Below are positions 1 to 64,000 of a stretch of 64,000 nucleotides of DNA, piece after piece; the first letter of the stretch is position 1, and every line of letters starts with the position of its first letter. Origin of the DNA: an uncultured Oscillospiraceae bacterium (GTDB lineage: Bacteria; Bacillota; Clostridia; Oscillospirales; Oscillospiraceae). Position numbers and translations under genes: made by a program. The stretch covers positions 1-64,000 of the forward strand of contig CANRIF010000001.1 of the NCBI GenBank assembly GCA_947630645.1, read 5' to 3'. Below the pieces are notes generated by a model. The model saw nothing but the letters and a program-made list of their open reading frames with translations, searched no databases and had not been told where the DNA came from.

Positions 1-60
1 CCCGTATTTCACCGCGATAGGCGTGACGATATCCCGAAGCTCGCGTACTGTGTATATCAA
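1..60 (-). CDS. Nucleotidyltransferase (MNT-like), N-terminal fragment cut by window edge
   Basis: Only the first 20 codons are in the window; the gene continues beyond position 1. The peptide begins IYTVRELRDIVTPIAVKYG after a TTG start, which resembles the opening helix of small MNT-type nucleotidyltransferases (usually followed by a GSYARG loop that would lie outside). A good ribosome binding site (GGGAGGG, complement of about 68-74) sits 7 nt before the TTG, which decides the start. Such proteins are often the antitoxin half of HEPN/MNT pairs or adenylyltransferases; the partner cannot be seen here. The family call is an inference from 20 residues. Confidence 0.45.
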   Translation of the reverse strand, partial: MIYTVRELRDIVTPIAVKYG

Positions 61-117
61 AGGCGTTCCCTCCCTTCACTTTCATCTTACTATCATTATA
101 GGCAAATTGCAAGGAGG

Positions 118-150
118 AAAAACACCGGGACGGCGGAAGCTGTCCCGGTG
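118..150 (-). terminator. Intrinsic terminator after the TrmN6-like gene
   Basis: A perfect 9-bp stem (CACCGGGAC / GTCCCGGTG, 123-131 with 142-150) is followed on the minus strand by five T residues (118-122). It lies 5 nt beyond the stop codon of the methyltransferase gene and ends that minus-strand transcript before the next gene starts. Confidence 0.8.
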
Positions 151-155
151 ATACA

Positions 156-851
156 TTACCGCATATGGTATATCTCCCGCACCTCGGCGGTGGGGCCACC
201 GTCAGGGGCGGTGAGGATAAGGTTCGGCAGGGCGGTGAGGCCCGGTTTGCCGCCCCGGCGGCCCTCGATGAGTACCAGGACCGGGGCGCTGTCCGCCGCG
301 TGGGTCACGAACCGCAGGCGCTTGGGTTCGATGTCCGCCAGGCGCATGGCGGCGAAGATGTCGGTGAGGAACTCCGGCTTGTGGACCAGGCAGAACGACC
401 CGCCCCGGCGCAGAAGATAACTGGCCGCGCCGGAGAACTGGGCGGGGGATAGCCCGTCGGACCGGGCGGCGGCCCGGCCGGCGTCGGGGGAGGGCTTGCC
501 GGCGTAGTAATAGGGCGGGTTGCAGACCACCAGGTCGTACTCGCCGGGCCGGCCGATGGCGCGGTACTGGCGCACGTCCAGGCAGTCCACCCGGCCGGCG
601 ACGCCGTTGGCGTCGTAATTGTCCCGGCAGGCGTCCGCCGCGTCGGGGCGGATGTCCACGCTGTCATAGACCGCGTCCGGATACCGGGCGTGGAGCAGCA
701 CGGACAGCAGCCCGCCGCCGCAGCCTAAGTCCATGCACCGGGCGAAGTTTCCGGCGGAGGCGGCGAAATGGGCCAGCAGCACCGAGTCGGTGGTGATCTT
801 GAAAACAGGGTCGTCCACATAGACGGGACCCTGGGGCCAGAGCTGTTTCAT
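156..851 (-). CDS. tRNA1(Val) (adenine37-N6)-methyltransferase-like (TrmN6 family)
   Basis: Predicted 231-residue SAM-dependent N6-adenine methyltransferase of the TrmN6/YfiC type, which modifies A37 of tRNA. The N-terminus contains KITTDSVLLAHF, typical of the family; SAM motif I is MDLGCGGGLLSVLL (about residues 41-54) and the catalytic motif is NPPYYY, the NPPY signature of N6-adenine methyltransferases. The ATG at 851 is preceded by GGAGGA with good spacing, so longer in-frame versions starting at 896 are not needed. It is downstream of the ferredoxin gene on the same strand and followed by a terminator. The exact tRNA target is inferred from the family. Confidence 0.75.
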   Translation of the reverse strand: MKQLWPQGPVYVDDPVFKITTDSVLLAHFAASAGNFARCMDLGCGGGLLSVLLHARYPDAVYDSVDIRPDAADACRDNYDANGVAGRVDCLDVRQYRAIGRPGEYDLVVCNPPYYYAGKPSPDAGRAAARSDGLSPAQFSGAASYLLRRGGSFCLVHKPEFLTDIFAAMRLADIEPKRLRFVTHAADSAPVLVLIEGRRGGKPGLTALPNLILTAPDGGPTAEVREIYHMR

Positions 852-921
852 AGTGTTTCCTCCGGATATAGGTGACGGGCGGTATGCTTTGCACATACCG
901 CCCGTTCCTTTTGCCTGTGGA

Positions 922-1092
922 TCACTCCTCGGCGATCGCGCTCATGGGGCACTGGTCGGCGCAGGAACCACAGCTGATGCACTTGTCGGCGTCGATGACA
1001 TAGTGGGCATCGCCCTCGCTGATAGCCTCGACGGGGCACTGATCGGCGCAGGAGCCGCAGCTGATGCAGGCGTCAGAGATCTTATAAGCCAT
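922..1092 (-). CDS. Small 2[4Fe-4S] ferredoxin
   Basis: A 56-residue low-potential bacterial ferredoxin that carries electrons between cytoplasmic redox enzymes. Two copies of the cluster-binding motif are visible, each CISCGSCADQCP (CxxCxxCxxxCP), at residues 9-20 and 38-49, giving all eight cysteine ligands. The two halves are internal repeats, as usual for clostridial ferredoxins. The ATG at 1092 has GGAGG upstream. The gene stands 70 nt upstream of the methyltransferase gene and is divergent from clpC. Identification is firm; its redox partners cannot be told from here. Confidence 0.93.
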   Translation of the reverse strand: MAYKISDACISCGSCADQCPVEAISEGDAHYVIDADKCISCGSCADQCPMSAIAEE

Positions 1093-1235
1093 TTCGATTA
1101 CCTCCGTTTTTTATGTACGCACCCATACTAACATACATGACAGGGGAATTGCAATAGTTTTTTGTTCTTTCCAAAAATAAACGGATCCGACAAAGAAACC
1201 AACGTCTCTCGCGCTTTTATTTGCCGCCGGACGGC

Positions 1236-1241
1236 TATAAT
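1236..1241 (+). promoter_or_regulatory. Candidate -10 element for clpC
   Basis: A perfect TATAAT lies 22 nt before the clpC ATG, which would give a very short leader containing the GGAGG ribosome binding site. No convincing -35 box is seen at the usual distance, and no CtsR-type GGTCAAA repeats were seen in the 170-bp space shared with the divergent ferredoxin gene. Confidence 0.4.
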
Positions 1242-1263
1242 CCTGACTGGAGGCGATGGAGAG

Positions 1264-3729
1264 ATGAAGAACACGGAGCGGTTCACCCTGCGGGCGCGGA
1301 AGGCCATCGAGGAGGCCTACGAGGCCAGCCGGCGGCTGGGCCACAGCTATGTGGGTACGGAACACCTGCTCATCGGGCTGATGCGGGAGGGGGAGGGCCT
1401 TGCCTGCCGGTGCCTGCGCCGGGCGGGGCTGGAGGAGCCGGCGCTGACGGAACTGGTCACCAGCGCCGTGGGCCGGGGCGTACCGGGGCCGCCCGCCCAG
1501 GGGCTGACCCCCAAGGCCCGGCGGTGCATCGAGCTGGCCTGCGCCGACGCGGCCCGGCTGGGCCACAGCTTCGTGGGCACGGAGCATCTGCTCATGGGCA
1601 TCCTGCGCCAGCCCGACTGCGCCGGGACCCGGGCCGTGGAGGAGGCGGGGGCGGACCCGGACAGGCTGTACACCGAGGTGGTGGACCTGTTCGACCGGCC
1701 GGAGTACCGGGTCCGGCCGGAGGAGGGCGCGGTCCGCACCGCCTCCCGCCGCAGCGAGACAAAGACCCTGGACCAGTTCGGCCGGGACCTGACGGACATG
1801 GCCGCCCGGGGCCAGCTGGACCCGGTGATCGGCCGGGAGCGGGAGCTGGAGCGGGTCATCCAGATCCTGTCCCGCCGGACGAAGAACAACCCCATCCTGA
1901 TCGGGGAGCCGGGGGTGGGAAAGACGGCGGTGGCGGAGGCGCTGGCCCGGCGGGTGGCGGCCGGGGACGTGCCGGAGCATCTGCGGAAAAAGCGGGTGGT
2001 GGCCCTGGACATCCCCTCCATGCTGGCCGGGACCAAGTACCGGGGCGACTTTGAGGACCGGGTCAAGACGGTCATCCGGGAGGTGAGCCGGGCCGGAGAT
2101 GTGATCCTGTTCGTGGACGAGATGCACACCATCGTGGGCGCCGGGGCGGCGGAAGGGGCCATCGACGCGGCCAATATTTTGAAGCCCGCCCTGGGCCGGG
2201 GCCTCGTCCAGATCATCGGGGCCACCACCGTGGAGGAGTACCGGACCCATGTGGAGAAGGACGCGGCGCTGGAGCGGCGGTTCCAGCCGGTGACCGTGGC
2301 GGAGCCGAGCCGGGAGGAGAGCATCCGCATCCTGAAGGGCCTGCGGGACCGGTACGAGAGCCATCACCACCTGGTCATCACCGACGAGGCCGTCACCGCG
2401 GCGGTGGACCTGTCGGCCCGGTATATCCCGGACCGCTATCTGCCGGACAAGGCGGTGGACCTCATCGACGAGGCGGCCAGCCGGGTGCGTATGGCGGGGG
2501 AGCGGGTGCCGGAGGGGGTGAAGGCGGCCCAGGAGCGGGTGCAGAGCCTCCAGGCGGCCATCGACGCGGCGGTGAAGCACCAGGACTTCGAGGGGGCGGC
2601 GTCCCTGCGGGACCAGGAGCGGACCCAGCGCCGGGAGCTGGACGCGGCCCGCAGCGACTGGGCCGCCCGCACCGCCGGGCGGATGCGCCCCGTGGGGGCG
2701 GAGGACGTGGCGGCGGTGGTGTCCGGCTGGACGGGCATCCCGGTGGAGAGCCTGACCCGGGAGGAGAGCGAGCGGCTGCGGAGCCTGGAGCAGATCATCC
2801 ACCGGCGGCTCATCGGCCAGGACGAGGCGGTGGACGCCGTGTGCCGGGCCATAAGGCTGGGCCGGGTGGGACTGGCGGACCCGGGCCGGCCGGTGGGCAG
2901 CTTCCTTTTTCTTGGCCCCACCGGCGTGGGGAAGACGGAACTGTGCCGGGCCTTGGCGGAGGCGGTGTACGGCGACGAGCAGGCCATCGTTCGGGTAGAT
3001 ATGTCCGAGTATATGGAGAAGCACGCTGTCAGCCGTCTTATCGGCGCGCCGCCGGGATATGTGGGCCACGACGAGGGCGGATACCTCACCGAGAAGGTGC
3101 GCCGCAGGCCCTGGAGCGTGGTGCTGTTCGACGAGATGGAGAAGGCTCACGAGGACGTGTGGGGGTTGCTGCTGCAGATATTGGAGGACGGCATTCTCAC
3201 CGACAGCCACGGCCGGCGGACGGACTTCAAAAACACGGTGGTGGTGATGACCTCCAACGTGGGCGCCCAGGCTGCGGCAGGCGGGGCGCGGCCGCTGGGC
3301 TTTTCCGGCGGGGAGGACGGCGCCGAGGCCCGGTACGGGCGGCTGCGGGAGCGGGTGATGGAGGAGGCCCGGCAGGTGTTCCGGCCGGAGCTTCTGAACC
3401 GCATCGACGCGGTGGTGGTGTTCCGGCCCCTGGAGCGGGCGCAGATGCGCGCCATCGCGGCCCAGCTTCTGGAAAAGGTGGCCCGGCGGCTGGCGGAAAA
3501 GGGCGTGGCCATGGAGACGGCGCCGGAGGCGCTGGACGCCCTGGCGGAGCAGGGCTACGACCCGGCCTACGGCGCCCGGCCGCTGCGCCGGTGCGTGCGC
3601 CGGCAGGTGGAGGACGCCCTGGCCCGGATGCTGCTGGACGGCACGCTGGAAAAGGGCGACAGGGTCCGGATCGCGGTCCGGGACGGGGCGGTGGTCCCGG
3701 AAAAGGTTGACGGCGGCGGCGAAGAATGA
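1264..3729 (+). CDS. clpC: ClpC-type AAA+ unfoldase
   Basis: An 821-residue Hsp100 ATPase that unfolds proteins and feeds them to ClpP in the cytoplasm. Order of parts: two Clp N-domain repeats (about 1-145, each with GHSYVGTEHLL or GHSFVGTEHLL), AAA domain 1 with Walker A GEPGVGKT (residues 214-221) and Walker B VILFVDE, a middle region with a UVR-like segment (HQDFEGAASLRDQE), AAA domain 2 with Walker A GPTGVGKT (from about 551) and Walker B VVLFDEMEKAH, and a C-terminal D2-small domain. Length and order match ClpC. Start chosen at 1264 because the family begins with RFT..A..A and GGAGG lies just upstream. The mcsA/mcsB/ctsR genes that often accompany clpC are not adjacent. Confidence 0.9.
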   Translation: MKNTERFTLRARKAIEEAYEASRRLGHSYVGTEHLLIGLMREGEGLACRCLRRAGLEEPALTELVTSAVGRGVPGPPAQGLTPKARRCIELACADAARLGHSFVGTEHLLMGILRQPDCAGTRAVEEAGADPDRLYTEVVDLFDRPEYRVRPEEGAVRTASRRSETKTLDQFGRDLTDMAARGQLDPVIGRERELERVIQILSRRTKNNPILIGEPGVGKTAVAEALARRVAAGDVPEHLRKKRVVALDIPSMLAGTKYRGDFEDRVKTVIREVSRAGDVILFVDEMHTIVGAGAAEGAIDAANILKPALGRGLVQIIGATTVEEYRTHVEKDAALERRFQPVTVAEPSREESIRILKGLRDRYESHHHLVITDEAVTAAVDLSARYIPDRYLPDKAVDLIDEAASRVRMAGERVPEGVKAAQERVQSLQAAIDAAVKHQDFEGAASLRDQERTQRRELDAARSDWAARTAGRMRPVGAEDVAAVVSGWTGIPVESLTREESERLRSLEQIIHRRLIGQDEAVDAVCRAIRLGRVGLADPGRPVGSFLFLGPTGVGKTELCRALAEAVYGDEQAIVRVDMSEYMEKHAVSRLIGAPPGYVGHDEGGYLTEKVRRRPWSVVLFDEMEKAHEDVWGLLLQILEDGILTDSHGRRTDFKNTVVVMTSNVGAQAAAGGARPLGFSGGEDGAEARYGRLRERVMEEARQVFRPELLNRIDAVVVFRPLERAQMRAIAAQLLEKVARRLAEKGVAMETAPEALDALAEQGYDPAYGARPLRRCVRRQVEDALARMLLDGTLEKGDRVRIAVRDGAVVPEKVDGGGEE

Positions 3730-3742
3730 TAAAATCCCCCGA

Positions 3743-3780
3743 GGGGACGGGCGTTTCACCCGTCCCCTTCCGAGTTTTTT
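3743..3780 (+). terminator. Probable terminator after clpC
   Basis: Nine-base-pair stem GGGGACGGG / CCCGTCCCC (3743-3751 with 3759-3767), followed after a short spacer by six T residues (3775-3780). The T run is slightly distant, so termination may be partial; the thioesterase gene starts only 17 nt later. Confidence 0.5.
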
Positions 3781-3796
3781 GAGGGAGGTCCTGGCT

Positions 3797-4198
3797 ATGT
3801 CCGCGCAGGAGGAATTGAAAGCGCGCATCAACAGAGATAACGGCTTTATGAGCTATAACGGCATCACCGTCGCCGAGGTGGGCAAGGGCGAGTGCCTGTG
3901 CCGGGTGGAGGTGGGGCAGAACGGCCTCAACCCCCACGGCATCGCCCACGGCGGGCTGCTGTTCACCCTGTGCGACACCGCCGCGGGCATCGCCGCCAGC
4001 ACCACCGGGCGGAAGGTGGTCTCCCGCGCGTCGGATATGCACTTTCTCCGCCCCGGCCTGCCGGGGGTCCTGACCGCCCGGGGCCAGGTGGTCCAGGCGG
4101 GGAGCCGGACCGCCCTGTGTACCGCCGAGGTGCGGGACGAAAAGGGCGAGCTGGTGGCCACAGCCAGCTTTGAGATGTTCTTCCTGGACGGGGAGTGA
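3797..4198 (+). CDS. PaaI-like hotdog-fold thioesterase
   Basis: A 133-residue hotdog-fold protein predicted to hydrolyse acyl-CoA thioesters in the cytoplasm. The segment NPHGIAHGGLLFTLCDTAAG (about residues 38-57) carries the HGG and acidic residues that mark the PaaI/YdiI active site, and SRASDMHFLRP corresponds to the second conserved strand. The chosen ATG at 3797 follows GGGAGG; the longer frame that starts inside the upstream gene is unlikely. In this family the substrate varies (phenylacetyl-, hydroxybenzoyl- or other CoA esters) and no neighbouring gene narrows it down. Confidence 0.8.
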   Translation: MSAQEELKARINRDNGFMSYNGITVAEVGKGECLCRVEVGQNGLNPHGIAHGGLLFTLCDTAAGIAASTTGRKVVSRASDMHFLRPGLPGVLTARGQVVQAGSRTALCTAEVRDEKGELVATASFEMFFLDGE

Positions 4199-4204
4199 CT
4201 GGCC

Positions 4205-5122
4205 CTAGGCCGGGACGAGGCGCACCAGTTCGGTGCCGGGGTAGTAGTGGGCCAGGATGTCCCGGTAGCCCAGCCCCTGGGCGGCGTAGGTCCGGGCGCC
4301 GTACTGGCTCATGCCCACCCCGTGGCCGTAGCCGGAGACGGTGAAGGTGAACACGTCCCCATCCCAGGCGACGGAGAACGCGGTGCTTCGTAGGCCCAGG
4401 GCGGCGCGCACCTCGGCGCCGGTGAACGTCCGGCCGCAGAACACCGCCCGGCTGACCCGGCCCGCCCCGTCTGTCTCCAGCCCCTCCGCCCAGGCGGACG
4501 GGTCCCGGAGGGGCGTCAGGCCGAGGGCCTTGGCCAGCTGCGCCGCCGAGAAGACGGCGTCGGTGACGAGGCCGGGGGTGTCCTCGGGCCGCTCCGGGCT
4601 CTCCACACTGATAAGATAGGGCAGCGGCGACCAGATGGCGCCGCTGTCCTCGGTGCATCCCAGGGAACTGGCGTGGAAGGCCGCCTGGATGGGCTCACCG
4701 CCGTAGGCCAGGTACTCCCCGTCGGTGCCGGATACGGCGGTGCGGACGGCGCGCAGGTCCTTCCCGAAGTCCGCGCCCCAGCGCTCCCGCAGGGCCTGCT
4801 CGTCCAGCCATGCCAGGCAGCAGCTGCTGTCCGTACACACGGCGGCGTCCCCGTGGCGGCGGCAGGACAGGGCGTAGGTCCGCGCCGCCACGGCCTGGGC
4901 CTTGAGGGCCTCGGCGCCGAAGGAGACGGGCATCTCCGCCGCCACGGCCAGGGGCAGATACTCCGCCATGGTCACCGTCCGGGGCCCATCCGGGGTATAC
5001 AGGGTCAGGATGGTGCGGCTGTCGGCGCTGCTGGCGGCCGGACCGCCGCCCCGCAGGTAGAACAGCCCCGCCAGCACCCAAAAAAGGACCGCCCAGCAGG
5101 CAAAACGAACGGTGCGCTTCAT
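4205..5122 (-). CDS. spoIID: SpoIID/LytB-type peptidoglycan lytic transglycosylase
   Basis: A 305-residue protein with one N-terminal membrane segment (about residues 8-24, FACWAVLFWVLAGLFYL) followed by an extracytoplasmic SpoIID domain. In endospore formers SpoIID cleaves denuded glycan strands during engulfment. Visible hallmarks are the segment AFHASSLGCTEDSGAIW and the C-terminal GYGHGVGMSQYGA motif, which is diagnostic. Start at 5122 has a G-rich ribosome binding site. It faces the thioesterase gene tail to tail, with only 6 nt between stops. A LytB-like amidase enhancer is the alternative reading; the length fits SpoIID better. Confidence 0.85.
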   Translation of the reverse strand: MKRTVRFACWAVLFWVLAGLFYLRGGGPAASSADSRTILTLYTPDGPRTVTMAEYLPLAVAAEMPVSFGAEALKAQAVAARTYALSCRRHGDAAVCTDSSCCLAWLDEQALRERWGADFGKDLRAVRTAVSGTDGEYLAYGGEPIQAAFHASSLGCTEDSGAIWSPLPYLISVESPERPEDTPGLVTDAVFSAAQLAKALGLTPLRDPSAWAEGLETDGAGRVSRAVFCGRTFTGAEVRAALGLRSTAFSVAWDGDVFTFTVSGYGHGVGMSQYGARTYAAQGLGYRDILAHYYPGTELVRLVPA

Positions 5123-5232
5123 GGCGGCACAGCCCCCTTTCCCGCCCCATCCCCGCCCGGGCGCTATTGACGGGACGGCGGGATGGGTATATAATCTGCG
5201 TTGAAAAATAGTATGGGATAGCGGGGCGGCTT

Positions 5233-6030
5233 ATGCGAAGCGAAGCGTATAAATTATCGGGATTCACCGTCGTGATCAGCGCCGTGGGCTTTCTGCTCCG
5301 GTGGCTGCAGGATATGCAGATCCAGGACCCGGTGAACGGCCTGGCGCGGTATGCGCCCATCAGCTTTCTGGTGGCGGGGATCGTCATCGTGGCGGCGGCG
5401 GGTCTGGTGGGATTCGTGTTCCACCTGCGGCAGTTCGACGCGCCCACCGCGCCGGAGGAGGCCCTGGCCGGGCGCACGCCGGTGTACGGCGTCATCTCCC
5501 TGCTGCCGGCGGTGCTGCTGGCGGCGGCGGGGGTCTACCGGGCCATCTTCCCCGGGGATACCCTGTGGCCCACCATGCACCGCATCTGCGGCGTGGCCAT
5601 GGTGGTGGGGGCGTTCGGCGCCGGGACGCTGGCTCTGAACATCGCCAAGCCGGACCAGGACGCCGCCCGGCGGCGGGGGGCCGTGCTTATGCTGGTCTTT
5701 GCCGTGGTCTGGCTGGTGACCGGATACCGGGACGCGGCCACGGACCCCATCGTGTGGCGGTTCGCGCCGGAGATATTGGCCGAGTGCGCCGTGCTTCTGG
5801 CCATCTACTACACGGCGGGGTACTTCTTCCACGCCGCCCGTCCCTGGCGGACGCTGATCAGCTGCGATCTGGGCGCCATGCTGTGCATCATGTGCGCCAT
5901 CGACGACAACGGCATGGCCCAGAGCGTCACCCTGGCGGCCATGGCGTTCCAGCTGCTCATATGGGCCTTCGTGGTCTCGGAGAACCTCCGCACGAAGCCG
6001 CTGACGCCGGGGAGCGGACCGGAGAACTGA
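5233..6030 (+). CDS. Polytopic membrane protein of unknown function
   Basis: A 265-residue hydrophobic protein with roughly seven predicted membrane segments (for example about 38-62, 84-101, 113-133, 149-165, 182-203, 211-221 and 228-247). No catalytic motif is recognised. The start ATG at 5233 is preceded by GGGGCGG. It is divergent from spoIID with about 110 nt between them and stands 63 nt before the ATP-grasp gene. Function is not assigned. Confidence 0.6.
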   Translation: MRSEAYKLSGFTVVISAVGFLLRWLQDMQIQDPVNGLARYAPISFLVAGIVIVAAAGLVGFVFHLRQFDAPTAPEEALAGRTPVYGVISLLPAVLLAAAGVYRAIFPGDTLWPTMHRICGVAMVVGAFGAGTLALNIAKPDQDAARRRGAVLMLVFAVVWLVTGYRDAATDPIVWRFAPEILAECAVLLAIYYTAGYFFHAARPWRTLISCDLGAMLCIMCAIDDNGMAQSVTLAAMAFQLLIWAFVVSENLRTKPLTPGSGPEN

Positions 6031-6093
6031 TAAAACGCGGCGGCATCTGATGGGGATGCCGCCTTTCGTATTGGACGAAAAGGGGGGCGGGAT

Positions 6094-7266
6094 GTGACCG
6101 CCATCGTCACCGACGTGCATTACCGGATGTCCCTCGCCCTGATCCGGGACCTGGGCCAGGCGGGGGCGGAGGTCATCGCCTGCGAGAAGGAGGGCCTGCC
6201 CGCCCTGGGCGCGGCCTCCCGCTGGTGCAAAGAGTTGGTCCGCCTGCCAGAGGAGGGATGGGCGGACGGACTGTGGGAACTGTGCCGGACGGTGGGGCGC
6301 CAGCGTGGCTGCCGGCCGGCGCTGCTGCCGGTGGGGGCCGGGACCCTGGGGCTGCTGGCCCGGGAGAGGGAGCGGTTTCAGGATGTCTGCGGCCTGTGCA
6401 TCCCCACGGCGGAGCAGCTGGCGCTCTTCAACAGCAAGGCGGCGGTGAACGCTCTGGCCTGGTCGCTGGGCATCCCCGTGCCGGACCAGTTCGTCCGGGC
6501 GGCGGGGGAGAGCGCGGCGGACTTCGCCGCCCGGCTGCCCATGCCCTGCGTGGTCAAGCCGGACTGGGGGGAGGGCCTGGGCCTGCCCGCCGGAGCGCGG
6601 TACGTCGTCGCCCGGACGCCGGGGGAGGCGGCGGACGCCTATGAGCGGTTCGCGGCCATGGCCGGCGGAGGACCCATCGTCCAAGGCTATCTTCCCGGCC
6701 GGGCATTGGGCTGCTCCGTGATCGCGGACGGCGGCCGGGTGGCGGCCTGCCTGTGCCACCGGCGGATACGGGAATGGCCTGTGTCCGGCGGGCCGTCTAC
6801 CTGCTGCGAGAGCGTGCAGGCGCCGGAGCTGGAGGAACACGTCCGGCATCTGGCGGCGCACACGGGCCTCACCGGCCCGGCCATGTTCGAGTTCAAGGAG
6901 GACGCCGCTGGCGTGCCCCGGCTGCTGGAGGTCAACCCCCGCGTCTGGGGCTCCTATCCCCTGACCCGGGCGGCGAAGACCGGGATGAGCCTGACCTGGG
7001 CCGCCCTGGCCTGGAACGGGGCCAACGCCGCCTCGCCCGTCCCGCTGCCGGCGTCCGCCCCCTTCCGGCGGGCAAAGCTCTCCTTCGGCGCGTCCGAACT
7101 GGCCGCGGCGGCGGGGTATCTCCGGGCCGGACGGCCCGGCATGGGCCTGCGTGCCATAGGAAGTGCGCTGGACCCCTTTGGAAAGAAGGGCGTTTTCGAG
7201 TGGGGCGACCCCCGGCCGGGGCTGGCCTACGGGAGGACGCTGCTGAAGAGAGGACGGAGAGAATGA
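6094..7266 (+). CDS. ATP-grasp enzyme (carboxylate-amine/thiol ligase type)
   Basis: A 390-residue cytoplasmic ATP-grasp protein. The N-terminal half looks like a pre-ATP-grasp Rossmann domain; the ATP-grasp fold follows with VVKPDWGEG (nucleotide-binding lysine, about residue 153), a lid with GYLPGRALGCSVI, and the metal-binding end MFEFKED...LLEVNPRVWGSYPL. It starts with GTG behind GGGGGGCGG. Its stop overlaps the next ATG (ATGA), so translation of the trio with the PHP and deacetylase genes is coupled. The acceptor substrate cannot be read from sequence; coupling to a cell-surface deacetylase suggests a wall or exopolysaccharide modification, which is inference. Confidence 0.75.
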   Translation: MTAIVTDVHYRMSLALIRDLGQAGAEVIACEKEGLPALGAASRWCKELVRLPEEGWADGLWELCRTVGRQRGCRPALLPVGAGTLGLLARERERFQDVCGLCIPTAEQLALFNSKAAVNALAWSLGIPVPDQFVRAAGESAADFAARLPMPCVVKPDWGEGLGLPAGARYVVARTPGEAADAYERFAAMAGGGPIVQGYLPGRALGCSVIADGGRVAACLCHRRIREWPVSGGPSTCCESVQAPELEEHVRHLAAHTGLTGPAMFEFKEDAAGVPRLLEVNPRVWGSYPLTRAAKTGMSLTWAALAWNGANAASPVPLPASAPFRRAKLSFGASELAAAAGYLRAGRPGMGLRAIGSALDPFGKKGVFEWGDPRPGLAYGRTLLKRGRRE

Positions 7267-8006
7267 GCCTGTTCCGGGCCGACCTGCATATACACACCGA
7301 CGCCTCCGGGGACGGCCGTTCCGACCTGGCGGCGCTGGCGGCGGCGGCGAAGGCCGCGGGCCTGGACGCCATCGCTGTCACGGATCACGACCGCTGCACC
7401 CCCGTGCCGGAGCGCATGGACGGGGTGCTGCTGATCCCTGGCTGCGAGATCGCCACCGCCGGGGGCCACATGACGGGGCTGTTTCTGGCCCGGCCCGTGG
7501 ACCTGGCGGCGCTGGGTCATCGACCGGAGCCGGCGGCGGCTGCTGCGGCGGTCCACGCGGCGGGGGGCCTGGCGGTGCTGGCCCACCCCTACGAACATCG
7601 GGACCCGGACGAGCGGTGGCTCACCGCTGGGCTGGACGGGGTGGAGACGGCCAACGCCCGGGCGGATATGAAGGACCCCCGCGCCAACGTCAAGGCCGCG
7701 GCCCTGGCGGAAAAGCTGGGCTGTGCCGCCGTGGGCGGCAGCGACGGCCACCACACCGGGGAGGTGGGCAACGCCTATACCGAGATCGAGGCTGCGTCCC
7801 CGGACCTGGACGCTCTGCGCCGGGCGGTGCGGGACGGCCGCTGCCGGGCGGTGCTGCGCCGCCGGACCGGGTGGATGCAAAAGGGCCTGTCCCAGTGGCG
7901 GGCCGCCCGGCGGCACGGGGGGCTGCGCCGCCTGGCCCACGGGCTGGCCTATCTTGCCAAGTGCGCCGTTTGGGCGGCGCTGGAGAGGGTGAGGGGGAGA
8001 GCATGA
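7263..8006 (+). CDS. PHP-domain metal-dependent phosphoesterase
   Basis: A 247-residue PHP-family enzyme (members include histidinol phosphatase and RNase AM/YciV-like 3'-5' phosphatases). Metal ligands visible: DLHIHTDASGDG (H9, H11), AVTDHD, GCEI, LAHPYEH and the late GSDGHH. The size fits the YciV/TrpH-like single-domain members. It overlaps the ATP-grasp gene by ATGA at its start and the deacetylase gene by ATGA at its end. Substrate is unassigned; a phosphorylated intermediate of the same pathway is possible. Confidence 0.78.
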   Translation: MSLFRADLHIHTDASGDGRSDLAALAAAAKAAGLDAIAVTDHDRCTPVPERMDGVLLIPGCEIATAGGHMTGLFLARPVDLAALGHRPEPAAAAAAVHAAGGLAVLAHPYEHRDPDERWLTAGLDGVETANARADMKDPRANVKAAALAEKLGCAAVGGSDGHHTGEVGNAYTEIEAASPDLDALRRAVRDGRCRAVLRRRTGWMQKGLSQWRAARRHGGLRRLAHGLAYLAKCAVWAALERVRGRA

Positions 8007-9337
8007 GCCTGACCACGCGGGCCATCGGCGCGGCGAAAAAGGTCAAGGGCCGGTACGCGGCCCGGCGGCGGGAGCGGGTCCCGGCGTACCTCTCTCCCGT
8101 GCGGCGCATCGAGCGGGTGGCGCTGGCGGAGCGGGTGTGCGCCATGACCTTCGACGACGGCCCCTGCGCCCTTCCGGCCCGGCCGGACCGCTTCGACGGC
8201 AAGGCCCTGACCCTGGTGCTGGCCGAGACGCTGGAGCGGTACGGCGCCCGGGGGACCTTCGACATCGTGGGCGACACCTCGGCCAATTACCCGGACCGGC
8301 CCGGCAAAGAGGGGACCGCCTCCTGGGGCGGGGTGCGCTACGACCACTACCCCGACTACGGCCAGGACCGCTCCGGCGGCGCGGCCAACTGCCCGGAACT
8401 GATCGGGCGGCTGCTGGCGGGGGGCCATGAGCTGACCAGCCATACATACGCCCACCGGCTCTTCGGCCGCAAGGCGCTCGTCTACGGCCGGCGGGCCTTC
8501 CAGCCGGGGCTGGACCCGGTGGTGGAGGACCTGCGGCGGCTGCACGAGTTGGTGCGGGAGCGGTGGGGCTATACCATGCGCCTGGGCCGGCCGCCCCACT
8601 ATGTAGACGCCGTCGCTGGGGGCTTTTCCAGTTACGACGCCTACGCCCTGATGGGCTATCAATACCTGGCCGCGGGCTTCGACGGGGCGGGCTGGCTGCC
8701 CCTGGGCTCCTACGAGCAGGAGACGGAGGCCGTCTGGCGGCCCGCGGAGGCGGCGCTGGCGGCGGACCCGGACGCCTTCTGCGGCCAGATCATCTTCCAC
8801 AAGGACGGGTACAACATGGCCCGGCGCACGCCGGTGGCGGACGGGCTGGAAAAGCAGCTGGCGCTGCTGGCAGACCGGGGCTACCGGGTGGTCACCGTGT
8901 CGGAACTGCTGGCGATGGCGCCCTTCCGGGACATCGGCCCCGGGACGGAGCTTTTCCAGGCGGCGAAGGCGCTGCTGGACCGGGGCTGGTGTCCCGCCTT
9001 CCGGGATGATACGCTGCGGCCCGACGCGCCCCTGACGCGGGGGGACCTTGCCATGCTGGTCTTCGGCTGGCCCGGCGCGGCCCGGCGGATAGAGCTGATC
9101 CGCGCCGGCGAGGCGCCCTTCCGGGACGTGCCGGCGGGCCACCCCTATGCGGGGGCGGCGCTGCTGGCGGACCGGGCCGGGGCGGTGACGGCCCGGAACG
9201 GGCTGTTCCGGCCCATGGAGCCGGCGTCGGCGGGGGACCAGGCCGCCTTTTTGGAGACGGTCACGGGCCGGACGCCCGCCGGGGCGACGGCCGATCACGG
9301 GCATTTTCTGCCGCTGGCGGCGGAGATGCTGCTGTAA
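8003..9337 (+). CDS. Polysaccharide deacetylase with C-terminal SLH-like region
   Basis: A 444-residue protein. The NodB-type deacetylase domain spans about residues 35-310: metal aspartates in MTFDDGPCALP, the metal histidines in HELTSHTYAHRLF, and a later HKDGYNMARR. The C-terminal part (about 310-440) contains two segments that read like S-layer homology repeats (FRDIGPGTELFQAAKALLDRGW and FRDVPAGHPYAGAALLADRAG; shown here in pieces of the protein). That would anchor the enzyme to secondary wall polymers, yet no clear signal peptide is seen at the N-terminus (MSLTTRAIGAAKKVKG), which is odd. ATG overlaps the previous stop. Confidence 0.78.
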   Translation: MSLTTRAIGAAKKVKGRYAARRRERVPAYLSPVRRIERVALAERVCAMTFDDGPCALPARPDRFDGKALTLVLAETLERYGARGTFDIVGDTSANYPDRPGKEGTASWGGVRYDHYPDYGQDRSGGAANCPELIGRLLAGGHELTSHTYAHRLFGRKALVYGRRAFQPGLDPVVEDLRRLHELVRERWGYTMRLGRPPHYVDAVAGGFSSYDAYALMGYQYLAAGFDGAGWLPLGSYEQETEAVWRPAEAALAADPDAFCGQIIFHKDGYNMARRTPVADGLEKQLALLADRGYRVVTVSELLAMAPFRDIGPGTELFQAAKALLDRGWCPAFRDDTLRPDAPLTRGDLAMLVFGWPGAARRIELIRAGEAPFRDVPAGHPYAGAALLADRAGAVTARNGLFRPMEPASAGDQAAFLETVTGRTPAGATADHGHFLPLAAEMLL

Positions 9338-9405
9338 GATCGGGCACGCGCCCGCGAAGTGAACAAACCGGCTCTGTGCCGGGAGAATGATAAGGAGAGT
9401 CATCA

Positions 9406-9753
9406 ATGGAAACAATCGCAAGTATCATGGAGATGCTGATGGTGGTGTGCTTCGGTATGTCCTGGCCGCTGAATATCACCAAGGCGTGGAAGGCCAAGAC
9501 CGCCAAGGGCACGAGCCTGCTCTTCTACCTCTTCATCTGGATCGGCTACATCTTCGCCATCGTGGGCAAGTGCATCCTCATCGCCTACCACGCGCCCCAG
9601 CCCTGGTATGTGACGGTGAAGTGGTATGTGCTGTTCTTCTACGTCCTCAATACCCTGATGGTCACCGCGGGCATCCTGATCTATTTCCGCAACCGGACGC
9701 TGGACAAGTGGGCTGAGCGGAAGGCGGAAAAGGCCGAAAAGGCGAAGAAGTGA
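9406..9753 (+). CDS. PQ-loop (SemiSWEET-like) membrane protein
   Basis: A 115-residue protein with three hydrophobic segments (about 6-24, 38-62, 70-92) and a charged lysine/alanine-rich tail. The first segment contains SWPLNITKAWKAKTAKGTS, the typical PQ-loop arrangement with a helix-breaking proline followed by a basic loop. SemiSWEET proteins are three-helix transporters that dimerise; some relatives have other roles. GGAGAG lies upstream of the ATG. A single gene, followed by tRNA-Pro. Confidence 0.65.
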   Translation: METIASIMEMLMVVCFGMSWPLNITKAWKAKTAKGTSLLFYLFIWIGYIFAIVGKCILIAYHAPQPWYVTVKWYVLFFYVLNTLMVTAGILIYFRNRTLDKWAERKAEKAEKAKK

Positions 9754-9837
9754 GGGCGGCCCGGTTTTTCCGGCCGTGGGAAAAATAAGACTTGCAATTT
9801 CCGGCGTGTTGTGCTACTATACTTGAGCGAAACACGA

Positions 9838-9914
9838 CCGGGTGTGGCGAAGTTTGGTATCGCGCCTGAATGGGGTTCAGGAGGCCGCTGGTTCAAGTCC
9901 AGTCACTCGGACCA
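9838..9914 (+). tRNA. tRNA-Pro (anticodon GGG)
   Basis: A full cloverleaf folds by hand: acceptor stem CCGGGTG / CACTCGG (9838-9844 with 9904-9910, one G-U pair), D arm closed by GCG/CGC, anticodon stem CCTGA/TCAGG with loop ATGGGGT giving anticodon GGG, T arm GCTGG-TTCAAGT-CCAGT, discriminator A at 9911 and an encoded CCA end (9912-9914). It is followed directly by a strong hairpin. Confidence 0.95.
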
Positions 9915-9957
9915 AATATCTGGCAAGGCCAAAATGGGCCTTGCCGGATATTTATTT
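9914..9957 (+). terminator. Hairpin terminator of tRNA-Pro
   Basis: A long stem (AAATATC-T-GGCAAGGCC paired with GGCCTTGCC-G-GATATTT, 9914-9930 with 9937-9953) followed by a short T-rich stretch lies directly after the CCA end of the tRNA. Confidence 0.75.
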
Positions 9958-9967
9958 CGTGGACGCT

Positions 9968-9987
9968 TTCAAGTCCAGTCGGTCGGA
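9968..9987 (+). repeat. Second, degenerate copy of the tRNA-Pro 3' end
   Basis: Positions 9968-9987 match the tRNA-Pro T loop to discriminator (9892-9911) at 18 of 20 bases, including 13 identical bases TTCAAGTCCAGTC. The offset is 76 nt, about one tRNA length. The rest of a tRNA is not present. It could be an attachment-site scar of a tRNA-targeting integrase or the remnant of a tandem tRNA duplication. It lies just before the fic ribosome binding site. Confidence 0.6.
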
Positions 9988-10001
9988 AAGGAGCGCGTAC
10001 C

Positions 10002-10607
10002 ATGGCACTTGAAAACAAATTGGGACTGACAGACTCCGCGGCTCTGGCCCGGGAGGAGGAGCGGATCAGCAAGAAAAGGGCCGCCGAACTTTATGACAGC
10101 GGCTATCTGGATACGCTGACGCCGGGCACCTGGGCCGCCTTGGCGGAGATACACCGTTTTCTCTTTGCGGATATCTACGATTTTGCGGGGAAGATGCGCG
10201 ATGTAAACCTGGCAAAGGGAAATTTCCGCTTTGCGCCGCTCATGTATCTGGACGCCTCGCTGAAGAACATCGAGAAGATGCCCCAATCCACCTTTGACGA
10301 GATCGTGGAGAAGTATGTGGAGATGAACATCGCCCACCCGTTCCGGGAGGGGAACGGGCGCAGCGCACGCATCTGGCTGGACCTCATGTTCAAAAAAGAA
10401 CTGGGCATGGTGGTGGACTGGAGCCAGGTGGACAAGGAGGACTATCTCCTTGCCATGGAGCGCAGCCCCATCCGGGATATCGAGATCAAGCACCTATTGA
10501 AATCGGCGCTGACGGACAGGATCGACGACCGGGAGATATACATGAAAGGCATCGACCACAGCTATTATTACGAGGGCTATGCCGCCTTCAAGACGGAAGA
10601 ACTGTAA
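10002..10607 (+). CDS. Fic-family AMP transferase with C-terminal inhibitory motif (class III)
   Basis: A 201-residue Fic/DOC protein that would transfer AMP (or another phosphate-containing group) from a nucleotide to target-protein hydroxyls. The catalytic loop is HPFREGNGRSAR with H112, a full match to HPFx(D/E)GNGRxxR. Near the C-terminus SYYYEG (S187 to G192) fits the (S/T)xxxE(G/N) inhibitory helix, whose glutamate blocks productive ATP binding; a C-terminal position defines class III Fic proteins. AAAGGAG precedes the ATG. It is a single gene between tRNA-Pro and a bidirectional terminator, and looks somewhat less GC-rich than its neighbours, compatible with transfer. Confidence 0.9.
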   Translation: MALENKLGLTDSAALAREEERISKKRAAELYDSGYLDTLTPGTWAALAEIHRFLFADIYDFAGKMRDVNLAKGNFRFAPLMYLDASLKNIEKMPQSTFDEIVEKYVEMNIAHPFREGNGRSARIWLDLMFKKELGMVVDWSQVDKEDYLLAMERSPIRDIEIKHLLKSALTDRIDDREIYMKGIDHSYYYEGYAAFKTEEL

Positions 10608-10624
10608 CATCTATGGTTCAAAGT

Positions 10625-10682
10625 AAAATATGATCCCAGCGCACGGGAGAGGCAACTCCGGTACGCTGGGATCTATATTTTT
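10625..10682. terminator. Bidirectional terminator between fic and nagB
   Basis: Long hairpin: AAAATATGATCCCAGCG (10626 region) pairs with CGCTGGGATCTATATTTT with one bulge, and an inner GGGAG/CTCC helix. T-rich tracts on both strands let it end the plus-strand fic transcript and the minus-strand nagB operon, whose stops are 18 and 12 nt away. Confidence 0.8.
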
Positions 10683-10693
10683 CAGAAAAACCT

Positions 10694-11452
10694 TTACAAT
10701 AGCGATGCGCTGGCGGGGTCCAGGTACAGCGCGGCGTGGGGGTGCCGGCGGAGGATGGAGGCGGGGCACGCCTCGCTCACCGGCCCGCGGACCGTGTCCC
10801 GGACGGCCTGCGCCTTGGTGGGCGCCGGGACCACGCAAAACAGCTCCCTTCCCCTAAACAGGGCCGGCACCGTCAGCGTCAGGGCGTGGGTGGGGACCTG
10901 CTCCAGCCGGGCGAAGCAGCCGTCGTTCACCTGCTGCTGGCGGCAGACCGGGTCCAGGGCCACCCGTTTGACCAGCACCGGGTCGTTGAAATCCGCCACA
11001 GGCGGGTCGTTGAAGGCCACGTGGCCGTTCTCCCCGATACCCAAGCACACGATGTCCGCGGGATTTTCCTCCAGCAGCTCTCCATACCGGGCGCACTCCG
11101 CCCGCCAGTCCGGCGCGGAGCTGTTCAGGTAATGGACGGCCCGGAAGGGGACATGGCCGAATAGCGCAGCCCGCAGAAAATTGCCGAAGCCCTGGGGCGC
11201 GGCGGGGTCCAGGCCGCAGTATTCGTCCATGTGGAAGGCCTCTATCCGGCCGAAATCCACGCTGGCATCCGCCGCCAGCGCCGCCAGCATCTCGTTCTGG
11301 GACGGGGCGGCGGCGAAGATCATGCGGCACACCGGCTGCTCCGCCAGGGTCCGGCGGATGGCGGCGGCGATGTCCGCGGCGGCGGCCCGGCCCATGGTCT
11401 CCCGGTCCGGGTACACGCGCACCGAAAGTTCGTCCGCGAAAAACTGTCTCAT
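10694..11452 (-). CDS. nagB: Glucosamine-6-phosphate deaminase (first copy)
   Basis: A 252-residue NagB/RPIA-fold enzyme converting glucosamine-6-phosphate to fructose-6-phosphate and ammonia. Catalytic elements seen: AFHMDEYCGL (Asp/Glu pair) and LGIGENGHVAFNDP (His of the active-site lid region). The ATG at 11452 follows AGGAGGG, which removes the longer frame. It is the last gene of the minus-strand operon araC-gfo-isomerase-nagA-nagB. A second, more canonical copy lies at 61269-62024; the two are clearly diverged (FHMDEY against VNLDEY), so this one could act on a related aldosamine phosphate. Confidence 0.85.
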   Translation of the reverse strand: MRQFFADELSVRVYPDRETMGRAAAADIAAAIRRTLAEQPVCRMIFAAAPSQNEMLAALAADASVDFGRIEAFHMDEYCGLDPAAPQGFGNFLRAALFGHVPFRAVHYLNSSAPDWRAECARYGELLEENPADIVCLGIGENGHVAFNDPPVADFNDPVLVKRVALDPVCRQQQVNDGCFARLEQVPTHALTLTVPALFRGRELFCVVPAPTKAQAVRDTVRGPVSEACPASILRRHPHAALYLDPASASLL

Positions 11453-11463
11453 ATAACTCCCTC

Positions 11464-12639
11464 CTAGGCGCGGTAACGCACCACGCCGTCCGTCCAGACG
11501 CACCGCACATGGATGTCCTCGTCGAACAGCGTCAGGTCCGCCCGACGGCCCGGGGCCACCGTGCCGGTGACGCCGCCGCGGCCGATGATCCGGGCGGGGG
11601 TGGCGGTCATCATCTCGATGGCGTCGGGCAACGTGGCCCCCGCCAGCGTCACCATGTTGCGGACCAGCCGGTCGGCGGTACACACGGACCCGGCGAACGC
11701 CTTCCGGTCCGGCATCTTCGCCACGCCGTCCTCCACGATCACCCGCTGGCCGCTGGCGAGGCTGCCGAGGATGCTCTCCCCGGAGGTCTGGCCCGCCGCA
11801 CGCATGGCGTCCGTGACCAGGGCAAGGCGCTTGGGGCCGATGAACCGGTAGGCCATTTGCAGTAGTTCCGGCGGCAGGTGGCAGCCGTCGGCGATGATCT
11901 CGCTCGTCAGCTCTGGCAGCACATAGGCCGCCTCCACGATACCGCCCCGGCGAAAGCCGTTCAAGCGGGTGATGGTGGAGGTGGCGGAATAGAGGTGGGT
12001 GACGTGGGTGTACCCCGCCGCCACGGCCTGCCGGACCTGGTCAAAGGTGGCGTCGCTGTGGCCGATAGCGGCCGTCACGCCCCGCCGGACCAGCTCCCGC
12101 CCCATCTCCAGCGCGCCGGGCAGCTCTGGCGCCAGGGACCAGCGCAGGATGTCCGGACACATATCCAGCATCGGCAGGTACTCCTCCGGCGCCGGGTCCC
12201 GCAGCTGGGCCGGGTCCTGGGCGCCTGCCTGGGCGGGGGAGAAGTATGGCCCCTCCAGGTGCAGCCCCAGCAGCCGCGCCCCGTCGCCCGGCTCGTCCTT
12301 GCACCGATAAAACACCTCAAAGGCGCGCACCAGCTCCTCCCAGGTGGCGGACAGGGTAGTGGGCACCATGCAGGCGGTGCCGTGGCGCAGATGCAGCGCC
12401 GCGGCGGTGCGCCAGGCCTCCTCTGTGCCGTCCATGAAGTCCGCGCCCCCGCCGCCGTGCAGGTGGATGTCGATAAACCCGTGGGACAGGTACAGCCCGT
12501 CCCCCTCCAGCGCCGGAAGCCCCGGCTCGGCCTGGCCCACGGGCGCGATGGCCTCTACAAGGCCGTCCCGCAGCGCGATGTCGCAGGGGGTGATGGCGCC
12601 GTCCTGGACCAGGCGCACATTGCGTATGACCGATCTCAT
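11464..12639 (-). CDS. nagA: N-acetylglucosamine-6-phosphate deacetylase (first copy)
   Basis: A 391-residue amidohydrolase removing the acetyl group from GlcNAc-6-phosphate. Visible: metal motif FIDIHLHGGGGADFMDG, LHLEGPYFSPAQAGAQ (metal glutamate), IGHSDATFD and the catalytic aspartate in LVTDAMRAAG. The start ATG at 12639 overlaps the stop of the upstream isomerase gene (ATGA) and GAGGA precedes it. It stands 11 nt upstream of nagB, so both are co-translated. Length and motif order match NagA well. Confidence 0.88.
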   Translation of the reverse strand: MRSVIRNVRLVQDGAITPCDIALRDGLVEAIAPVGQAEPGLPALEGDGLYLSHGFIDIHLHGGGGADFMDGTEEAWRTAAALHLRHGTACMVPTTLSATWEELVRAFEVFYRCKDEPGDGARLLGLHLEGPYFSPAQAGAQDPAQLRDPAPEEYLPMLDMCPDILRWSLAPELPGALEMGRELVRRGVTAAIGHSDATFDQVRQAVAAGYTHVTHLYSATSTITRLNGFRRGGIVEAAYVLPELTSEIIADGCHLPPELLQMAYRFIGPKRLALVTDAMRAAGQTSGESILGSLASGQRVIVEDGVAKMPDRKAFAGSVCTADRLVRNMVTLAGATLPDAIEMMTATPARIIGRGGVTGTVAPGRRADLTLFDEDIHVRCVWTDGVVRYRA

Positions 12640-13505
12640 GGCATGTCCTCCTCCGCCTGGGCCAGCAGCCGGCGCAGCGCCGTGACGCTCTCCGCGGTGG
12701 CCTCCATGCCCCCGGCGGAAAAGGCCGCCCCGCCGGGCAGGCGCATCAGCTCCTCGCTGATGGCGGCCTGCTTGCGATAGTGTGTCTCCAGGCTGAGCCA
12801 GCCGTCGTACCCGTCCCGCCGCAGGGCGCGCAGCAGGCCGGGGTAGTCCACCGCCCCGTCGCCCACCCGCACGCAGCGGGCGGCGCCATCCGCGTCCCGG
12901 ACGGCGTCCTTGATGTGGATATGGCGTATCCACGGCCGGACCGCCTCATAGCCGTCGGGCCAGGGCGTCTCGCCGCTGGGATCGTAAAGGTCGTTGCCGG
13001 GGTCGTAGATGGCCCCCGCCGCCCCGTCATCCAGCCGGGCCAGCAGCGCGGCCAGGGCGGCGTGGCTGGTGGTGTTCACGCTGGGGTCCGCCTCCAGCAG
13101 CAGCCGTTTTCTCCGGCTTTTCACCAGCGCCAGCGCCGGGGCGAACAGCGCCAGCGTCCTATCCGTCACCGCCGGGCCATCCGGTCCGGCGAAAAAGGCG
13201 AAGCCCCGGATGTTCTCGCAGTCCAGCGCGTCGGCCGCGTCGCACAGCCGGGCCAGCTTTTCCATCTCCGCGGGGGCCTGCTCCGGCCGGCACTTGAAGA
13301 AGGAACTGGCCAGGTCGCATACCGCCAGGTGCGCCTCCTCCAGCCGCCGGCGGTACTGCCGCAGCACGGGCAGGGGGATGCGGTCCACGGGCGTATCCTC
13401 CACCGAGCGCAACTCCACCCCGTCCAGCCCGTACTCCAGGGCGAAGGCGATGGCCTCGTCCAGGCTCTGGGTGGCCTCGTCGGTGATGAAGGCCAGCTTT
13501 GCCAT
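12636..13505 (-). CDS. Sugar-phosphate isomerase/epimerase-like TIM barrel
   Basis: A 289-residue xylose-isomerase-like TIM barrel (AP-endonuclease-2 superfamily). Typical markers: N-terminal FITDEATQSLDEAIAFALEYG, DGVELRSVED, the metal ligands LLLEADPSVN, IYDPGN, IRHIHIKD and the final SLETHYRK. Enzymes of this fold isomerise or epimerise sugars, dehydrate inosose, or act on 3-keto sugars beside Gfo/Idh oxidoreductases, and such a partner lies directly upstream (3 nt apart). The reaction is not fixed by the sequence. It shares a 4-nt overlap with nagA. Confidence 0.78.
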   Translation of the reverse strand: MAKLAFITDEATQSLDEAIAFALEYGLDGVELRSVEDTPVDRIPLPVLRQYRRRLEEAHLAVCDLASSFFKCRPEQAPAEMEKLARLCDAADALDCENIRGFAFFAGPDGPAVTDRTLALFAPALALVKSRRKRLLLEADPSVNTTSHAALAALLARLDDGAAGAIYDPGNDLYDPSGETPWPDGYEAVRPWIRHIHIKDAVRDADGAARCVRVGDGAVDYPGLLRALRRDGYDGWLSLETHYRKQAAISEELMRLPGGAAFSAGGMEATAESVTALRRLLAQAEEDMP

Positions 13506-13507
13506 GG

Positions 13508-14539
13508 TCAGAACTGCACCGGCCGCCCGGTCCGGGAGGACTGGTAAATGGCGCAGATGACCTGCACCGCCAGCGCCGCCTCCTCGGGGGGCAGCATAGG
13601 CTCCCGGCCGTCCCGCACTGCCTGGGCGATGTCCCGCAGCAGGCAGATGTGGCCGTAGATGCCGATGTCGATGGGGTTTTTCGCCCCGCCCACCACGTCG
13701 TCGCCCAGGTCCGGGCGGGGCGGGGCGCTGTCCTTGTCCACGAAGTCCCAGGCGATGATGTGCTGGTCGTCAAAGCTGACGGTGCCCTTCTCGCCGTAGA
13801 TGGTAAAGGTGCTGGAAAAGCCGGGGTAGGCGGTGGTGGCCCCCTCGATGACGCACAGCGCCCCGGACTTCATCCGCAGCAGCGCCGCGGCGGTGTCCTC
13901 CACGGGGATGGCCCGGCTCATGGTGGCGGCGTGGCCGTAGACGGTGTCCACCGGCTCGCCCAGCATCCACAGGATAAGGTCGATGCCGTGTACGCCCTGG
14001 TTCATCAGCGCGCCGCCGCCGTCCAGTTCCCAGGTGCCGCGCCAGCCGGCGCTGTCATAATAGGCCTGGTCCCGGTAGTAGTTCAGCCGGGCCTCCGCCA
14101 TACATATCCGCCCCAGCGCGCCCTTCGCCACCAGCTTTTTCAGCGCGATGGCCACCGGCATGAGCCGGCGCTGGAAGATGCACTGCATCTTGGTGCCGTT
14201 GCGGCGCACCGTCTCGGTGACCCGGGCGATCTTCTCCGGGGTGATCTCCATGGGCTTTTCGCACACCACCGCCTTGCCGGCGGCGGAGGCGTCCATGACC
14301 ACCTGGCCGTGCATCCCGCTGGGTACGCACACGCACACGATGTCCACCGCCGGGTCCGCCAGCAGATCATGATAGTCATAATAGACCTTCTTTACGCCGT
14401 GGTCCTTCGCGTACTGGTCCGCCTTCTCCCGGACCACGTCGGCGCAGGCGTAGAGGTCGCAGCCCTCGGCCTTGAGCTGTTTGAGGGCGCTGGCGTGGGT
14501 GAAGGCGATGATGCCGCACCCGATGATGCCGAAATTCAT
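13508..14539 (-). CDS. Gfo/Idh/MocA oxidoreductase (no. 1)
   Basis: A 343-residue NAD(P)-dependent sugar oxidoreductase. The Rossmann fingerprint is IGCGIIAFTHASAL at the N-terminus and the EKP motif is CEKPMEITPEK (about residue 97), followed by the C-terminal beta-sheet domain with DGGGALMNQGVHGIDL. It is closely related to the enzyme at 17971-19005 (same YYDS.GWRGT and GGGALMNQG.HG.DL segments), so the two are paralogues within one locus. The ATG overlaps the araC stop. Members oxidise or reduce a sugar hydroxyl, often at C3; substrate unknown. Confidence 0.88.
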   Translation of the reverse strand: MNFGIIGCGIIAFTHASALKQLKAEGCDLYACADVVREKADQYAKDHGVKKVYYDYHDLLADPAVDIVCVCVPSGMHGQVVMDASAAGKAVVCEKPMEITPEKIARVTETVRRNGTKMQCIFQRRLMPVAIALKKLVAKGALGRICMAEARLNYYRDQAYYDSAGWRGTWELDGGGALMNQGVHGIDLILWMLGEPVDTVYGHAATMSRAIPVEDTAAALLRMKSGALCVIEGATTAYPGFSSTFTIYGEKGTVSFDDQHIIAWDFVDKDSAPPRPDLGDDVVGGAKNPIDIGIYGHICLLRDIAQAVRDGREPMLPPEEAALAVQVICAIYQSSRTGRPVQF

Positions 14540-15456
14540 AACGTGTCCTCCTTGACGCCGCCCGTGCCGCCGGGGATGCCGGCGTCCTGCGCTCTGGCGC
14601 CGGCCAGGAGCGTGACCTCCCCGATGGGCTGGCGGTATGTGTAAAAGTGGCTGCTGGAATAGCGTTGGCGGTACTCCACGGGGGAGACCTGCTCATGGTT
14701 CTTGAAATAGCGGCTGAAATAGTGCAGGCTCTGGAAGCCCACCATCTCCGATATCTCGCTGATGTTGTAGTTGCTGCCCAGCAGAAGCTCCTTGGCCTTG
14801 GCGATGCGGACCGAGTTGATATACTTGATGGGCGTGGTGTGCAGGGCGGTCTTGAACGCCTGGATAAGCGTGCTCTTGCTCACGTTGGCGGCCCGGGCCA
14901 GATCGTCCAGGTTGATGGGGGAGATGTAGTTCTGCTGGATGAACTGGAGTACCGGCTCCAGCTCCATGCCGCCCACAGGGCGGACGGCGGCCCGGCCGGG
15001 CGCTCTCTCCGGCGGGAGGGACCGGGGGCGGTCCTGGCCACGCAGGAGCATCACCAGCGCCAGCCCGAAATAGTGGCACACGCAGTCGTAGCTGTATGGC
15101 TCCTGCCGGGCGCTCTCCTCCAGGATGTGATCGAACAGGTCCTGGAACGCGGGAAAGTCCACCGACAGCGCCACCGGGAGTCGGGCCAGGTCCTGGATCA
15201 GCTGGCGGCCGGTGACGTTGAACTTGATGTCCATCAGCTGCGGGTTGGCCCCCTGGCCGTCCAGCAGGATGGAGTGGGGCTCATGGGGCTTGATAAGGAA
15301 AACCCCGTGTTCCCGGACGGGATAGGACTGCCCGGCCACGGTGATGCGGCCGCCGTTTTTCAGCGCCGCGACGATCTGGTAATACCCGTGGCTGTGGGGT
15401 TCGTTCTCCCAATACTGATAATACTTGCCTGACCACAACACGTCGAACTCATACAC
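14536..15456 (-). CDS. AraC-family transcriptional regulator
   Basis: A cytoplasmic regulator of about 306 residues with an N-terminal cupin-like sensing part (HSHGYYQIVAAL is the usual metal- or ligand-pocket segment) and a C-terminal double helix-turn-helix: LDDLARAANVSKSTLIQAF and ISEISEMVGFQSLHYFSRYF. A GTG at 15456 with AAAGGGAG upstream is preferred; another GTG at 15486 would add ten residues. It heads the minus-strand operon with gfo, isomerase, nagA and nagB and is divergent from the plus-strand operon beginning at 15718. It probably activates one or both in response to a sugar. The inducer is unknown. Confidence 0.88.
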   Translation of the reverse strand: MYEFDVLWSGKYYQYWENEPHSHGYYQIVAALKNGGRITVAGQSYPVREHGVFLIKPHEPHSILLDGQGANPQLMDIKFNVTGRQLIQDLARLPVALSVDFPAFQDLFDHILEESARQEPYSYDCVCHYFGLALVMLLRGQDRPRSLPPERAPGRAAVRPVGGMELEPVLQFIQQNYISPINLDDLARAANVSKSTLIQAFKTALHTTPIKYINSVRIAKAKELLLGSNYNISEISEMVGFQSLHYFSRYFKNHEQVSPVEYRQRYSSSHFYTYRQPIGEVTLLAGARAQDAGIPGGTGGVKEDTL

Positions 15457-15562
15457 GATGGCCGCTCCCTTTCCTGACGACAGCACAGATTCCGTACAGT
15501 TCTCCCATTATGACCCTGTGGCTCTCCCAAAGGCGGCCGGGATGTCCCGCCGCCCCACGATG

Positions 15563-15591
15563 ATTATAGCACTTATTTCGCAATTTGTCTC
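15563..15591 (-). promoter_or_regulatory. Promoter of the araC-nagB operon
   Basis: On the minus strand GAGACA (-35, 4 of 6) is separated by 17 nt from a perfect TATAAT (-10, complement of 15563-15568). It lies about 107 nt upstream of the araC GTG. Confidence 0.6.
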
Positions 15592-15626
15592 ATTTATCAA
15601 AAAATTTTTCAAAATACCGAAAGTTA

Positions 15627-15682
15627 TGTGCAAATTGCAAAAAATAACGGCTAAAGATTTTGCGGCCTGGATGTGTTATAGT
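15627..15682 (+). promoter_or_regulatory. Putative activator box and extended -10 promoter
   Basis: TGTGCAAATTGCAAAAAATA (15627-15646) is followed by an extended -10 element TGTTATAGT (15674-15682), 36 nt before the dehydrogenase ATG. No good -35 box is present, as expected for an activator-dependent promoter. A similar TGTGCAA..TGCAAAAA box is found upstream of the sugar-binding-protein gene (29159-29177, minus strand). Confidence 0.45.
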
Positions 15683-15717
15683 AATACTGCAACCAATTTG
15701 TCTGCGAGGTGACGCCC

Positions 15718-16701
15718 ATGAAGATCGCTATGCTGCTGGATCAGATCGTCTGGCCCCAGGTCATCAATCCACGGACCGCGGCGCGTTTTGCCGCGCTGGG
15801 GGAGCTGGCCCGCAACGAGACGCGGGAAAACGGCCGGGACAACGCCCGGCGCCTGCTGGCCGGCGCGGACTTTGCCGTGACCAGCTGGGGATGTCCCGCC
15901 TTTGACAGCCAGCTTTTGGACGCCGCCCCGGACCTGAAGCTGGTGGTCCACGCCGCGGGCAGCGTCAAGAGCATCGTCACGGACGAACTCTATGACCGGG
16001 GCGTGCGGGTGGTCTCCGCCGCCCAGGTGCTTAGCACCGGCGTGTCCGAGACGGCCCTGGGCCTGACCATCGCCGCGGCCAAGAACATATTCGCCCTCAA
16101 CGCCGAGACTCACAGCGGCGGCTGGTCCCACGCCGGCGTCACCGAGATGTACGACATCACCATCGGCATCGTGGGCTTCGGCCTGGCGGGCCGGCACTAC
16201 GCGGAGCTTCTGCAAAGCTTCGACGTGGAGGTGATCGCCTCCGACCCGATGGTCTCCGCGGAGAGCATGGCCGCCTGCGGGGTGAAAAAGGTCAGCCAGG
16301 AGGAGGTGTTCTCCCGCAGCCACATCGTCAGCATCCACGCGCCGGAACTGCCCAGCACCTACCACATGGTCAACGCCGCCGTGCTGGCCTCCATGCGGGA
16401 CGGCGCCATCCTTATCAACACCGCCCGGGGCAGCCTTGTGGACGAGGCGGCTCTGGCGGAGGCGCTGGCCGCGGGTAAGCTAAAGTGCGCCTGCCTGGAC
16501 GTGACGGACCCGGAGCCGCCCGCGCCGGACAGCCCCCTGCGGCGGCTGCCGAACTGCATCCTGACCCCCCATCTGGCGGGCCAGGCGGGCAACGGCCTGC
16601 AGCGGCTGGGCGACCACTGCTTCGCCCAGATCTGTCACTATATCGACGGCGCGCCCCTGCAAGGCGAGGTGACCCGGGATATGCTGGCTACCATGGCATG
16701 A
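15718..16701 (+). CDS. D-isomer-specific 2-hydroxyacid dehydrogenase
   Basis: A 327-residue NAD-dependent dehydrogenase. Cofactor motif GIVGFGLAG (about residues 143-151); catalytic Arg in NTARGSLVDE, Glu in DVTDPEPP, and His in LTPHLAG, in the usual order. The family reduces or oxidises 2-keto/2-hydroxy acids; several sugar-locus members handle hydroxypyruvate or aldonate-type acids. AGGTGA precedes the ATG at 15718 (the ORF could be opened at a GTG three codons earlier). The stop overlaps the start of the enolase-superfamily gene, so products are made together, suggesting an acidic sugar derivative as intermediate. Confidence 0.85.
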   Translation: MKIAMLLDQIVWPQVINPRTAARFAALGELARNETRENGRDNARRLLAGADFAVTSWGCPAFDSQLLDAAPDLKLVVHAAGSVKSIVTDELYDRGVRVVSAAQVLSTGVSETALGLTIAAAKNIFALNAETHSGGWSHAGVTEMYDITIGIVGFGLAGRHYAELLQSFDVEVIASDPMVSAESMAACGVKKVSQEEVFSRSHIVSIHAPELPSTYHMVNAAVLASMRDGAILINTARGSLVDEAALAEALAAGKLKCACLDVTDPEPPAPDSPLRRLPNCILTPHLAGQAGNGLQRLGDHCFAQICHYIDGAPLQGEVTRDMLATMA

Positions 16702-17969
16702 GCGCGCCGGTCATCACCAAGACCTCCCTGGCCTGGGAGCCGCAGCCCCTCCGGGGCGCCTTCGGCTTCAAGGGCGGGAGCCTGACGGAGCTGTGGCAGG
16801 TGCGCTGTTTCCTGGCCACGGACAGCGGCCTGGCCGCGTCGGGCCGGAGCGTGCAGAGCGTGCTGTGGAGCGACGGGGCGGTGTTCGCCCGCTGGGGCGA
16901 GCGGGCCGGCAACGAGCGGATGCTGGCCCTGACCCGGTACGCCCTGGAATTGCTGGAGGGGATGGCGCTGTCGCCGCCGCCGGAGATGCTCCAGGTTCTG
17001 TTGCCGGCTGTGCTGGAGCGGGGCCGGGCCTTGACGGAGGCGGACGGGCTGCGGGCCACCTTCGCCCTCAACGCCCTCACCGGGATCGACTGGGCGCTGT
17101 GGAAGCTGTGGCGGCTGCACACCGGCTGCCCGGGATTCGACGCTCTCACCGCCCCTTACCGCGCCGCTGCGCCCATCCACGCGCCGGCGCTGGGCGTCAT
17201 CCCCCTGTTGAGTTACGACACGCCGGAGGAGCAGATCCTCTCCCTGGCGGAGCAGGGGTGTTTTCTTTTCAAGATCAAGATCGGCGCGGACCCGGACGGC
17301 CGGGGCGACCGGGAGCAGATGCTCCGCTGGGACGCCGGGCGCCTGGCGCAGATCCACCGGCTCTTGCAGGACCGTGACACCCCCTGGACGGACTGCGGCC
17401 ATCCGGTGTACTACCTGGACGCCAACGGCCGCTATGACACGGCGGAGCGGGTGGAGCGGCTGCTGGACGCCGCGGACCGGATGGGCGCGCTGGAGCGGAT
17501 CGTGCTGCTGGAGGAGCCGTTCCCGGAGGACGCCCCCCAGGACGTGCGCCGCCTGCCGGTGGCCGTGGCAGGGGACGAGAGCGCCCACTCGGCGGCCGAC
17601 GCGGCCCGGCTCATGGACCGGTACGGCTACCGGGTCATGGCTCTCAAGCCCATCGCCAAGACCGTCTCCGTGTCCCTGGAGGTGCTGCAAGCGGCCCAGG
17701 AGCGGGGCGCGGCTTGCTTCTGCGCGGACCTGACGGTCCACCCGGCCATGGCGGAACTTTCCAAACGCTTCGCCGCCGGCCTGGCCCCGCTGCCGGGGCT
17801 GCGGGTGGGGGTGTTCGAGACAAATGGGGCGCAGAATTATGTAAACTGGAAGGCCATGCGCCGCCAGAGTCCCGCCTGGGGCAGGCCGTGGGAGGAGCCA
17901 CGGGACGGGCTGTACCGGCTGGACGGGGAGTACTATCGGACGGACGGAGAGATCTGGACGGAGGAATGA
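16698..17969 (+). CDS. Enolase-superfamily (mandelate racemase/muconate lactonizing type) enzyme
   Basis: A 423-residue member of the enolase superfamily, which abstracts the proton alpha to a carboxylate using a Mg-stabilised enolate. The barrel carries FKIKIG (KxK base motif, near residue 194), metal ligands in YYLDANG, LLEEPFP and AGDES, and a late MALKPIAK lysine. Many such proteins dehydrate or epimerise sugar acids. ATG overlaps the previous stop (ATGA). Together with the 2-hydroxyacid dehydrogenase it argues for a sugar-acid step in this locus. The exact reaction cannot be stated. Confidence 0.8.
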   Translation: MSAPVITKTSLAWEPQPLRGAFGFKGGSLTELWQVRCFLATDSGLAASGRSVQSVLWSDGAVFARWGERAGNERMLALTRYALELLEGMALSPPPEMLQVLLPAVLERGRALTEADGLRATFALNALTGIDWALWKLWRLHTGCPGFDALTAPYRAAAPIHAPALGVIPLLSYDTPEEQILSLAEQGCFLFKIKIGADPDGRGDREQMLRWDAGRLAQIHRLLQDRDTPWTDCGHPVYYLDANGRYDTAERVERLLDAADRMGALERIVLLEEPFPEDAPQDVRRLPVAVAGDESAHSAADAARLMDRYGYRVMALKPIAKTVSVSLEVLQAAQERGAACFCADLTVHPAMAELSKRFAAGLAPLPGLRVGVFETNGAQNYVNWKAMRRQSPAWGRPWEEPRDGLYRLDGEYYRTDGEIWTEE

Positions 17970-17970
17970 G

Positions 17971-19005
17971 ATGAAAACGGTTTCCTATGCGGTGATCGGC
18001 TGCGGCATGATCGCCGCCTATCATATCGACGCCATCCGCGCCCTGCCCGACGCGGAACTGGCCGGAGTGTGCGGCCGCACCTATGAGCGGGCGGCGGCCT
18101 TTGCCCAGCGGCACGGGACGAGGGCCTACGCGGATATGGACGCGGCGCTGGCGGACCCGGCGGTGGACGCGGTGTGCGTGTGTACGCCCAGCGGGCTTCA
18201 TGCCGCCTGCGCCCTGGCGGCCATCGCCCGGGGCAAGCACGTGCTGCTGGAAAAACCCCTGGCCCTGACGATCGCCGACTGCGACCGGATCATCCGGGCG
18301 GCGGAGCAGGCCGGGGTGCAGGTGGGCGTGGTGAGCCAGCTGCGCTTTTCCCCGGCGGTGCAGCAGGTGAAGCGGGCCATGGAGCAGAAGGTCCTGGGAA
18401 AGCTGGTCTGCGCGGACCTCTATATGAAATATCACCGCAGCCAGAGCTACTACGACTCCGGCGCCTGGCGCGGCACCCGGGCCATGGACGGCGGCGGGGC
18501 GCTGATGAACCAGGGCATCCACGGGGTCGACCTGCTGCAATATCTGGCCGGGCCGGTCAGGACCATCTACGCCTGCGCCCGGACCCTGGCCCGGCACATC
18601 GAGGTGGAGGATACCCTGTGCGCCGTGACCGAGTTCGACAACGGGGCGGTGGGCGTGATCGAGGCCGCCACCGGCATCTATTCCGGTTTCTCCCGGCGGC
18701 TGGAGCTGTGCGGCGATGCGGGGACCATCATCCTGGAGGAGGACCGCATCCTGCTCTGGGACGTGGCTGATGACAAGGGCCTGCCCCATGAGAGCGCCGA
18801 CGAGCCGGGGGTACGCAGCGCCAGCGACCCCACCGCCATCGGCTTTGCCGGACACCGGCGGCAGCTGGCGAATTTCACCGCCGCCATCCGGGGCCGCGAG
18901 GCCCTGCTGGTGGACGGGAGAGAGGGCCGCAGGGCCTTGCAGGTCATTTTGGGCGCCTACCGCTCCTCGGCGGAGCGGCGGCCCGTCCCGGTGAGGGAGG
19001 TGTGA
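17971..19005 (+). CDS. Gfo/Idh/MocA oxidoreductase (no. 2)
   Basis: A 344-residue NAD(P)-dependent oxidoreductase. N-terminal VIGCGMIAAYHIDAI, EKP motif LLEKPLALT, and the C-terminal DGGGALMNQGIHGVDLL. A paralogue of the enzyme at 13508-14539, on the other side of the divergent araC promoter region. It lies 1 nt after the enolase-superfamily gene and 2 nt before the GH20 start region, within one operon. Likely to oxidise or reduce a hexosamine or derived glycoside; substrate inferred only from neighbours. Confidence 0.88.
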   Translation: MKTVSYAVIGCGMIAAYHIDAIRALPDAELAGVCGRTYERAAAFAQRHGTRAYADMDAALADPAVDAVCVCTPSGLHAACALAAIARGKHVLLEKPLALTIADCDRIIRAAEQAGVQVGVVSQLRFSPAVQQVKRAMEQKVLGKLVCADLYMKYHRSQSYYDSGAWRGTRAMDGGGALMNQGIHGVDLLQYLAGPVRTIYACARTLARHIEVEDTLCAVTEFDNGAVGVIEAATGIYSGFSRRLELCGDAGTIILEEDRILLWDVADDKGLPHESADEPGVRSASDPTAIGFAGHRRQLANFTAAIRGREALLVDGREGRRALQVILGAYRSSAERRPVPVREV

Positions 19006-19007
19006 GT

Positions 19008-20879
19008 ATGCGGCGTGTGTGTATCGGCGGCCAGCTGCCGCCCCGCTTCGACGAGGGCTTTGCCGCCCTGGCCGGGGACTTGGATATGGAGCGGGCCGCG
19101 GACGGGGTCCCCGTGGTGTTCGCAAGGGCGGAGGCCCTCACCGTGGAGGCGGGGCCTGACGGCGCCCGCATCGGCTGGCGGGTGCCGGTGGAGTGCTGGC
19201 GGGGGTTGAGCCTGCTGGGCCAGCGGTGGGGCGAGCGGTTCTCCCTGACCGAGCGGGCCTGTTTCGAGACACTGGGGGTCATGTTCGACGTGTCCCGCAA
19301 CGCGGTGCTGCGGCCGGAGACTCTCCGGTTCTTCTTCCGCAAGATGGCCCTGCTGGGCTTCCACCTGGGGATGATGTACACCGAGGACACCTACGAGGTG
19401 CCGCAGTACCCCTATTTTGGCTATCTGCGGGGCCGTTACAGCGCCGACGAGCTGCGGGCGCTGGATGACTACGCCGACGCGCTGGGCATCGAGCTGTGTC
19501 CCTGCATCCAGACCCTGGGCCACCTGAACCGCGCCCTGCACTGGCCCGCCATGGAACACATGAAGGACACCGAGGAGGTCCTGCTGGCGGACGACGAGGC
19601 GTCCCTGGCCTTCATCCGGGCCATGCTGGAGGCGGCCTCCGCCCCCTACCGCTCCCGGCGCATCCACATCGGTATGGACGAGGCCCACTTCCTGGGCCAG
19701 GGGGCCTATCTGCGCCGCCACGGCTACACCAAGCCCTTCCCCATCATGCAAAAGCATCTGCGCCAGGTGGGGGACATCGTCCGCCAGCTGGGGCTGAAGG
19801 CGATGATGTGGAGCGACATGTACTTCCGCCTGTCCAGCCCCACCGGCGGCTACTACGACGCCGAGGCCGTGCCGCCGGAGGTGGTGGCCGGCGCCCCGGC
19901 GGATATCGGCCTGGTCTACTGGGACTATTATCACGATGACGAGCAGACCTACGACCGGATGCTGTCCATGCACGAGCAGTTCGCCGCGCCCCTGGGCTTC
20001 GCCGGGGGCATCTGGACATGGCTCGGCCCCGCGCCCCACTATGAAAAGACGCTCCAGACGGTCCTGCCGGGGCTGCGCCAGGCCCGGAGCCACGGCGTGC
20101 CGCTGGTGCTGGCGGCGGCCTGGGGCGACAACGGCGCGGAGTGCAATTTCTTGACCACGCTGTACGGCCTGACGGTGTACGCCCAGTTCTGCTACACCGG
20201 GGACTACGACAGGGCCGAGGCCGGCGCCCGGTTCCGGGCGGTGACCGGCGCGGACCCGGCGGCATTTTTGGACCTGACCCGCTTCAACCAGCTGCCCGGG
20301 GTGAAGGACGGGCCGCTGCGGCCGGTGAACGCCTCCAAGTTCCTGCTGTACCAGGACCCGCTGGTGCCGCTGTACGAAGCGGACCTGGCGGGGGTGGACA
20401 TGGCCGCCCACTATGACGCCCTGGCGGCGGATTACCGCCGTTACCGGGCGGAGAACACGGTGTTCGACACCCTCTTCGCGTTCTATGTCCGGCTGGCGGA
20501 GGCGCTGGCGGCCAAGTGCCGTCTGCACCAGACGGCGGGCGTCTGCGTCCGGGCCGGGGACAGGCCGGGCGCGGAAAAGTGCGCCGCGCTGGCGGACGCG
20601 GCCCGGGAAAAGATGCAGGCGCTGCGCCAGAGCTGGCGGGCGCTGTGGTATGAGACAAACAAGGTCTACGGCTTTGAGATCATCGACCTGCGCCTGGGCG
20701 GCATGACCGCCCGGCTGGAGTCGGCGGCGGAGCGGCTGCGTGCCTTTGCCGCCGGCGGCGCGGACACGATCGAGCCGCTGGCGGAGACGCCCCTGCCCTA
20801 TACGGCGCTGCCGGACGGGGCGCTGAAGGGCAGCTACGCCTGGGGAGAGATCGCCTCCGCCTGCAAACTGGACCTGTGA
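19008..20879 (+). CDS. GH20 beta-N-acetylhexosaminidase, cytoplasmic (GcnA-like)
   Basis: A 623-residue glycoside hydrolase family 20 enzyme. The catalytic Asp-Glu pair is D224-E225 in IHIGMDEAHF, preceded by the substrate-assisted-catalysis barrel with MYTEDTYEVPQYPYFG and IQTLGHLNR. There is no signal peptide, so it acts in the cytoplasm on imported short glycans, releasing terminal GlcNAc or GalNAc. Length and layout resemble streptococcal GcnA (about 627 residues). The ATG at 19008, 7 nt after GGGAGG, is preferred over a GTG at 19002. Flanked by two Gfo/Idh genes. Confidence 0.85.
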   Translation: MRRVCIGGQLPPRFDEGFAALAGDLDMERAADGVPVVFARAEALTVEAGPDGARIGWRVPVECWRGLSLLGQRWGERFSLTERACFETLGVMFDVSRNAVLRPETLRFFFRKMALLGFHLGMMYTEDTYEVPQYPYFGYLRGRYSADELRALDDYADALGIELCPCIQTLGHLNRALHWPAMEHMKDTEEVLLADDEASLAFIRAMLEAASAPYRSRRIHIGMDEAHFLGQGAYLRRHGYTKPFPIMQKHLRQVGDIVRQLGLKAMMWSDMYFRLSSPTGGYYDAEAVPPEVVAGAPADIGLVYWDYYHDDEQTYDRMLSMHEQFAAPLGFAGGIWTWLGPAPHYEKTLQTVLPGLRQARSHGVPLVLAAAWGDNGAECNFLTTLYGLTVYAQFCYTGDYDRAEAGARFRAVTGADPAAFLDLTRFNQLPGVKDGPLRPVNASKFLLYQDPLVPLYEADLAGVDMAAHYDALAADYRRYRAENTVFDTLFAFYVRLAEALAAKCRLHQTAGVCVRAGDRPGAEKCAALADAAREKMQALRQSWRALWYETNKVYGFEIIDLRLGGMTARLESAAERLRAFAAGGADTIEPLAETPLPYTALPDGALKGSYAWGEIASACKLDL

Positions 20880-20892
20880 GGAGGACAAGACG

Positions 20893-22170
20893 GTGAGGAG
20901 AAGGATCACGGCGGCCGTGTGCGGCTTCGGCATCCGGGGGGCGGAGGCATACGCCGCCTACCAGCTGCTACGGCCCGACGAGCTGCGGATCGTGGCCGTG
21001 GCGGACCCCCGCCCGGAACGGCGGCGGCTGGCCATGGAGAGGTTCGGCGTGCCGGAGGAGCGGTGCTATGAGACGGGGGAGCAGCTGCTGGCCCAGCCGA
21101 AGCTGGCGGACGTGATGATCGTTGCCACCCAGGACCGGGACCACATCCGCTACGCCGTCCCGGCGCTGGAGCGGGGCTACCACCTGCTGCTGGAAAAGCC
21201 CATCTCCCCGGATCTGGGCGAGTGCGTCGCCCTGCGGGAGAAGGCCCACGAGACGGGCCGGATCGTGGTGGTGTGCCATGTGCTGCGCTACACCCAGTTT
21301 TACCAGAAGCTGCGCGCTCTGCTGGACGAGGGGGCGGTGGGGAAGCTGGAGACCATCGCCGCCACGGAGAACGTGGCGTACTGGCACTTTGCCCACAGCT
21401 ACGTCCGGGGCAACTGGCGGCGCGCGGACGAGAGCAGCCCGGTGATCCTGGCCAAGAGTTGTCACGACATGGACATCCTCCGCTGGCTGGCCGGGTCGCC
21501 CTGCCTGCGGGTGCAGAGCTTTGGGGGCCTGGACTGGTTCCGACCGGAGAACGCCCCGGCGGGCAGCGCGGCCCGGTGCCTGGACTGCCAGGCCAGGGAG
21601 GGCTGCCCCTATGACGCGGAGAAGATATACCTTATGGATCCCAAGAGCGGCTACCGCTCCGGCCAGCGCCAGTGGCCGCTGACGGTGCTGTGTCCGGAGC
21701 CGACGGAGCAGGCGCTGTACCAGGCGCTGCGGACCGGCCCCTACGGCCGGTGCGTCTACCGCTGCGACAACGACGTGGCGGATCATCAGGTGGTGGATAT
21801 GGAATTCGCCTCCGGCGTCACCGCCACGTTCTCCATGTCCGCCTTCACCCAGGACTGCTACCGGACCATCCGGCTCATGGGCAGCCTGGGGGAACTGGAG
21901 GGCGATCTGGAGGAGAACACCATCCACGTCCGGCGCTTCGGCTGCCCGGAGCGGGTCATCGCGCTGGACCCGGTGCAGGACGAGTTCGCCGGACACGGCG
22001 GCGGGGACTCCCGGCTGATGGAGTACCTGTGCGCGCTGGTGTCGGAGGGCGGCACGGACGCCCTCACCAGCGTGGACGTGTCGGTGGAGAGTCACCTGAT
22101 GGCCCTGGCTGCGGAGGAGAGCCGTCTGCACGGCGGCGCGCCCGTGGAGCTGGCCGGATTTGGCAAGTGA
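20893..22170 (+). CDS. Gfo/Idh/MocA oxidoreductase (no. 3), cysteine-containing type
   Basis: A 425-residue member of the Gfo/Idh/MocA family, longer than nos. 1 and 2. The Rossmann motif is GFGIRGAEAYAAY, the EKP motif LLEKPISPD, and SCHDMDILRWLAG is the central catalytic segment. An extra insert holds a cysteine cluster, RCLDCQAREGCPYDAEK (three Cys near residues 225-235), seen in a subgroup and possibly binding a metal. GTG start at 20893 with GAGGAGGA before it. Last gene of the plus-strand operon, ending at a terminator. Confidence 0.83.
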   Translation: MRRRITAAVCGFGIRGAEAYAAYQLLRPDELRIVAVADPRPERRRLAMERFGVPEERCYETGEQLLAQPKLADVMIVATQDRDHIRYAVPALERGYHLLLEKPISPDLGECVALREKAHETGRIVVVCHVLRYTQFYQKLRALLDEGAVGKLETIAATENVAYWHFAHSYVRGNWRRADESSPVILAKSCHDMDILRWLAGSPCLRVQSFGGLDWFRPENAPAGSAARCLDCQAREGCPYDAEKIYLMDPKSGYRSGQRQWPLTVLCPEPTEQALYQALRTGPYGRCVYRCDNDVADHQVVDMEFASGVTATFSMSAFTQDCYRTIRLMGSLGELEGDLEENTIHVRRFGCPERVIALDPVQDEFAGHGGGDSRLMEYLCALVSEGGTDALTSVDVSVESHLMALAAEESRLHGGAPVELAGFGK

Positions 22171-22172
22171 GA

Positions 22173-22216
22173 ACAAAAAATGGAAAGCCGCCGGAGGCAG
22201 ACGCCTCCGGCGGCTT
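22173..22216. terminator. Terminator between convergent operons
   Basis: Perfect 14-bp stem AAGCCGCCGGAGGC / GCCTCCGGCGGCTT (22185-22198 with 22203-22216). On the minus strand it is followed by CCATTTTTTG, a clear T run; on the plus side the tail is weaker. It separates the plus-strand gfo gene from the minus-strand FAD gene. Confidence 0.8.
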
Positions 22217-22226
22217 GGCGCTTTAT

Positions 22227-23552
22227 TCAAAGGAACACCGCGCCCCGGCGGACCATCTCCGCCGCCACCCGCTCCCCGTCCAGCCCGGCGGGGGACACGC
22301 CCTCCCGGACGGCCATGGCCGCGGCGATGCCGGCGGCCTCCCCCAGGACACGGCAGGTGGGCTGGATGCGGACGGCGGACTGGGCCGTGAAGTCCGCGCC
22401 GATGCACCGTCCCGCCGCCAGCAGATTTGCAAAACCGTCCACCGGCAGGCAGCGGTAGGGTATCTCGAACCAGGGCCGGTCCGTCTCCGCGGCGGGGGCC
22501 GCCTCCGGCCCGGCCCCGTGTATGTCCACGGGGTAGGCGGACTGGGCGACGCGGTCGGGGAACTTCCGCCGGGCCAGCACGTCACCGGCGGTCAGCCGGT
22601 AGGCGGTGCGGATGCGGCGGCTCTCCCGCACCCCCGCCACCGGCGCGGTCTGGGCCACATAGGCCCGCTCACAGCCGGGGAAGTGCCGCTGGTAGAAGGC
22701 CAGCTGCCGCCAGATGGCCTCCCGGCCCCGGACCTGCACGGCGGTGAGCTGGAAGGGGTCCAGCGCGTCGGGCAGATCGAAGAACTCCGGATGGTTCATG
22801 GCCAGCGCGTCCTCCCGGCCGGGGATGGCGAAGCATTGCCAGTAAGCGCAGTCCTCCGCTGTCAGTTCTCCCGCCGCCACCGCCTGGGAGAACAGCGGTC
22901 CCAAGGCCCAGCGGCCCCGGTCCGTCACCGCCGCGTAGAGCGGCCGTCCGTCCCGGCCGGAGCGGGCGGTGTCCGGCAGCCCGGCCCGGCGGCCCTGCTG
23001 GTCCAGGAACGCCCCGAACCGGGCCAGGTCCACCCCGCCCAGGATGTACCGCAGGCTCATGGGCTGGTCGGCGCCGGTGTCCGCGGCGCCCTGCTCCCAC
23101 CCGGCGCCCGCCAGAAACGCCAGGTCCCCGTCCCCGGTGCAGTCCAGAAACACCCGGCCCTCCACCCGGCAGAGGCCCTTTTTCGTCATGACCGTGACGG
23201 CGCGCACCCGCCCCGCCCCGGCGTCCGCGCCGCAGAGCGTCACCTGATAGCACAGCCGCGCGCCCGCGCCCAGGCACAGCCGCTCCAGATCCACCGCCAG
23301 CCGCGCCGGGTCGAAGGCCGCGCCGCTGGCCAGCCGCCGGGAGAGATAGGAACACTCCGCGCCGCCCGGCAGCCGGGAGGTCATCATGGGCGTCACCAGC
23401 GCGTTCACCGCCGCGCCGCCCAGACAGCCCTGCTGCTCCAGCACCAGCACGGACACGCCGCTCTCCGCCGCTGCGGCCGCCGCGAAGGCCCCGGCCGTGC
23501 CGCCGCCGCAGACCACCACGTCCGCCCTGGCCAAGAGGGGAAGATCAGTCAT
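22227..23552 (-). CDS. FAD-dependent oxidoreductase (FAD_oxidored family)
   Basis: A 441-residue flavoprotein. The N-terminal dinucleotide motif is VVVCGGGTAGAFAAAAAAES, followed by LEQQGCLGGAAVNALVTPMM and, further on, VFLDCTGDGDLAFLAGAGWE, a characteristic segment of this family. Members are common in polysaccharide-utilisation loci and their reactions are mostly unknown. ATG at 23552 has GGAGG upstream and lies 8 nt inside the end of the preceding amidohydrolase gene. It is the last gene of the minus-strand operon that also encodes the ABC importer. Confidence 0.75.
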   Translation of the reverse strand: MTDLPLLARADVVVCGGGTAGAFAAAAAAESGVSVLVLEQQGCLGGAAVNALVTPMMTSRLPGGAECSYLSRRLASGAAFDPARLAVDLERLCLGAGARLCYQVTLCGADAGAGRVRAVTVMTKKGLCRVEGRVFLDCTGDGDLAFLAGAGWEQGAADTGADQPMSLRYILGGVDLARFGAFLDQQGRRAGLPDTARSGRDGRPLYAAVTDRGRWALGPLFSQAVAAGELTAEDCAYWQCFAIPGREDALAMNHPEFFDLPDALDPFQLTAVQVRGREAIWRQLAFYQRHFPGCERAYVAQTAPVAGVRESRRIRTAYRLTAGDVLARRKFPDRVAQSAYPVDIHGAGPEAAPAAETDRPWFEIPYRCLPVDGFANLLAAGRCIGADFTAQSAVRIQPTCRVLGEAAGIAAAMAVREGVSPAGLDGERVAAEMVRRGAVFL

Positions 23553-24276
23553 GGATACGCCTCCAAAAACGCTCCGGACCGAGCGCCAATATCTGCTCCC
23601 GCCGCTCCGGGGGGATGTCCAAAAGGGCGCTGTCCAGGCATTGCAGCGGCGCACAGGAGCCAAACAGCAGCCGCTCCGCTGGAAACGGCAGGTCCTCCAG
23701 CGGGAACAGCGCCTGCCCCAGGCCCGCCGTGTCCGCCCACAGGTTCTCCGGCCCCGCCTCCGGCAGCAGCGCCCGGGGGCAGCAGGACGCCACCAGCGCC
23801 GCGCGGGGGTGCCGGGCCGCCAGCTCCGGCAGCAGCGCCGTGTCCACCGGCCGCTGGCGCAGCAGGTATTCCAGCCGGGGGTCCTCCAGCTGGACCGTGA
23901 TCAGCACCGGCAGGCGCAGATCCTCCGCCGCCCGCAGCAGGTCGGACACACAGGGGCTGTCCAGCCCGTAGCCGTGGACGCTGGGGTAGAGCCGCACCGC
24001 CGCCGCGCCGGCCCGGACGCCGCGCTCCAGCCGCGCCCCGCACCGGGGCAGGGTGGGGTCCGCCGCCATGGCCAGGCGCCAGCCGGTGCCGGCCAGCGCC
24101 GCCAGCAGCGGCCCGTCCGCCTCCCAGGGGTCGTTATAGGATATGGCGTCCAGGCTGCTCATGAGCCCGCCTGTGATGCCCCGGGCGGCGTGGTCGGCCA
24201 GCACGTCCTCCAACGACCCGCGGCGCAGCCGCCGGAAGGGCCAGTTGCCCGCAAAAGCGCAGAGATCGGCGTTCAT
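23545..24276 (-). CDS. Amidohydrolase-like protein lacking the HxH motif
   Basis: A 243-residue TIM-barrel protein resembling the amidohydrolase at 24273-25031 but beginning CAFAGNWPFRRLRRG instead of the usual D-x-H-x-H metal motif. Later segments (VLITVQLEDPRLEYLL, FPAERLLFGSCAPLQCLDSALLDI) correspond to the barrel end, where the metal Asp (GSD) is replaced by GSC. The missing ligands suggest a pseudoenzyme or a changed metal site, perhaps forming a heteromer with its neighbour. Overlaps the neighbours at both ends (ATGA upstream, 8 nt downstream). Confidence 0.65.
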   Translation of the reverse strand: MNADLCAFAGNWPFRRLRRGSLEDVLADHAARGITGGLMSSLDAISYNDPWEADGPLLAALAGTGWRLAMAADPTLPRCGARLERGVRAGAAAVRLYPSVHGYGLDSPCVSDLLRAAEDLRLPVLITVQLEDPRLEYLLRQRPVDTALLPELAARHPRAALVASCCPRALLPEAGPENLWADTAGLGQALFPLEDLPFPAERLLFGSCAPLQCLDSALLDIPPERREQILALGPERFWRRIHD

Positions 24277-25031
24277 GCCATGCCTCCCAGGGACGGGAAC
24301 AGCGCCAGGGCGTTGTCCCGCAAAATGGCCCGGCGCTCCGCCTCCGCCATGGGCGCGGCCATGGCCTGGCCCAGGCTGGCGGTCACGGAGCCGGGCATAT
24401 CGGAGCCGAACAGCAGCCGCCCCGCGCCCAGCTGCTCCAGGGCGTAGGGCAGATCGTCCGCCCGGCGGGTGGAGCCGGAGAAGTCCGCCCACACGTTTGG
24501 CAGGTCCCGCACCAGGGGCAGGCCGTGGTAGCAGTTGCCTCCCAGATGGGCCATGATGAACCGGGTATCCGGGTGGCGCAGCGCCGCCCGGCGGACGTTT
24601 TCGGCGGTGGACTCGCCGGGAAGCTGTCCCGCCGTCTTGGCGAAGGCGTGGATCAGCACGGGCAGGCCCCGGCCGGCGCAGTAGTCGTACAGCCGGTCGC
24701 ACACATCTTCGTCGCACAGGCAGCTGACCCACAGCTTCATCCCCACCGCGCCCCAGTCCTCCGCGCCACGGCGGAGGGCGTCCAGGCTGCCGGGCAGCTC
24801 CGGCGCCACGGTCACATAGCCGCGGAAGAGGCTGTCCGAGGCGGTCAGCGCGGCGGTCTGGCGGTTGAGCGCGGCGATCTCGTCTCCGTCCGGGCGGTGG
24901 CTGCCAAGAGAGGAGACGAGGATGCGCTCTATGCCATAACGCTCCGCGGCGCGGCGCATCAGCGCCGCGTCCCGCTCCGCCCGGCCCAGCCACAGGTGGG
25001 CGTGGATGTCGATGATGCCCTCACCCCTCAC
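24273..25031 (-). CDS. Metal-dependent amidohydrolase (TatD/ACMSD-like TIM barrel)
   Basis: A 252-residue hydrolase with an intact metal site: DIHAHLWLG (HxH), LIHAFAKTAG, FIMAHLGGNCYHG, and GSDMPGSVTASLG near the C-terminus. Related proteins hydrolyse lactones, decarboxylate or split C-C bonds; the position next to an FAD oxidoreductase suggests a lactonase-type step, which is inference. The GTG at 25031 overlaps the end of the yesL-like gene; no strong ribosome binding site is seen, so translation is probably coupled. Confidence 0.75.
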   Translation of the reverse strand: MRGEGIIDIHAHLWLGRAERDAALMRRAAERYGIERILVSSLGSHRPDGDEIAALNRQTAALTASDSLFRGYVTVAPELPGSLDALRRGAEDWGAVGMKLWVSCLCDEDVCDRLYDYCAGRGLPVLIHAFAKTAGQLPGESTAENVRRAALRHPDTRFIMAHLGGNCYHGLPLVRDLPNVWADFSGSTRRADDLPYALEQLGAGRLLFGSDMPGSVTASLGQAMAAPMAEAERRAILRDNALALFPSLGGMA

Positions 25032-25755
25032 GCAGCAGCACCTCCCGCAGCCGGGGGAACAGCAGCTTCGCGCTCCAGGCCGCCAGCAGCGCCGGACCCA
25101 GGAACACGAACAGGAACGAGGCCCACACCATGTACCGGTACAGCACCGCCAGCGCCGCCAGATGGGCCGCGCCCACCAGCGCGCCCTTCCAGCCGCCCAG
25201 GACGATCAGATACACGGCGTTTTTCCATATGGATGTCAGGGGCAGCGCCACCAGCGCCACCTGGGAGAAGGCGTACACCGCGAAGCACAGCAGCAGCCAC
25301 CCGCCCAGCAGGAGGCTCACGATCACCCACACGGGGCGCTGGGCCGTTACCAGAAGGCTGAGCAGCAGCGCGCCCAGGAAGGGGACCAGCAGGGCCATGG
25401 TGGCCATCCCCTGCCGGAGGTTGGCCCGGTAGCTGGCGAAAAAGGGGCGCATCTCGTGCTTCGGCACCTGGCGGACGATCTGGTAGCACACGTCGTACAT
25501 GGCCGCGACGGCGGGGCCGGCGGGGATCAGCAGCGCCACCGCCAGCAGCAGCACGCCGAAGTGGCCCAGGGCCAGGCCGAAGTACAGGGTGAACACGGCC
25601 GGCAGGAAGAACAGCACCAGCTTGAAGTTGTCGATGAACAGCCGGAAGAAGTTGGACCGGATGGGGCCGAAGCATGGCTCGTCGACGCCGCGCCGGTCCT
25701 GCTCCTGCTGGCGACGTTTTTCCTCGCCGCCGAACTGCCGCTCATAAAAGCCCAT
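25021..25755 (-). CDS. YesL-family (DUF624) membrane protein
   Basis: A 244-residue integral membrane protein with about five hydrophobic segments (near 42-62, 63-85, 118-140, 143-165, 190-225). The N-terminal RSNFFRLFIDNFKLVLFFLP and the segment GPAVAAMYDVCYQIVRQ are typical of YesL/DUF624 proteins, which are encoded beside family-1 carbohydrate ABC importers in Firmicutes. Role unknown, possibly a transporter accessory. It has its own promoter just upstream, though it follows the permease genes on the same strand. Confidence 0.8.
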   Translation of the reverse strand: MGFYERQFGGEEKRRQQEQDRRGVDEPCFGPIRSNFFRLFIDNFKLVLFFLPAVFTLYFGLALGHFGVLLLAVALLIPAGPAVAAMYDVCYQIVRQVPKHEMRPFFASYRANLRQGMATMALLVPFLGALLLSLLVTAQRPVWVIVSLLLGGWLLLCFAVYAFSQVALVALPLTSIWKNAVYLIVLGGWKGALVGAAHLAALAVLYRYMVWASFLFVFLGPALLAAWSAKLLFPRLREVLLREG

Positions 25756-25781
25756 GCTGTGCGCCCCTTCCGTTTTTTCTC

Positions 25782-25811
25782 ATTATATACCGCGCAGGAG
25801 CGCATTTTCAA
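25782..25811 (-). promoter_or_regulatory. Promoter upstream of the yesL-like gene, inside a hairpin
   Basis: Minus-strand TTGAAA (complement of 25806-25811), 18-nt spacer, TATAAT (complement of 25782-25787). The -35 box lies in the loop of a perfect 12-bp hairpin (25795-25806 with 25810-25821) between the permease and yesL genes, so the hairpin may separate two transcripts. Confidence 0.55.
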
Positions 25812-25836
25812 TGCGCTCCTGGCTGTGCCGCCGGCC

Positions 25837-26685
25837 TCACTTCAGGCCGGAGGTGGTGGAGATGCCGTTGAGGAAATACTGCTGCGCGAAGAAGAACAGC
25901 GCGATCAGCGGCACGGTGAACACCGTGCTGGCGGCCATCAGCAGCGGCCACTCCGGGTTATCCGCCTTGCGGAACTGCTGCAGGCCGATGGACAGGGTGT
26001 ACTTGCTGGAACTTTGCAGATACAGCAGCGGGCCGTTCAAGTCGTTCCAGTGGGCGATGAACACCAGCACCGCGATGGTGGTCAGGGTGGACTTGCACAT
26101 GGGGTACACGATGGTATAGAGGATACGCAGGTCCCCGGCCCCGTCGATGCGGGCCGCCTCGATGACCGAGTTGGGAAGGCTCTTCATATACTGCCGGCAC
26201 AGGTAGATGTAGTACCCGCTGCCGAAGAACGTGGGCAGGATCAGGGGAACGAAGGAGTCCGTCAGGCCCAGCTTGGCCCAGATGCTGTACATGGGGATCT
26301 GGGTGACCTGCCAGGGGATCATCATGGTGAACAGGATGATGGGGAAGATGATCTTGCCGCCCTTCCAGGGCACCTTGGTCAGGGAGTAGGCGATGAACGG
26401 GCAGGAGAACAGCACGCCGATCACCGGCATGACGGAGGAGAACACGGTGTTGCGGATATACTTGGCCAGGTCCATCCGCTGGAACACGGTGACGAAATTC
26501 TCCCACACGGCCGGGTCGGGGACCCAGCGCACGGGGATGGAGAACACCAGCGCGTCGTCCATCAGCGCGGTGCGGATCATCCAGTATAGGGGCAGGGCGA
26601 ACACCGCCGCGAAGAAGAAGAGCAGGAATATCCCCACGAAACGGGTGATGCGGGAAGACAGAGAGGGTCCGTGTTTCGTTTTCAT
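25837..26685 (-). CDS. Carbohydrate ABC transporter permease (MalG type)
   Basis: A 282-residue inner-membrane permease with six predicted segments. The ATPase-docking EAA loop is EAARIDGAGDLRILYTIVYP (about residues 190-209). It pairs with the MalF-type gene 13 nt upstream to form the channel of a family-1 sugar importer. No ATPase gene is in this operon, as is normal for Firmicutes that share one MsmX/UgpC-type ATPase; such a gene lies at 63327. Confidence 0.9.
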   Translation of the reverse strand: MKTKHGPSLSSRITRFVGIFLLFFFAAVFALPLYWMIRTALMDDALVFSIPVRWVPDPAVWENFVTVFQRMDLAKYIRNTVFSSVMPVIGVLFSCPFIAYSLTKVPWKGGKIIFPIILFTMMIPWQVTQIPMYSIWAKLGLTDSFVPLILPTFFGSGYYIYLCRQYMKSLPNSVIEAARIDGAGDLRILYTIVYPMCKSTLTTIAVLVFIAHWNDLNGPLLYLQSSSKYTLSIGLQQFRKADNPEWPLLMAASTVFTVPLIALFFFAQQYFLNGISTTSGLK

Positions 26686-26698
26686 CTTTCCGCCCTCC

Positions 26699-27664
26699 TC
26701 ATTCCACGTCGTAGTTGACGCTCTTCTCGGAGAAGTACATCACGATGGCGGTGGCGACGATGACGATGATGGCCAGCAGCACGGCCATGGCGGAGGCGTA
26801 GCCCATCTTGTACTGCAGGAAGGCCTTCCGGTACAGATACAGGCAGTAGAACAGCATGGAGTTGCCCGGTCCGCCGCCGGCGCCGTTGGACATATCGGTG
26901 AGGCTGGCGAACACATACGCCTGGGTGAAGTACTGGAAGTGGGAGATCATGCTCATGACCACCTGGAACTCGATGGTGGGGGAGATGCAGGGCAGGGTGA
27001 TGGAGAAGAACCGGCGCACAGGGCCGGCGCCGTCCAGCTCCGCCGCCTCGTAAAACGTCTCCGGCACCGAGCGCAGCGCGGCCAGGTAGATGATCATGCC
27101 CGTGCCGCAGCGCCACACGTCCATGATGATCAGGGCCATCTTGGTGAACTTGGGGTCGCTCAGCCAGTATGGCCCGGGGATGCCGAACCAGCCCAGCACG
27201 GTGTTGAGCAGACCGTGGTTGCCGTTGAGGACCCACATGAACAGCATGGAACTGGCCACGATCGGCACCAGGGTGGGCAGATAGAACAAGGTGCGGAACA
27301 CCGGGATGCCCTTGATCCGCCGCTGGTTGAGCAGCAGGGCCAGGGCCAGCGCCACCACCTGCCCCAGGGGCGTGCCGATAAGGGTGACGTACATGGTGTT
27401 GCCAAGGCTCTTCCATATGTAGCGGTCATGGAAGATGTCCACATAGTTCTGGAACCAGACCCAGTCCTGGCGGCTGAATAGGTCATAGTTGGTGAAGCTG
27501 TAATAGATGGCCATGCCCACAGGAACGATGGTGAAGCACAAAAAACCGATGATCCAGGGGGAGGCGAACATCAGGCCGATGCGGTTGAAGCGGCGCTGCC
27601 TGGCCGAGACGGAGAGCCGCGCGCTCCCATCCGGGGCCCGTTCCACGATGACGTTGCTTTTCAA
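26699..27664 (-). CDS. Carbohydrate ABC transporter permease (MalF/UgpA type)
   Basis: A 321-residue permease. An N-terminal basic cytoplasmic stretch is followed by about six membrane segments; the EAA loop is EAAELDGAGPVRRFFSITLP. Close relatives import oligosaccharides or glycosides. GGAGTGATC lies before the ATG. It is 98 nt downstream of the binding-protein gene, with a stable hairpin in between that could set the ratio of binding protein to permease. Confidence 0.9.
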   Translation of the reverse strand: MKSNVIVERAPDGSARLSVSARQRRFNRIGLMFASPWIIGFLCFTIVPVGMAIYYSFTNYDLFSRQDWVWFQNYVDIFHDRYIWKSLGNTMYVTLIGTPLGQVVALALALLLNQRRIKGIPVFRTLFYLPTLVPIVASSMLFMWVLNGNHGLLNTVLGWFGIPGPYWLSDPKFTKMALIIMDVWRCGTGMIIYLAALRSVPETFYEAAELDGAGPVRRFFSITLPCISPTIEFQVVMSMISHFQYFTQAYVFASLTDMSNGAGGGPGNSMLFYCLYLYRKAFLQYKMGYASAMAVLLAIIVIVATAIVMYFSEKSVNYDVE

Positions 27665-27712
27665 GTGATCACTCCTTTTGCGCGGGCCGTGTCCTCGCTT
27701 TCATATGGGCAA

Positions 27713-27739
27713 CGGGGATGCCACGGAGTGGCATCCCCG
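27713..27739 (-). other. Intergenic hairpin between binding-protein and permease genes
   Basis: Perfect 12-bp stem CGGGGATGCCAC / GTGGCATCCCCG with a 3-nt loop and no T run. It is likely to protect the 3' end of the upstream binding-protein mRNA or cause partial termination, rather than end transcription fully. Confidence 0.65.
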
Positions 27740-27762
27740 CGCTAGGGAGATAGAAGTCAGAT

Positions 27763-29052
27763 TCAGCTGATGTCCGCCGCGGCGGCCTCTGCCTCGGCCT
27801 GGACCTCGGCGCAGGCGTCGTCAAGGCTCAGGTTGCCGGCAAAGTACTCGCCCATGTAGGTGCTGATGGCGGTCAGGTACTCGCTGACGTAGCCGCTCAT
27901 GGGGAAGGAGCGCAGCTCGGCGGACTGGAGCATGGCGGCGGCCGTCTTCACGGACTCGGTCACGTCCATATCCTCCAGGGCCTGGAGAGCGGAGATACGG
28001 GGCATGAAGTTGCCGCGGCCGTAACCGCCCTCGGCGCGGTACGCCATGGCGTCCTTGCCGTTGAGGTAGGCCATGACCTGCCAGGCGGCGTCGGGGTTCT
28101 CGGTCTTGGCGTTGATGGCGAACACGCCGCCGGTCAGCATGTTGGTGGGCAGCGGGGCGATGGCGTAGTCCTCGCCGTAGACCAGATCCAGCTGGTCGGC
28201 GGACTCCTCAAAGCCTGCCAGGCCCGCGTCGCCGTTGAAGCGCATGGCCGCCTCGCCCGTCAGGACGGGGTCGGTGGTGGTGCAGCGGGTGCTGTAATAG
28301 TCGGTGCCCCAGGCGGTGGCCTGGTTGTAGCCGCCCAGCGCCTCGATCAGCTGCATCTGGAAGGAGTAGGCCTCCTTGATGCCGTCGTTGTTGAAGTTCA
28401 CGTTGCCCTCTTCGTCCACCCAGTCGGCGCCGAAGGCCACGGGCCACAGAACGGTGTCATGCCAGGGGAAGGTGGGGTGCAGGCCGACGGTCTTGATGGT
28501 GCCGTCCTCGTTCAGTTCGGTGCAGTCCAGCGCGCACTGGAGCATCTCCTCCATGGTCTCGGGGAAGTGGTCCCAGTTGTGGGCGGCCATCACCTTGGGG
28601 TTATACAGGATGTAGGTGGTGGAAGCGGTGAAGGGGATGGAATAGATGTGTCCGTCCACGGAGCAGAGGTTCCAGATGGCGGGCAGGAAGTCGTCCTTGT
28701 CGAATTCCGCGTCGTTCTCCACATAGTCCGTCAGATCCAGGATGGCGCCGCGGGCCGCCAGGCCGGGGGCATACTCCCAGTTCATCTGGAAGATGTCGGG
28801 GGTGCCGGAGGTGGGGATGGCGGTGATGACGTTGTCGTAGGTCTTGGCGTTGACCAGCTCGATCTTGATGTCGTCATGCTCCGCGTTCCAGTCCTCGGCC
28901 AGCTTCAGGAAACGGTTGGACTCGGCGGTGGGCTCCTCGGACTCTGCCTGGAAGGTCCAGACGGTGACCGTGACAGGATCATCCGCCATCACGGGGGCGG
29001 CCAGACTCATGACCATGGTCAGAGCCAGCAGCAGGCAAAACAGCTTCTTCAT
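27763..29052 (-). CDS. Extracellular sugar-binding protein, family 1 (ABC importer)
   Basis: A 429-residue solute-binding protein. The signal peptide (about residues 1-23, LLLALTMVMSLAAPVMA) ends in an AxA-type site before DDPVTVTVWTF; there is no lipobox cysteine, so it may be released or held by another means. The mature part shows the family-1 pattern, with IWNLCSVDGHIYSIPFTAS and a C-terminal GKDAMAYRAEGGYGRGNFMP. First gene of the importer operon; the binding specificity is presumably a GlcNAc-containing glycan given the flanking GH20 and nag genes. Confidence 0.88.
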   Translation of the reverse strand: MKKLFCLLLALTMVMSLAAPVMADDPVTVTVWTFQAESEEPTAESNRFLKLAEDWNAEHDDIKIELVNAKTYDNVITAIPTSGTPDIFQMNWEYAPGLAARGAILDLTDYVENDAEFDKDDFLPAIWNLCSVDGHIYSIPFTASTTYILYNPKVMAAHNWDHFPETMEEMLQCALDCTELNEDGTIKTVGLHPTFPWHDTVLWPVAFGADWVDEEGNVNFNNDGIKEAYSFQMQLIEALGGYNQATAWGTDYYSTRCTTTDPVLTGEAAMRFNGDAGLAGFEESADQLDLVYGEDYAIAPLPTNMLTGGVFAINAKTENPDAAWQVMAYLNGKDAMAYRAEGGYGRGNFMPRISALQALEDMDVTESVKTAAAMLQSAELRSFPMSGYVSEYLTAISTYMGEYFAGNLSLDDACAEVQAEAEAAAADIS

Positions 29053-29148
29053 GAGATAGAATCCTCCTATTTAAAATTTCGCCGGTAATGGTTTGATACC
29101 TTTGCGTTGTATCCATGGTACCAAATATGTCCCAATTTGTCTTTGCAG

Positions 29149-29193
29149 ATTATAAGAATATTTTTGCACATTGCACAATACGTTAGCGATTTG
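29149..29193 (-). promoter_or_regulatory. Promoter and putative operator of the sugar importer operon
   Basis: Minus strand: TTGTGC (-35), 18 nt, TATAAT (-10, complement of 29149-29154). The -35 region sits in TGTGCAATGTGCAAAAATA (complement of 29159-29177), similar to the box at 15627-15646. Just upstream is CAAATCGCTAA (complement of 29183-29193), which recurs exactly at 33969-33979. Confidence 0.5.
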
Positions 29194-29199
29194 GGCCGG

Positions 29200-30348
29200 T
29201 CAGCCCCCGCCGGCCTCCCCGCATCGGTACAGCGCCTCCCGCAGCTGGGGATGCAGATACTGGAAGGTGATGTAGGACTGGCAGACCTGCTGGGCGTAGT
29301 ACATCGCCAGCCGGTGGGTCCGGTCGACGAGTACATAGGCCCCCGCCGCGCCGTCCCAGCCGAACTCGCCCAGGGGCGAGCCGATGCCCTCCAGCTTCTC
29401 CGTCAGCACCCGGACCCCCAGCCCGTAGCTGTAACCCCGGGCGGCGGGGCTGCGGTCCAAAAAGTCCCTCCTCTGGACCGGCCCCAGCTGGGGCGACGCC
29501 ATTAGCGCCACCGAGGCGGGCGAGAGCAGCCGGTACCCGTCCGGGCCTGCGCCGTCCATGCTCAGCGCCGCCGCCAGGCGGATGCAGTCGTCCACCGTGC
29601 TGAGAAGCCCCGCGCCCCCGGCCTCGTATTCCTCCGTGAACCGGAAGGGGTTGTGCTGGTAGATGACCTTCCGGTGCCCGGCCAGGTCCGTGTGAGCGTA
29701 CTGGGTGGACAGGCGGGCCAGCTGCTCCGCCGTGGGGTGGAAGGTGGTGTCCGTCATGCCAAGGGGCTGGATGACGTTTAGGTTTACATAATCAGAAAGA
29801 CGCTGGCCGGAGGCCACCTCGATGACGGCGCCCAGTACGTCGTGGCACAGGCTGTATAGGAAGTGGGTCCCCGGGTCGAACTGCAGCGGGTCCCCCGCCA
29901 GGGCGGACACCAGGCGCCGGGTGGAGCCGTCCGGCCCGGCCATGGCCCGCAGCAGCGCCGGCCGTTGCTGCCAGTCGTAATCCAGCCCGCCGGTCATGGT
30001 CAGCAGGTGCCGGACGGTGAGGACGGACCGGGCCGGGCGGACCGCGCCGTCTTTTTCCCGGACGGTGAGATGCCCGAACTCCGGCAGGTACTGGCTCACC
30101 GGCGCGTCCAGCGCCAGCAGCCCCCGCTCGATCAGCCGCATGGCGGCGGTGACGGTGAACAGCTTCGTGGCCGAATATATCCAATAGGTATCGCGGGCGG
30201 ACACGGGGCGCCTGCCGTTGGGGTCGGAAAAGCCGGCGCTGTGGCGGTATACCACGCGCCCATCCACGGCCACCGCGCAGTCGCAGCCGGGGATGCCGAA
30301 CCGCTCCCCCAGCGAGTCCAGAAAGGCGCTGAGCGGCTCAAAGCCCAT
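29200..30348 (-). CDS. Beta-lactamase-family serine hydrolase (class C fold)
   Basis: A 382-residue hydrolase of the penicillin-binding-protein/esterase fold. The nucleophile motif SxxK is SATK in IYSATKLFTVTAAMRL (about residue 59). The expected YxN motif reads YSLCHDVLG, so its Asn is not conserved, and no obvious KTG triad is seen; an esterase or peptidase role is more likely than drug resistance. No signal peptide is apparent. ATG at 30348 follows GGGGGAT and lies inside the end of the upstream gfo gene (11-nt overlap). Confidence 0.75.
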   Translation of the reverse strand: MGFEPLSAFLDSLGERFGIPGCDCAVAVDGRVVYRHSAGFSDPNGRRPVSARDTYWIYSATKLFTVTAAMRLIERGLLALDAPVSQYLPEFGHLTVREKDGAVRPARSVLTVRHLLTMTGGLDYDWQQRPALLRAMAGPDGSTRRLVSALAGDPLQFDPGTHFLYSLCHDVLGAVIEVASGQRLSDYVNLNVIQPLGMTDTTFHPTAEQLARLSTQYAHTDLAGHRKVIYQHNPFRFTEEYEAGGAGLLSTVDDCIRLAAALSMDGAGPDGYRLLSPASVALMASPQLGPVQRRDFLDRSPAARGYSYGLGVRVLTEKLEGIGSPLGEFGWDGAAGAYVLVDRTHRLAMYYAQQVCQSYITFQYLHPQLREALYRCGEAGGG

Positions 30349-31297
30349 CGCGATATCCCCCGTACATGGGGCCGGAGGCCGCGGCATAGTCCCGCCAGAA
30401 GGCCCGCCCGTCATAGCAGGGGCCGTCCTCGGCCAGGTCTGCCAGCGCCACCTCCGCGCCGCCCTGGGCGCGGGACGCGGCGGCGGCCAGCATGATCCGC
30501 ACCGACTCGCCCAGCGCCTCCACCGGGACCAGCCGGTGGGGCTTGCCCTCCATAAAGTTGCATATCTGCTCCACCAGCGCCGCGTACAGCCGGTTGGAGT
30601 CCAGGCGGAAGTGGCAGGTGGTCTTGGTGGTCATGATGGTGAGGACGAAGGGCTGCCAGACGCCGGTGAAGGTGTTGAAGATGGCGCTCTGGCCGCTGGC
30701 GAAGCGGACGAAGTAGCTCTCGGCGTACTGGCCGCTGTCCGCCTGGCCCCGGCCCATATAGCGCACCGCCTCGGCCCCGGTGCCGAGGATGCCGCCGATG
30801 CACTCGGCGATGTGGATGCCGTAGTTGAACTCGTCCACCCCGGCGGTGCCGAACACCTGGACGGGCCTGCCCCGCTCCGCCTCCGGCTGGGCGAGGAATT
30901 CCTGCACCTCATAGGCGTACCGGGCGCTGGACGCCCCCAGGATCACCGCCCCCTGGGCCGTGAGGCGCTCCACGGCGCGCAGGTCCCGCAGGTTGCCCAC
31001 AAGGGGCTTGTCGATGAACACGGGCTTGCCCCGGCGGATGAACGGCATGGCGCAGCGCAGATGGTCGTCCCAGTCGCAGCCGTGGATGAAGCCGATGTCG
31101 CACATCTCCGCCAGTTCCTCCAGGCTCCCGCAGCGCCTCTCCAGCCCGAAGCGGCGGATGAAGCCCTCCACCTCCCGGTTGTCCCGGAAGGAGTCGTTGT
31201 ACACGCCCACATAGCGGGCGCGGCTGTCCCTTTCCATCACCTCCCCGAACCCCATAGGGTGAGAGGTGTCGATATTCACGGCGCCGACACGGATCAT
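30338..31297 (-). CDS. Gfo/Idh/MocA-like oxidoreductase (no. 4)
   Basis: A 319-residue protein of the Gfo/Idh/MocA superfamily but of a divergent branch: the N-terminus reads VGAVNIDTSHPMGFGEVM in place of the classic GxGxxG, and the EKP motif is FIDKPLVGN. A central EFNYGIHIAECIGGIL segment aligns with the catalytic histidine region. First gene of a two-gene unit with the serine hydrolase. Some relatives with the DTSHP opening act on sugar derivatives; whether cofactor binding is normal cannot be judged here. Confidence 0.75.
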   Translation of the reverse strand: MIRVGAVNIDTSHPMGFGEVMERDSRARYVGVYNDSFRDNREVEGFIRRFGLERRCGSLEELAEMCDIGFIHGCDWDDHLRCAMPFIRRGKPVFIDKPLVGNLRDLRAVERLTAQGAVILGASSARYAYEVQEFLAQPEAERGRPVQVFGTAGVDEFNYGIHIAECIGGILGTGAEAVRYMGRGQADSGQYAESYFVRFASGQSAIFNTFTGVWQPFVLTIMTTKTTCHFRLDSNRLYAALVEQICNFMEGKPHRLVPVEALGESVRIMLAAAASRAQGGAEVALADLAEDGPCYDGRAFWRDYAAASGPMYGGYRDGL

Positions 31298-31352
31298 GTT
31301 GCTGTCACCTCATGCTCCAGAGTACCGGGCAAGATCCTGTCCCGGCAAACAT

Positions 31353-31381
31353 ATTAGAACATATCTATAAAATAAGGTCAA
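31353..31381 (-). promoter_or_regulatory. Promoter of gfo no. 4 / serine hydrolase unit
   Basis: Minus strand TTGACC (complement of 31376-31381), 17-nt spacer, TCTAAT (complement of 31353-31358), 56 nt before the gfo ATG. The surrounding 31340-31440 is markedly AT-rich. Confidence 0.6.
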
Positions 31382-31492
31382 TCATTTTTGGCAATTCCGG
31401 TTAAAATTTACAAAAATTCCCCTAAAATGTGCAACAAGACCGGCCGGGCGGACCGATATGACAGGGGGCAGCGAAGGCGGTCTCCCGGCATA

Positions 31493-31521
31493 TTGACAAC
31501 CGGCACGGGGCGTGGTATCCT
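31493..31521 (+). promoter_or_regulatory. Promoter of degV
   Basis: TTGACA (31493-31498), 17-nt spacer, TATCCT (31516-31521), 38 nt before the degV ATG. Confidence 0.65.
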
Positions 31522-31559
31522 TCTGGCACATCATGTGCTGAACACAAAAGGAGGCCGCC

Positions 31560-32429
31560 ATGGCAGTTAAGATCATCACCGATTCCGCCTCGGACATCAC
31601 CCAGGCGTATGCGGCCCAGCTGGGGATCGAGGTCATCCCCATGACCACGATATTCAAGGACACCGCCTATCTCGACGGGGTGACGCTGACCAACAGGGAG
31701 TTTTTTGAGAAGCTTATCGAGACGGACGAGATGCCCCATACCAGCCAGATCACGCCCTTCCAGTACGAGGAGGCGTTCGGGCGGGCCGTCTCCGCCGGGG
31801 ACGAGGCCGTGTATATCGCCCTGTCCTCCAAGCTCTCTGGCTCCTGCGGCGGGGCCTTTGCCGCGGCGTCGGAATTCGGGGGCAGGGTCCGGGTGGTGGA
31901 CAGCGAGAACGTGTGCATCGGGCAGCAGCTTCTGGTGCTGTATGCCGTGCGTCTCCGGGACCGGGGGCTGGACGCCGCCGGGATCGTCCGGGAACTGGAG
32001 GCGCGGCGGGGCAGTGTGCGGCTGCTGGCGCTGCTGGACACCCTGGAATACCTCAAAAAGGGGGGCCGGATATCTCCCGCCGTGGCCTTCGCGGGAGGGC
32101 TGCTGTCCATCAAGCCCGTGGTGGCGGTGGAAAAGGGCGAGGTCGTCCTCATCGGCAAGGCCAGAGGGTCAAAAAACGGCAACAACCTGCTGATGCGCTT
32201 CGTGGAGGAGAGCGGCGGGATCGACTTTGATATGCCTTATGTGCTGGGATACAGCGGGCTGGACGATACGCTGCTCCAAAAGTACATCCGCGACAGCGAG
32301 GCCCTATATAGGGGCCGCGCGGAGGACCTGCCCGTCTGCGCCATCGGCAGCACCATCGGCACCCACGTCGGCCCGGGGGCGATCGCCGTGGCCTTTTTCT
32401 GCGGCGGGGACGCCTCCGGCCGGGCGTGA
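31560..32429 (+). CDS. DegV-family fatty-acid-binding protein
   Basis: A 289-residue DegV protein. In Firmicutes these bind fatty acids and deliver them to fatty-acid kinase FakA. Typical segments: ITDSASDI at the N-terminus, the TSQITPFQYEEAF ligand-entry region, ALSSKLSGSCGGAF, and the LDTLEYLKKGGRIS motif (about residues 159-172) diagnostic of the family. AAAGGAGG precedes the ATG. Single gene with its own promoter and a strong terminator; no fakA is adjacent. Confidence 0.93.
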   Translation: MAVKIITDSASDITQAYAAQLGIEVIPMTTIFKDTAYLDGVTLTNREFFEKLIETDEMPHTSQITPFQYEEAFGRAVSAGDEAVYIALSSKLSGSCGGAFAAASEFGGRVRVVDSENVCIGQQLLVLYAVRLRDRGLDAAGIVRELEARRGSVRLLALLDTLEYLKKGGRISPAVAFAGGLLSIKPVVAVEKGEVVLIGKARGSKNGNNLLMRFVEESGGIDFDMPYVLGYSGLDDTLLQKYIRDSEALYRGRAEDLPVCAIGSTIGTHVGPGAIAVAFFCGGDASGRA

Positions 32430-32450
32430 GGCGGGCGCTTGGGGCAAAAC

Positions 32451-32488
32451 AAAGGACACAGAGCGGTTTCAGCCGCTCTGTGTCCTTT
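32451..32488 (+). terminator. Terminator between degV and the MATE gene
   Basis: Perfect 16-bp stem AAAGGACACAGAGCGG / CCGCTCTGTGTCCTTT with a 6-nt loop (32451-32466 with 32473-32488), continuing into TTAT. A/T runs at both stem ends allow it to act on both the convergent genes. Confidence 0.85.
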
Positions 32489-32514
32489 TATGCTGCCGGG
32501 ATGCCGGCCTGTCC

Positions 32515-33837
32515 TCACCGCCGCCAGCGGCCGGTCCGGAACCGGGCGTAGGAGACGACGAAATTCACGAACCACCCGATAGGCACGGCGTACCACACCC
32601 AGGCGATGCCCAGCCGCGGGGCCAGAAGCTTGGCGACGGCCACCCGGATGCAGAGGTTGAGCAGGTTCGCCAGCGTGAACACCGGCATGTCGCCCGCCCC
32701 GCGCAGCAGGCCGTCCGCGGTCATCTTCAGGCCGATAAGCCCAAAGAACCAGCCCAGGAAGGCGAGATAGTCCCGCCCGGTGGCCAGCGCCTGGGGGGAG
32801 CTGTCCGCGGGCAGGAACAGGCCCACGATCTGCCTGTTGAACAGCTCCAGCACCAGGCAGATCACCGCCGCGAACACCGCCACCAGCTCCACCGCCGCCC
32901 GGCCGCCCTTGGGGACGCGCTCCTGCCGGCCGGCGCCGATGTTCTGGGCGGTGTAGGTGGCGATGGCGTTGCCGATGCCGCTCATGGGCACCACGCACAT
33001 GGACTCCACGCGCATCCCGGCGGAAAAACCGGCCAGCGCCTGGGAGCCAAAGCTGTTCACCACCGACTGCACCAGCATCATCCCGATGGAGACGGTGGAC
33101 TGCTGCAAAATGGAGGGCAGGGCGATGCGGGCCATGGGCAGCAGCTGGTCCGGGGCGAAGAGGCGTCCGGCGCCCTCCATGGAGCGCAGCTGCCGGAGCA
33201 GGACGGCAAAGCACAGCAGCGCCGATACCCCCTGGGCGATCAGCGTCCCCCAGGCCGCGCCCGCCACCCCCATGTGCAGGCCGGTCACCAGCGCCCAGTC
33301 CAGGGCGATGTTGAACAGCGACGAGAAGATAAGAAAGGCCAGGGGTATCCGGGAGCGGCCCAGGGCGTTGAACATGGACGAGAGGACGTTATACATGAAC
33401 AGGAAGGGCAGGCCGAGAAAGTAGATGTCCAGATAGGTCACGGCCATGTCCATCACGTCCGCCGGGGTGTTCAGCGCCGAGAGGATCAGCCTGTCCGTCC
33501 GCAGGCCCAGGACGCCCAGCGCGGCGCTGAGGAGAAGGAACGCCGTCAACGCCGTATAGGCCGCCGACTTCATCCGGCCGTAGCTTTTTCCGCCGAAATA
33601 CCGGCTGACGACGACGGAGGCGCCGTTGCCGCCGCCGATCGCCACACAGATGAATATGTTCGTCAGCGCCATGGACGCCCCGACGGCGCCCAGGGCCTGT
33701 TCGCCCACGAACTGGCCCACGATGGCGGAATCCGCCATGGTGTAGGTCTGCTGGAACAGGTTCCCGGCGATCATTGGGGCCGCGAACGACGCCAGCGCCC
33801 GCAGCGGCGGTTCGGTGGTGAGATAGTCGTCCCGCAC
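32515..33837 (-). CDS. MATE-family multidrug/metabolite exporter
   Basis: A 440-residue membrane protein with twelve predicted segments and the two-fold MatE repeat. The first repeat includes FAAPMIAGNLFQQTYTMADS and VGQFVGEQALGAVGAS; the second starts near ALPSILQQSTVSIGMML. Such proteins export drugs or metabolites with sodium or proton antiport. GTG start at 33837 behind GGGGG. Single gene, divergent from the Liv-type operon, with which it shares a 390-bp regulatory region. Confidence 0.88.
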   Translation of the reverse strand: MRDDYLTTEPPLRALASFAAPMIAGNLFQQTYTMADSAIVGQFVGEQALGAVGASMALTNIFICVAIGGGNGASVVVSRYFGGKSYGRMKSAAYTALTAFLLLSAALGVLGLRTDRLILSALNTPADVMDMAVTYLDIYFLGLPFLFMYNVLSSMFNALGRSRIPLAFLIFSSLFNIALDWALVTGLHMGVAGAAWGTLIAQGVSALLCFAVLLRQLRSMEGAGRLFAPDQLLPMARIALPSILQQSTVSIGMMLVQSVVNSFGSQALAGFSAGMRVESMCVVPMSGIGNAIATYTAQNIGAGRQERVPKGGRAAVELVAVFAAVICLVLELFNRQIVGLFLPADSSPQALATGRDYLAFLGWFFGLIGLKMTADGLLRGAGDMPVFTLANLLNLCIRVAVAKLLAPRLGIAWVWYAVPIGWFVNFVVSYARFRTGRWRR

Positions 33838-33940
33838 GGCGGTCGCCCCCTTTCTGCGCTGCCGGACGGCATCAGGATGATATGATTATACGTGATCAGA
33901 CAAAAGGAGACAAGCCGGCGGGAACTTCCGTTCGGCAAAG

Positions 33941-33955
33941 TGCAATCGTTTGCAA
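33941..33955. promoter_or_regulatory. LacI-type operator, copy 1
   Basis: TGCAATCGTTTGCAA, identical to 34122-34136 and 181 nt away from it. TTGCAA half sites around a central CG are the pattern of LacI-family operators; a LacI regulator is encoded in the same operon at 40836. It lies upstream of the -35 box. Confidence 0.6.
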
Positions 33956-33995
33956 GGCGGTTTTAGTGCAAATCGCTAAATCGCACGGACAGGCA

Positions 33996-34024
33996 TTGAC
34001 AAATTTGCAAAAACAGATTAAAAT
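33996..34024 (+). promoter_or_regulatory. Promoter of the Liv-type importer operon
   Basis: TTGACA (33996-34001), 17-nt spacer, TAAAAT (34019-34024); near-consensus. It lies between the two operator copies, and CAAATCGCTAA (33969-33979) is 16 nt upstream of its -35 box. The leader before the first ATG is about 200 nt and AT-rich. Most of the gene-free stretch 33838-34229 is explained by this promoter and the operators. Confidence 0.75.
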
Positions 34025-34120
34025 CAAGGCAAAATTATTGGTCAATTTAAGCACAAAACCGGGTAGACTTTCGGCGTGTTTTATGTCAATCTGGTAAAAC
34101 TGCACAATTCTTGCAAAAAT

Positions 34121-34136
34121 TTGCAATCGTTTGCAA
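34121..34136. promoter_or_regulatory. LacI-type operator, copy 2
   Basis: TTGCAATCGTTTGCAA, a palindrome apart from its centre (TTGCAA half sites, central CG), located about 90 nt downstream of the predicted transcription start, where bound repressor could block elongation or form a loop with copy 1. Confidence 0.65.
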
Positions 34137-34229
34137 CGGCTCCAGACGCCTGCAAACCCCTTGCTTCAAATACATTGCCGTTGTCCTGCGGCATGTAAAA
34201 TAAAATATTTTATAAAAGGAGAATATGCT

Positions 34230-35378
34230 ATGAAAAAACTCATCGCGCTTTTCACCACCGTGGTCATGGTACTCAGCCTGGTCGTCTGCGTTGGCGGCAC
34301 GGCCCTGGCGGATGACGGCGAGATCCTGATCGGCTGCCTGCAGGACATCACGGGCGCCACCTCTACTCTCGGCTCCTCCGTCCAGGCCGGCGCGCAGGCC
34401 GCTGTGGACGAGATCAACGCCAACGGCGGCATCGACGGCAAGACGCTGGTCATGAAGACCTACGACACCAAGGGCGACGTGACCGAGGCTGTCAACGCCT
34501 TCATCACCGCCGTCACCGTGGACAAGGTCGCGCTCATCATCGGACCTCCCGTGGCCAACATCGCCAACGCCATCAAGGAGACCGCCGAGGGCTATGACGT
34601 GCCCGTGATGGGCTTTGCCATGGACCCCGCCTGCCAGCTGCGTGAGGATGGCACCGCCTATAAGAACATGTTCTGCTTCCAGCCCAGCGCCACGGCCCAG
34701 GGCGCCATCATGGCCGCCTACGCCCTGCAGAACGAGCTGAAGACCTTCGGCATCCTCTACAACCAGGAGAACGCCTACTCCGTGTCCCTGCTGGCCCCCT
34801 TCACTGACCGTCTGGCCGAGGAGGACATCACCATCGACGACAGCCTGATCGTCGCCTACGGCGCTGCTGACACCGACTATAAGACCCTGCTGCAGCCCAT
34901 CGTGGACGCCAAGGTGGACGCCATTTACTGCCCCAACTACACCCAGCAGCTGGTCGCCATCGAGACTGCCGCTGCCGAGCTGGGCTATCAGGGCAAGATC
35001 ATCACCGGCCTGGACGGCGCGCCCAACTTCAACGACCTGTACGGCGCTGACTGCTCCAACGTGTACTACATCAACAACATCAACACCGACGACCCCGACA
35101 CCGCTGAGAAGGCCGCCGCTGTTGAGGGCCAGGTGAGCGCCGTCAACAAGTACTTCCTGGGCTACGATGTGGTCATGATCGCCAAGCAGTGCCTGGAGAC
35201 CGCCGGCCTGGACGATCCCGCGGCTCTGCTGGACGCCATCGCCAATGTCACCGACTTCGAGGGCCTGACCGGCACCATCACCATGGACCCGGAGACCCAT
35301 ATGCCCGGCGATATGGCCATGTTCATGTACACCTACGACGGGACCACCCCGGTCATGCTGGGTGAGTTCGCCGGCTGA
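34230..35378 (+). CDS. Liv-type (HAAT family) substrate-binding protein
   Basis: A 382-residue binding protein of the branched-chain amino acid type. Signal peptide about residues 1-26 ends in TALA before DDGEILIGCLQDITGA; the C in LVVCVGG is not in a proper lipobox, so anchoring is uncertain. Family marks: GAQAAVDEINANGGIDGKTL and AAELGYQGKIITG. The ATG at 34230 follows AAAGGAG. First gene of the operon with livH, livM, livG, livF. Because the following genes are sugar- and redox-type enzymes, its ligand is probably not leucine; related proteins bind amides, aromatics and sulfonates. Confidence 0.88.
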   Translation: MKKLIALFTTVVMVLSLVVCVGGTALADDGEILIGCLQDITGATSTLGSSVQAGAQAAVDEINANGGIDGKTLVMKTYDTKGDVTEAVNAFITAVTVDKVALIIGPPVANIANAIKETAEGYDVPVMGFAMDPACQLREDGTAYKNMFCFQPSATAQGAIMAAYALQNELKTFGILYNQENAYSVSLLAPFTDRLAEEDITIDDSLIVAYGAADTDYKTLLQPIVDAKVDAIYCPNYTQQLVAIETAAAELGYQGKIITGLDGAPNFNDLYGADCSNVYYINNINTDDPDTAEKAAAVEGQVSAVNKYFLGYDVVMIAKQCLETAGLDDPAALLDAIANVTDFEGLTGTITMDPETHMPGDMAMFMYTYDGTTPVMLGEFAG

Positions 35379-35424
35379 TACCCAACGGAGGGCCCTGACG
35401 CCCCCTGACCTATAACGCCAGGAC

Positions 35425-35462
35425 AGCCCCCGGCCCCCTTCCGGGGCTGGGGGCTTCGTTTT
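35425..35462 (+). terminator. Hairpin between binding-protein gene and livH
   Basis: Stem AGCCCCCGGCCCC / GGGGCTGGGGGCT (35425-35437 with 35443-35455) followed by TCGTTTT. It resembles an intrinsic terminator that would be partial, letting excess binding protein be made relative to the membrane components. Confidence 0.7.
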
Positions 35463-35488
35463 GGCACGATTGAGAATGGAGGTCAGCA

Positions 35489-36361
35489 ATGTCGCTGCAA
35501 ATTCTGATCAACGGCATAGCGACGGGATCGATCTACGCATTGATCGCCACGGGATTTGCCTTGATCTTCAACGTCTTGAAGTTTTCCAACTTCTCTCACG
35601 GCGCCACGATGACGGCCAGCGCCTTTATCGCCTATTTTGCCATCGCCGGCAAGGGCCTGGGTCTGGTCCCCACGCTGCTCATCGCCGCCGCGGCCGGGGC
35701 GCTGATCGCCCTGGTGGGAGAATTCGTGGGGTTCCGCCGCATCCTGCTCAACCACTCCAGCGCCACTTATTTCTTCGTGTCCTCCATCACCCTGGGCACG
35801 CTGTATGAGGGCCTGGTGACCATCAAGGCGGGGTCCAACTTCTTCAACTTCCCCCGGTTTTTCTCCACGCCCACCATCAGCATGGGGGAGCAGGTCATCT
35901 CCACCAGCGATGTGGTGATGTTCTGTATCAGCATGGTATCGCTGCTGGTGCTGGCCTTCATCATCCAGAAGACCCGTCTTGGCCGCGCCATGCGCGCCAT
36001 CTCCTTTGACCGGGACACCGCCCAGCTCATGGGCATCAACTCCACCCGCATCATCCAGCTGACCTTTGTGATCTCCGGTGCGCTGGCCGGCATCGCCGGG
36101 GTGTTCCTGGGGATCAAGTACACGCTGTATCCCACCCTCGGCTCCCTGGTGGTGAAGGGCTTCATCGCCTCCGTCATCGGCGGCCTGGGCAGCCTGACCG
36201 GCGCGGTCATCGGCGCGCTGCTGCTGGGCGTGGTGGAGACAGTGCTGCTGCGACTGCTTGGCTCCGGGTATTCCACCATCGCCACGTTCGCCATCATGCT
36301 GGTGTTCCTGCTGCTGCGGCCGCAGGGCATCGCCGGCAGCAACGTGCAGGAAAAAGCGTAG
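35489..36361 (+). CDS. livH: Liv-type ABC permease, LivH
   Basis: A 290-residue permease with about eight membrane segments. Family features: N-terminal LINGIATGSIYALIATGFAL and the late GGLGSLTGAVIGALLLGVVE (about residues 231-250). ATG at 35489 behind GGAGG. Followed 13 nt later by livM. Identity as a LivH-type channel is firm; the substrate is not. Confidence 0.92.
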   Translation: MSLQILINGIATGSIYALIATGFALIFNVLKFSNFSHGATMTASAFIAYFAIAGKGLGLVPTLLIAAAAGALIALVGEFVGFRRILLNHSSATYFFVSSITLGTLYEGLVTIKAGSNFFNFPRFFSTPTISMGEQVISTSDVVMFCISMVSLLVLAFIIQKTRLGRAMRAISFDRDTAQLMGINSTRIIQLTFVISGALAGIAGVFLGIKYTLYPTLGSLVVKGFIASVIGGLGSLTGAVIGALLLGVVETVLLRLLGSGYSTIATFAIMLVFLLLRPQGIAGSNVQEKA

Positions 36362-36374
36362 GAGGTGAAGCACA

Positions 36375-37253
36375 GTGTCAGCCCTTGTATCCAACGTTCT
36401 CACGCAGGTGTTCATCACCCTCATCGCCGTGGCGGGCGTGTACGTACTCACCGGCCTGACGGGCATGTTCAGCCTGGGCCAGGCCGCGTTCATGGCCATC
36501 GGCGCCTATGCTTCCGGCCTGCTGGTGAAAAACGCCCATCTGCCGATCCCCGTGGCCATGGTGCTGGCGGTGCTGATGGCCGTCGCCGTGGGCTACCTGA
36601 TCGGCTATCCCGTGGTGCGGCTGCGCCGCGACTACATATCGCTGGTCACGCTGGGCTTCGGTGAGGCCATCGCGGCGCTTTTGAACCGCATGACCAGCCT
36701 CACCGGCGGCGCCTCCGGTCTGACCGGCATCCCCCGCACCGTGGGCCTGGGCATCACGGCCGTGTCCGCGGTGGTGGCCGTCGCGCTGGTGGCATCCTTC
36801 AAATGCAGCAAATACGGCCGGCAGTGCATCGCGCTGCGGGGCGACCCCCTGGCCGCTCAGGCCATGGGCATCAACGTCACCCGCGTCAAGATGATCGCCT
36901 TCCTGCTCAGCGTGGCGCTCACGGCTTACTCCGGGTGCCTGTACGCATTCTATATGTCCTATGTGGACCCCAGCGGCTTCGGCTGGAAAAAGAGCGCCGA
37001 CTGGGTCATCATGGTGTTCTTCGGCGGCGTCAACAGCCTCACCGGCTCCACCATCGGCGCCTTCGTACTCAGCGGGCTGCCCCAGGTGCTGCGCGGGCTG
37101 CAAAATTACCGCTATGTCATTTACGCCGTGCTGGTACTCATCATCCTCAACTTCAAGCCCTCGGGCCTGCTGGGTGAGTGGGAACTGACCCCCCGGAACA
37201 TCAAACGGCTGTTTGCCAGGAAGAAAAAGCCGGCGGATAAAGGGGAGGTGTGA
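36375..37253 (+). CDS. livM: Liv-type ABC permease, LivM
   Basis: A 292-residue permease with about eight membrane segments. Typical are LTGLTGMFSLGQAAFMAIGA near the N-terminus, GLTGIPRTVG in the middle and FFGGVNSLTGSTIGAFVL near the end. GTG start at 36375 with GGAGGTG upstream. Lies between livH and livG in an uninterrupted operon. Confidence 0.92.
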   Translation: MSALVSNVLTQVFITLIAVAGVYVLTGLTGMFSLGQAAFMAIGAYASGLLVKNAHLPIPVAMVLAVLMAVAVGYLIGYPVVRLRRDYISLVTLGFGEAIAALLNRMTSLTGGASGLTGIPRTVGLGITAVSAVVAVALVASFKCSKYGRQCIALRGDPLAAQAMGINVTRVKMIAFLLSVALTAYSGCLYAFYMSYVDPSGFGWKKSADWVIMVFFGGVNSLTGSTIGAFVLSGLPQVLRGLQNYRYVIYAVLVLIILNFKPSGLLGEWELTPRNIKRLFARKKKPADKGEV

Positions 37254-37255
37254 TC

Positions 37256-38020
37256 ATGGCTCTGCTGGAAGTGAAACACATCTATAAGAGTTTCGGCGGC
37301 GTAAAGGCCATCCAGGACTTTTCCATCGAGGCCAACGCCGGGGAGATCCACGGCATCATCGGCCCCAACGGCGCCGGGAAGACCACCATCTTCAACACCA
37401 TCTCCGGCGTCTATCCCGCCGAACAGGGCCAGGTGTTCCTGGACGGCAAGGACATCACCAAGCTGGAACAGTACAAGATCACCCGCCTGGGCATGGGCCG
37501 CACGTTCCAGAACATCCGCCTGTTCTCCGGTCTGACCGTGGAGGAGAACGTGATGTGCGCCTTCGACCCCCAGAGCCGGTACTCCGTGGTGGGCGGCCTG
37601 CTGCCCACGCCCAACCGCCGCAAGGAGGAGAAGCGCGGCCGGGAGCTGTGCGCCAAATATCTGGAGGCGGTGGGGATGCAGGACTACATCCAGGAGCGGC
37701 CGGAGAACCTGTCCTACGGGATGCAGCGGCGGGTCGAGATCGCCCGCGCGCTGATGTGCGAGCCGAAGATCCTGCTGCTGGACGAGCCCGCCGCCGGTCT
37801 GAACCCCACGGAGGTGGCGGAGCTGACCGAACTTATCGGCCGCATCAGCCAGCAGTTCGGCTTCGGCATCCTGCTCATCGAACATCGCCTGGAGCTGGTC
37901 ATGAGCATCTCCCACATGATACACGTGCAGAATTTCGGCCAGACCATCGCCGTCGGCACCCCCGAACAGGTGCAGCACGATCCCCAGGTGATCGAGGCCT
38001 ACCTGGGCAAGGAGGAATGA
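37256..38020 (+). CDS. livG: Liv-type ABC ATPase, LivG
   Basis: A 254-residue cytoplasmic ATPase. Walker A GPNGAGKTT (about residues 37-45), signature LSYGMQRRVEIARAL, Walker B ILLLDEPAAGLNP, switch His in LIEHRLELV. The LSYGMQ variant of the signature and the GLNP sequence are usual for LivG. ATG 37256 chosen because AGGGGAGG is 6 nt upstream. Works as a heterodimer with LivF. Confidence 0.93.
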   Translation: MALLEVKHIYKSFGGVKAIQDFSIEANAGEIHGIIGPNGAGKTTIFNTISGVYPAEQGQVFLDGKDITKLEQYKITRLGMGRTFQNIRLFSGLTVEENVMCAFDPQSRYSVVGGLLPTPNRRKEEKRGRELCAKYLEAVGMQDYIQERPENLSYGMQRRVEIARALMCEPKILLLDEPAAGLNPTEVAELTELIGRISQQFGFGILLIEHRLELVMSISHMIHVQNFGQTIAVGTPEQVQHDPQVIEAYLGKEE

Positions 38021-38022
38021 GC

Positions 38023-38730
38023 ATGGAGACTATTCTGAAGGTGACCGGGCTGTCCGTCAGCTACGGCCATGTGGAGGCCCTGCGCGATGTGGACGTGGAT
38101 GTCCGCAAGGGGCAGATCGTCTCCATCATCGGCGCCAACGGCGCCGGCAAGACGACTCTTCTGCGTACCATTTCCGGCATGGTGAAGCCGCTGTCCGGCA
38201 CGATAGAGTTCGAGGGCGAGCCCCTGCCGAAAAAACCCCACAAGATCGTGGAGAAGGGCGTCATCCATGTGCCGGAGGGGCGCAAGTGCTTTTCCGGCCT
38301 GACCATTCGGGACAATCTGCTCACCGGCGGGTATGTGTTCAAGGGGAAGGACCTGAACGCGGATCTGCAGGAGCAGTATAAGCTGTTCCCCATCCTGGAG
38401 CAGCGGAAAAACCAGTTCGCCGGGACCCTGTCCGGCGGCGAGCAGCAGATGCTGGCGGTGGCCCGGGGCCTGATGGGCAGGCCCAAGATCCTGCTGATGG
38501 ACGAGCCATCCATGGGCCTGGCGCCCATCATCGTCAATCAGATATACGACCTGATCCGGCAGATACGGGACCGGGGCATCACGGTGCTGCTGGTGGAGCA
38601 GAACGCCCGCAAGGCGCTGGGCATCTGCGACTATGCCTATGTGCTGGAGAGCGGCCGGATCAAGCTGCAAGGCTCCGGAAGCGACCTGCTCAACTCCGAC
38701 GAGGTGCGTAAGGCCTATCTGGCCGGGTGA
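38023..38730 (+). CDS. livF: Liv-type ABC ATPase, LivF
   Basis: A 235-residue ATPase. Walker A GANGAGKTTLLRT, signature LSGGEQQMLAVARGL, Walker B ILLMDEPSMGLAP, and LLVEQNARKAL, all characteristic of LivF. ATG at 38023, 6 nt after GGAGGA; an ATG two codons earlier is too close. The stop overlaps the start of the next small gene (GTGA). Confidence 0.93.
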   Translation: METILKVTGLSVSYGHVEALRDVDVDVRKGQIVSIIGANGAGKTTLLRTISGMVKPLSGTIEFEGEPLPKKPHKIVEKGVIHVPEGRKCFSGLTIRDNLLTGGYVFKGKDLNADLQEQYKLFPILEQRKNQFAGTLSGGEQQMLAVARGLMGRPKILLMDEPSMGLAPIIVNQIYDLIRQIRDRGITVLLVEQNARKALGICDYAYVLESGRIKLQGSGSDLLNSDEVRKAYLAG

Positions 38731-39098
38731 CGGAGATGGGCTTTACACCGGATTTTCGGCTGGCCCATGTGGGCATAAACTGCGCCGACGAGGCCGAGGC
38801 CGCCGCCTCGGCCGACCGGTTCGCCGCCCTGTTCGGCCTGGCGCGCGATCCCGCGAAGGAGGGGCCCGGCTCCTGCTACACCGGCACGGAGTTGGAGTGG
38901 ATGAAATCCCCTGGCCCCGGCCGCCACGGACACATCGCCCTGTCCACGGGCGATCTGCCCGGCGCCCGCGCCTGGCTGGAGGAAAAGGGCTTTGCCTTTG
39001 ACGAGAACACCGCGAAATACTTTCCCGACGGGCGGATGCTCGTCATCTACGCCAAAGAGGAGATCGGCGGCTTCGCCATCCACCTGATGCAGCGGTAA
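38727..39098 (+). CDS. Stand-alone VOC (glyoxalase-like) domain protein
   Basis: A 123-residue single VOC domain (vicinal oxygen chelate fold): FRLAHVGINCADEAEAAASA carries the first metal-side strand, RHGHIALSTGDL the second, and ends EIGGFAIHLMQ. In Clostridia a very similar segment is, from memory, often found as the C-terminal domain of KDPG/KHG aldolases; here it stands alone with no aldolase next to it. Start is GTG at 38727 coupled to the livF stop, or ATG at 38736. A role in handling a keto-sugar acid is possible. Confidence 0.65.
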   Translation: MTEMGFTPDFRLAHVGINCADEAEAAASADRFAALFGLARDPAKEGPGSCYTGTELEWMKSPGPGRHGHIALSTGDLPGARAWLEEKGFAFDENTAKYFPDGRMLVIYAKEEIGGFAIHLMQR

Positions 39099-39140
39099 AA
39101 TGCGCGGCCTGCGGGCCGGGTTTAGGAGGCAGATTTGTAT

Positions 39141-40817
39141 ATGACAGGCGAGAAGATACGGACCTGGAACGAGGAGTCGCTGGACCACCGGAACGCCCTG
39201 CTGTACGCCATGGGCGTCAGCGAGGAGGACGCAAAGCGCCCGGTGATCGGCCTTATCAACAGCTGGAACGAGATGAACCCCGGCCATTTCCCCTTCGACA
39301 AGGGGCTCGTCAACGAGATGAAGCAGGAGATCTACGCCGCCGGCGGTCTGGCGCTGGAGCTGCCTGTGGTGGGCGTCTGCGACGGGATGTGTTCCAACAC
39401 CCCCGGCGACCGCTACACCCTTCCCGCGCGGGACCTGGTCTCCGGCGATGTGGAGACCGTGGCCGAACTCAACGGCCTGGAGGGCATGATCCTTATGGCC
39501 ACCTGCGACAAGGTGGTGCCCGGCATGATCATGGGCGCGCTGCGGGTGAATATCCCCACTGTCATGTTCACCGGCGGGTATATGGCCGCCGGCCATTACA
39601 AGGGCCGGATGCTCACGCTGACCCACACCAAGCAGGCCTACGCCGCCTATGTGGCCGGGGACATGAGCCGGGAGGACTACAAGGCCGTGGTGTGCAACGC
39701 CTGCCCCACGCCGGGCGCCTGCCCCTTCATGGGCACGGCCAACACCATGAGTTCCATGGCCGAGATCCTGGGTCTTAGCCCCCACGGAAACGCCAGCTGC
39801 CGCAGCCAGAGCGAGAAGTGGCACGAGCTGGCACGGGAGGCCGCCAGGGGCGTCATGCGCGCCTGGGAGCAGGACATCCGGCCTCGTGACATCATCGGCC
39901 AGGCCAGTTTTGAGAACGTGGTGCGCTATATGATGGCCACCGGCGGCAGCACCAATAGCGTACTGCATATCCCCGCCCTGGCCCGGCAGATCGGCTGCGA
40001 CATCACCCCGGAGACCTTCGATAGGATCAGCCGGGAGGTGCCTGTCATCAGCACCATCTACCCCAACCACCCCACCTATACCATGGAGCAGTTCGACGCG
40101 GCCGGCGGGCTGGGGGCCGTGGTGAAGGAGCTGGCGGCCGCCGGCAGGATCGACGTGGACGCCAAGGGCGTTTTCGGCACCATCGGCGAGAAGGCGGCCC
40201 TGGCGGAGAACCGGGACCGGCAGGTGATCCATCCTGTGAGCGACCCCATCCACGAGCAGGGCGGCCTGGCGGTGCTGCACGGCAACATCGGCACGGACAG
40301 CGCCATCGTGAAGTTCAGCGCGGTGGACCCGGCCGCCTGGCGCTTCTCCGGCCCGGCCAGGTGCTATGACAGCCAGGACGACGCCTGGCGTGCCATCCTG
40401 GCGGACGAGATCAAGGCCGGGGACGTGGTGGTGATCCGTTACGAGGGGCCGAAGGGCAGCCCCGGGATGCCCCACATGGAGACATTCATGGCCGCCGTGC
40501 TGGGCAAGGGCATGGGCTCCTCCCTGGCGCTGGTGTCCGATGGGCGCTTTTCCGGCGCCACCGGCGGGCTGGCCATCGGCCATGTGAGCCCGGAGGCCTA
40601 CGAGGGCGGGCCGCTGGCCCTGCTCCGGGATGGGGACATGATCCACATCGACATCCAGGCCCGCACCCTCACCGCCGACGTGAGCGAGGAGGAGTTCGCC
40701 CGCCGGAAGGCGGCGTGGGAGCCGGTACGCAAGCCCGCCTCTGGGTGGCTGCAGCTGTACCGCAGACACTGCACCTCCGCCCACCGGGGCGCGACGGTGT
40801 ATTGGGATAACGACTGA
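39141..40817 (+). CDS. IlvD/Edd-family dehydratase (sugar-acid or dihydroxy-acid)
   Basis: A 558-residue iron-sulfur dehydratase. Cluster-binding cysteines appear in [15 protein letters not shown] and [18 protein letters not shown]; the Mg-site lysine and catalytic serine regions are [20 protein letters not shown]-like ([12 protein letters not shown], near 463-474). The family includes dihydroxy-acid dehydratase, 6-phosphogluconate dehydratase and aldonate dehydratases. Location in a transporter operon with alcohol dehydrogenase, SDR and epimerase favours a catabolic aldonate-type role over isoleucine/valine synthesis. ATG at 39141 after AGGAGG; TTG at 39135 is an alternative. Confidence 0.85.
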
Positions 40818-40835
40818 GGCGTGAAGAGAGTGGCT

Positions 40836-41852
40836 ATGGCAAGCATGAAGGAAGTGGCGGACGCCGCCGGCGTATCCGTCAGCACTGTGTCCCGCGTCCT
40901 GAACGGCAAGTACAACGTCAATAGCGAGACGCGCCGGCGGGTGATGGAAGTGCTGGAGCAGATGAACTTCCATCCGAACGTGCTGGCGAAGAGCCTGAAG
41001 CTGGGCCGCAGCCACACCATATGCCTGCTGGTCCCGGCCATCGAAAACCAGATCTTCGCCCAGATCACCCGCGGGCTGGAGGATACCGCCCGCAAGAGCG
41101 GCTTTTCCGTGGTGCTGTGCAATACCGACGAGGACGCCATGGTGGAGCGGGCCTGCATCGAGAAGATGAAAAACTACTGGATCGACGGCTTCGCCATCTG
41201 CGCCGCCGTCAACAGCGATGCGGACTATGTCCGCCAGCTGCGGGCGGACGGTTTCCCCACCGCCCTGGTCTGCCGCTACGGCGAGCAGGACGTGGGGGTC
41301 ATGGACATCGTCTCCGTGGACAACTACCAGGCCGCCTATGACGGGACGCAGTATCTTATCCGCACCGGCCATCGGCGCATCGCCCTGGCCGCCGGGCAGG
41401 AGGAGCTGTTCCTGTACCGGGAGCGGTACAGGGGCTACCGCGCCGCCCTGGCGGACGCCGGCATCGCCTTCGACGAGCGCCTGGTGATGCGGGAGAACAG
41501 CGGCACGGAGGGCTTTTACCAGGCCACCCGCCAGGTGATGGGCCTGCCGGAGCCGCCGGACGCCATCTTTGCCACCAGCGACCCCAAGGCCTTCGTGGTG
41601 ATGCACGCCCTGCACGATATGGGCCGGCGCATCCCCCAGGACGTGGCCGTGCTGGGGTTCGATAACGTGACGCTGTCCGCCAATATGGAGCCGCCCCTGT
41701 CCACCGTGGGCCAGCCCCTTTACGAGATGGGCTGCGCCGCGGCCAAGATGCTCTTGCAGCAGATCGACTACAAAAACAAAAACGGCGCGCTGCCTCCGCC
41801 CGTCCAGCACGTGATGGGCGTGGAACTGATCATTCGCCGCTCCACGTACTGA
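40836..41852 (+). CDS. LacI-family transcriptional regulator
   Basis: A regulator of about 338 residues. N-terminal helix-turn-helix and hinge: MKEVADAAGVSVSTVSRVLN followed by NFHPNVLAKSL; then a periplasmic-binding-protein-like effector domain ending in LGFDNVTLSANMEPPLSTVG. It is embedded in the operon it likely controls; two TTGCAATCGTTTGCAA-type operators upstream of the binding-protein gene fit a LacI dimer. The start could also be GTG at 40821 or ATG at 40845. The effector should be the imported compound or a product. Confidence 0.92.
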   Translation: MASMKEVADAAGVSVSTVSRVLNGKYNVNSETRRRVMEVLEQMNFHPNVLAKSLKLGRSHTICLLVPAIENQIFAQITRGLEDTARKSGFSVVLCNTDEDAMVERACIEKMKNYWIDGFAICAAVNSDADYVRQLRADGFPTALVCRYGEQDVGVMDIVSVDNYQAAYDGTQYLIRTGHRRIALAAGQEELFLYRERYRGYRAALADAGIAFDERLVMRENSGTEGFYQATRQVMGLPEPPDAIFATSDPKAFVVMHALHDMGRRIPQDVAVLGFDNVTLSANMEPPLSTVGQPLYEMGCAAAKMLLQQIDYKNKNGALPPPVQHVMGVELIIRRSTY

Positions 41853-41875
41853 AAGCGCCGGGAAGGAGCCGTATT

Positions 41876-42736
41876 TTGAATCCGCTGGGGATCAATCTCA
41901 ACAACTGGTGCGCTTCGCTCGGCCCGGCGTGTCTGGGCCTGCCGGAACGCATCGCCGCCATGGGCTTTGACGCGGCGGAGCTGCCTATGACCGAGGCGGA
42001 ACTGCCGGCCGGTCTGGCGGACGAGCTGAAGAAGAGCGGTCTGGCCGTGACGCTGTGCGGGGCCATGGGGCCGGGCAGGGACATCTCCCACCCGGACGAG
42101 GCCGTGCGCCGAAGCACCATGGAATACCTCACCGGATGTCTGCGGACCGGCGCGGCGGTGGGGGCCAGCGTCCTGTGCGGCCCGCTGTACACCGGCGGCG
42201 GCAAGCGCCACTGGCTGGAGCCGGAGGAGAAGGCGCGGGAGTGGGAGCGGGCCGTCACGGGGATGCGGGAACTTGCCCGCCGGGCGCGGGACTTCGGCGT
42301 CGCCCTGTCCCTGGAGCCGCTGAACCGCTACCGCACCAGCGTGGCGAACACCGCCGGGCAGGTGCTGCAAATGGTGGAGGATATAGGCGAGGACAACGTG
42401 GGCCTGCATTTCGACACCTATCACGCCTGCCTGGAGGAGAAGGACCTGCTGGCCGCGCTGGAGGGCGCGCTGCGGTCCGGAAGGCTGAACCACTTCCACG
42501 CCTGCGCCAACAACCGGGGCGCGCCCGGCCAGGGCGTGGTCCCCTGGGACGCCGTGATGGATATGCTGATGGCCTATGGCTATGCCGGCCACATCACCAT
42601 GGAGACCTTTGTGCTGGGCAGCCTGGACAGCAGCTGGGTGCAGGTCCACGAGCCGCCGGACGAGCTGGCGGCGGCCGGGCTGCGGTATCTGCGCGGCTAC
42701 TTTGAAAGCCGCCGGAGCAAAAGAGGAGGAGCATGA
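41876..42736 (+). CDS. Sugar epimerase of the D-tagatose/D-psicose 3-epimerase-like TIM-barrel group
   Basis: A 286-residue xylose-isomerase-like TIM barrel. VALSLEPLNRYRTSVANTA (metal Glu at about 145), GLHFDTYHACLEEKD (metal Asp, His), HFHACANNRGAPGQG and the final ITMETFV are the four metal-site strands of the ketose 3-epimerase group. Starts with TTG at 41876, 7 nt after GGAAGGAG, and its stop overlaps the next gene start (ATGA). Likely epimerises a free ketose or related polyol product of the operon. Confidence 0.8.
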   Translation: MNPLGINLNNWCASLGPACLGLPERIAAMGFDAAELPMTEAELPAGLADELKKSGLAVTLCGAMGPGRDISHPDEAVRRSTMEYLTGCLRTGAAVGASVLCGPLYTGGGKRHWLEPEEKAREWERAVTGMRELARRARDFGVALSLEPLNRYRTSVANTAGQVLQMVEDIGEDNVGLHFDTYHACLEEKDLLAALEGALRSGRLNHFHACANNRGAPGQGVVPWDAVMDMLMAYGYAGHITMETFVLGSLDSSWVQVHEPPDELAAAGLRYLRGYFESRRSKRGGA

Positions 42737-43767
42737 TGGATTTTCCCGTAGACAATCGCGTCGGACAGGTATATGAGCCGTTCAAGGTCCGCTTTTTACA
42801 GCGGCAGATCACCGGCCTTGCCGGGGACGAGGTATTGATAAAAGTCCGGGCCAGCGCCATCTGTGGCAGCGACCTGCACATCGCCCGCGGGCTGCACCCG
42901 TCCGCGCCGCTGCCGGTCACCATCGGCCATGAGTTTTCCGGCGACGTGGCGGCGGTGGGCGCGGATGTGCGCCGAGTCCGGGTGGGCCAGCGGGTGTGCG
43001 TGGAGCCGTGCATCGTGTGCGGCGAGTGCGACGCCTGCCGCCGGGGCGAGTACGGCCACTGCGAGCATATCTCCTTCACCTACCGCATCGGCAACGGGGC
43101 GATGGCGGACTATGTGGTGGTGAAGCAGCCGTATGTGTACGAACTACCCGCCGGGATGGACTACGCCGTGGGGGCGCTGATGGAGCCTCTGTCCGTGGCC
43201 ACCCACGCGGTGCGCCAGGCGGATGTCCGGCTGGGGGACACGGTGCTGGTGGTGGGACCGGGGCCCATCGGGCTGATGACCGCCGCCATGTGCCGCCGGG
43301 CGGGCGCCAGCCGGGTCATCGTGGCGGGGCGCTCCGCCGGGCGGCTGGACATCGCCCGGCAGATGGGAGCCACGGACACGGTGGACGGCTCCGCCGCCGA
43401 CCCGGTGGAGGAGGCCATGTGCCTCACCGGCGGCAAGGGCGTGGACAAGAGTTTTGAGTGCGTGGGCAAGGAGAGCTGCCTCGTCCAGGCGCTGGCGGCG
43501 CTGCGCGCCTGCGGGCTGTGTACCGTGGTGGGCATCTATGAGAAGTCCCCGGTGCAGCTGCCCGTCACCCAGCTGGTGAGCCGGGAGCTGCGCCTCCAGG
43601 GGGCCCAGGGCTATTGCTGGGACTTCCCCGTGGCCATCGACGCGGCCGGGGACCTGCCCCTGGAAAAACTCATCACCCACACCTTCCCCATGGAGCAGCT
43701 GCAGCAGGCCCTGGACACCGCGCTGGACAGGAACAGCGGCAGCCTCAAGGTCGTGCTGAAAGCGTGA
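42733..43767 (+). CDS. Zinc-dependent alcohol/polyol dehydrogenase
   Basis: A 344-residue medium-chain dehydrogenase. Catalytic zinc ligands in CGSDLH and GHEFSG; structural zinc cysteines in CIVCGECDACRRGEYGHC (four Cys). NAD motif VVGPGPIGLMTAAM. The layout resembles sorbitol/threonine dehydrogenases, so the likely reaction is NAD-linked oxidation of a secondary hydroxyl of a polyol or sugar acid. GAGGAGG precedes the ATG, which overlaps the epimerase stop. Confidence 0.9.
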   Translation: MMDFPVDNRVGQVYEPFKVRFLQRQITGLAGDEVLIKVRASAICGSDLHIARGLHPSAPLPVTIGHEFSGDVAAVGADVRRVRVGQRVCVEPCIVCGECDACRRGEYGHCEHISFTYRIGNGAMADYVVVKQPYVYELPAGMDYAVGALMEPLSVATHAVRQADVRLGDTVLVVGPGPIGLMTAAMCRRAGASRVIVAGRSAGRLDIARQMGATDTVDGSAADPVEEAMCLTGGKGVDKSFECVGKESCLVQALAALRACGLCTVVGIYEKSPVQLPVTQLVSRELRLQGAQGYCWDFPVAIDAAGDLPLEKLITHTFPMEQLQQALDTALDRNSGSLKVVLKA

Positions 43768-43823
43768 ACGTGCGCGGCGCCATGGCGCGCCAGCGGATAA
43801 CTTATATGAAAGGTGAGATCGAT

Positions 43824-44591
43824 ATGAAAAAGACCGCTGTTGTCACAGGAGCCAGCCGGGGCATCGGCTTTGCCATCGCCAAACAGCTGGGACTGGACGG
43901 GTACAACGTCGTCATGGTGGCGACCGGCCCCCAGGAGAAAAACCAAACGGCCGTGGACGCGCTCCGGGAGCTTGGCATCGACTGCGCCTATGTGCAGGCC
44001 AACATCGGCGACCACGACGACCGGCTGCGTATCGTGCGGGAGGCGGTGGAGGCCTTCGGCCGCATCGACGCGCTGGTGAACAACGCCGGCGTGGCCCCCA
44101 ACGTGCGGGCCGACCTGCTGGAGATGAGCGAGGAGAGTTTTGACCGGGTCGTGGGCATCAACACCAAGGGGAATATGTTCCTGACCCAGGCGGTGGCCAA
44201 GCAGATGCTGCGCCAGGAGCCGCTGGACGGCCGGCGGGGCGTGATCGTGAACGTGTCCAGCTGCAGCGCCGTTGTCTCCAGCGTCAACCGGGGCGAGTAC
44301 TGCGTGTCCAAGGCGGGGGTGTCCATGCTGACCACCCTGTACGCCGACCGCCTGGCCGGCGAGGGCATCCTGGTCCACGAGGTGCGCCCCGGCGTCATCG
44401 CCACGGACATGACCAGCAAGGTCCAGGAGAAGTATGACAAGCTGATCGCCCAGGGCGCCTTCCCCATCGCCCGCTGGGGCACGCCCCAGGACGTGGCGAA
44501 CGCGGTGAGCCTGCTGTGCAGCGACAAGCTGCAGTACACTACCGGCAACTACATCGATGTGGACGGCGGGTTCCATATCACCCGCCTGTGA
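43824..44591 (+). CDS. Short-chain dehydrogenase/reductase (FabG-like)
   Basis: A 255-residue SDR. Cofactor motif VTGASRGIGFAIA, the NNAG motif (VNNAGVAPN), and the catalytic Ser/Tyr/Lys with YCVSK (Tyr-x-x-x-Lys). Typical for NAD(P)-dependent reduction or oxidation of a hydroxyl/keto group; in this operon probably on the same substrate chain as the zinc dehydrogenase. ATG at 43824 with AGGTGAG upstream; an ATG six codons earlier has no good site. Confidence 0.9.
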   Translation: MKKTAVVTGASRGIGFAIAKQLGLDGYNVVMVATGPQEKNQTAVDALRELGIDCAYVQANIGDHDDRLRIVREAVEAFGRIDALVNNAGVAPNVRADLLEMSEESFDRVVGINTKGNMFLTQAVAKQMLRQEPLDGRRGVIVNVSSCSAVVSSVNRGEYCVSKAGVSMLTTLYADRLAGEGILVHEVRPGVIATDMTSKVQEKYDKLIAQGAFPIARWGTPQDVANAVSLLCSDKLQYTTGNYIDVDGGFHITRL

Positions 44592-44601
44592 GGTAACCGC
44601 A

Positions 44602-46563
44602 ATGGACGAACAGGGCTTTCGCGCCGGGAAATACGAGGCGCGCCTGCTCCGCTGCGGCACGGCCGTGGTGGGTACGGGCGCGGCCGGTTACAACGCCGCC
44701 GACCGCCTGTGGCAGTACGGCCAGCGGGACGTGCTGCTGGTGACGAACGACCGCTTGAGCGGCACCAGCCGCAACACGGGCAGCGACAAGCAGACCTATT
44801 ACAAGCTCACCCTCTCCGGCGGCGACGCGGACAGCGTGCGCGAGATGGCGCAGACGCTGTTCGAGGGTCAGTGCATGGACGGCGACACCGCGCTGTGCGA
44901 GGCGGCCCTGTCCGCCCAGTCCTTCCTGAAGCTGACGGAGCTGGGCGTGCCCTTCCCCCGCAACCGGTATGGGGAGTACATCGGTTACAAGACCGACCAC
45001 GACCCCCGCCGCCGGGCCACCAGCGTGGGGCCCTATACCAGCAAGCAGATGACCGAGCGGCTGGAGCAGGCGGTGGCGGACAAGGGAGTGCCCATGCTGG
45101 AACACGCCCAGGTGATCCGCATTTTGAGCGACGGCAAGAGGGCATACGGCCTGCTGTGCCTAAACACCGCGGACCGGGACGGGCGGGATCGCTTCATCCT
45201 TATCCAGTGCAAGAACATCGTCTGGGCCACTGGCGGCCCGGCGGGTATGTACGCCGACAGCGTGTATCCCGCCAGCCAGTACGGCTCCACCGGCCTGGCG
45301 CTGGAGGCCGGCGCCCACGGCCAGAACCTGACCGAGTGGCAATACGGCCTGGCGTCCGTCCGGCCGCGCTGGAACGTGTCCGGCACCTATATGCAGGCGC
45401 TGCCCCGGATGTACTCCACCCGGGAGGACGGGAGCGACGAGCGGGAGTTTCTGATGGATTTCTTCCCCTCGGCCGCCGAGATGCTGAGCAAGCTGTTTTT
45501 GAAGGGCTATCAGTGGCCCTTCGACGTGCGGAAGGTGGCGGCCGGCAGCTCCATCATCGACATCCTGGTGTACCTGGAACTGGAAAAGGGCCGGAAGGTC
45601 TATCTGGACTACCGGACCAACCCTGTGGGCGGCGATCTCCGCTTCGAGGAGCTGGAGCCGGAGGCGCTGGAATATCTGACCCGCGCCGGGGCCTGCTTCG
45701 GCACGCCCCTGGAGCGGCTGGAACACATGAACGCGCCCGCCGTGGCCTTTTACCGGGACAAGGGCGTGGATCTGGCGTCCGAGCCGCTGCAGATCGCCCT
45801 GTGCGCCCAGCACAACAACGGCGGCCTGGCGGTGGACTGCTGGTGGCAGACCCACGTGGAGGGCCTGTTCGCCGTGGGCGAGGCGGCCGGGACCCACGGC
45901 GTATATCGCCCCGGCGGCACGGCGCTGAACGCCGGGCAGGTGGGCAGCACCCGCGCCGCCCAGTACATCGCCGCCCGCCGGCAGGGGATGCCTCCGGAGG
46001 GGGAGGCGGGCTTTGTATCCGCCGCGGCCGCCGCGCTGGAGCAGATGGCCGCCCTGGCGGAGAGCGCCGCAGCGCCGGAGGGGGGGAACGTGCGAGAAAA
46101 GTGGGCCGAGGCTGGCCGCCGGATGAGCCTGTGCGGGGCCGCGATACGGGACAGCGGCCAGATCGGCGAATGCCTGCGTCAAACCGAGGAGGAGCTGCGC
46201 CGGTTCGCCGGCGTGACGGTGAGCGGCCCGGGCCAGCTGGGCTGGCTGTTCCGCCTGCGGGACACGCTCATCAGCCAGCGGGCCTATTTGAGCGCCATGC
46301 TGGATTACGCGGCCCAGGGCGGCAGGAGCCGGGGCAGCGCCCTCTATACCGACATGGAACGGGGCGCCAAGCCCTTCCCCCAGCTTCCCGACCGGTTCAC
46401 CTTCGCGGTGGACGACGGCAGCCGCGCCGGCCTGGTGCAGGAGACGCTCTACGCTCCGGAGGGCTGTACCTTCCTATGGCGGCCGGTGCGCCCCATCCCG
46501 GAGGACGACGATTTCTTTGAAAACGTCTGGCGCTCCTTCCGCCAGACCGGGAACATCGACTGA
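44602..46563 (+). CDS. FAD-binding flavoprotein of the fumarate reductase/succinate dehydrogenase type
   Basis: A 653-residue soluble flavoprotein. FAD motif VVGTGAAGYNAADRL at residues 22-36; ATGGPAGMYADSVYPASQYG and the GLFAVGEAAGTHGVYRPGGTALNAGQVGS region (shown shortened in family terms as GEAAGTHGVYRPGG) match the FAD/active-site part of FrdA, SdhA and NadB. No heme or iron-sulfur motif is present. Could reduce or oxidise a carbon-carbon double bond. Between the SDR gene and a DUF554 membrane protein gene; an old-yellow-type enzyme follows, so the four may form one redox module. Confidence 0.8.
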   Translation: MDEQGFRAGKYEARLLRCGTAVVGTGAAGYNAADRLWQYGQRDVLLVTNDRLSGTSRNTGSDKQTYYKLTLSGGDADSVREMAQTLFEGQCMDGDTALCEAALSAQSFLKLTELGVPFPRNRYGEYIGYKTDHDPRRRATSVGPYTSKQMTERLEQAVADKGVPMLEHAQVIRILSDGKRAYGLLCLNTADRDGRDRFILIQCKNIVWATGGPAGMYADSVYPASQYGSTGLALEAGAHGQNLTEWQYGLASVRPRWNVSGTYMQALPRMYSTREDGSDEREFLMDFFPSAAEMLSKLFLKGYQWPFDVRKVAAGSSIIDILVYLELEKGRKVYLDYRTNPVGGDLRFEELEPEALEYLTRAGACFGTPLERLEHMNAPAVAFYRDKGVDLASEPLQIALCAQHNNGGLAVDCWWQTHVEGLFAVGEAAGTHGVYRPGGTALNAGQVGSTRAAQYIAARRQGMPPEGEAGFVSAAAAALEQMAALAESAAAPEGGNVREKWAEAGRRMSLCGAAIRDSGQIGECLRQTEEELRRFAGVTVSGPGQLGWLFRLRDTLISQRAYLSAMLDYAAQGGRSRGSALYTDMERGAKPFPQLPDRFTFAVDDGSRAGLVQETLYAPEGCTFLWRPVRPIPEDDDFFENVWRSFRQTGNID

Positions 46564-46575
46564 CAGGAGCGCGCC

Positions 46576-47271
46576 ATGCCATACGCTATGATCACCTGCC
46601 TGCTGGGCGTGTTTTTCGGCGGGCTGCTGGGCTGGGCACTTCGCCGGCAGATCAGCGACGACATCCGCCAGACCATGCCGGGCATCGTCGCCCTGACGGC
46701 CATCGGCAGCGGCGTGCTGTCCGTGACAAGGGCCAGCCAGATCTTCGTGGTCACCCTGTCCGTCATCCTGGGCGGCTTCATTGGCCGGTGCCTGCGTCTG
46801 GAGCAGCGGCTGCAGGGGTGGATGTACCGGGCGCTGGACAGGGTGCCTCACCCGGCGGACTTCGATATGGAGCGGTTCGTCACCATCACGGCGGTGTTCT
46901 GCACCAGCGGCTTCGGGCTGTACTCGGTGATGGTGGAGAGCTTCAGCGGCGACCACGCCCAGATGCTCTCCAAGGCGGTGATGGACATCGTCGTGGCCGT
47001 CCTTTACGGCGGCAGCCTGGGCGTCGCCGTCAGTCTGATCGCCATACCCCAGGGGGTCATCTTCGTCTCGGTCTACTTTTTGGCAAAGGTACTGATGCCT
47101 GTGATGACGCAGCCGATGGAGATGAACTTCATCGCCTGCGGTGGGCTGCTGACGGTGGCGGCCGGTATGCGTATGGCGCATATCAAGGAGTATCCGCTGA
47201 TCGACCTGCTGCCCGCGTTGATATTGGTGATGCCCATGACGCGCCTGTGGCTGGCGCTGATGGGCGGATGA
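46576..47271 (+). CDS. DUF554 (YdfK-like) membrane protein
   Basis: A 231-residue protein with about seven membrane segments. MPGIVALTAIGSGVLSVTRA, the LEQRLQ basic loop and the terminal IDLLPALILVMPMTRL are typical of DUF554 proteins, which are proposed transporters of unknown substrate. It stands between the flavoprotein and the old-yellow-type reductase genes. CAGGAG lies before the ATG. Confidence 0.82.
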   Translation: MPYAMITCLLGVFFGGLLGWALRRQISDDIRQTMPGIVALTAIGSGVLSVTRASQIFVVTLSVILGGFIGRCLRLEQRLQGWMYRALDRVPHPADFDMERFVTITAVFCTSGFGLYSVMVESFSGDHAQMLSKAVMDIVVAVLYGGSLGVAVSLIAIPQGVIFVSVYFLAKVLMPVMTQPMEMNFIACGGLLTVAAGMRMAHIKEYPLIDLLPALILVMPMTRLWLALMGG

Positions 47272-47290
47272 CAGGAAAGGAGAGCCCCCT

Positions 47291-48646
47291 ATGGCACATG
47301 AGAGATTCCACTACCAGAGCCTGGAGCAGGTGCAGGAGAAGGCGCGCAAGCTGGGGCTACATCTGCCTTTCGCCGCCAGCACCGCCGTCCTGGCGGAACC
47401 CCTGCGGGTGCGGAACGTCACCCTGGCGAACCGGCTGGGCGTCGCGCCCATGGAGGGCGCCGACTCCACCCCGGCCGGCGCCCCGTCCGATTACACCGTC
47501 CGCCGCTATGTGAACGAGGCCATCGGCGGCAGCGCCGTCATCTGGTTCGAGGCCATCTCCATCGTGGAGGAGGGCCGCTCCTCCCAGACGCAGCTGCTCA
47601 TAACCCGGGAGAACCTGGACCAGTATAAGGCCATGGTGGACAAGGTCAAAAACGCCGGGATGCGAGCCAACGGCTTCGCGCCGTATCTGATCATGCAGGC
47701 CAACCACAGCGGCCGCTATTCCAACCCCGGCAACAAGCCCGCGCCCATGATCGCCTACCGCCACCCGGAGCTGGAGCAGTACCGCGCCGCGTCGGACGCG
47801 TGCATCGTCAGCGACGATTACCTGAAGGGCCTGGAGGAGAAGTTCGGCCAGGCGGCGCTGCTGGCCCGCGAGGCGGGCTTCGACGCCGTGGACATCAAGT
47901 CCTGCCACGGCTATCTGCTGGCCGAATTGAGTTCCGCCTACACCCGCCCCGGCCCCTACGGCGGCAGCTTTGAGAACCGCACGCGCCTGCTGCGAAACGG
48001 CATCCTGGCTGCCAAGGCCTACGAAAACGACCGCTTCATGGTCACCTGCCGCCTGGGGATATACGACGGCTACGCCTGGCCCTACGGCTTCGGCGTGCGG
48101 GAGGGCGGCGGCCTGACGCCGGACCTGGACGAGCCCATCCAGCTGGTGCGGCAGCTGCGGGAGCAGTACGGGCTGGACCTGGTGGACCTGACCATGGGAA
48201 ACCCCTATGCCACCACCCATGTGACCCGGCCCTTCGACAAGGGCAAGTATGTGCCGGACGAACACCCCTTCGTGGGGCTGGACAGGATGATCAACGGCAT
48301 CGGCGCGGTGAAAAAGGCGGTGCCGGGCCTGACGGTGCTGGCCTCCGCGCCCACCTACCTGCGGCAGTACGCGGACCTGTATGCCGCCGGCGCGGTGGAG
48401 CAGGGGCTGTGCGACGGGATGCTGTTCGGGCGCATGGCCTTTGCCGACCCGGACTTCGCCAACGAGATCGTCAAAAACGGGCGCATCGACCCCAAGCGGG
48501 TATGCGTGACCTGCGGCAGCTGCGGCGATCTGATCCGCGCCCATATGCCCACCGGCTGCGTCGTCCGCGACCCGGACACGTTCCTGCCGTTTTTCCGGCA
48601 GTTCCAGGAGAGCAAAAAGGACCTGCCGAAGAACTTCCGCGGCTGA
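47291..48646 (+). CDS. Old-yellow-enzyme-type NADH:flavin oxidoreductase with 4Fe-4S motif
   Basis: A 451-residue FMN TIM-barrel enzyme of the OYE / 2,4-dienoyl-CoA reductase group. Barrel marks: LANRLGVAPMEGAD, NHSGRYSNP (active-site His pair region), CHGYLLAELSSAYTRPGPYGG, and LFGRMAFADPDF. After the barrel comes CVTCGSC...C (C-x2-C-x2-C-x11-C, about residues 402-420), the 4Fe-4S pattern of this group. The protein then ends, lacking the FAD and NAD(P)H domains of the 640-700-residue relatives, so electrons must come from another protein. AAAGGAG precedes the ATG. Confidence 0.85.
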   Translation: MAHERFHYQSLEQVQEKARKLGLHLPFAASTAVLAEPLRVRNVTLANRLGVAPMEGADSTPAGAPSDYTVRRYVNEAIGGSAVIWFEAISIVEEGRSSQTQLLITRENLDQYKAMVDKVKNAGMRANGFAPYLIMQANHSGRYSNPGNKPAPMIAYRHPELEQYRAASDACIVSDDYLKGLEEKFGQAALLAREAGFDAVDIKSCHGYLLAELSSAYTRPGPYGGSFENRTRLLRNGILAAKAYENDRFMVTCRLGIYDGYAWPYGFGVREGGGLTPDLDEPIQLVRQLREQYGLDLVDLTMGNPYATTHVTRPFDKGKYVPDEHPFVGLDRMINGIGAVKKAVPGLTVLASAPTYLRQYADLYAAGAVEQGLCDGMLFGRMAFADPDFANEIVKNGRIDPKRVCVTCGSCGDLIRAHMPTGCVVRDPDTFLPFFRQFQESKKDLPKNFRG

Positions 48647-48682
48647 ACGCCGCAGCGCGTATTTTGATCTCCAGGATGATAG

Positions 48683-48722
48683 GAAAATGGTCATTTCGGC
48701 AAAGACCGAAATGACCATTTCA
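48683..48722. terminator. Bidirectional hairpin terminator
   Basis: Stem GAAAATGGTCATTTCGG / CCGAAATGACCATTTC with a 6-nt loop, between the convergent reductase gene (ends 48646) and the secreted-protein gene (ends 48753). Confidence 0.75.
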
Positions 48723-48752
48723 AATTCTGCTCGTGGGCGATAAGGCGCTGGT

Positions 48753-49739
48753 TTATTCAAAGGTCACGTTGGCGGGAAGGTACTCCAGAATATACTCGAT
48801 GTGGTCTATCTCCTGGCTCAAAGCGATCAGATACTCGTAATCCACGCTCTCAAATCCGTCCAGCCAGTTCATGATGCCGGCATAGACCGCGTCCATGATC
48901 TCCTTGTCCGGGGAAGCGGGAACGTAGTCATCCCGGACAGGCGCAGGCGGCTCACCGGTGAGAGTGCTGATGCAATAATTGGTGAATGCTTCATCGAAAT
49001 ACCGGAACGTGCCCGGGTCGGTGGGCCAGACAAGGGCCGCCGGGTCGATGCCGTTGGGCGTCAGATATTCGTCCTCCACCGCTTTGCCGATATAGGTCAG
49101 CAGCTCCTGGAGGTCCTCCTCCGTCACCTCGTCCTCCGCCGTCTTGGCGGGCCGTTTCTCGCCGCCGGAGAGAAGTTCCTCTATGAACGACTCATACTTC
49201 CCTTCCATGTCGGTGGTCGTATTGCCGAACAGGCTCAGGAAGAGATCGTCTGTTCTGTCCCCGCTGATCTGCTGCTGTTCCAGCCAATCGGAGACGGCCG
49301 CGACCACCTCCAGCTGGCTTTCAGTCCCCAGATAGCCATTCGTATCCGCGCAGATCGACTCGGCGGCGCCTGGGCCTCCGTTGCCTCCATCCAGAATATC
49401 CGTGATGGCGTCAGGGTAGGTCGTCAAGAGCCGCTCCATCGTCAAGCGAATGTACTCGAAGGCGTTGTCGATGTCCTCGCGCTCAAAGCCGCCGATGGCA
49501 TCCGCCAGGGCCTGCATATCTTCCTCGGTGAGAGCGTAGTCGTTCAGCTCTTCCTCCGAAGGCCCGGCGTCACCGTGGCCGTGTGCGGCGTCGTTTTTCG
49601 CTACCCATTCCAGAAACTCGTCCCACTCCATCTCGCTGGGATCGACATCGGAAGTCCCATCGCCCGCCGCGAAGGCCCCGGTCCCCAGAGACAGGACCAG
49701 GCACAGGGCAAGGAGGGTCGCTACTGTTCTTTTCTTCAT
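48753..49739 (-). CDS. Secreted acidic protein of unknown function
   Basis: A 328-residue protein with a clear signal peptide (KKRTVATLLALCLVLSLGTG, cleavage near AFA/AGDG) and no lipobox. The mature part is rich in Asp/Glu with short alpha-helical stretches (for example EEELNDYALTEEDMQALADA) and no recognised domain. ATG at 49739 has AGGAAAG upstream; an earlier ATG would prepend 12 residues that break the signal peptide. A hypothetical protein, exported or wall-associated. Confidence 0.7.
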   Translation of the reverse strand: MKKRTVATLLALCLVLSLGTGAFAAGDGTSDVDPSEMEWDEFLEWVAKNDAAHGHGDAGPSEEELNDYALTEEDMQALADAIGGFEREDIDNAFEYIRLTMERLLTTYPDAITDILDGGNGGPGAAESICADTNGYLGTESQLEVVAAVSDWLEQQQISGDRTDDLFLSLFGNTTTDMEGKYESFIEELLSGGEKRPAKTAEDEVTEEDLQELLTYIGKAVEDEYLTPNGIDPAALVWPTDPGTFRYFDEAFTNYCISTLTGEPPAPVRDDYVPASPDKEIMDAVYAGIMNWLDGFESVDYEYLIALSQEIDHIEYILEYLPANVTFE

Positions 49740-49879
49740 CTTTTGCTTTCCTTTCCCGATCAAGATTACAGCCACCGTCAGAAAGGAAGTTTATATCCGG
49801 CGGTGTCATGCTGCGCTGTCCCAACGGTACTCGCCCGCGGGAACAGGCTTTTGATACCTGCCCCGCGAACTTTCCCGCC

Positions 49880-50078
49880 GAAACAACAAAGGCGGCGCAG
49901 GGTAAAACCCCACACCGCGCACAACACAACACAAAAGCCGCACAACCCGCCCTTGTAAAAAGCCAAGGGAACAGGTATAATGAGCCTTGGGCGCTGAAAA
50001 GCTGTGTAGGAGGTTCGCGCTCCTGCATAGGGCCGTGAGGTGCTGCTATCACCTTGCGGCCCGCCTTTGTTATTCCGC
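49880..50078 (-). ncRNA. Candidate structured RNA with long-range closing helix (6S-like layout)
   Basis: Minus strand: promoter TTGCAC-N17-TATAAT (50086-50114) would start an RNA near 50078. Its 5' end (complement of 50061-50074) pairs over 14 bp, including one U-G wobble, with the complement of 49882-49895, closing a structure of about 195 nt. Inside are a 13-bp hairpin (GGGCCG..., about 50031-50063) and a GCAGGAG/CTCC(TAC) hairpin near 50002-50028. Size, promoter and closing helix resemble 6S RNA, but the sequence is not recognised as a known family. Confidence 0.4.
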
Positions 50079-50085
50079 TACTGCC

Positions 50086-50114
50086 ATTATAGCGCGTTGT
50101 TTTCTTGAGTGCAA
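50086..50114 (-). promoter_or_regulatory. Promoter of the candidate RNA
   Basis: TTGCAC (complement of 50109-50114), 17-nt spacer, perfect TATAAT (complement of 50086-50091). The -35 box is the first six bases of repeat copy 1. Confidence 0.5.
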
Positions 50115-50189
50115 GAGTTTTTCCGACACGCGCCGACCATACAAAGCAGACCCGGGCGGGAGCATCGTTTTGATGCTCCCGCCCGGTTT
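50109..50189 (+). repeat. 81-bp direct repeat, copy 1
   Basis: Matches 51537-51617 at 80 of 81 positions (single A/G difference at 50143). Its second half is a strong hairpin, CGGGCGGGAGCATC with GATGCTCCCGCCCG, then GTTT, which can act as a bidirectional terminator. It precedes the unknown gene at 50257. Confidence 0.92.
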
Positions 50190-50217
50190 GTGAAGGGTTT
50201 GCACGATATGGTATAAT
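50188..50217 (+). promoter_or_regulatory. Promoter of the 418-residue unknown gene
   Basis: TTGTGA (50188-50193), 18-nt spacer, perfect TATAAT (50212-50217), 40 nt before the GTG start. It begins at the last bases of repeat copy 1. Confidence 0.55.
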
Positions 50218-50256
50218 ACACCCATCATATTATCAACGGGAGAGAGGTGACGGCAG

Positions 50257-51513
50257 GTGCCGGGGAAGCTGACGCAGCCGAAGGTGCGGCAATATAGGAA
50301 CTGGCTCGGCCATGATATCCTCTTCGGCGCGTATTCCTATGTATACGACGAAAAGAGCCGCGTCCTGCTGGACCGGCTTTTCACGCTGCTGGAGCAGATC
50401 GCGCCTGCCGGGGAGGATGGTGCGCGGACGCTGTGGTTTCGGGCGGAGCGCGGGCCGATTGAGGACTATGGCGAAGCGGACGAGCTGATCGCGGAAGGTG
50501 AATTCACAGACCGGGCGGCGTTCGTGCAGGCCTGGGAGCGGGATTTCCCCGACGAGGTCGCCTGGTACGCGTTCTCCGCCATCGAGCGGAAGGAGGAGCG
50601 GTTCCGGGCCGTCTTACTGGGCCACCGGCTGGTGATCGTGCAGGACCAGAACCGGGAGATGTGCGACTATCCGGCGGACATCTCAGAGTTCGTGCAATGG
50701 CTGGTCGATTGCGCCGGGGAGTGCATAGAGATGCTCCGGGCCGGCACATACAATGACTATGTCCGGGAGCATCTGCCGCCGCAGCATAGGGTGGGGACGC
50801 TCCGCCGCCAGGACTATTGGGACATCTGGCCGGAGGAAAAGGCGGCATTTTTTTGGGACACCTCCGCAGAGGATGTTGCCGCGTTCCTCCGGCTGGCCGC
50901 GGCGCAGCCGAAAGAACGGAGCGCATTCACGCCTCGGCTGGCGGCCATGACGGCGGGCGACTTCTTCCGGTTCTGCTCATTGGGCTACGCGGCCAATGGC
51001 TATCCTGCGCGGCGCCTGTCCCCAAAAAAGCAGTACCTTCGATTTGCCGACGGGCGCGACGAGGGGCTGACAGGCATCGACGAGAAGTCCCCCGAGGCGT
51101 TTTATGCCTGGCTCACTACCAGGCACGGCGGGGGGCATCCGTGGGAGGTGTGCCAGGGCGGTGATTCGACCCATATATCCCTTTATGTGGTCCATGACAG
51201 CGGCGGCTATTGGCTCCGTCTGGCCGGAAGCGCCGTGAACCGGACCATGGAGACGGTGCGGTTTTATCTCGCTCTTTGCCGGGCGGGGGTCCCCGTGTAT
51301 CTGGACGAGGCGGACATTCTGGCAGAGCGCCTTTTGGGGACGGAACAGATCGGCGTTGTGCCGGAGGGCGCGAGGCCCGAAGCCGGGGAGGGATATTTCC
51401 CCGGGCAGAGGATCATCGCGTTCATGAACCTGCCGGAAGAGGACCGGGAACAGTTCGTGCGGCGCTGTGATTGGCAGCCGATCGCCGAAGCGTCGCTGCT
51501 GTGCGCGGACTGA
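50257..51513 (+). CDS. Unknown 418-residue protein between direct repeats
   Basis: Soluble 418-residue protein with no signal peptide or membrane segment and no domain that I recognise. It is rich in aromatic residues and charged pairs (FGAYSYVYDEKSR, WLTTRHGGGHPWEVC, GEGYFPGQRIIAFMNLP). The segment GGDSTHISLYV looks like a beta strand in a compact domain. GTG start at 50257 with GAGAGAGG upstream. The gene has its own promoter and is framed by 81-bp repeats on both sides, so it could be a small mobile or duplicated unit. Confidence 0.7.
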   Translation: MPGKLTQPKVRQYRNWLGHDILFGAYSYVYDEKSRVLLDRLFTLLEQIAPAGEDGARTLWFRAERGPIEDYGEADELIAEGEFTDRAAFVQAWERDFPDEVAWYAFSAIERKEERFRAVLLGHRLVIVQDQNREMCDYPADISEFVQWLVDCAGECIEMLRAGTYNDYVREHLPPQHRVGTLRRQDYWDIWPEEKAAFFWDTSAEDVAAFLRLAAAQPKERSAFTPRLAAMTAGDFFRFCSLGYAANGYPARRLSPKKQYLRFADGRDEGLTGIDEKSPEAFYAWLTTRHGGGHPWEVCQGGDSTHISLYVVHDSGGYWLRLAGSAVNRTMETVRFYLALCRAGVPVYLDEADILAERLLGTEQIGVVPEGARPEAGEGYFPGQRIIAFMNLPEEDREQFVRRCDWQPIAEASLLCAD

Positions 51514-51536
51514 TAGAGGACCCGGGCCGGGACCGT

Positions 51537-51617
51537 GTGCAAGAGTTTTTCCGACACGCGCCGACCATACGAAGCAGACCCGGGCGGGAGCATCGTTTTG
51601 ATGCTCCCGCCCGGTTT
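51537..51617 (+). repeat. 81-bp direct repeat, copy 2
   Basis: Same orientation as copy 1, 1428 bp downstream, one mismatch. It begins 24 nt after the stop of the unknown gene and supplies its terminator hairpin. The following 51618-51792 holds no gene or signal that I can support. Confidence 0.92.
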
Positions 51618-51792
51618 TGTTGGATTCGGAAACCACTGGCTCGGTCAGTGGAGGCGTCTCGAAAAAGCTTTCGCTGCAGGCATCGAGCGAAGCGAATTAC
51701 AAGGAAAAAACTCAAATGACGAGAACGCCAAAGGAAAAGGGGTCGCCCGTTTACGGGCTGTGGGGCAAGTGACGCAAGAGATTTTGACCCGG

Positions 51793-52431
51793 TCACACCA
51801 GACCGGGGACGGCGTTCGCCAGCATGTGGGCCAGCTGGCAGTGGCCCTTCCGGGTCAGGTGCATATGGTCGATGGGGTTGAATTCGCACGTCTCCGCGTC
51901 CAGGAAATGCGCCCCGGTGAGGGCGGCGGCGTCCTTCAGCGCGGCGGCCACGCCCAGGGACTTCTCCCGGCAGCCGCTGCCCATGACGGGATCGGCGAAG
52001 CCCTCCCCGATGGGGGGCGGCGCCACCACCAGGATGTTGGGGCCTTTTTCCGCCCAGCACAGGGTATTCTGGGCACGGCGTATCAGCCGCTGCATGGCCA
52101 CGCCGATGGCGGGGGCGTTGACGCCCAGCCGCTCCTTCACGTCGTTGGTGCCCAGCATGATGACGAGCAGGTCCACCGGCTCATGGCTCAAAAGGCAGGG
52201 GGTGATGTAGTCCAGGCCGGACAGGTCGCCGTGGATGGGGTCGTCAAACACGGTGGTCCGTCCCCCCAGGCCCTCCTCCAGGCACAGGTACCCGTCCCCC
52301 AGCAGCTTTTGCAGCACACAGGGCCAACGCTCGTCCTCGTTGAACCGGGTGCCGCCGTCGGCGCAGTCGTTGGGGTCGGCGCAGTAGCCGTGGGTGTTGG
52401 AGTCACCGAAACAGACGATGTGCTTTTTCAT
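51793..52431 (-). CDS. SGNH/GDSL esterase, probable sialic-acid or glycan O-acetylesterase
   Basis: A 212-residue SGNH hydrolase. Block I GDSNTHG (catalytic Ser at about residue 11), the Gly block in LGGRTTV, block III GTNDV, and block V DHMHLTRKGH (catalytic Asp and His). No signal peptide, so cytoplasmic. It lies 4 nt after the ROK kinase gene in a unit facing the nan genes, which suggests removal of O-acetyl groups from imported sialic acids, as NanS-type esterases do elsewhere; this role is inferred from context. Confidence 0.82.
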   Translation of the reverse strand: MKKHIVCFGDSNTHGYCADPNDCADGGTRFNEDERWPCVLQKLLGDGYLCLEEGLGGRTTVFDDPIHGDLSGLDYITPCLLSHEPVDLLVIMLGTNDVKERLGVNAPAIGVAMQRLIRRAQNTLCWAEKGPNILVVAPPPIGEGFADPVMGSGCREKSLGVAAALKDAAALTGAHFLDAETCEFNPIDHMHLTRKGHCQLAHMLANAVPGLV

Positions 52432-52435
52432 ATCC

Positions 52436-53818
52436 TCACCTCTTGATCTCCGGCAGGCTGGCTGCCGCGGCGGACTGGCCCACCCGGCGGAACTTCTCGT
52501 CGGGCAGAGCGGGGCGGATGGCCTCGTTCACGGCGGGGTACTCGTCGGCAAGCACTTCCTTGCACCGGGCCAGGATCAGGTCGCCGCCCTTGCCGGACAT
52601 GACCCGGCCCAGCAGCAGCACATGGCGGAAATGATATAAGTCGTAATAATAGGCCAGGGCGTGGCCCAGGTACACGCCGATGGACCCGTAGACCTGCTCG
52701 GCCCGGGGATCGCCGGCCTCCATCAGCGCCTGGACCACCTTCAGCTTCTGGGCGGGGGAGAGGCTCTCGTCCAGGGCGATGCCCGCGGCGGGGGCCAGCT
52801 TGATGACGGCGTCCTGGGAGAAGTACTTCACCCCGCAGCCGATGTCGCCGCTCCACTCGTCCACCATGGCCTTGGGGCTGGCGTCCACCGGGACGAAGGC
52901 CAGTTCGTTGAGCCAGCCGGTGATGCAGCCGGCCGCGTCCACATACCCGGCCGCCTCGCTGGTGCCCATGGCGATGCCCAGCACGTTGTTCTCCCCCAGG
53001 CTCATGGTCCCGGCCAGGGCGGACACGTCGCCATCGTTGATGACGGCGTAGGGCACGTCGCCGAAGGTGTCCCGGATGGCGCGGATGTAGATGTCCTTCA
53101 CCTTGGCGTCAAAGAGGTCGTCCGGCACCTGGAGGAAAAGGCTGGCCCGCATGGTCCGGTCGTTGATGTAGATGCCCGCGGAGGACACGCCCACCGCGTC
53201 CACCCGGGGCATATGCTCCGCGGCGGACTTCAGCGCCGAGACGATGCCCTCGTAGTGGTAATCCGGGTCGGCGGTGATCTTGGGATACCAGACCACCTCC
53301 TCGGAATAGACGCTCTCACCGTCGATGACGGCGGAGACTTTCCGGTCCGAGCCGCCGGCGTCGAAGCCGATGCGGCAGCCGTCCATGTGTCCGCCGATGC
53401 GCTTGGGGGAGTCCACCGGGTCGGGGACCCGGTCCACCCGCACCACCTGGAAGGGATGCTCGAACACATGGGCCATGAAGTGAAAGTCGAAGTCCTGCCG
53501 GCCGCCGTCGGCATAGATGGCAGCGATGGCGGCGCACACGGCCTCGTTCCCGGCCAGATACACCCGGAACCCGCCCTTCATCCACAGAAGGGTCTTGACG
53601 GTGCGCTCGATATAGTACACGTCCGCGTCAAAGCGTTCGCCGGTGCCGTGGATGAACGTGTGGCACACGGCCATCTGCCCGCCGGCCCGCTCCACCGCGA
53701 TGTCGAAGGGCTCCCGGGCGGTCCGCAGGAACGCCGCGTTGAACAGGTTCAGGGGGAGAAAGCCGGGGTCCAGAGGGGGGACGTTCTTCACGGTCACGTC
53801 GATGCCCAGATGGTTCAT
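52436..53818 (-). CDS. ROK-family sugar kinase with N-terminal extension
   Basis: A 460-residue protein. The ROK/ASKHA core starts near residue 140 with RIGFDAGGSDRKVSAVIDGE (phosphate-1 loop), then INDGDVSALAG, GIAMGTSEAAGYVD and VLLLGRVMSGKGGDLIL (adenosine region). The first 140 residues are an extra domain absent from the usual 290-320-residue NanK/NagK. Given the epimerase beside it, the likely job is phosphorylation of GlcNAc (or ManNAc) at O6. ATG at 53818 behind GGAGG. Divergent from the epimerase gene. Confidence 0.8.
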   Translation of the reverse strand: MNHLGIDVTVKNVPPLDPGFLPLNLFNAAFLRTAREPFDIAVERAGGQMAVCHTFIHGTGERFDADVYYIERTVKTLLWMKGGFRVYLAGNEAVCAAIAAIYADGGRQDFDFHFMAHVFEHPFQVVRVDRVPDPVDSPKRIGGHMDGCRIGFDAGGSDRKVSAVIDGESVYSEEVVWYPKITADPDYHYEGIVSALKSAAEHMPRVDAVGVSSAGIYINDRTMRASLFLQVPDDLFDAKVKDIYIRAIRDTFGDVPYAVINDGDVSALAGTMSLGENNVLGIAMGTSEAAGYVDAAGCITGWLNELAFVPVDASPKAMVDEWSGDIGCGVKYFSQDAVIKLAPAAGIALDESLSPAQKLKVVQALMEAGDPRAEQVYGSIGVYLGHALAYYYDLYHFRHVLLLGRVMSGKGGDLILARCKEVLADEYPAVNEAIRPALPDEKFRRVGQSAAAASLPEIKR

Positions 53819-53879
53819 TGCACATCCTCCTTGCGGGTAATATGTCGAAAATGCGGCAGGATAGACCCCACCACCTTTA

Positions 53880-53909
53880 AGGCTATCAGTTTTTTTCGAC
53901 TTGTCAAGT
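53880..53909 (-). promoter_or_regulatory. Promoter of the ROK kinase/esterase unit with palindrome
   Basis: Minus strand TTGACA (complement of 53902-53907), 16-nt spacer, TAGCCT (complement of 53880-53885). A perfect 11-bp palindrome ACTTGTCAAGT (53899-53909, odd centre) covers the -35 box and could be an operator. Confidence 0.5.
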
Positions 53910-53944
53910 GGCAGACAAAAATTTCTTTTGCTCCCCGGTTTTGC

Positions 53945-53973
53945 TTGACCTTTCCGAAAAAAGACAATATGAT
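53945..53973 (+). promoter_or_regulatory. Promoter of the epimerase gene
   Basis: TTGACC (53945-53950), 17-nt spacer, TATGAT (53968-53973), 37 nt before the ATG. It is back to back with the kinase promoter within 190 bp. Confidence 0.7.
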
Positions 53974-54009
53974 GGTCTCACCATATAAACGAAGGGAGCG
54001 ATACCCATC

Positions 54010-55248
54010 ATGGACGCGACAAAGGATAAGCTGCGCGCCTGGCGCGCCTGGGCGCAGCAGGAACTGCGCGGCTGCGTGGACTTCTGGCTGGCCCACGGCA
54101 TCGACCATGAACACGGCGGGGTGTACACCTGCCTGGACCGGACCGGGCAGGTCTATTCCACGGACAAGAGCGTGTGGATGCAGGGCCGGTGCGGCTGGAC
54201 GTTCTCCTACCTGTGCCATGTGTACGGCCCGCGGCAGGCGTGGCTGGACGCGGCGAAGAGCTGCATCGACTTTCTGGAGGACCACTGCATCAACCGTGAC
54301 GCGGGCGGGCGGATGTACTTCACCGTCACCGCCGAGGGCAAGCCGCTGCGCCAGCGGCGGTACTGCTTCTCCGAGGGGTTCTACGCCCTGGCCAACGCCG
54401 AGTACTACGGCGTCACCGGCCGGCGGGAACACCTGGAGCGGGCACGCCGGGCCTATGAGCTGATCTGGCAGCTGGACCACGGCCTTATCAAGGACCCCAC
54501 CGGCCTGGGGTCCAAGACCATCCCCGAGACCCGCTCCGGCCACGCCCTGGGCGCGCCCATGATCTACCTGAACATCACCTCCGTGATGCGCCGGGTGGAT
54601 CCGGAGCAGGCCGCCCTTTACGACGAGCGGGCCGCCCAGTGCGTCCAGGAGATATTCAAGCTGCACGTCAAGCCCGCGCTGAAATGCACCCTGGAGAACG
54701 TGGACCCCGAGGGCCGGGAACGCCTTTACTACACCGAGGGCCGCACGGTCAACCCGGGCCACGACATCGAGTGCGTGTGGTTCTTGCTGGAGTACGCCGA
54801 CCGCATCGGGGACAAGAAGCTACACGCCGGTGCGGAGCAGATCTTCAACTGGGCCATCGAGGCCGGCTGGGACCAGGAGTACGGCGGGCTGCTGTACTTC
54901 CTGGACTGCCTGAAAAAGCCGCCCGAGGCCTACGAGCATGACATGAAGCTATGGTGGCCCCACAACGAGATCCTGATCTCGTCGCTGATGCTCTACCGGG
55001 ACACCGGGGACGAGAAGTACCTGGGCTGGTTTGAAAAGACCGTGGACTACTGCCAGAAGCACTTCTGCGACCCGGAAAACGGGGAGTGGTACGGCTACCT
55101 GCGCCGGGACGGCCTGCCCACCATGCCGCCAACCAAGGGCTCCACCTTCAAGGGGCCGTTCCATGTGCCCCGGAGCCTGGCCATGTGCGACCAGCTGCTG
55201 GGCCAGCTGCTGGGCGAGGGCGGCGGCGCGTTCCCGCCGGCAAAGTGA
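54010..55248 (+). CDS. N-acylglucosamine 2-epimerase (AGE family)
   Basis: A 412-residue (alpha/alpha)6-barrel enzyme interconverting ManNAc and GlcNAc without phosphorylation. Key segments: GIDHEHGGVYTCLDRTG, SEGFYALANAEYY, the catalytic-His region PGHDIECVWFL, and LWWPHNE near residue 316. Length fits AGE (about 400). GGGAG precedes the ATG. Located between the kinase and the ABC importer/NanA genes, it replaces the phosphosugar epimerase NanE, which is not seen in the window. Cellobiose epimerases share the fold, but the neighbourhood favours ManNAc. Confidence 0.88.
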   Translation: MDATKDKLRAWRAWAQQELRGCVDFWLAHGIDHEHGGVYTCLDRTGQVYSTDKSVWMQGRCGWTFSYLCHVYGPRQAWLDAAKSCIDFLEDHCINRDAGGRMYFTVTAEGKPLRQRRYCFSEGFYALANAEYYGVTGRREHLERARRAYELIWQLDHGLIKDPTGLGSKTIPETRSGHALGAPMIYLNITSVMRRVDPEQAALYDERAAQCVQEIFKLHVKPALKCTLENVDPEGRERLYYTEGRTVNPGHDIECVWFLLEYADRIGDKKLHAGAEQIFNWAIEAGWDQEYGGLLYFLDCLKKPPEAYEHDMKLWWPHNEILISSLMLYRDTGDEKYLGWFEKTVDYCQKHFCDPENGEWYGYLRRDGLPTMPPTKGSTFKGPFHVPRSLAMCDQLLGQLLGEGGGAFPPAK

Positions 55249-55279
55249 CGCCGGGGCAAAAAACACGGGGACCATCCTA

Positions 55280-55308
55280 TTGACAAAACACGTTACATAC
55301 TGTAAAAT
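55280..55308 (+). promoter_or_regulatory. Promoter of the dual binding-protein operon
   Basis: TTGACA (55280-55285), 17-nt spacer, TAAAAT (55303-55308), both close to consensus, 67 nt before the chosen ATG in an AT-rich leader. Confidence 0.75.
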
Positions 55309-55374
55309 TCAGCTAGAATTGTCCGTGTTTTGTGCGGAAAAATTATTTAATTATTTCAGATGGGAGGACCGATC

Positions 55375-58300
55375 ATGACCATGAAGAAGCTGTTTGCGCT
55401 GCTTCTCTGCCTGGCGATGGTGCTGGGCCTGGCCGCCTGCGGCGGCGGGACCGCGCCTACCCCCTCGGAGGCGCCCAAGGAGGAAGCGGAGCCGACCGAG
55501 GCCCCGGAGGAAGAGGCCGAGGAGCCGGAGCCCACGGAGGCGCCGGAGGAAGAGGCTGAACCTACGGAGGAACCCAAGGAGGAGGAGCCGGAACCCACCG
55601 AGGAACCCAAGGAGGAGGAACCCGAGCCTACCGAGGAACCCGAGGAAGAGGCTGAGGCCACGGAGGAGCCGGAGACGGCGGAGGAGCCGAAGGACGAGGA
55701 GCCCGAGACCGCCGAGGCCGCGGAGGAACCCAAGGATGAGGAACCCGAGGCTGCGGAGGAGCCGGAAGTGGCCGCGGAGCCGGTGGAGATCCGCTGGTGG
55801 GTGCCGCCCACGTTCATCCAGGACCCGGACGATCCCGCTGGCACCTATGAGGAGAAGCTGGCGGAGGCCTTCCACGAGGAGTATCCCAACATCACGGTGA
55901 AGGTGGAGACCATCGACTTCACCACGGCCAGCGACAAGATCACGGGCGCCATCGAGAGCGGGACGGCAGCGGACGTGCTGTTCGACGCGCCGGGGCGCAT
56001 CATCGAGTATGGCAAGAACGGGAAGCTGGTGCCGCTGGACGATATGTTCACGGAGGAGTTCATCGCGGACGTGGGGAACGACGCGCTGCTGACCAGCTGC
56101 CAGGGCGACGGTGTGTACTATATGTTCCCGATCAGCGCCTCTCCGTTCTACATGGCGATCAACGAGGATATGTGGGAAGACGCCGGCGCGATGGAGTATG
56201 TGAACCTGGAAGGGGACCGCTCCTGGACGACGGAGGACTTCGAGAAGGCGCTGGAGGCGCTGTATGACAAGGGGTACAACCCCGGCGTGCTGTTCTGCAA
56301 CGGTCAGGGCGGCGACCAGGGTACCCGTGCGCTGATCGCGAACCTGTATAGCGGCAGCGTGGCGGACCTGGAGAAGTACACGTTCGACAGCCCGGAGATG
56401 ATCAAGGGCCTGGAGAAGGCGCAGGAGTGGATCGAGAAGGGCTGGCTCGGCAACGGCGTTGAGTACAACGGCGGCCAGAGCATCGAGCTGTTCGTGGCGG
56501 GCCAGACCAGCTTCGAGCTGTGCTGGGGCACGTCCGCGGCCGGCAACAACGCGGCGACGATGGAAGAGAACGGCGTGAAGCCGATCTCGCTGCCGTTCCC
56601 GTCTGACGACGGCAAGGCGGAGCTGGAGTACCTGGTGAACGGGTTCTGCGTGTTCGACAACGGGGACGAGGCGAAGGCGGCCGCGGCGAAGCAGTTCATC
56701 CAGTGGCTGTGCGACAGCGAGGAGAACGTGGTTCGGACGGGCGCGTTCCCTGTGAAGCAGAGCATGGGGAACCTGTATCCGGACGACGCGGAGAAGGAAC
56801 TGCTGCTTGAGTTCACGAAGATGTACGGTCCTTACTACAACACGATGGACGGCTTTGCGAACATGCGCGCGCAGTGGTTCGACATGTTGCAGCGGATCAC
56901 GGACGGCGGAGATGTGACGGAACTTGCCACCGCCGCTACCGAGGCCTCCAACAAAGAGCTGAACATCGACCCCGCCGCTGTGGCGGCTCCCGGCCCGGCC
57001 GAGATGCCCGAGGCAGAGGAAGAGGAAGAGAAGCTGGAGGAAGAGGTCGAGGAAGAAGTCCAGGAAGAGGTCGAGGAACTGGAAGAGGAGATCGACGAAC
57101 TGGCTGAAGACGCCGGCGAGGCCCTGGGCACCGCCGCCATCGGCGCCATGGAAGACGCCGTGGAGGGCGAGGACGCCGAGGAGCCGGAGACGGCGGAGGA
57201 GCCGAAGGACGAGGAGCCCGAGACCGCCGAGGCCGCGGAGGAACCCAAGGATGAGGAACCCGAGGCTGCGGAGGAGCCGGAAGTGGCCGCGGAGCCGGTG
57301 GAGATCCGCTGGTGGGTGCCGCCCACGTTCATCCAGGACCCGGACGATCCCGCTGGCACCTATGAGGAGAAGCTGGCGGAGGCCTTCCACGAGGAGTATC
57401 CCAACATCACGGTGAAGGTGGAGACCATCGACTTCACCACGGCCAGCGACAAGATCACGGGCGCCATCGAGAGCGGGACGGCAGCGGACGTGCTGTTCGA
57501 CGCGCCGGGGCGCATCATCGAGTATGGCAAGAACGGGAAGCTGGTGCCGCTGGACGATATGTTCACGGAGGAGTTCATCGCGGACGTGGGGAACGACGCG
57601 CTGCTGACCAGCTGCCAGGGCGACGGTGTGTACTATATGTTCCCGATCAGCGCCTCTCCGTTCTACATGGCGATCAACGAGGATATGTGGGAAGACGCCG
57701 GCGCGATGGAGTATGTGAACCTGGAAGGGGACCGCTCCTGGACGACGGAGGACTTCGAGAAGGCGCTGGAGGCGCTGTATGACAAGGGGTACAACCCCGG
57801 CGTGCTGTTCTGCAACGGTCAGGGCGGCGACCAGGGTACCCGTGCGCTGATCGCGAACCTGTATAGCGGCAGCGTGGCGGACCTGGAGAAGTACACGTTC
57901 GACAGCCCGGAGATGATCAAGGGCCTGGAGAAGGCGCAGGAGTGGATCGAGAAGGGCTGGCTCGGCAACGGCGTTGAGTACAACGGCGGCCAGAGCATCG
58001 AACACTTTGTGGCGGGCCAGACCAGCTTTGAGCTGTGCTGGGGCACGTCCGCTGCCGGCAACAACGCGGCTACGATGGAAGAGAACGGCGTGAAGCCGAT
58101 CTCTCTGCCGTTCCCGTCTGACGACGGCAAGGCGGAGCTGGAGTACCTGGTGAACGGCTTCTGCGTGTTCGACAACGGGGACGAGGCGAAGGCGGCCGCG
58201 GCGAAGCAGTTCATCCAGTGGCTGTGCGACAGCGAGGAGAACGTGGTTCGGACGGGCGCGTTCCCTGTGAAGCAGAGCATGGGGAACCTGTATCCGGACG

Positions 58301-58485
58301 ACGCGGAGAAGGAACTGCTGCTTGAGTTCACGAAGATGTACGGGCCTTACTACAACACGATGGACGGCTTTGCGAATATGCGCGCGCAGTGGTTCGATAT
58401 GTTGCAGCGGATCACGGACGGCGGAGATGTGACGGAACTTGCCACCGCCGCCACCGAGGCCTCCAACAAGGGCATGGCCGGCTGA
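55375..58485 (+). CDS. Lipoprotein with two tandem family-1 sugar-binding domains
   Basis: A 1036-residue protein. A lipoprotein signal peptide ends in LGLAAC (lipobox) and is followed by a Glu/Pro-rich linker of about 110 residues with repeated EEPKEEEPEPT-like units. Binding domain 1 spans about 139-527; an acidic, partly coiled-coil-like linker (PEAEEEEEKLEEEVEEEV..., about 528-640) joins it to domain 2 (about 644-1036). The DNA of 55663-56954 is repeated at 57178-58469 (offset 1515 bp, 505 codons, in frame) with only about a dozen differences, all in the last third. One pair of residues differs clearly: IELF in domain 1 and IEHF in domain 2. It is the binding protein of the sialic acid/amino sugar importer. 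ATG 55375 follows GGGAGG by 7 nt. Confidence 0.88.
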   Translation: MTMKKLFALLLCLAMVLGLAACGGGTAPTPSEAPKEEAEPTEAPEEEAEEPEPTEAPEEEAEPTEEPKEEEPEPTEEPKEEEPEPTEEPEEEAEATEEPETAEEPKDEEPETAEAAEEPKDEEPEAAEEPEVAAEPVEIRWWVPPTFIQDPDDPAGTYEEKLAEAFHEEYPNITVKVETIDFTTASDKITGAIESGTAADVLFDAPGRIIEYGKNGKLVPLDDMFTEEFIADVGNDALLTSCQGDGVYYMFPISASPFYMAINEDMWEDAGAMEYVNLEGDRSWTTEDFEKALEALYDKGYNPGVLFCNGQGGDQGTRALIANLYSGSVADLEKYTFDSPEMIKGLEKAQEWIEKGWLGNGVEYNGGQSIELFVAGQTSFELCWGTSAAGNNAATMEENGVKPISLPFPSDDGKAELEYLVNGFCVFDNGDEAKAAAAKQFIQWLCDSEENVVRTGAFPVKQSMGNLYPDDAEKELLLEFTKMYGPYYNTMDGFANMRAQWFDMLQRITDGGDVTELATAATEASNKELNIDPAAVAAPGPAEMPEAEEEEEKLEEEVEEEVQEEVEELEEEIDELAEDAGEALGTAAIGAMEDAVEGEDAEEPETAEEPKDEEPETAEAAEEPKDEEPEAAEEPEVAAEPVEIRWWVPPTFIQDPDDPAGTYEEKLAEAFHEEYPNITVKVETIDFTTASDKITGAIESGTAADVLFDAPGRIIEYGKNGKLVPLDDMFTEEFIADVGNDALLTSCQGDGVYYMFPISASPFYMAINEDMWEDAGAMEYVNLEGDRSWTTEDFEKALEALYDKGYNPGVLFCNGQGGDQGTRALIANLYSGSVADLEKYTFDSPEMIKGLEKAQEWIEKGWLGNGVEYNGGQSIEHFVAGQTSFELCWGTSAAGNNAATMEENGVKPISLPFPSDDGKAELEYLVNGFCVFDNGDEAKAAAAKQFIQWLCDSEENVVRTGAFPVKQSMGNLYPDDAEKELLLEFTKMYGPYYNTMDGFANMRAQWFDMLQRITDGGDVTELATAATEASNKGMAG
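55663..56954 (+). repeat. Large tandem duplication, unit 1 (binding domain)
   Basis: 1292 bp nearly identical to 57178-58469. The first 800 or so bases look identical by eye; the remainder has scattered, mainly third-codon-position differences. Confidence 0.9.
57178..58469 (+). repeat. Large tandem duplication, unit 2 (binding domain)
   Basis: Second copy, separated from unit 1 by 223 bp of unique acidic-linker coding sequence. Both copies start inside the Glu/Pro-rich linker, where short repeats could have served as the recombination point. Confidence 0.9.
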
Positions 58486-58530
58486 CAGTCCCGATAAAGA
58501 GGCAGGCGTTTGCCTAACACATAATGCAGG

Positions 58531-58566
58531 CCGCCTCCCCGCGCAGGCGGGGAGGCGGTTTTTATT
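58531..58566 (+). terminator. Hairpin after the dual binding-protein gene
   Basis: Perfect 12-bp stem CCGCCTCCCCGC / GCGGGGAGGCGG (58531-58542 with 58547-58558) followed by TTTTTATTT. A strong intrinsic-terminator form between the binding-protein gene and its permeases; some read-through is required for the permease genes unless they have another promoter, and none was seen. Confidence 0.85.
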
Positions 58567-58592
58567 TCCCGACCGAGAAGGGAGGAACCCCT

Positions 58593-59498
58593 ATGAGCCG
58601 CTCCGGCCACGTCCTCAAGAGGAGGGAGACGGTGACGGCGTATCTGTTCATGCTGCCGTCCCTGTGCTTCTTCGCGGCGTTCGTGGTGCTGCCCATGATC
58701 ATGGGCATCGTCACCAGCCTTTTCAACTATACGATGAAATATCCCGTCTCCAAGGAGACGTTCATCGGTCTGCAAAACTATGTGGACCTGTTTCACGACG
58801 ACGACTTTCTGCGCGCTATGCTCAACACCTTCATCCTGGTGGTGGTCACGGTCCCGTCCGTGACGATGTTCTCCCTGTGGGTCAGCTCGGTGATCTATAA
58901 GATGAAGCCGGGCTGGTGTTCTTTCTTCCGGTGCGTGTTCTACCTGCCGGTGGTCACGGGTACCGTGGCGGTGGTGGTGGTCTGGAAGTGGATGTTCGAC
59001 GGTTACAGCGGCATCCTCAACTACCTGCTCAAGGCGGTGGGCCTGATCGACAAGAACATCCGCTTTTTGGGCGACACCCGCTTCGCCATCTGGTGCATCA
59101 TCACCATCATGTTCACCACCTATGTTGGCCAGCCCATCGTGCTGTATGTGGCGGCGCTGGGCAACGTGGACCAGTCGCTGGTGGAGGCCAGCCAGGTGGA
59201 CGGGGCCAACAATATGCAGGTGTTCTGGCGCATCAAGTGGCCCCAGATCATGCCTACCACCCTTTACATCGTGGTCATCACCACCATCAACACCTTCCAG
59301 TGCTTCTCCCTGATCCAGCTGCTCACATCGGGCGGTCCGGCGGGCAGCACCAACACGGTGATGTACTACCTTTATAAAAATGCGTTCAATCTGTATAAGT
59401 ACGGCTATGCCAACTCCATGGGCGTCGTCCTTGCCATCGTCATCGCCATATTGAGCGCCATCCAGTTCAAGGTGATGAGCAAGGATGTCTCGTATTGA
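58593..59498 (+). CDS. Sugar ABC transporter permease (MalF/UgpA type)
   Basis: A 301-residue permease with six membrane segments (for example TAYLFMLPSLCFFAAFVVL near the N-terminus) and the EAA loop EASQVDGANNMQVFWRIKWP. ATG at 58593 follows GGGAGGA. With the next gene it forms the channel served by the dual binding protein. Confidence 0.9.
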   Translation: MSRSGHVLKRRETVTAYLFMLPSLCFFAAFVVLPMIMGIVTSLFNYTMKYPVSKETFIGLQNYVDLFHDDDFLRAMLNTFILVVVTVPSVTMFSLWVSSVIYKMKPGWCSFFRCVFYLPVVTGTVAVVVVWKWMFDGYSGILNYLLKAVGLIDKNIRFLGDTRFAIWCIITIMFTTYVGQPIVLYVAALGNVDQSLVEASQVDGANNMQVFWRIKWPQIMPTTLYIVVITTINTFQCFSLIQLLTSGGPAGSTNTVMYYLYKNAFNLYKYGYANSMGVVLAIVIAILSAIQFKVMSKDVSY

Positions 59499-59511
59499 GG
59501 AGGGCCGCGAT

Positions 59512-60339
59512 ATGACGAAGAAAAGAGTATCCCTCTACCGGATCATCTCCATCCTGCTGCTGGCGGTGATCGCCTTCACGTTCATTTTTCCCTTCTACTG
59601 GATCATGACCGGGTCGCTGAAGAAGCAGAACGTGGCCATCAAGCTGCCGCCGGAGTGGTTCCCCCTGCATCCCACCCTGGAGAACTTCCAGAAGCTGTTC
59701 CGCAACCCGGCCGGCTGGTGGATGTTCAACACGGTGTTCATCTCCCTGTGCAGCATGGTGCTGGTGTGCGTCACCGCGTCCATGGCGGGCTATGTGCTGG
59801 CGAAAAAGCGGTTTTACGGCCGGGCGGTCCTGTTCAGCATCATCATCTGCGCCATGGCCCTGCCAAAACAGGTGGTGCTGGTGCCGCTGGTACGCATCAT
59901 GGCGCGGCTGAATCTGGCGGACTCCCTGTGGGCGGTGATCTTGCCGACGGTGGGCTGGCCATTCGGCGTGTTCCTCATGAAGCAGTTTTCCGAGACGGTG
60001 CCCACAGAGATCCTGGAGGCCGCCCGCATCGACGGCGCCGGCGAGGCGCGCACATTTTTGCAGGTTGTATGCCCCATCATCAAGCCCGCTTTCGGCGCGC
60101 TGGCCATCTTCACGTTCATCAACACCTGGAACGACTACTTCCTGCAATTGATCATGCTTCGTTCCCGGGCCAACCTGACCATATCCATGGGCATTGCCAC
60201 CCTCCAGTCGGAGTATGCCACCAACTACGGCCTGTTGATGGCCGGGGCCGCGCTGGGCGCCGTGCCCATCGTGACAGTGTTCCTCGTATTCCAGAAATTC
60301 TTCACCCAGGGCATCACCATGGGCGCGGTGAAAGGATAA
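59512..60339 (+). CDS. Sugar ABC transporter permease (MalG/UgpE type)
   Basis: A 275-residue permease with six membrane segments and EAA loop EAARIDGAGEARTFLQVVCP. The ATG at 59512 has GAGGAGGG 7-9 nt upstream; an in-frame ATG at 59485 inside the preceding gene is less likely. Ten nucleotides separate it from nanA. Confidence 0.9.
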   Translation: MTKKRVSLYRIISILLLAVIAFTFIFPFYWIMTGSLKKQNVAIKLPPEWFPLHPTLENFQKLFRNPAGWWMFNTVFISLCSMVLVCVTASMAGYVLAKKRFYGRAVLFSIIICAMALPKQVVLVPLVRIMARLNLADSLWAVILPTVGWPFGVFLMKQFSETVPTEILEAARIDGAGEARTFLQVVCPIIKPAFGALAIFTFINTWNDYFLQLIMLRSRANLTISMGIATLQSEYATNYGLLMAGAALGAVPIVTVFLVFQKFFTQGITMGAVKG

Positions 60340-60349
60340 AGAAACGACA

Positions 60350-61258
60350 ATGAAAGACCTGTCCAAATATAAAGGCATATTCCCGGCGTTCTACGCCTGC
60401 TATGACGGCGCCGGGGCGGTGAGCGCGCCCCGGGCCAAGGCCCTGGCCTGGTACCTGCTGGAGGCGGGGGTGCAGGGGCTCTATGTGGGCGGCTCCTCCG
60501 GCGAGTGCATCTATCAGAGCGTGGACGAGCGGAAAAAGACCCTGGAGGCCGTCATGGAGGAGGTGGGCGGCAAACTCACCGTCATCGCCCATGTGGCCTG
60601 CAACAACACCGCCGACAGCCAGGCCCTGGCCGCCCACGCCCAGAGCATGGGGGTGGACGCCATCGCCGCCATCCCGCCCATCTACTTCAAGCTGCCGGAG
60701 GACGCCATCGCCAAGTATTGGAACGACATCTCCGCCGCCGCCCCCGACACGGACTTCATCATCTACAACATCCCCCAGCTGGCGGGGGTGGCCCTGACCC
60801 CGGCGCTGCTGCGGAAGATGCTGCAAAATCCCCGGGTCATCGGCGTGAAGAACTCCTCCATGGCCACCTATGATATCTCCCTGTTCCTGAAGGAGGGGGC
60901 CATGGTGATGAACGGGCCGGACGAGCAGCTGGTCACCGGGCTCATCACCGGCGCCACCGGCGGCATCGGCGGCACATACGGCGCCATGCCGGCGCTGTAT
61001 CTGAAGGCGGCGGAGTTGGCCCTGACCGGCCAGGTGGAAAAGGCCGGTGCGCTCCAGGCGGGCATCTGCCGCATCATCGAGCGGCTCTGCTCCGGCAAGT
61101 GCAATATGTATGCCATGATCAAGGAGGTCCTGCGCCAGCAGGGCGGGCCGGACATCGGCGACGCCCGGGCGCCCCTCACCGGCCTGACCGAGCCGGACAA
61201 GGCCGTGGCGGCCGCCTGCGTCGCCATGATCGAAGAGACGAAAAAACAGTATTGTTGA
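60350..61258 (+). CDS. nanA: N-acetylneuraminate lyase (DHDPS family)
   Basis: A 302-residue class I aldolase TIM barrel splitting Neu5Ac into ManNAc and pyruvate. LYVGGSSGECIYQSVDERK carries the GSSGE carboxylate-binding motif, FIIYNIPQLAG the catalytic tyrosine, and IGVKNSS the Schiff-base lysine (about 166). IPPIYFKLP and GATGGIGGTYG are sialic-lyase-type rather than dihydrodipicolinate-synthase-type segments. Cotranscribed with importer, nagB and nagA, which supports the function. Confidence 0.88.
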   Translation: MKDLSKYKGIFPAFYACYDGAGAVSAPRAKALAWYLLEAGVQGLYVGGSSGECIYQSVDERKKTLEAVMEEVGGKLTVIAHVACNNTADSQALAAHAQSMGVDAIAAIPPIYFKLPEDAIAKYWNDISAAAPDTDFIIYNIPQLAGVALTPALLRKMLQNPRVIGVKNSSMATYDISLFLKEGAMVMNGPDEQLVTGLITGATGGIGGTYGAMPALYLKAAELALTGQVEKAGALQAGICRIIERLCSGKCNMYAMIKEVLRQQGGPDIGDARAPLTGLTEPDKAVAAACVAMIEETKKQYC

Positions 61259-61268
61259 GGTGTTTGTC

Positions 61269-62024
61269 ATGCTGCGGATCTACTGCACGGAAAATTACGA
61301 GGCCATGAGCCGCAAGGCGGCGGCCGTCATGGCCGCCCAGGTGATCGCAAAGCCGGACTGCGTCCTGGGCCTGGCCACCGGCTCGTCGCCCGTCGGCCTT
61401 TACCAAAACCTGGCCGCCGGGTGCGCGGCGGGGGATCTGGACTTCTCCCATGTCACCACGGTGAACCTGGACGAGTACGCCGGCCTGGACGGGACCCACG
61501 ACCAGAGCTACCGCTATTTCATGGACCACAATCTCTTTGACCACATCAACATCGACAAGTCCCGCACCAATGTGCCGGACGGCAAGGCCCCCGACCCGGA
61601 GGCGGAGTGCCGCCGGTACGAGGCGCTGCTCGCGTCGGTTGGCCCGGCGGACATCCAGCTGCTGGGCATGGGCCGCAACGGCCACATCGGCTTCAACGAG
61701 CCGGCGGACACGTTCACCGTGCCCACCCATGTGGTGACGCTGACTGACTCCACCATCGACGCCAACGCCCGGTTCTTCGCCAGCCGGGACCAGGTGCCCA
61801 AAAAGGCCCTGACCATGGGCGTGGGCGCCATCATGCGGGCGCGCCGGGTGCTGATGGTGGTCAGCGGGCCGGACAAGGCCGAGGCGGTGAAGGCCGCCTT
61901 CGCCGGGCCGGTGGACCCCCATGTGCCCGCGTCCATATTGCAGCTGCACCCGGACGTGGTGCTGGTGGGCGATAAGGCCGCGCTGGCGGGCCTCGTGGAA
62001 ACGGGGGTCGAGGTATGCGTCTGA
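61269..62024 (+). CDS. nagB: Glucosamine-6-phosphate deaminase (second copy)
   Basis: A 251-residue NagB. VLGLATGSSPVGLYQNL is the phosphate loop, VNLDEYAGL has the catalytic Asp, and LGMGRNGHIGFNEP the catalytic His, matching canonical NagB. ATG 61269 lies 8 nt after GAGG; a GTG at 61260 is too close to it. It overlaps nagA by 10 nt. This is the canonical copy; the one at 10694-11452 is diverged. Confidence 0.93.
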   Translation: MLRIYCTENYEAMSRKAAAVMAAQVIAKPDCVLGLATGSSPVGLYQNLAAGCAAGDLDFSHVTTVNLDEYAGLDGTHDQSYRYFMDHNLFDHINIDKSRTNVPDGKAPDPEAECRRYEALLASVGPADIQLLGMGRNGHIGFNEPADTFTVPTHVVTLTDSTIDANARFFASRDQVPKKALTMGVGAIMRARRVLMVVSGPDKAEAVKAAFAGPVDPHVPASILQLHPDVVLVGDKAALAGLVETGVEVCV

Positions 62025-63124
62025 CAGGCGGACGGGTCTTTGACCCCAACAAGGGCTTCGTGCTGCGGGACGTGTACACGAAGGACGGCCTGATCGCGGA
62101 GGAGGCGGACGGCGAGACGCTGGACGTGTCCGGCTGCTACGTCATCCCGGGCCTGACGGACCTGCACTTCCACGGCTGCCGGGGCGCGGACTTCTCCGAC
62201 GGCGACCCGGCGGGCCTGCAGACCATGGCCGACTATGAGCTGAGCCGGGGCGTGACCCAGATCTGCCCGGCGGGCATGACTCTGGACGTGCCCCAGCTGG
62301 AGAAGATCTGCCGCACCGCGGCGGAGCATAAGGCCCACGCCAGATCCGGCGCGGACCTGGTGGGGGTGAACCTGGAGGGGCCGTTTTTGTCCCAGGCGAA
62401 AAAGGGCGCCCAGAACGGGGCCTGGATACGGGACCCGGACCCGGCGCTGCTGCTGCGGCTGAAGGAGCTGTCCGGCGGGCTGGTGAAGCTGGTGAGCCTC
62501 GCCCCGGAGGCGCCGGGAGCCATCGACTTCATCCGCCAGGTGAAGGACCAGGTGCGGGTCAGCGTGGCCCACACCGCCTGCGACTATGACCAGGCCCTGG
62601 CTGCCTTCGACGCCGGGGCGAAGCAGGCCACCCACCTCTTCAACGCCATGAACCCCTTCGCCCACCGGGCGCCCGGCCCCATCGGCGCGGCGTCCGACTC
62701 CGACTGCATGGTGGAGCTGATATGCGACGGCATCCACATCCACCCCGCCGTCATCCGGGCGGTGTTCAAGCTGTTCGCCGGGCGGGTCATCATCATCAGC
62801 GACTCCCTGCGTGCCTGCGGTATGCCGGACGGCCAGTACGAGCTGGGCGGCCAGGACATCTTCGTGAAGGGGCCGCTGGCCACCCTGGCCGACGGGACCA
62901 TCGCCGGGTCCATCACCGACCTGATGGGCGGCATGGTCCGGGCGGTGGGCTACGGCGTCGATCTGCACGCCGCGGTGACCGCCGCGGCGGTCCACCCGGC
63001 CCAGGCCCTGGGCATTTATGACCGCTACGGCAGCCTGGATGTGGGCAAGATAGCCAATATCGTGATATTAAATTCCGATTTTTCCTTGCAAAATGTCATA
63101 TTCCATGGTAAGATAAGCGTGTAA
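62015..63124 (+). CDS. nagA: N-acetylglucosamine-6-phosphate deacetylase (second copy)
   Basis: A 369-residue amidohydrolase. LTDLHFHGCRGADFSDG (metal HxH), NLEGPFLSQAKKGAQ, SVAHTACDYD, THLFNAMNPF and IISDSLRACG (catalytic Asp) are all present. It starts inside the end of nagB. The last 60 bp are unusually AT-rich and appear to contain the promoter for the following ATPase gene. Confidence 0.93.
   Translation: MRLTGGRVFDPNKGFVLRDVYTKDGLIAEEADGETLDVSGCYVIPGLTDLHFHGCRGADFSDGDPAGLQTMADYELSRGVTQICPAGMTLDVPQLEKICRTAAEHKAHARSGADLVGVNLEGPFLSQAKKGAQNGAWIRDPDPALLLRLKELSGGLVKLVSLAPEAPGAIDFIRQVKDQVRVSVAHTACDYDQALAAFDAGAKQATHLFNAMNPFAHRAPGPIGAASDSDCMVELICDGIHIHPAVIRAVFKLFAGRVIIISDSLRACGMPDGQYELGGQDIFVKGPLATLADGTIAGSITDLMGGMVRAVGYGVDLHAAVTAAAVHPAQALGIYDRYGSLDVGKIANIVILNSDFSLQNVIFHGKISV
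63086..63114 (+). promoter_or_regulatory. Promoter inside the 3' end of nagA
   Basis: TTGCAA (63086-63091), 17-nt spacer, TAAGAT (63109-63114), each 4 of 6. It would drive the MsmX-type ATPase gene with a leader of about 205 nt that includes GC-rich hairpins such as CCGCCGGGCCGGCGG. Confidence 0.45.
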
Positions 63125-63326
63125 CTGGGCGCGTGCCCCCATATTTTATTTAGGTCTTACGCCGTTACTCCTCTACCATAGCGGCGCGGGACCGTAAAAA
63201 AGGAGGATGACCCTTCCGCCGGGCCGGCGGTGCGGCAGTGTGGAGACCTGTCGTAAAGTGCGGGGAGTTTCGCTCTTCCCGGACAAGGGAGTATTTGCGG
63301 AGGCATTGCTCCTACGGCTCAAGCGC

Positions 63327-64000
63327 ATGGCAACTGTTACTCTCAAAGGCATTAAGAAGGTCTACGACAACAAGGTGACCGCCGTCCACGACTTCAACCT
63401 GGAGATCGCGGACAAGGAGTTCATCGTCCTGGTCGGACCCTCCGGCTGCGGCAAGTCCACCACCCTGCGGATGGTGGCTGGCCTGGAGGACATCACCGAG
63501 GGCGACCTCTACATAGGCGAAAAGCGGGTCAACGACGTAGAGCCAAAGGACCGGGACATCGCCATGGTCTTCCAGTCCTACGCCCTGTATCCCCATATGA
63601 CCGTCTATGACAACATGGCCTTCGCCCTGAAGCTGCGTAAGATGCCCAAGGCGGAGATCGACAAGCGGGTGAAGGAGGCTGCGGCCATCCTGGACATCAC
63701 CGAGTACCTGGACCGGAAGCCCAAGGCTCTGTCCGGCGGCCAGCGGCAGCGTGTGGCCATCGGCCGCGCCATCGTGCGTGAGCCCCAGGTGTTCCTGATG
63801 GACGAGCCGCTGTCCAACCTGGACGCAAAGCTGCGTAACCAGATGCGCGCCGAGATCATCAAGCTGCGCCAGCGCATCGACACCACCTTCATCTACGTCA
63901 CCCATGACCAGACCGAGGCCATGACCCTGGGCGACCGGATCGTGATCATGAAGGACGGCTTCATCCAGCAGATCGGCACCCCCCAGGAGGTGTTCGACGA
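63327..64000 (+). CDS. msmX: MsmX/UgpC-type sugar ABC transporter ATPase, C-terminus outside window
   Basis: About 224 codons are visible; the gene runs off the right edge. Walker [11 protein letters not shown]-loop [15 protein letters not shown], signature [14 protein letters not shown], Walker [17 protein letters not shown] and switch [15 protein letters not shown] are all canonical. Full-length members have about 370 residues with a regulatory domain. It can energise several importers, so it probably serves both family-1 systems in this window, neither of which has its own ATPase gene. No ribosome binding site is adjacent to the ATG; the nearest GGAGG is about 20 nt upstream. Confidence 0.92.

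Follow-up and report, generated by a model that had tools for sequence, protein, structure and literature searches.

The more important feature of this locus, missed in the original prediction, is a regulatory RNA element at the first of two 81-bp direct repeats in the window (the whole 64,000-nt stretch of DNA analysed here, from an uncultured Oscillospiraceae bacterium). The element spans positions 49821-50114 on the minus strand, and repeat copy 1 starts exactly at the -35 box of its promoter, where GTGCAA reads as TTGCAC on the minus strand. With somewhat better than even confidence, we read the element from its sequence as one of a family of leaders that would be controlled by cis-antisense RNAs and privately addressed. 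This confidence applies to the reading as a whole, in which the repeats would be a copy of the upstream edge of the element, the promoter-upstream and terminator part of a dispersed regulatory element having been duplicated recently.

In the mechanism we propose, TTGCAC-17-TATAAT would drive a structured 5' leader of about 260 nt for an exported-protein gene. On the plus strand, TTGTAA-17-TATAAT would drive an antisense RNA of about 92 nt, which would cover the 5' end of the leader and consist of two main hairpins and a U-rich tail. The antisense RNA would recognise its own leader via the P2 and P3 loops and then invade the 5' strand of P1, lowering the expression of that one gene by way of the terminator-like P5, by disruption of P1, the helix closing the 5' end, or by both. 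Candidates for the output step are P5 termination, mRNA stability or translation, and owing to the variable loops, the many copies within a cell would not interfere with one another. The 81-bp repeats would bracket and insulate an accessory gene, and a recombination deletion across them could remove this gene while retaining the -35 box of the leader promoter. The features of the locus are listed in Table 1.

Table 1. Coordinates of the features at the locus (positions in the window).
Feature	Position	Strand	Remark
81-bp direct repeat, copy 1	50109..50189	.	upstream edge of leader promoter, plus hairpin
81-bp direct repeat, copy 2	51537..51617	.	23 nt past the stop of the 418-aa gene; -35 box kept, -10 absent
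Hairpin of copy 1, CCGGGCGGGAGCATC-GTTTT-GATGCTCCCGCCCGG	50152..50186	.	stem dispersed in the genus
Hairpin of copy 2, TTTT tail	51580..51614	.	probable terminator of the 418-aa gene
Leader promoter, -35 TTGCAC (50114-50109), 17-nt spacer, -10 TATAAT (50091-50086)	50086..50114	-	predicted from sequence; conserved in copies
Structured leader RNA, about 260 nt, 5' end about 50080, helices P1-P6	49821..50080	-	predicted
P1 5' strand, AAUAACAAAGGCGG	50061..50079	-	
P1 3' strand, CCGCCUUUGUUGUUUCGGC	49877..49895	-	includes the U-rich tail of P5
P5 hairpin, terminator-like, tail CTTTGTTGTT	49892..49918	-	
P6 hairpin, GAA/AGUA-like internal loop	49821..49880	-	near the start of the exported-protein gene
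Exported-protein gene, MKKRTVATLLALCLVLSLGTGAFAA...	48756..49739	-	3' of the leader; signal peptide by eye
Nested antisense promoter, TTGTAA-17-TATAAT	49953..49981	+	conserved in copies
Predicted antisense RNA, about 92 nt	49988..50079	+	predicted from fold and tail
P3' hairpin of antisense RNA, 7-nt variable loop GTTCGCG at 50013-50019	50003..50029	+	
P2' hairpin, variable loop CTGCTAT at 50043-50049, and U-rich tail	50030..50074	+	terminator-like antisense end
418-aa gene, GTG start	50257..51513	+	patchy; homologues elsewhere
Promoter-like sequence of the 418-aa gene, TTGTGA-18-TATAAT	50188..50217	+	-35 overlaps the end of repeat copy 1

Leader copies were detected by DNA search in 25 of the 35 genus genomes, with up to 14 per genome, and a covariance model of the leader core found matches in 51 of the 201 genomes of the family, covering 38 of 106 genera, with up to 16 copies per genome. 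More than 200 copies from at least 38 genera of one family were examined. The exact core pattern was located at least 118 times in named genomes, for the most part MAGs of Oscillospiraceae, many with 'Lapin' sample names, and also in Flintibacter muris; in a class-wide sample, one genome outside the family matched it. Copy counts from MAGs are probably too low: many leader copies in G194 are no more than a few hundred bases from the end of a contig (loci L265-L268, L270 and L271), the pattern expected where assembly breaks at near-identical copies. One further copy was found with a signal-peptide gene on a contig of a viral collection (L222, 5320-5454 of IMGVR_UViG_2588253904_000003), which may be prophage or misassigned host DNA. 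The leader family is absent from Rfam; a scan of 37 sources against Rfam 15, with E-values of up to 1, gave no match placing the element in a family, and a keyword search of open-licence papers found no description of it. Gut Oscillospiraceae are abundant and their regulation is little studied, and a family-wide leader preceding surface and secreted proteins would offer direct access to the control of their exported proteome.

Scored with a home-made signal-peptide predictor, a signal-peptide or lipoprotein gene follows 91 of the 106 scorable leader copies, as opposed to 33 of 454 control genes at the same loci, and the divergent copies in other genera are mostly next to an exported-protein gene as well. 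Domains encoded downstream include BspA-type leucine-rich repeats, S-layer homology domains, choline-binding repeats and transglutaminase; acyltransferases and an AMP-binding enzyme are among the exceptions. At four loci (L063, L066, L132 and L164), the leader precedes genes for short peptides (MSEEKK...LEAVSGGEK...) that are not signal-peptide proteins and look like RiPP or bacteriocin precursors. The window (49740-49820, minus strand) and close congeners (L045-L050) also have a subclade-specific extra stretch between leader and start codon. It contains a CUUCCUUUC-like run, a possible translation switch, that is complementary to the GGAAAGG ribosome-binding region.

Several tests support a folded leader. 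In an alignment of 89 diverse copies, which was fitted to the model and so leans towards structure, 94.7% of the cells were paired and 15 of the 18 pairs changed on both sides; none of 500 shuffles reached the covariation score, and slid partners paired in 37-54%. Alignment-free duplex tests of strand against strand favoured the cognate partners from P1 to P6 on the sense strand (z from -7 to -19), and P1, P5 and P6 pair better on this strand. As the copies are related, the covariation and duplex results do not amount to independent probabilities, and the counts are not independent either. The P5 hairpin is followed by at least five T within the next 9 nt in 146 of 146 copies (background 4.6%), with a tail interrupted by G, and P1 involves the U-tract instead of the 5' arm of this hairpin.

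A large and highly conserved unpaired core combined with covarying helices, the better pairing of P1, P5 and P6 on the sense strand, and the use of one leader type in front of many different exported-protein genes would also suit an orphan riboswitch, or a leader bound by a protein, through which exported proteins would be co-regulated as a single regulon. The promoter-like sequence on the plus strand would then be a by-product of the RNA motif. We demoted this reading on its own, and now consider it rather unlikely, because of the antisense promoter and the fold tests. TTG opens the antisense -35 box in 205 of 213 copies, 196 of the 209 copies with a -10 box have a 17-nt spacer, and the promoter score reaches at least 9 of 12 in 97% of copies versus 2.4% of shuffles. 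While the last three bases of the -35 box and the spacer sequence vary, TTG and the 17-nt distance are kept, which is promoter-like and would not be needed by an RNA motif. Furthermore, the first 95 nt or so fold better as antisense than as sense RNA in 162 of 162 copies (mean -47.0 versus -31.8 kcal/mol), and it is not obvious how the hypervariable P2 and P3 loops would serve ligand binding. The antisense P2' hairpin is followed by at least five T within the next 9 nt in 94% of copies (background 4.6%). At L063 and L066 the stretch is rearranged, and the antisense promoter can be read as TTGACC at 18 nt.

Both strands of the element appear, as judged from sequence, to give rise to structured RNAs, since the antisense strand has a promoter, a stable fold and a tail while P1, P5 and P6 favour the sense strand. 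The plus-strand RNA, with its complete small-RNA gene anatomy (promoter, stable fold and U-rich end), might be seen as a free-standing sRNA, or a protein-binding RNA, that acts on targets elsewhere and overlaps the leader of the exported gene only incidentally. We judge this improbable because the opposite strand has a promoter conserved at a fixed distance and constantly placed before the start codon for an exported protein, together with three covarying helices (P1, P5 and P6) of its own. Weak matches of the leader model to the opposite strand, overlapping the true match, were observed at L149 (207-313), L120 (3246-3347), L181 (3056-3164) and L050 (1655-1754). The antisense P3' hairpin also resembles the sense P5 hairpin (GUGURGG...CCUGCA), which suggests an inverted-duplication origin or a shared binding partner.

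The many copies, the end-to-end complementarity and the partial self-similarity of the two strands would also be features of a MITE-like small transposable element, the P1 strands serving as terminal inverted repeats. However, fixed terminal inverted repeats common to the copies were not found, as the P1 strands co-vary with compensating changes. The constant orientation and distance to the exported gene and the conservation of promoters on both strands further make a MITE-like origin very hard to credit.

Among 166 copies we counted 149 distinct P3 loops, and 162 of the loops were 4-7 nt long. The first 105 nt or so of ten paralogues in G194 are nearly invariant except for the P2 and P3 loops, and such divergence confined to the loops is what private antisense addressing predicts. 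We tentatively propose, at somewhat less than even confidence, that each antisense RNA is addressed to its own near-identical leader solely by the hypervariable loops of P2 and P3, so that many copies could act independently in each cell. The variability could also be neutral drift in free loops. The YUNR loop motif, unlike in many antisense systems, is not enriched in the element (27 antisense P3' loops versus 39.6 expected).

By analogy, the known systems closest to the element in working would be the pT181/pIP501 attenuators, ColE1 RNA I/RNA II and the DonS family. ColE1 RNA I is an antisense RNA of about 100 nt whose hairpins commonly have 7-nt loops and which is complementary to the 5' part of RNA II. 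The predicted antisense RNA would similarly be a hairpin RNA of comparable length opposite the 5' part of a transcript, whereas the element belongs to a multi-copy chromosomal family and is not a replication primer. Riboswitches that control exported-protein genes, such as the c-di-GMP riboswitches of Clostridia, are likewise structured leaders with their own promoter in front of surface-protein genes; unlike them, the element has no Rfam match and has an antisense promoter nested inside.

In the attenuators of plasmids pT181 and pIP501, transcription attenuation is controlled by antisense RNA (PMC3753616). Judged by sequence, common to these attenuators and the element would be a leader with a terminator-like hairpin before the gene, a nested opposing promoter for the antisense RNA (here predicted, with TTG in the proportion given above), a structured antisense RNA with a terminator-like end, and hairpin loops as the likely first contact. 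The element differs in being chromosomal, in having many paralogues per genome and in preceding exported-protein genes instead of a plasmid rep gene. Moreover, with P1 pairing to the U-tract, we identified no textbook antiterminator that would pair with the terminator's 5' arm. Changes in the loop and upper stem made engineered pT181 variants orthogonal (PMC3753616). If the loops set specificity here too, the family would comprise natural orthogonal antisense-controlled leaders like those hand-built by synthetic biologists (PMC3753616), and hundreds of copies would be available from which to derive the sequence rules of RNA-RNA specificity. According to excerpts of two reports on DonS, these are cis-antisense RNAs of 78-128 nt at Bacteroides polysaccharide loci, each opposing and repressing the gene for an exported (outer-membrane) protein (PMC7366714, PMC10994844). 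By that description, both would be families of gut-bacterial cis-antisense RNAs opposite exported-protein genes; DonS belongs to another phylum, and the excerpts do not describe hypervariable loops or a shared structured leader.

The repeats that led to the element are exactly where the original prediction had placed them. The two copies are identical at 80 of 81 positions, with a sole A/G mismatch at repeat position 35, and similarity drops off abruptly outside both edges. The initial 20 nt occur twice in the window versus 0.01 times expected. We also carried out the proposed search for further copies: the complete 81-mer has two sites in the whole MAG (1.87 Mb, 134 contigs, 73% complete), both at this locus, and is absent from 98 relatives, in which parts of the repeat alone recur. 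Around any other gene of this MAG and the 98 relatives, the complete 81-mer was not found. Because of the mismatch, the longest exact stretch common to both copies is shorter than 50 bp; a simple assembly join is accordingly less likely to have produced the repeats. Copy 1 is in the expected place before the leader, as it is in the relative G013, and therefore copy 2 is most likely the duplicate of copy 1.

Each repeat contains one perfect 15-bp hairpin. A consensus scan called the hairpin of copy 2 terminator-like on the plus strand (tail TTTTGTT) and that of copy 1 on the minus strand (tail GTCTGCTTTG). The bidirectional terminator ascribed to each repeat is thus plausible by sequence, although the tails are weak. 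The recurrent part of the repeat is chiefly this hairpin: the pattern GGCGGGAGCATC(N3-8)GATGYTCCCGCC occurs in 13 of the 35 genus genomes, at about 1-6 sites apiece and with unrelated loops, and the reversed control gave zero matches. A dispersed intergenic repeat family, as had been suggested, therefore holds for the hairpin stem but not for the full 81-mer with its two copies. At L027, L029, L039 and similar loci, several of the dispersed GGGCGGGAGCATC hairpins come after a second short conserved motif, CTTCCCATTTGT..GGGAGATGAACA, and may be parts of a larger REP-like element.

The repeats frame a single gene, as predicted. We judged its 418-aa ORF to be real because an orthologue with 70% identity exists in 1 of 34 congeners and full-length homologues with 43-45% identity in other families of the order; one partial match lies within the same family. 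The claim that the gene has its own promoter agrees with the promoter-like sequence upstream (Table 1). The protein has no match in Pfam, NCBIfam or PADLOC, an insignificant lone match in PHROGs, no credible structural relative in the PDB, and no plasmid or viral relative that we could find; a single-sequence AlphaFold model was useless (mean pLDDT 37.7). As judged by eye, recombinase- or integrase-like ORFs occur around the distant homologues, and the close orthologue adjoins a HEPN-like ORF. The patchy distribution of the gene and the recombinases around its distant homologues make an accessory unit plausible. The homologues in G094 and G056 (loci L246 and L247) have a common block of neighbouring ORFs, including recombinase-like ones, likely due to a common mobile element of that lineage.

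The gene might be a true mobile cassette that site-specific or homologous recombination excises and inserts at the 81-bp repeats. In favour of this are the 99% identical, sharp-edged repeats around one insulated gene, its patchiness and the recombinases near its distant homologues. On the right flank, 19 congener genomes gave a match, and in most of these the GDSL gene and its right-hand neighbour stay together; synteny breaks near the GDSL stop codon (3' end), beyond which the genomes differ. G013 retains, on the left, the exported gene with its leader and promoter as well as a single, diverged version of the repeat region; the gene that adjoins this region is another one, and the right flank differs too. 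In the proposed search for a single-repeat empty site, a clean one, with one repeat and both flanks, was not found in the relatives compared, because the two flanks are not neighbours there. The inspected loci of the homologues of the 418-aa gene had neither the repeat core motifs nor the leader, the MAG holds only the two full copies, and with copy 1 at its expected spot a simple duplication would be enough. Gain or loss of a cassette by recombination, as originally suggested, accordingly retains support from the accessory gene, the synteny break and G013, and we consider it unlikely. Further along the plus strand (55360-58485), a 1041-aa ORF resembling a lipoprotein-like solute-binding protein contains its main domain twice in nearly identical form (EIRWWVPPTFIQDPDDPAGTYEEKL... 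2x), which reflects either an internal duplication that kept the frame or an artefact of assembly.
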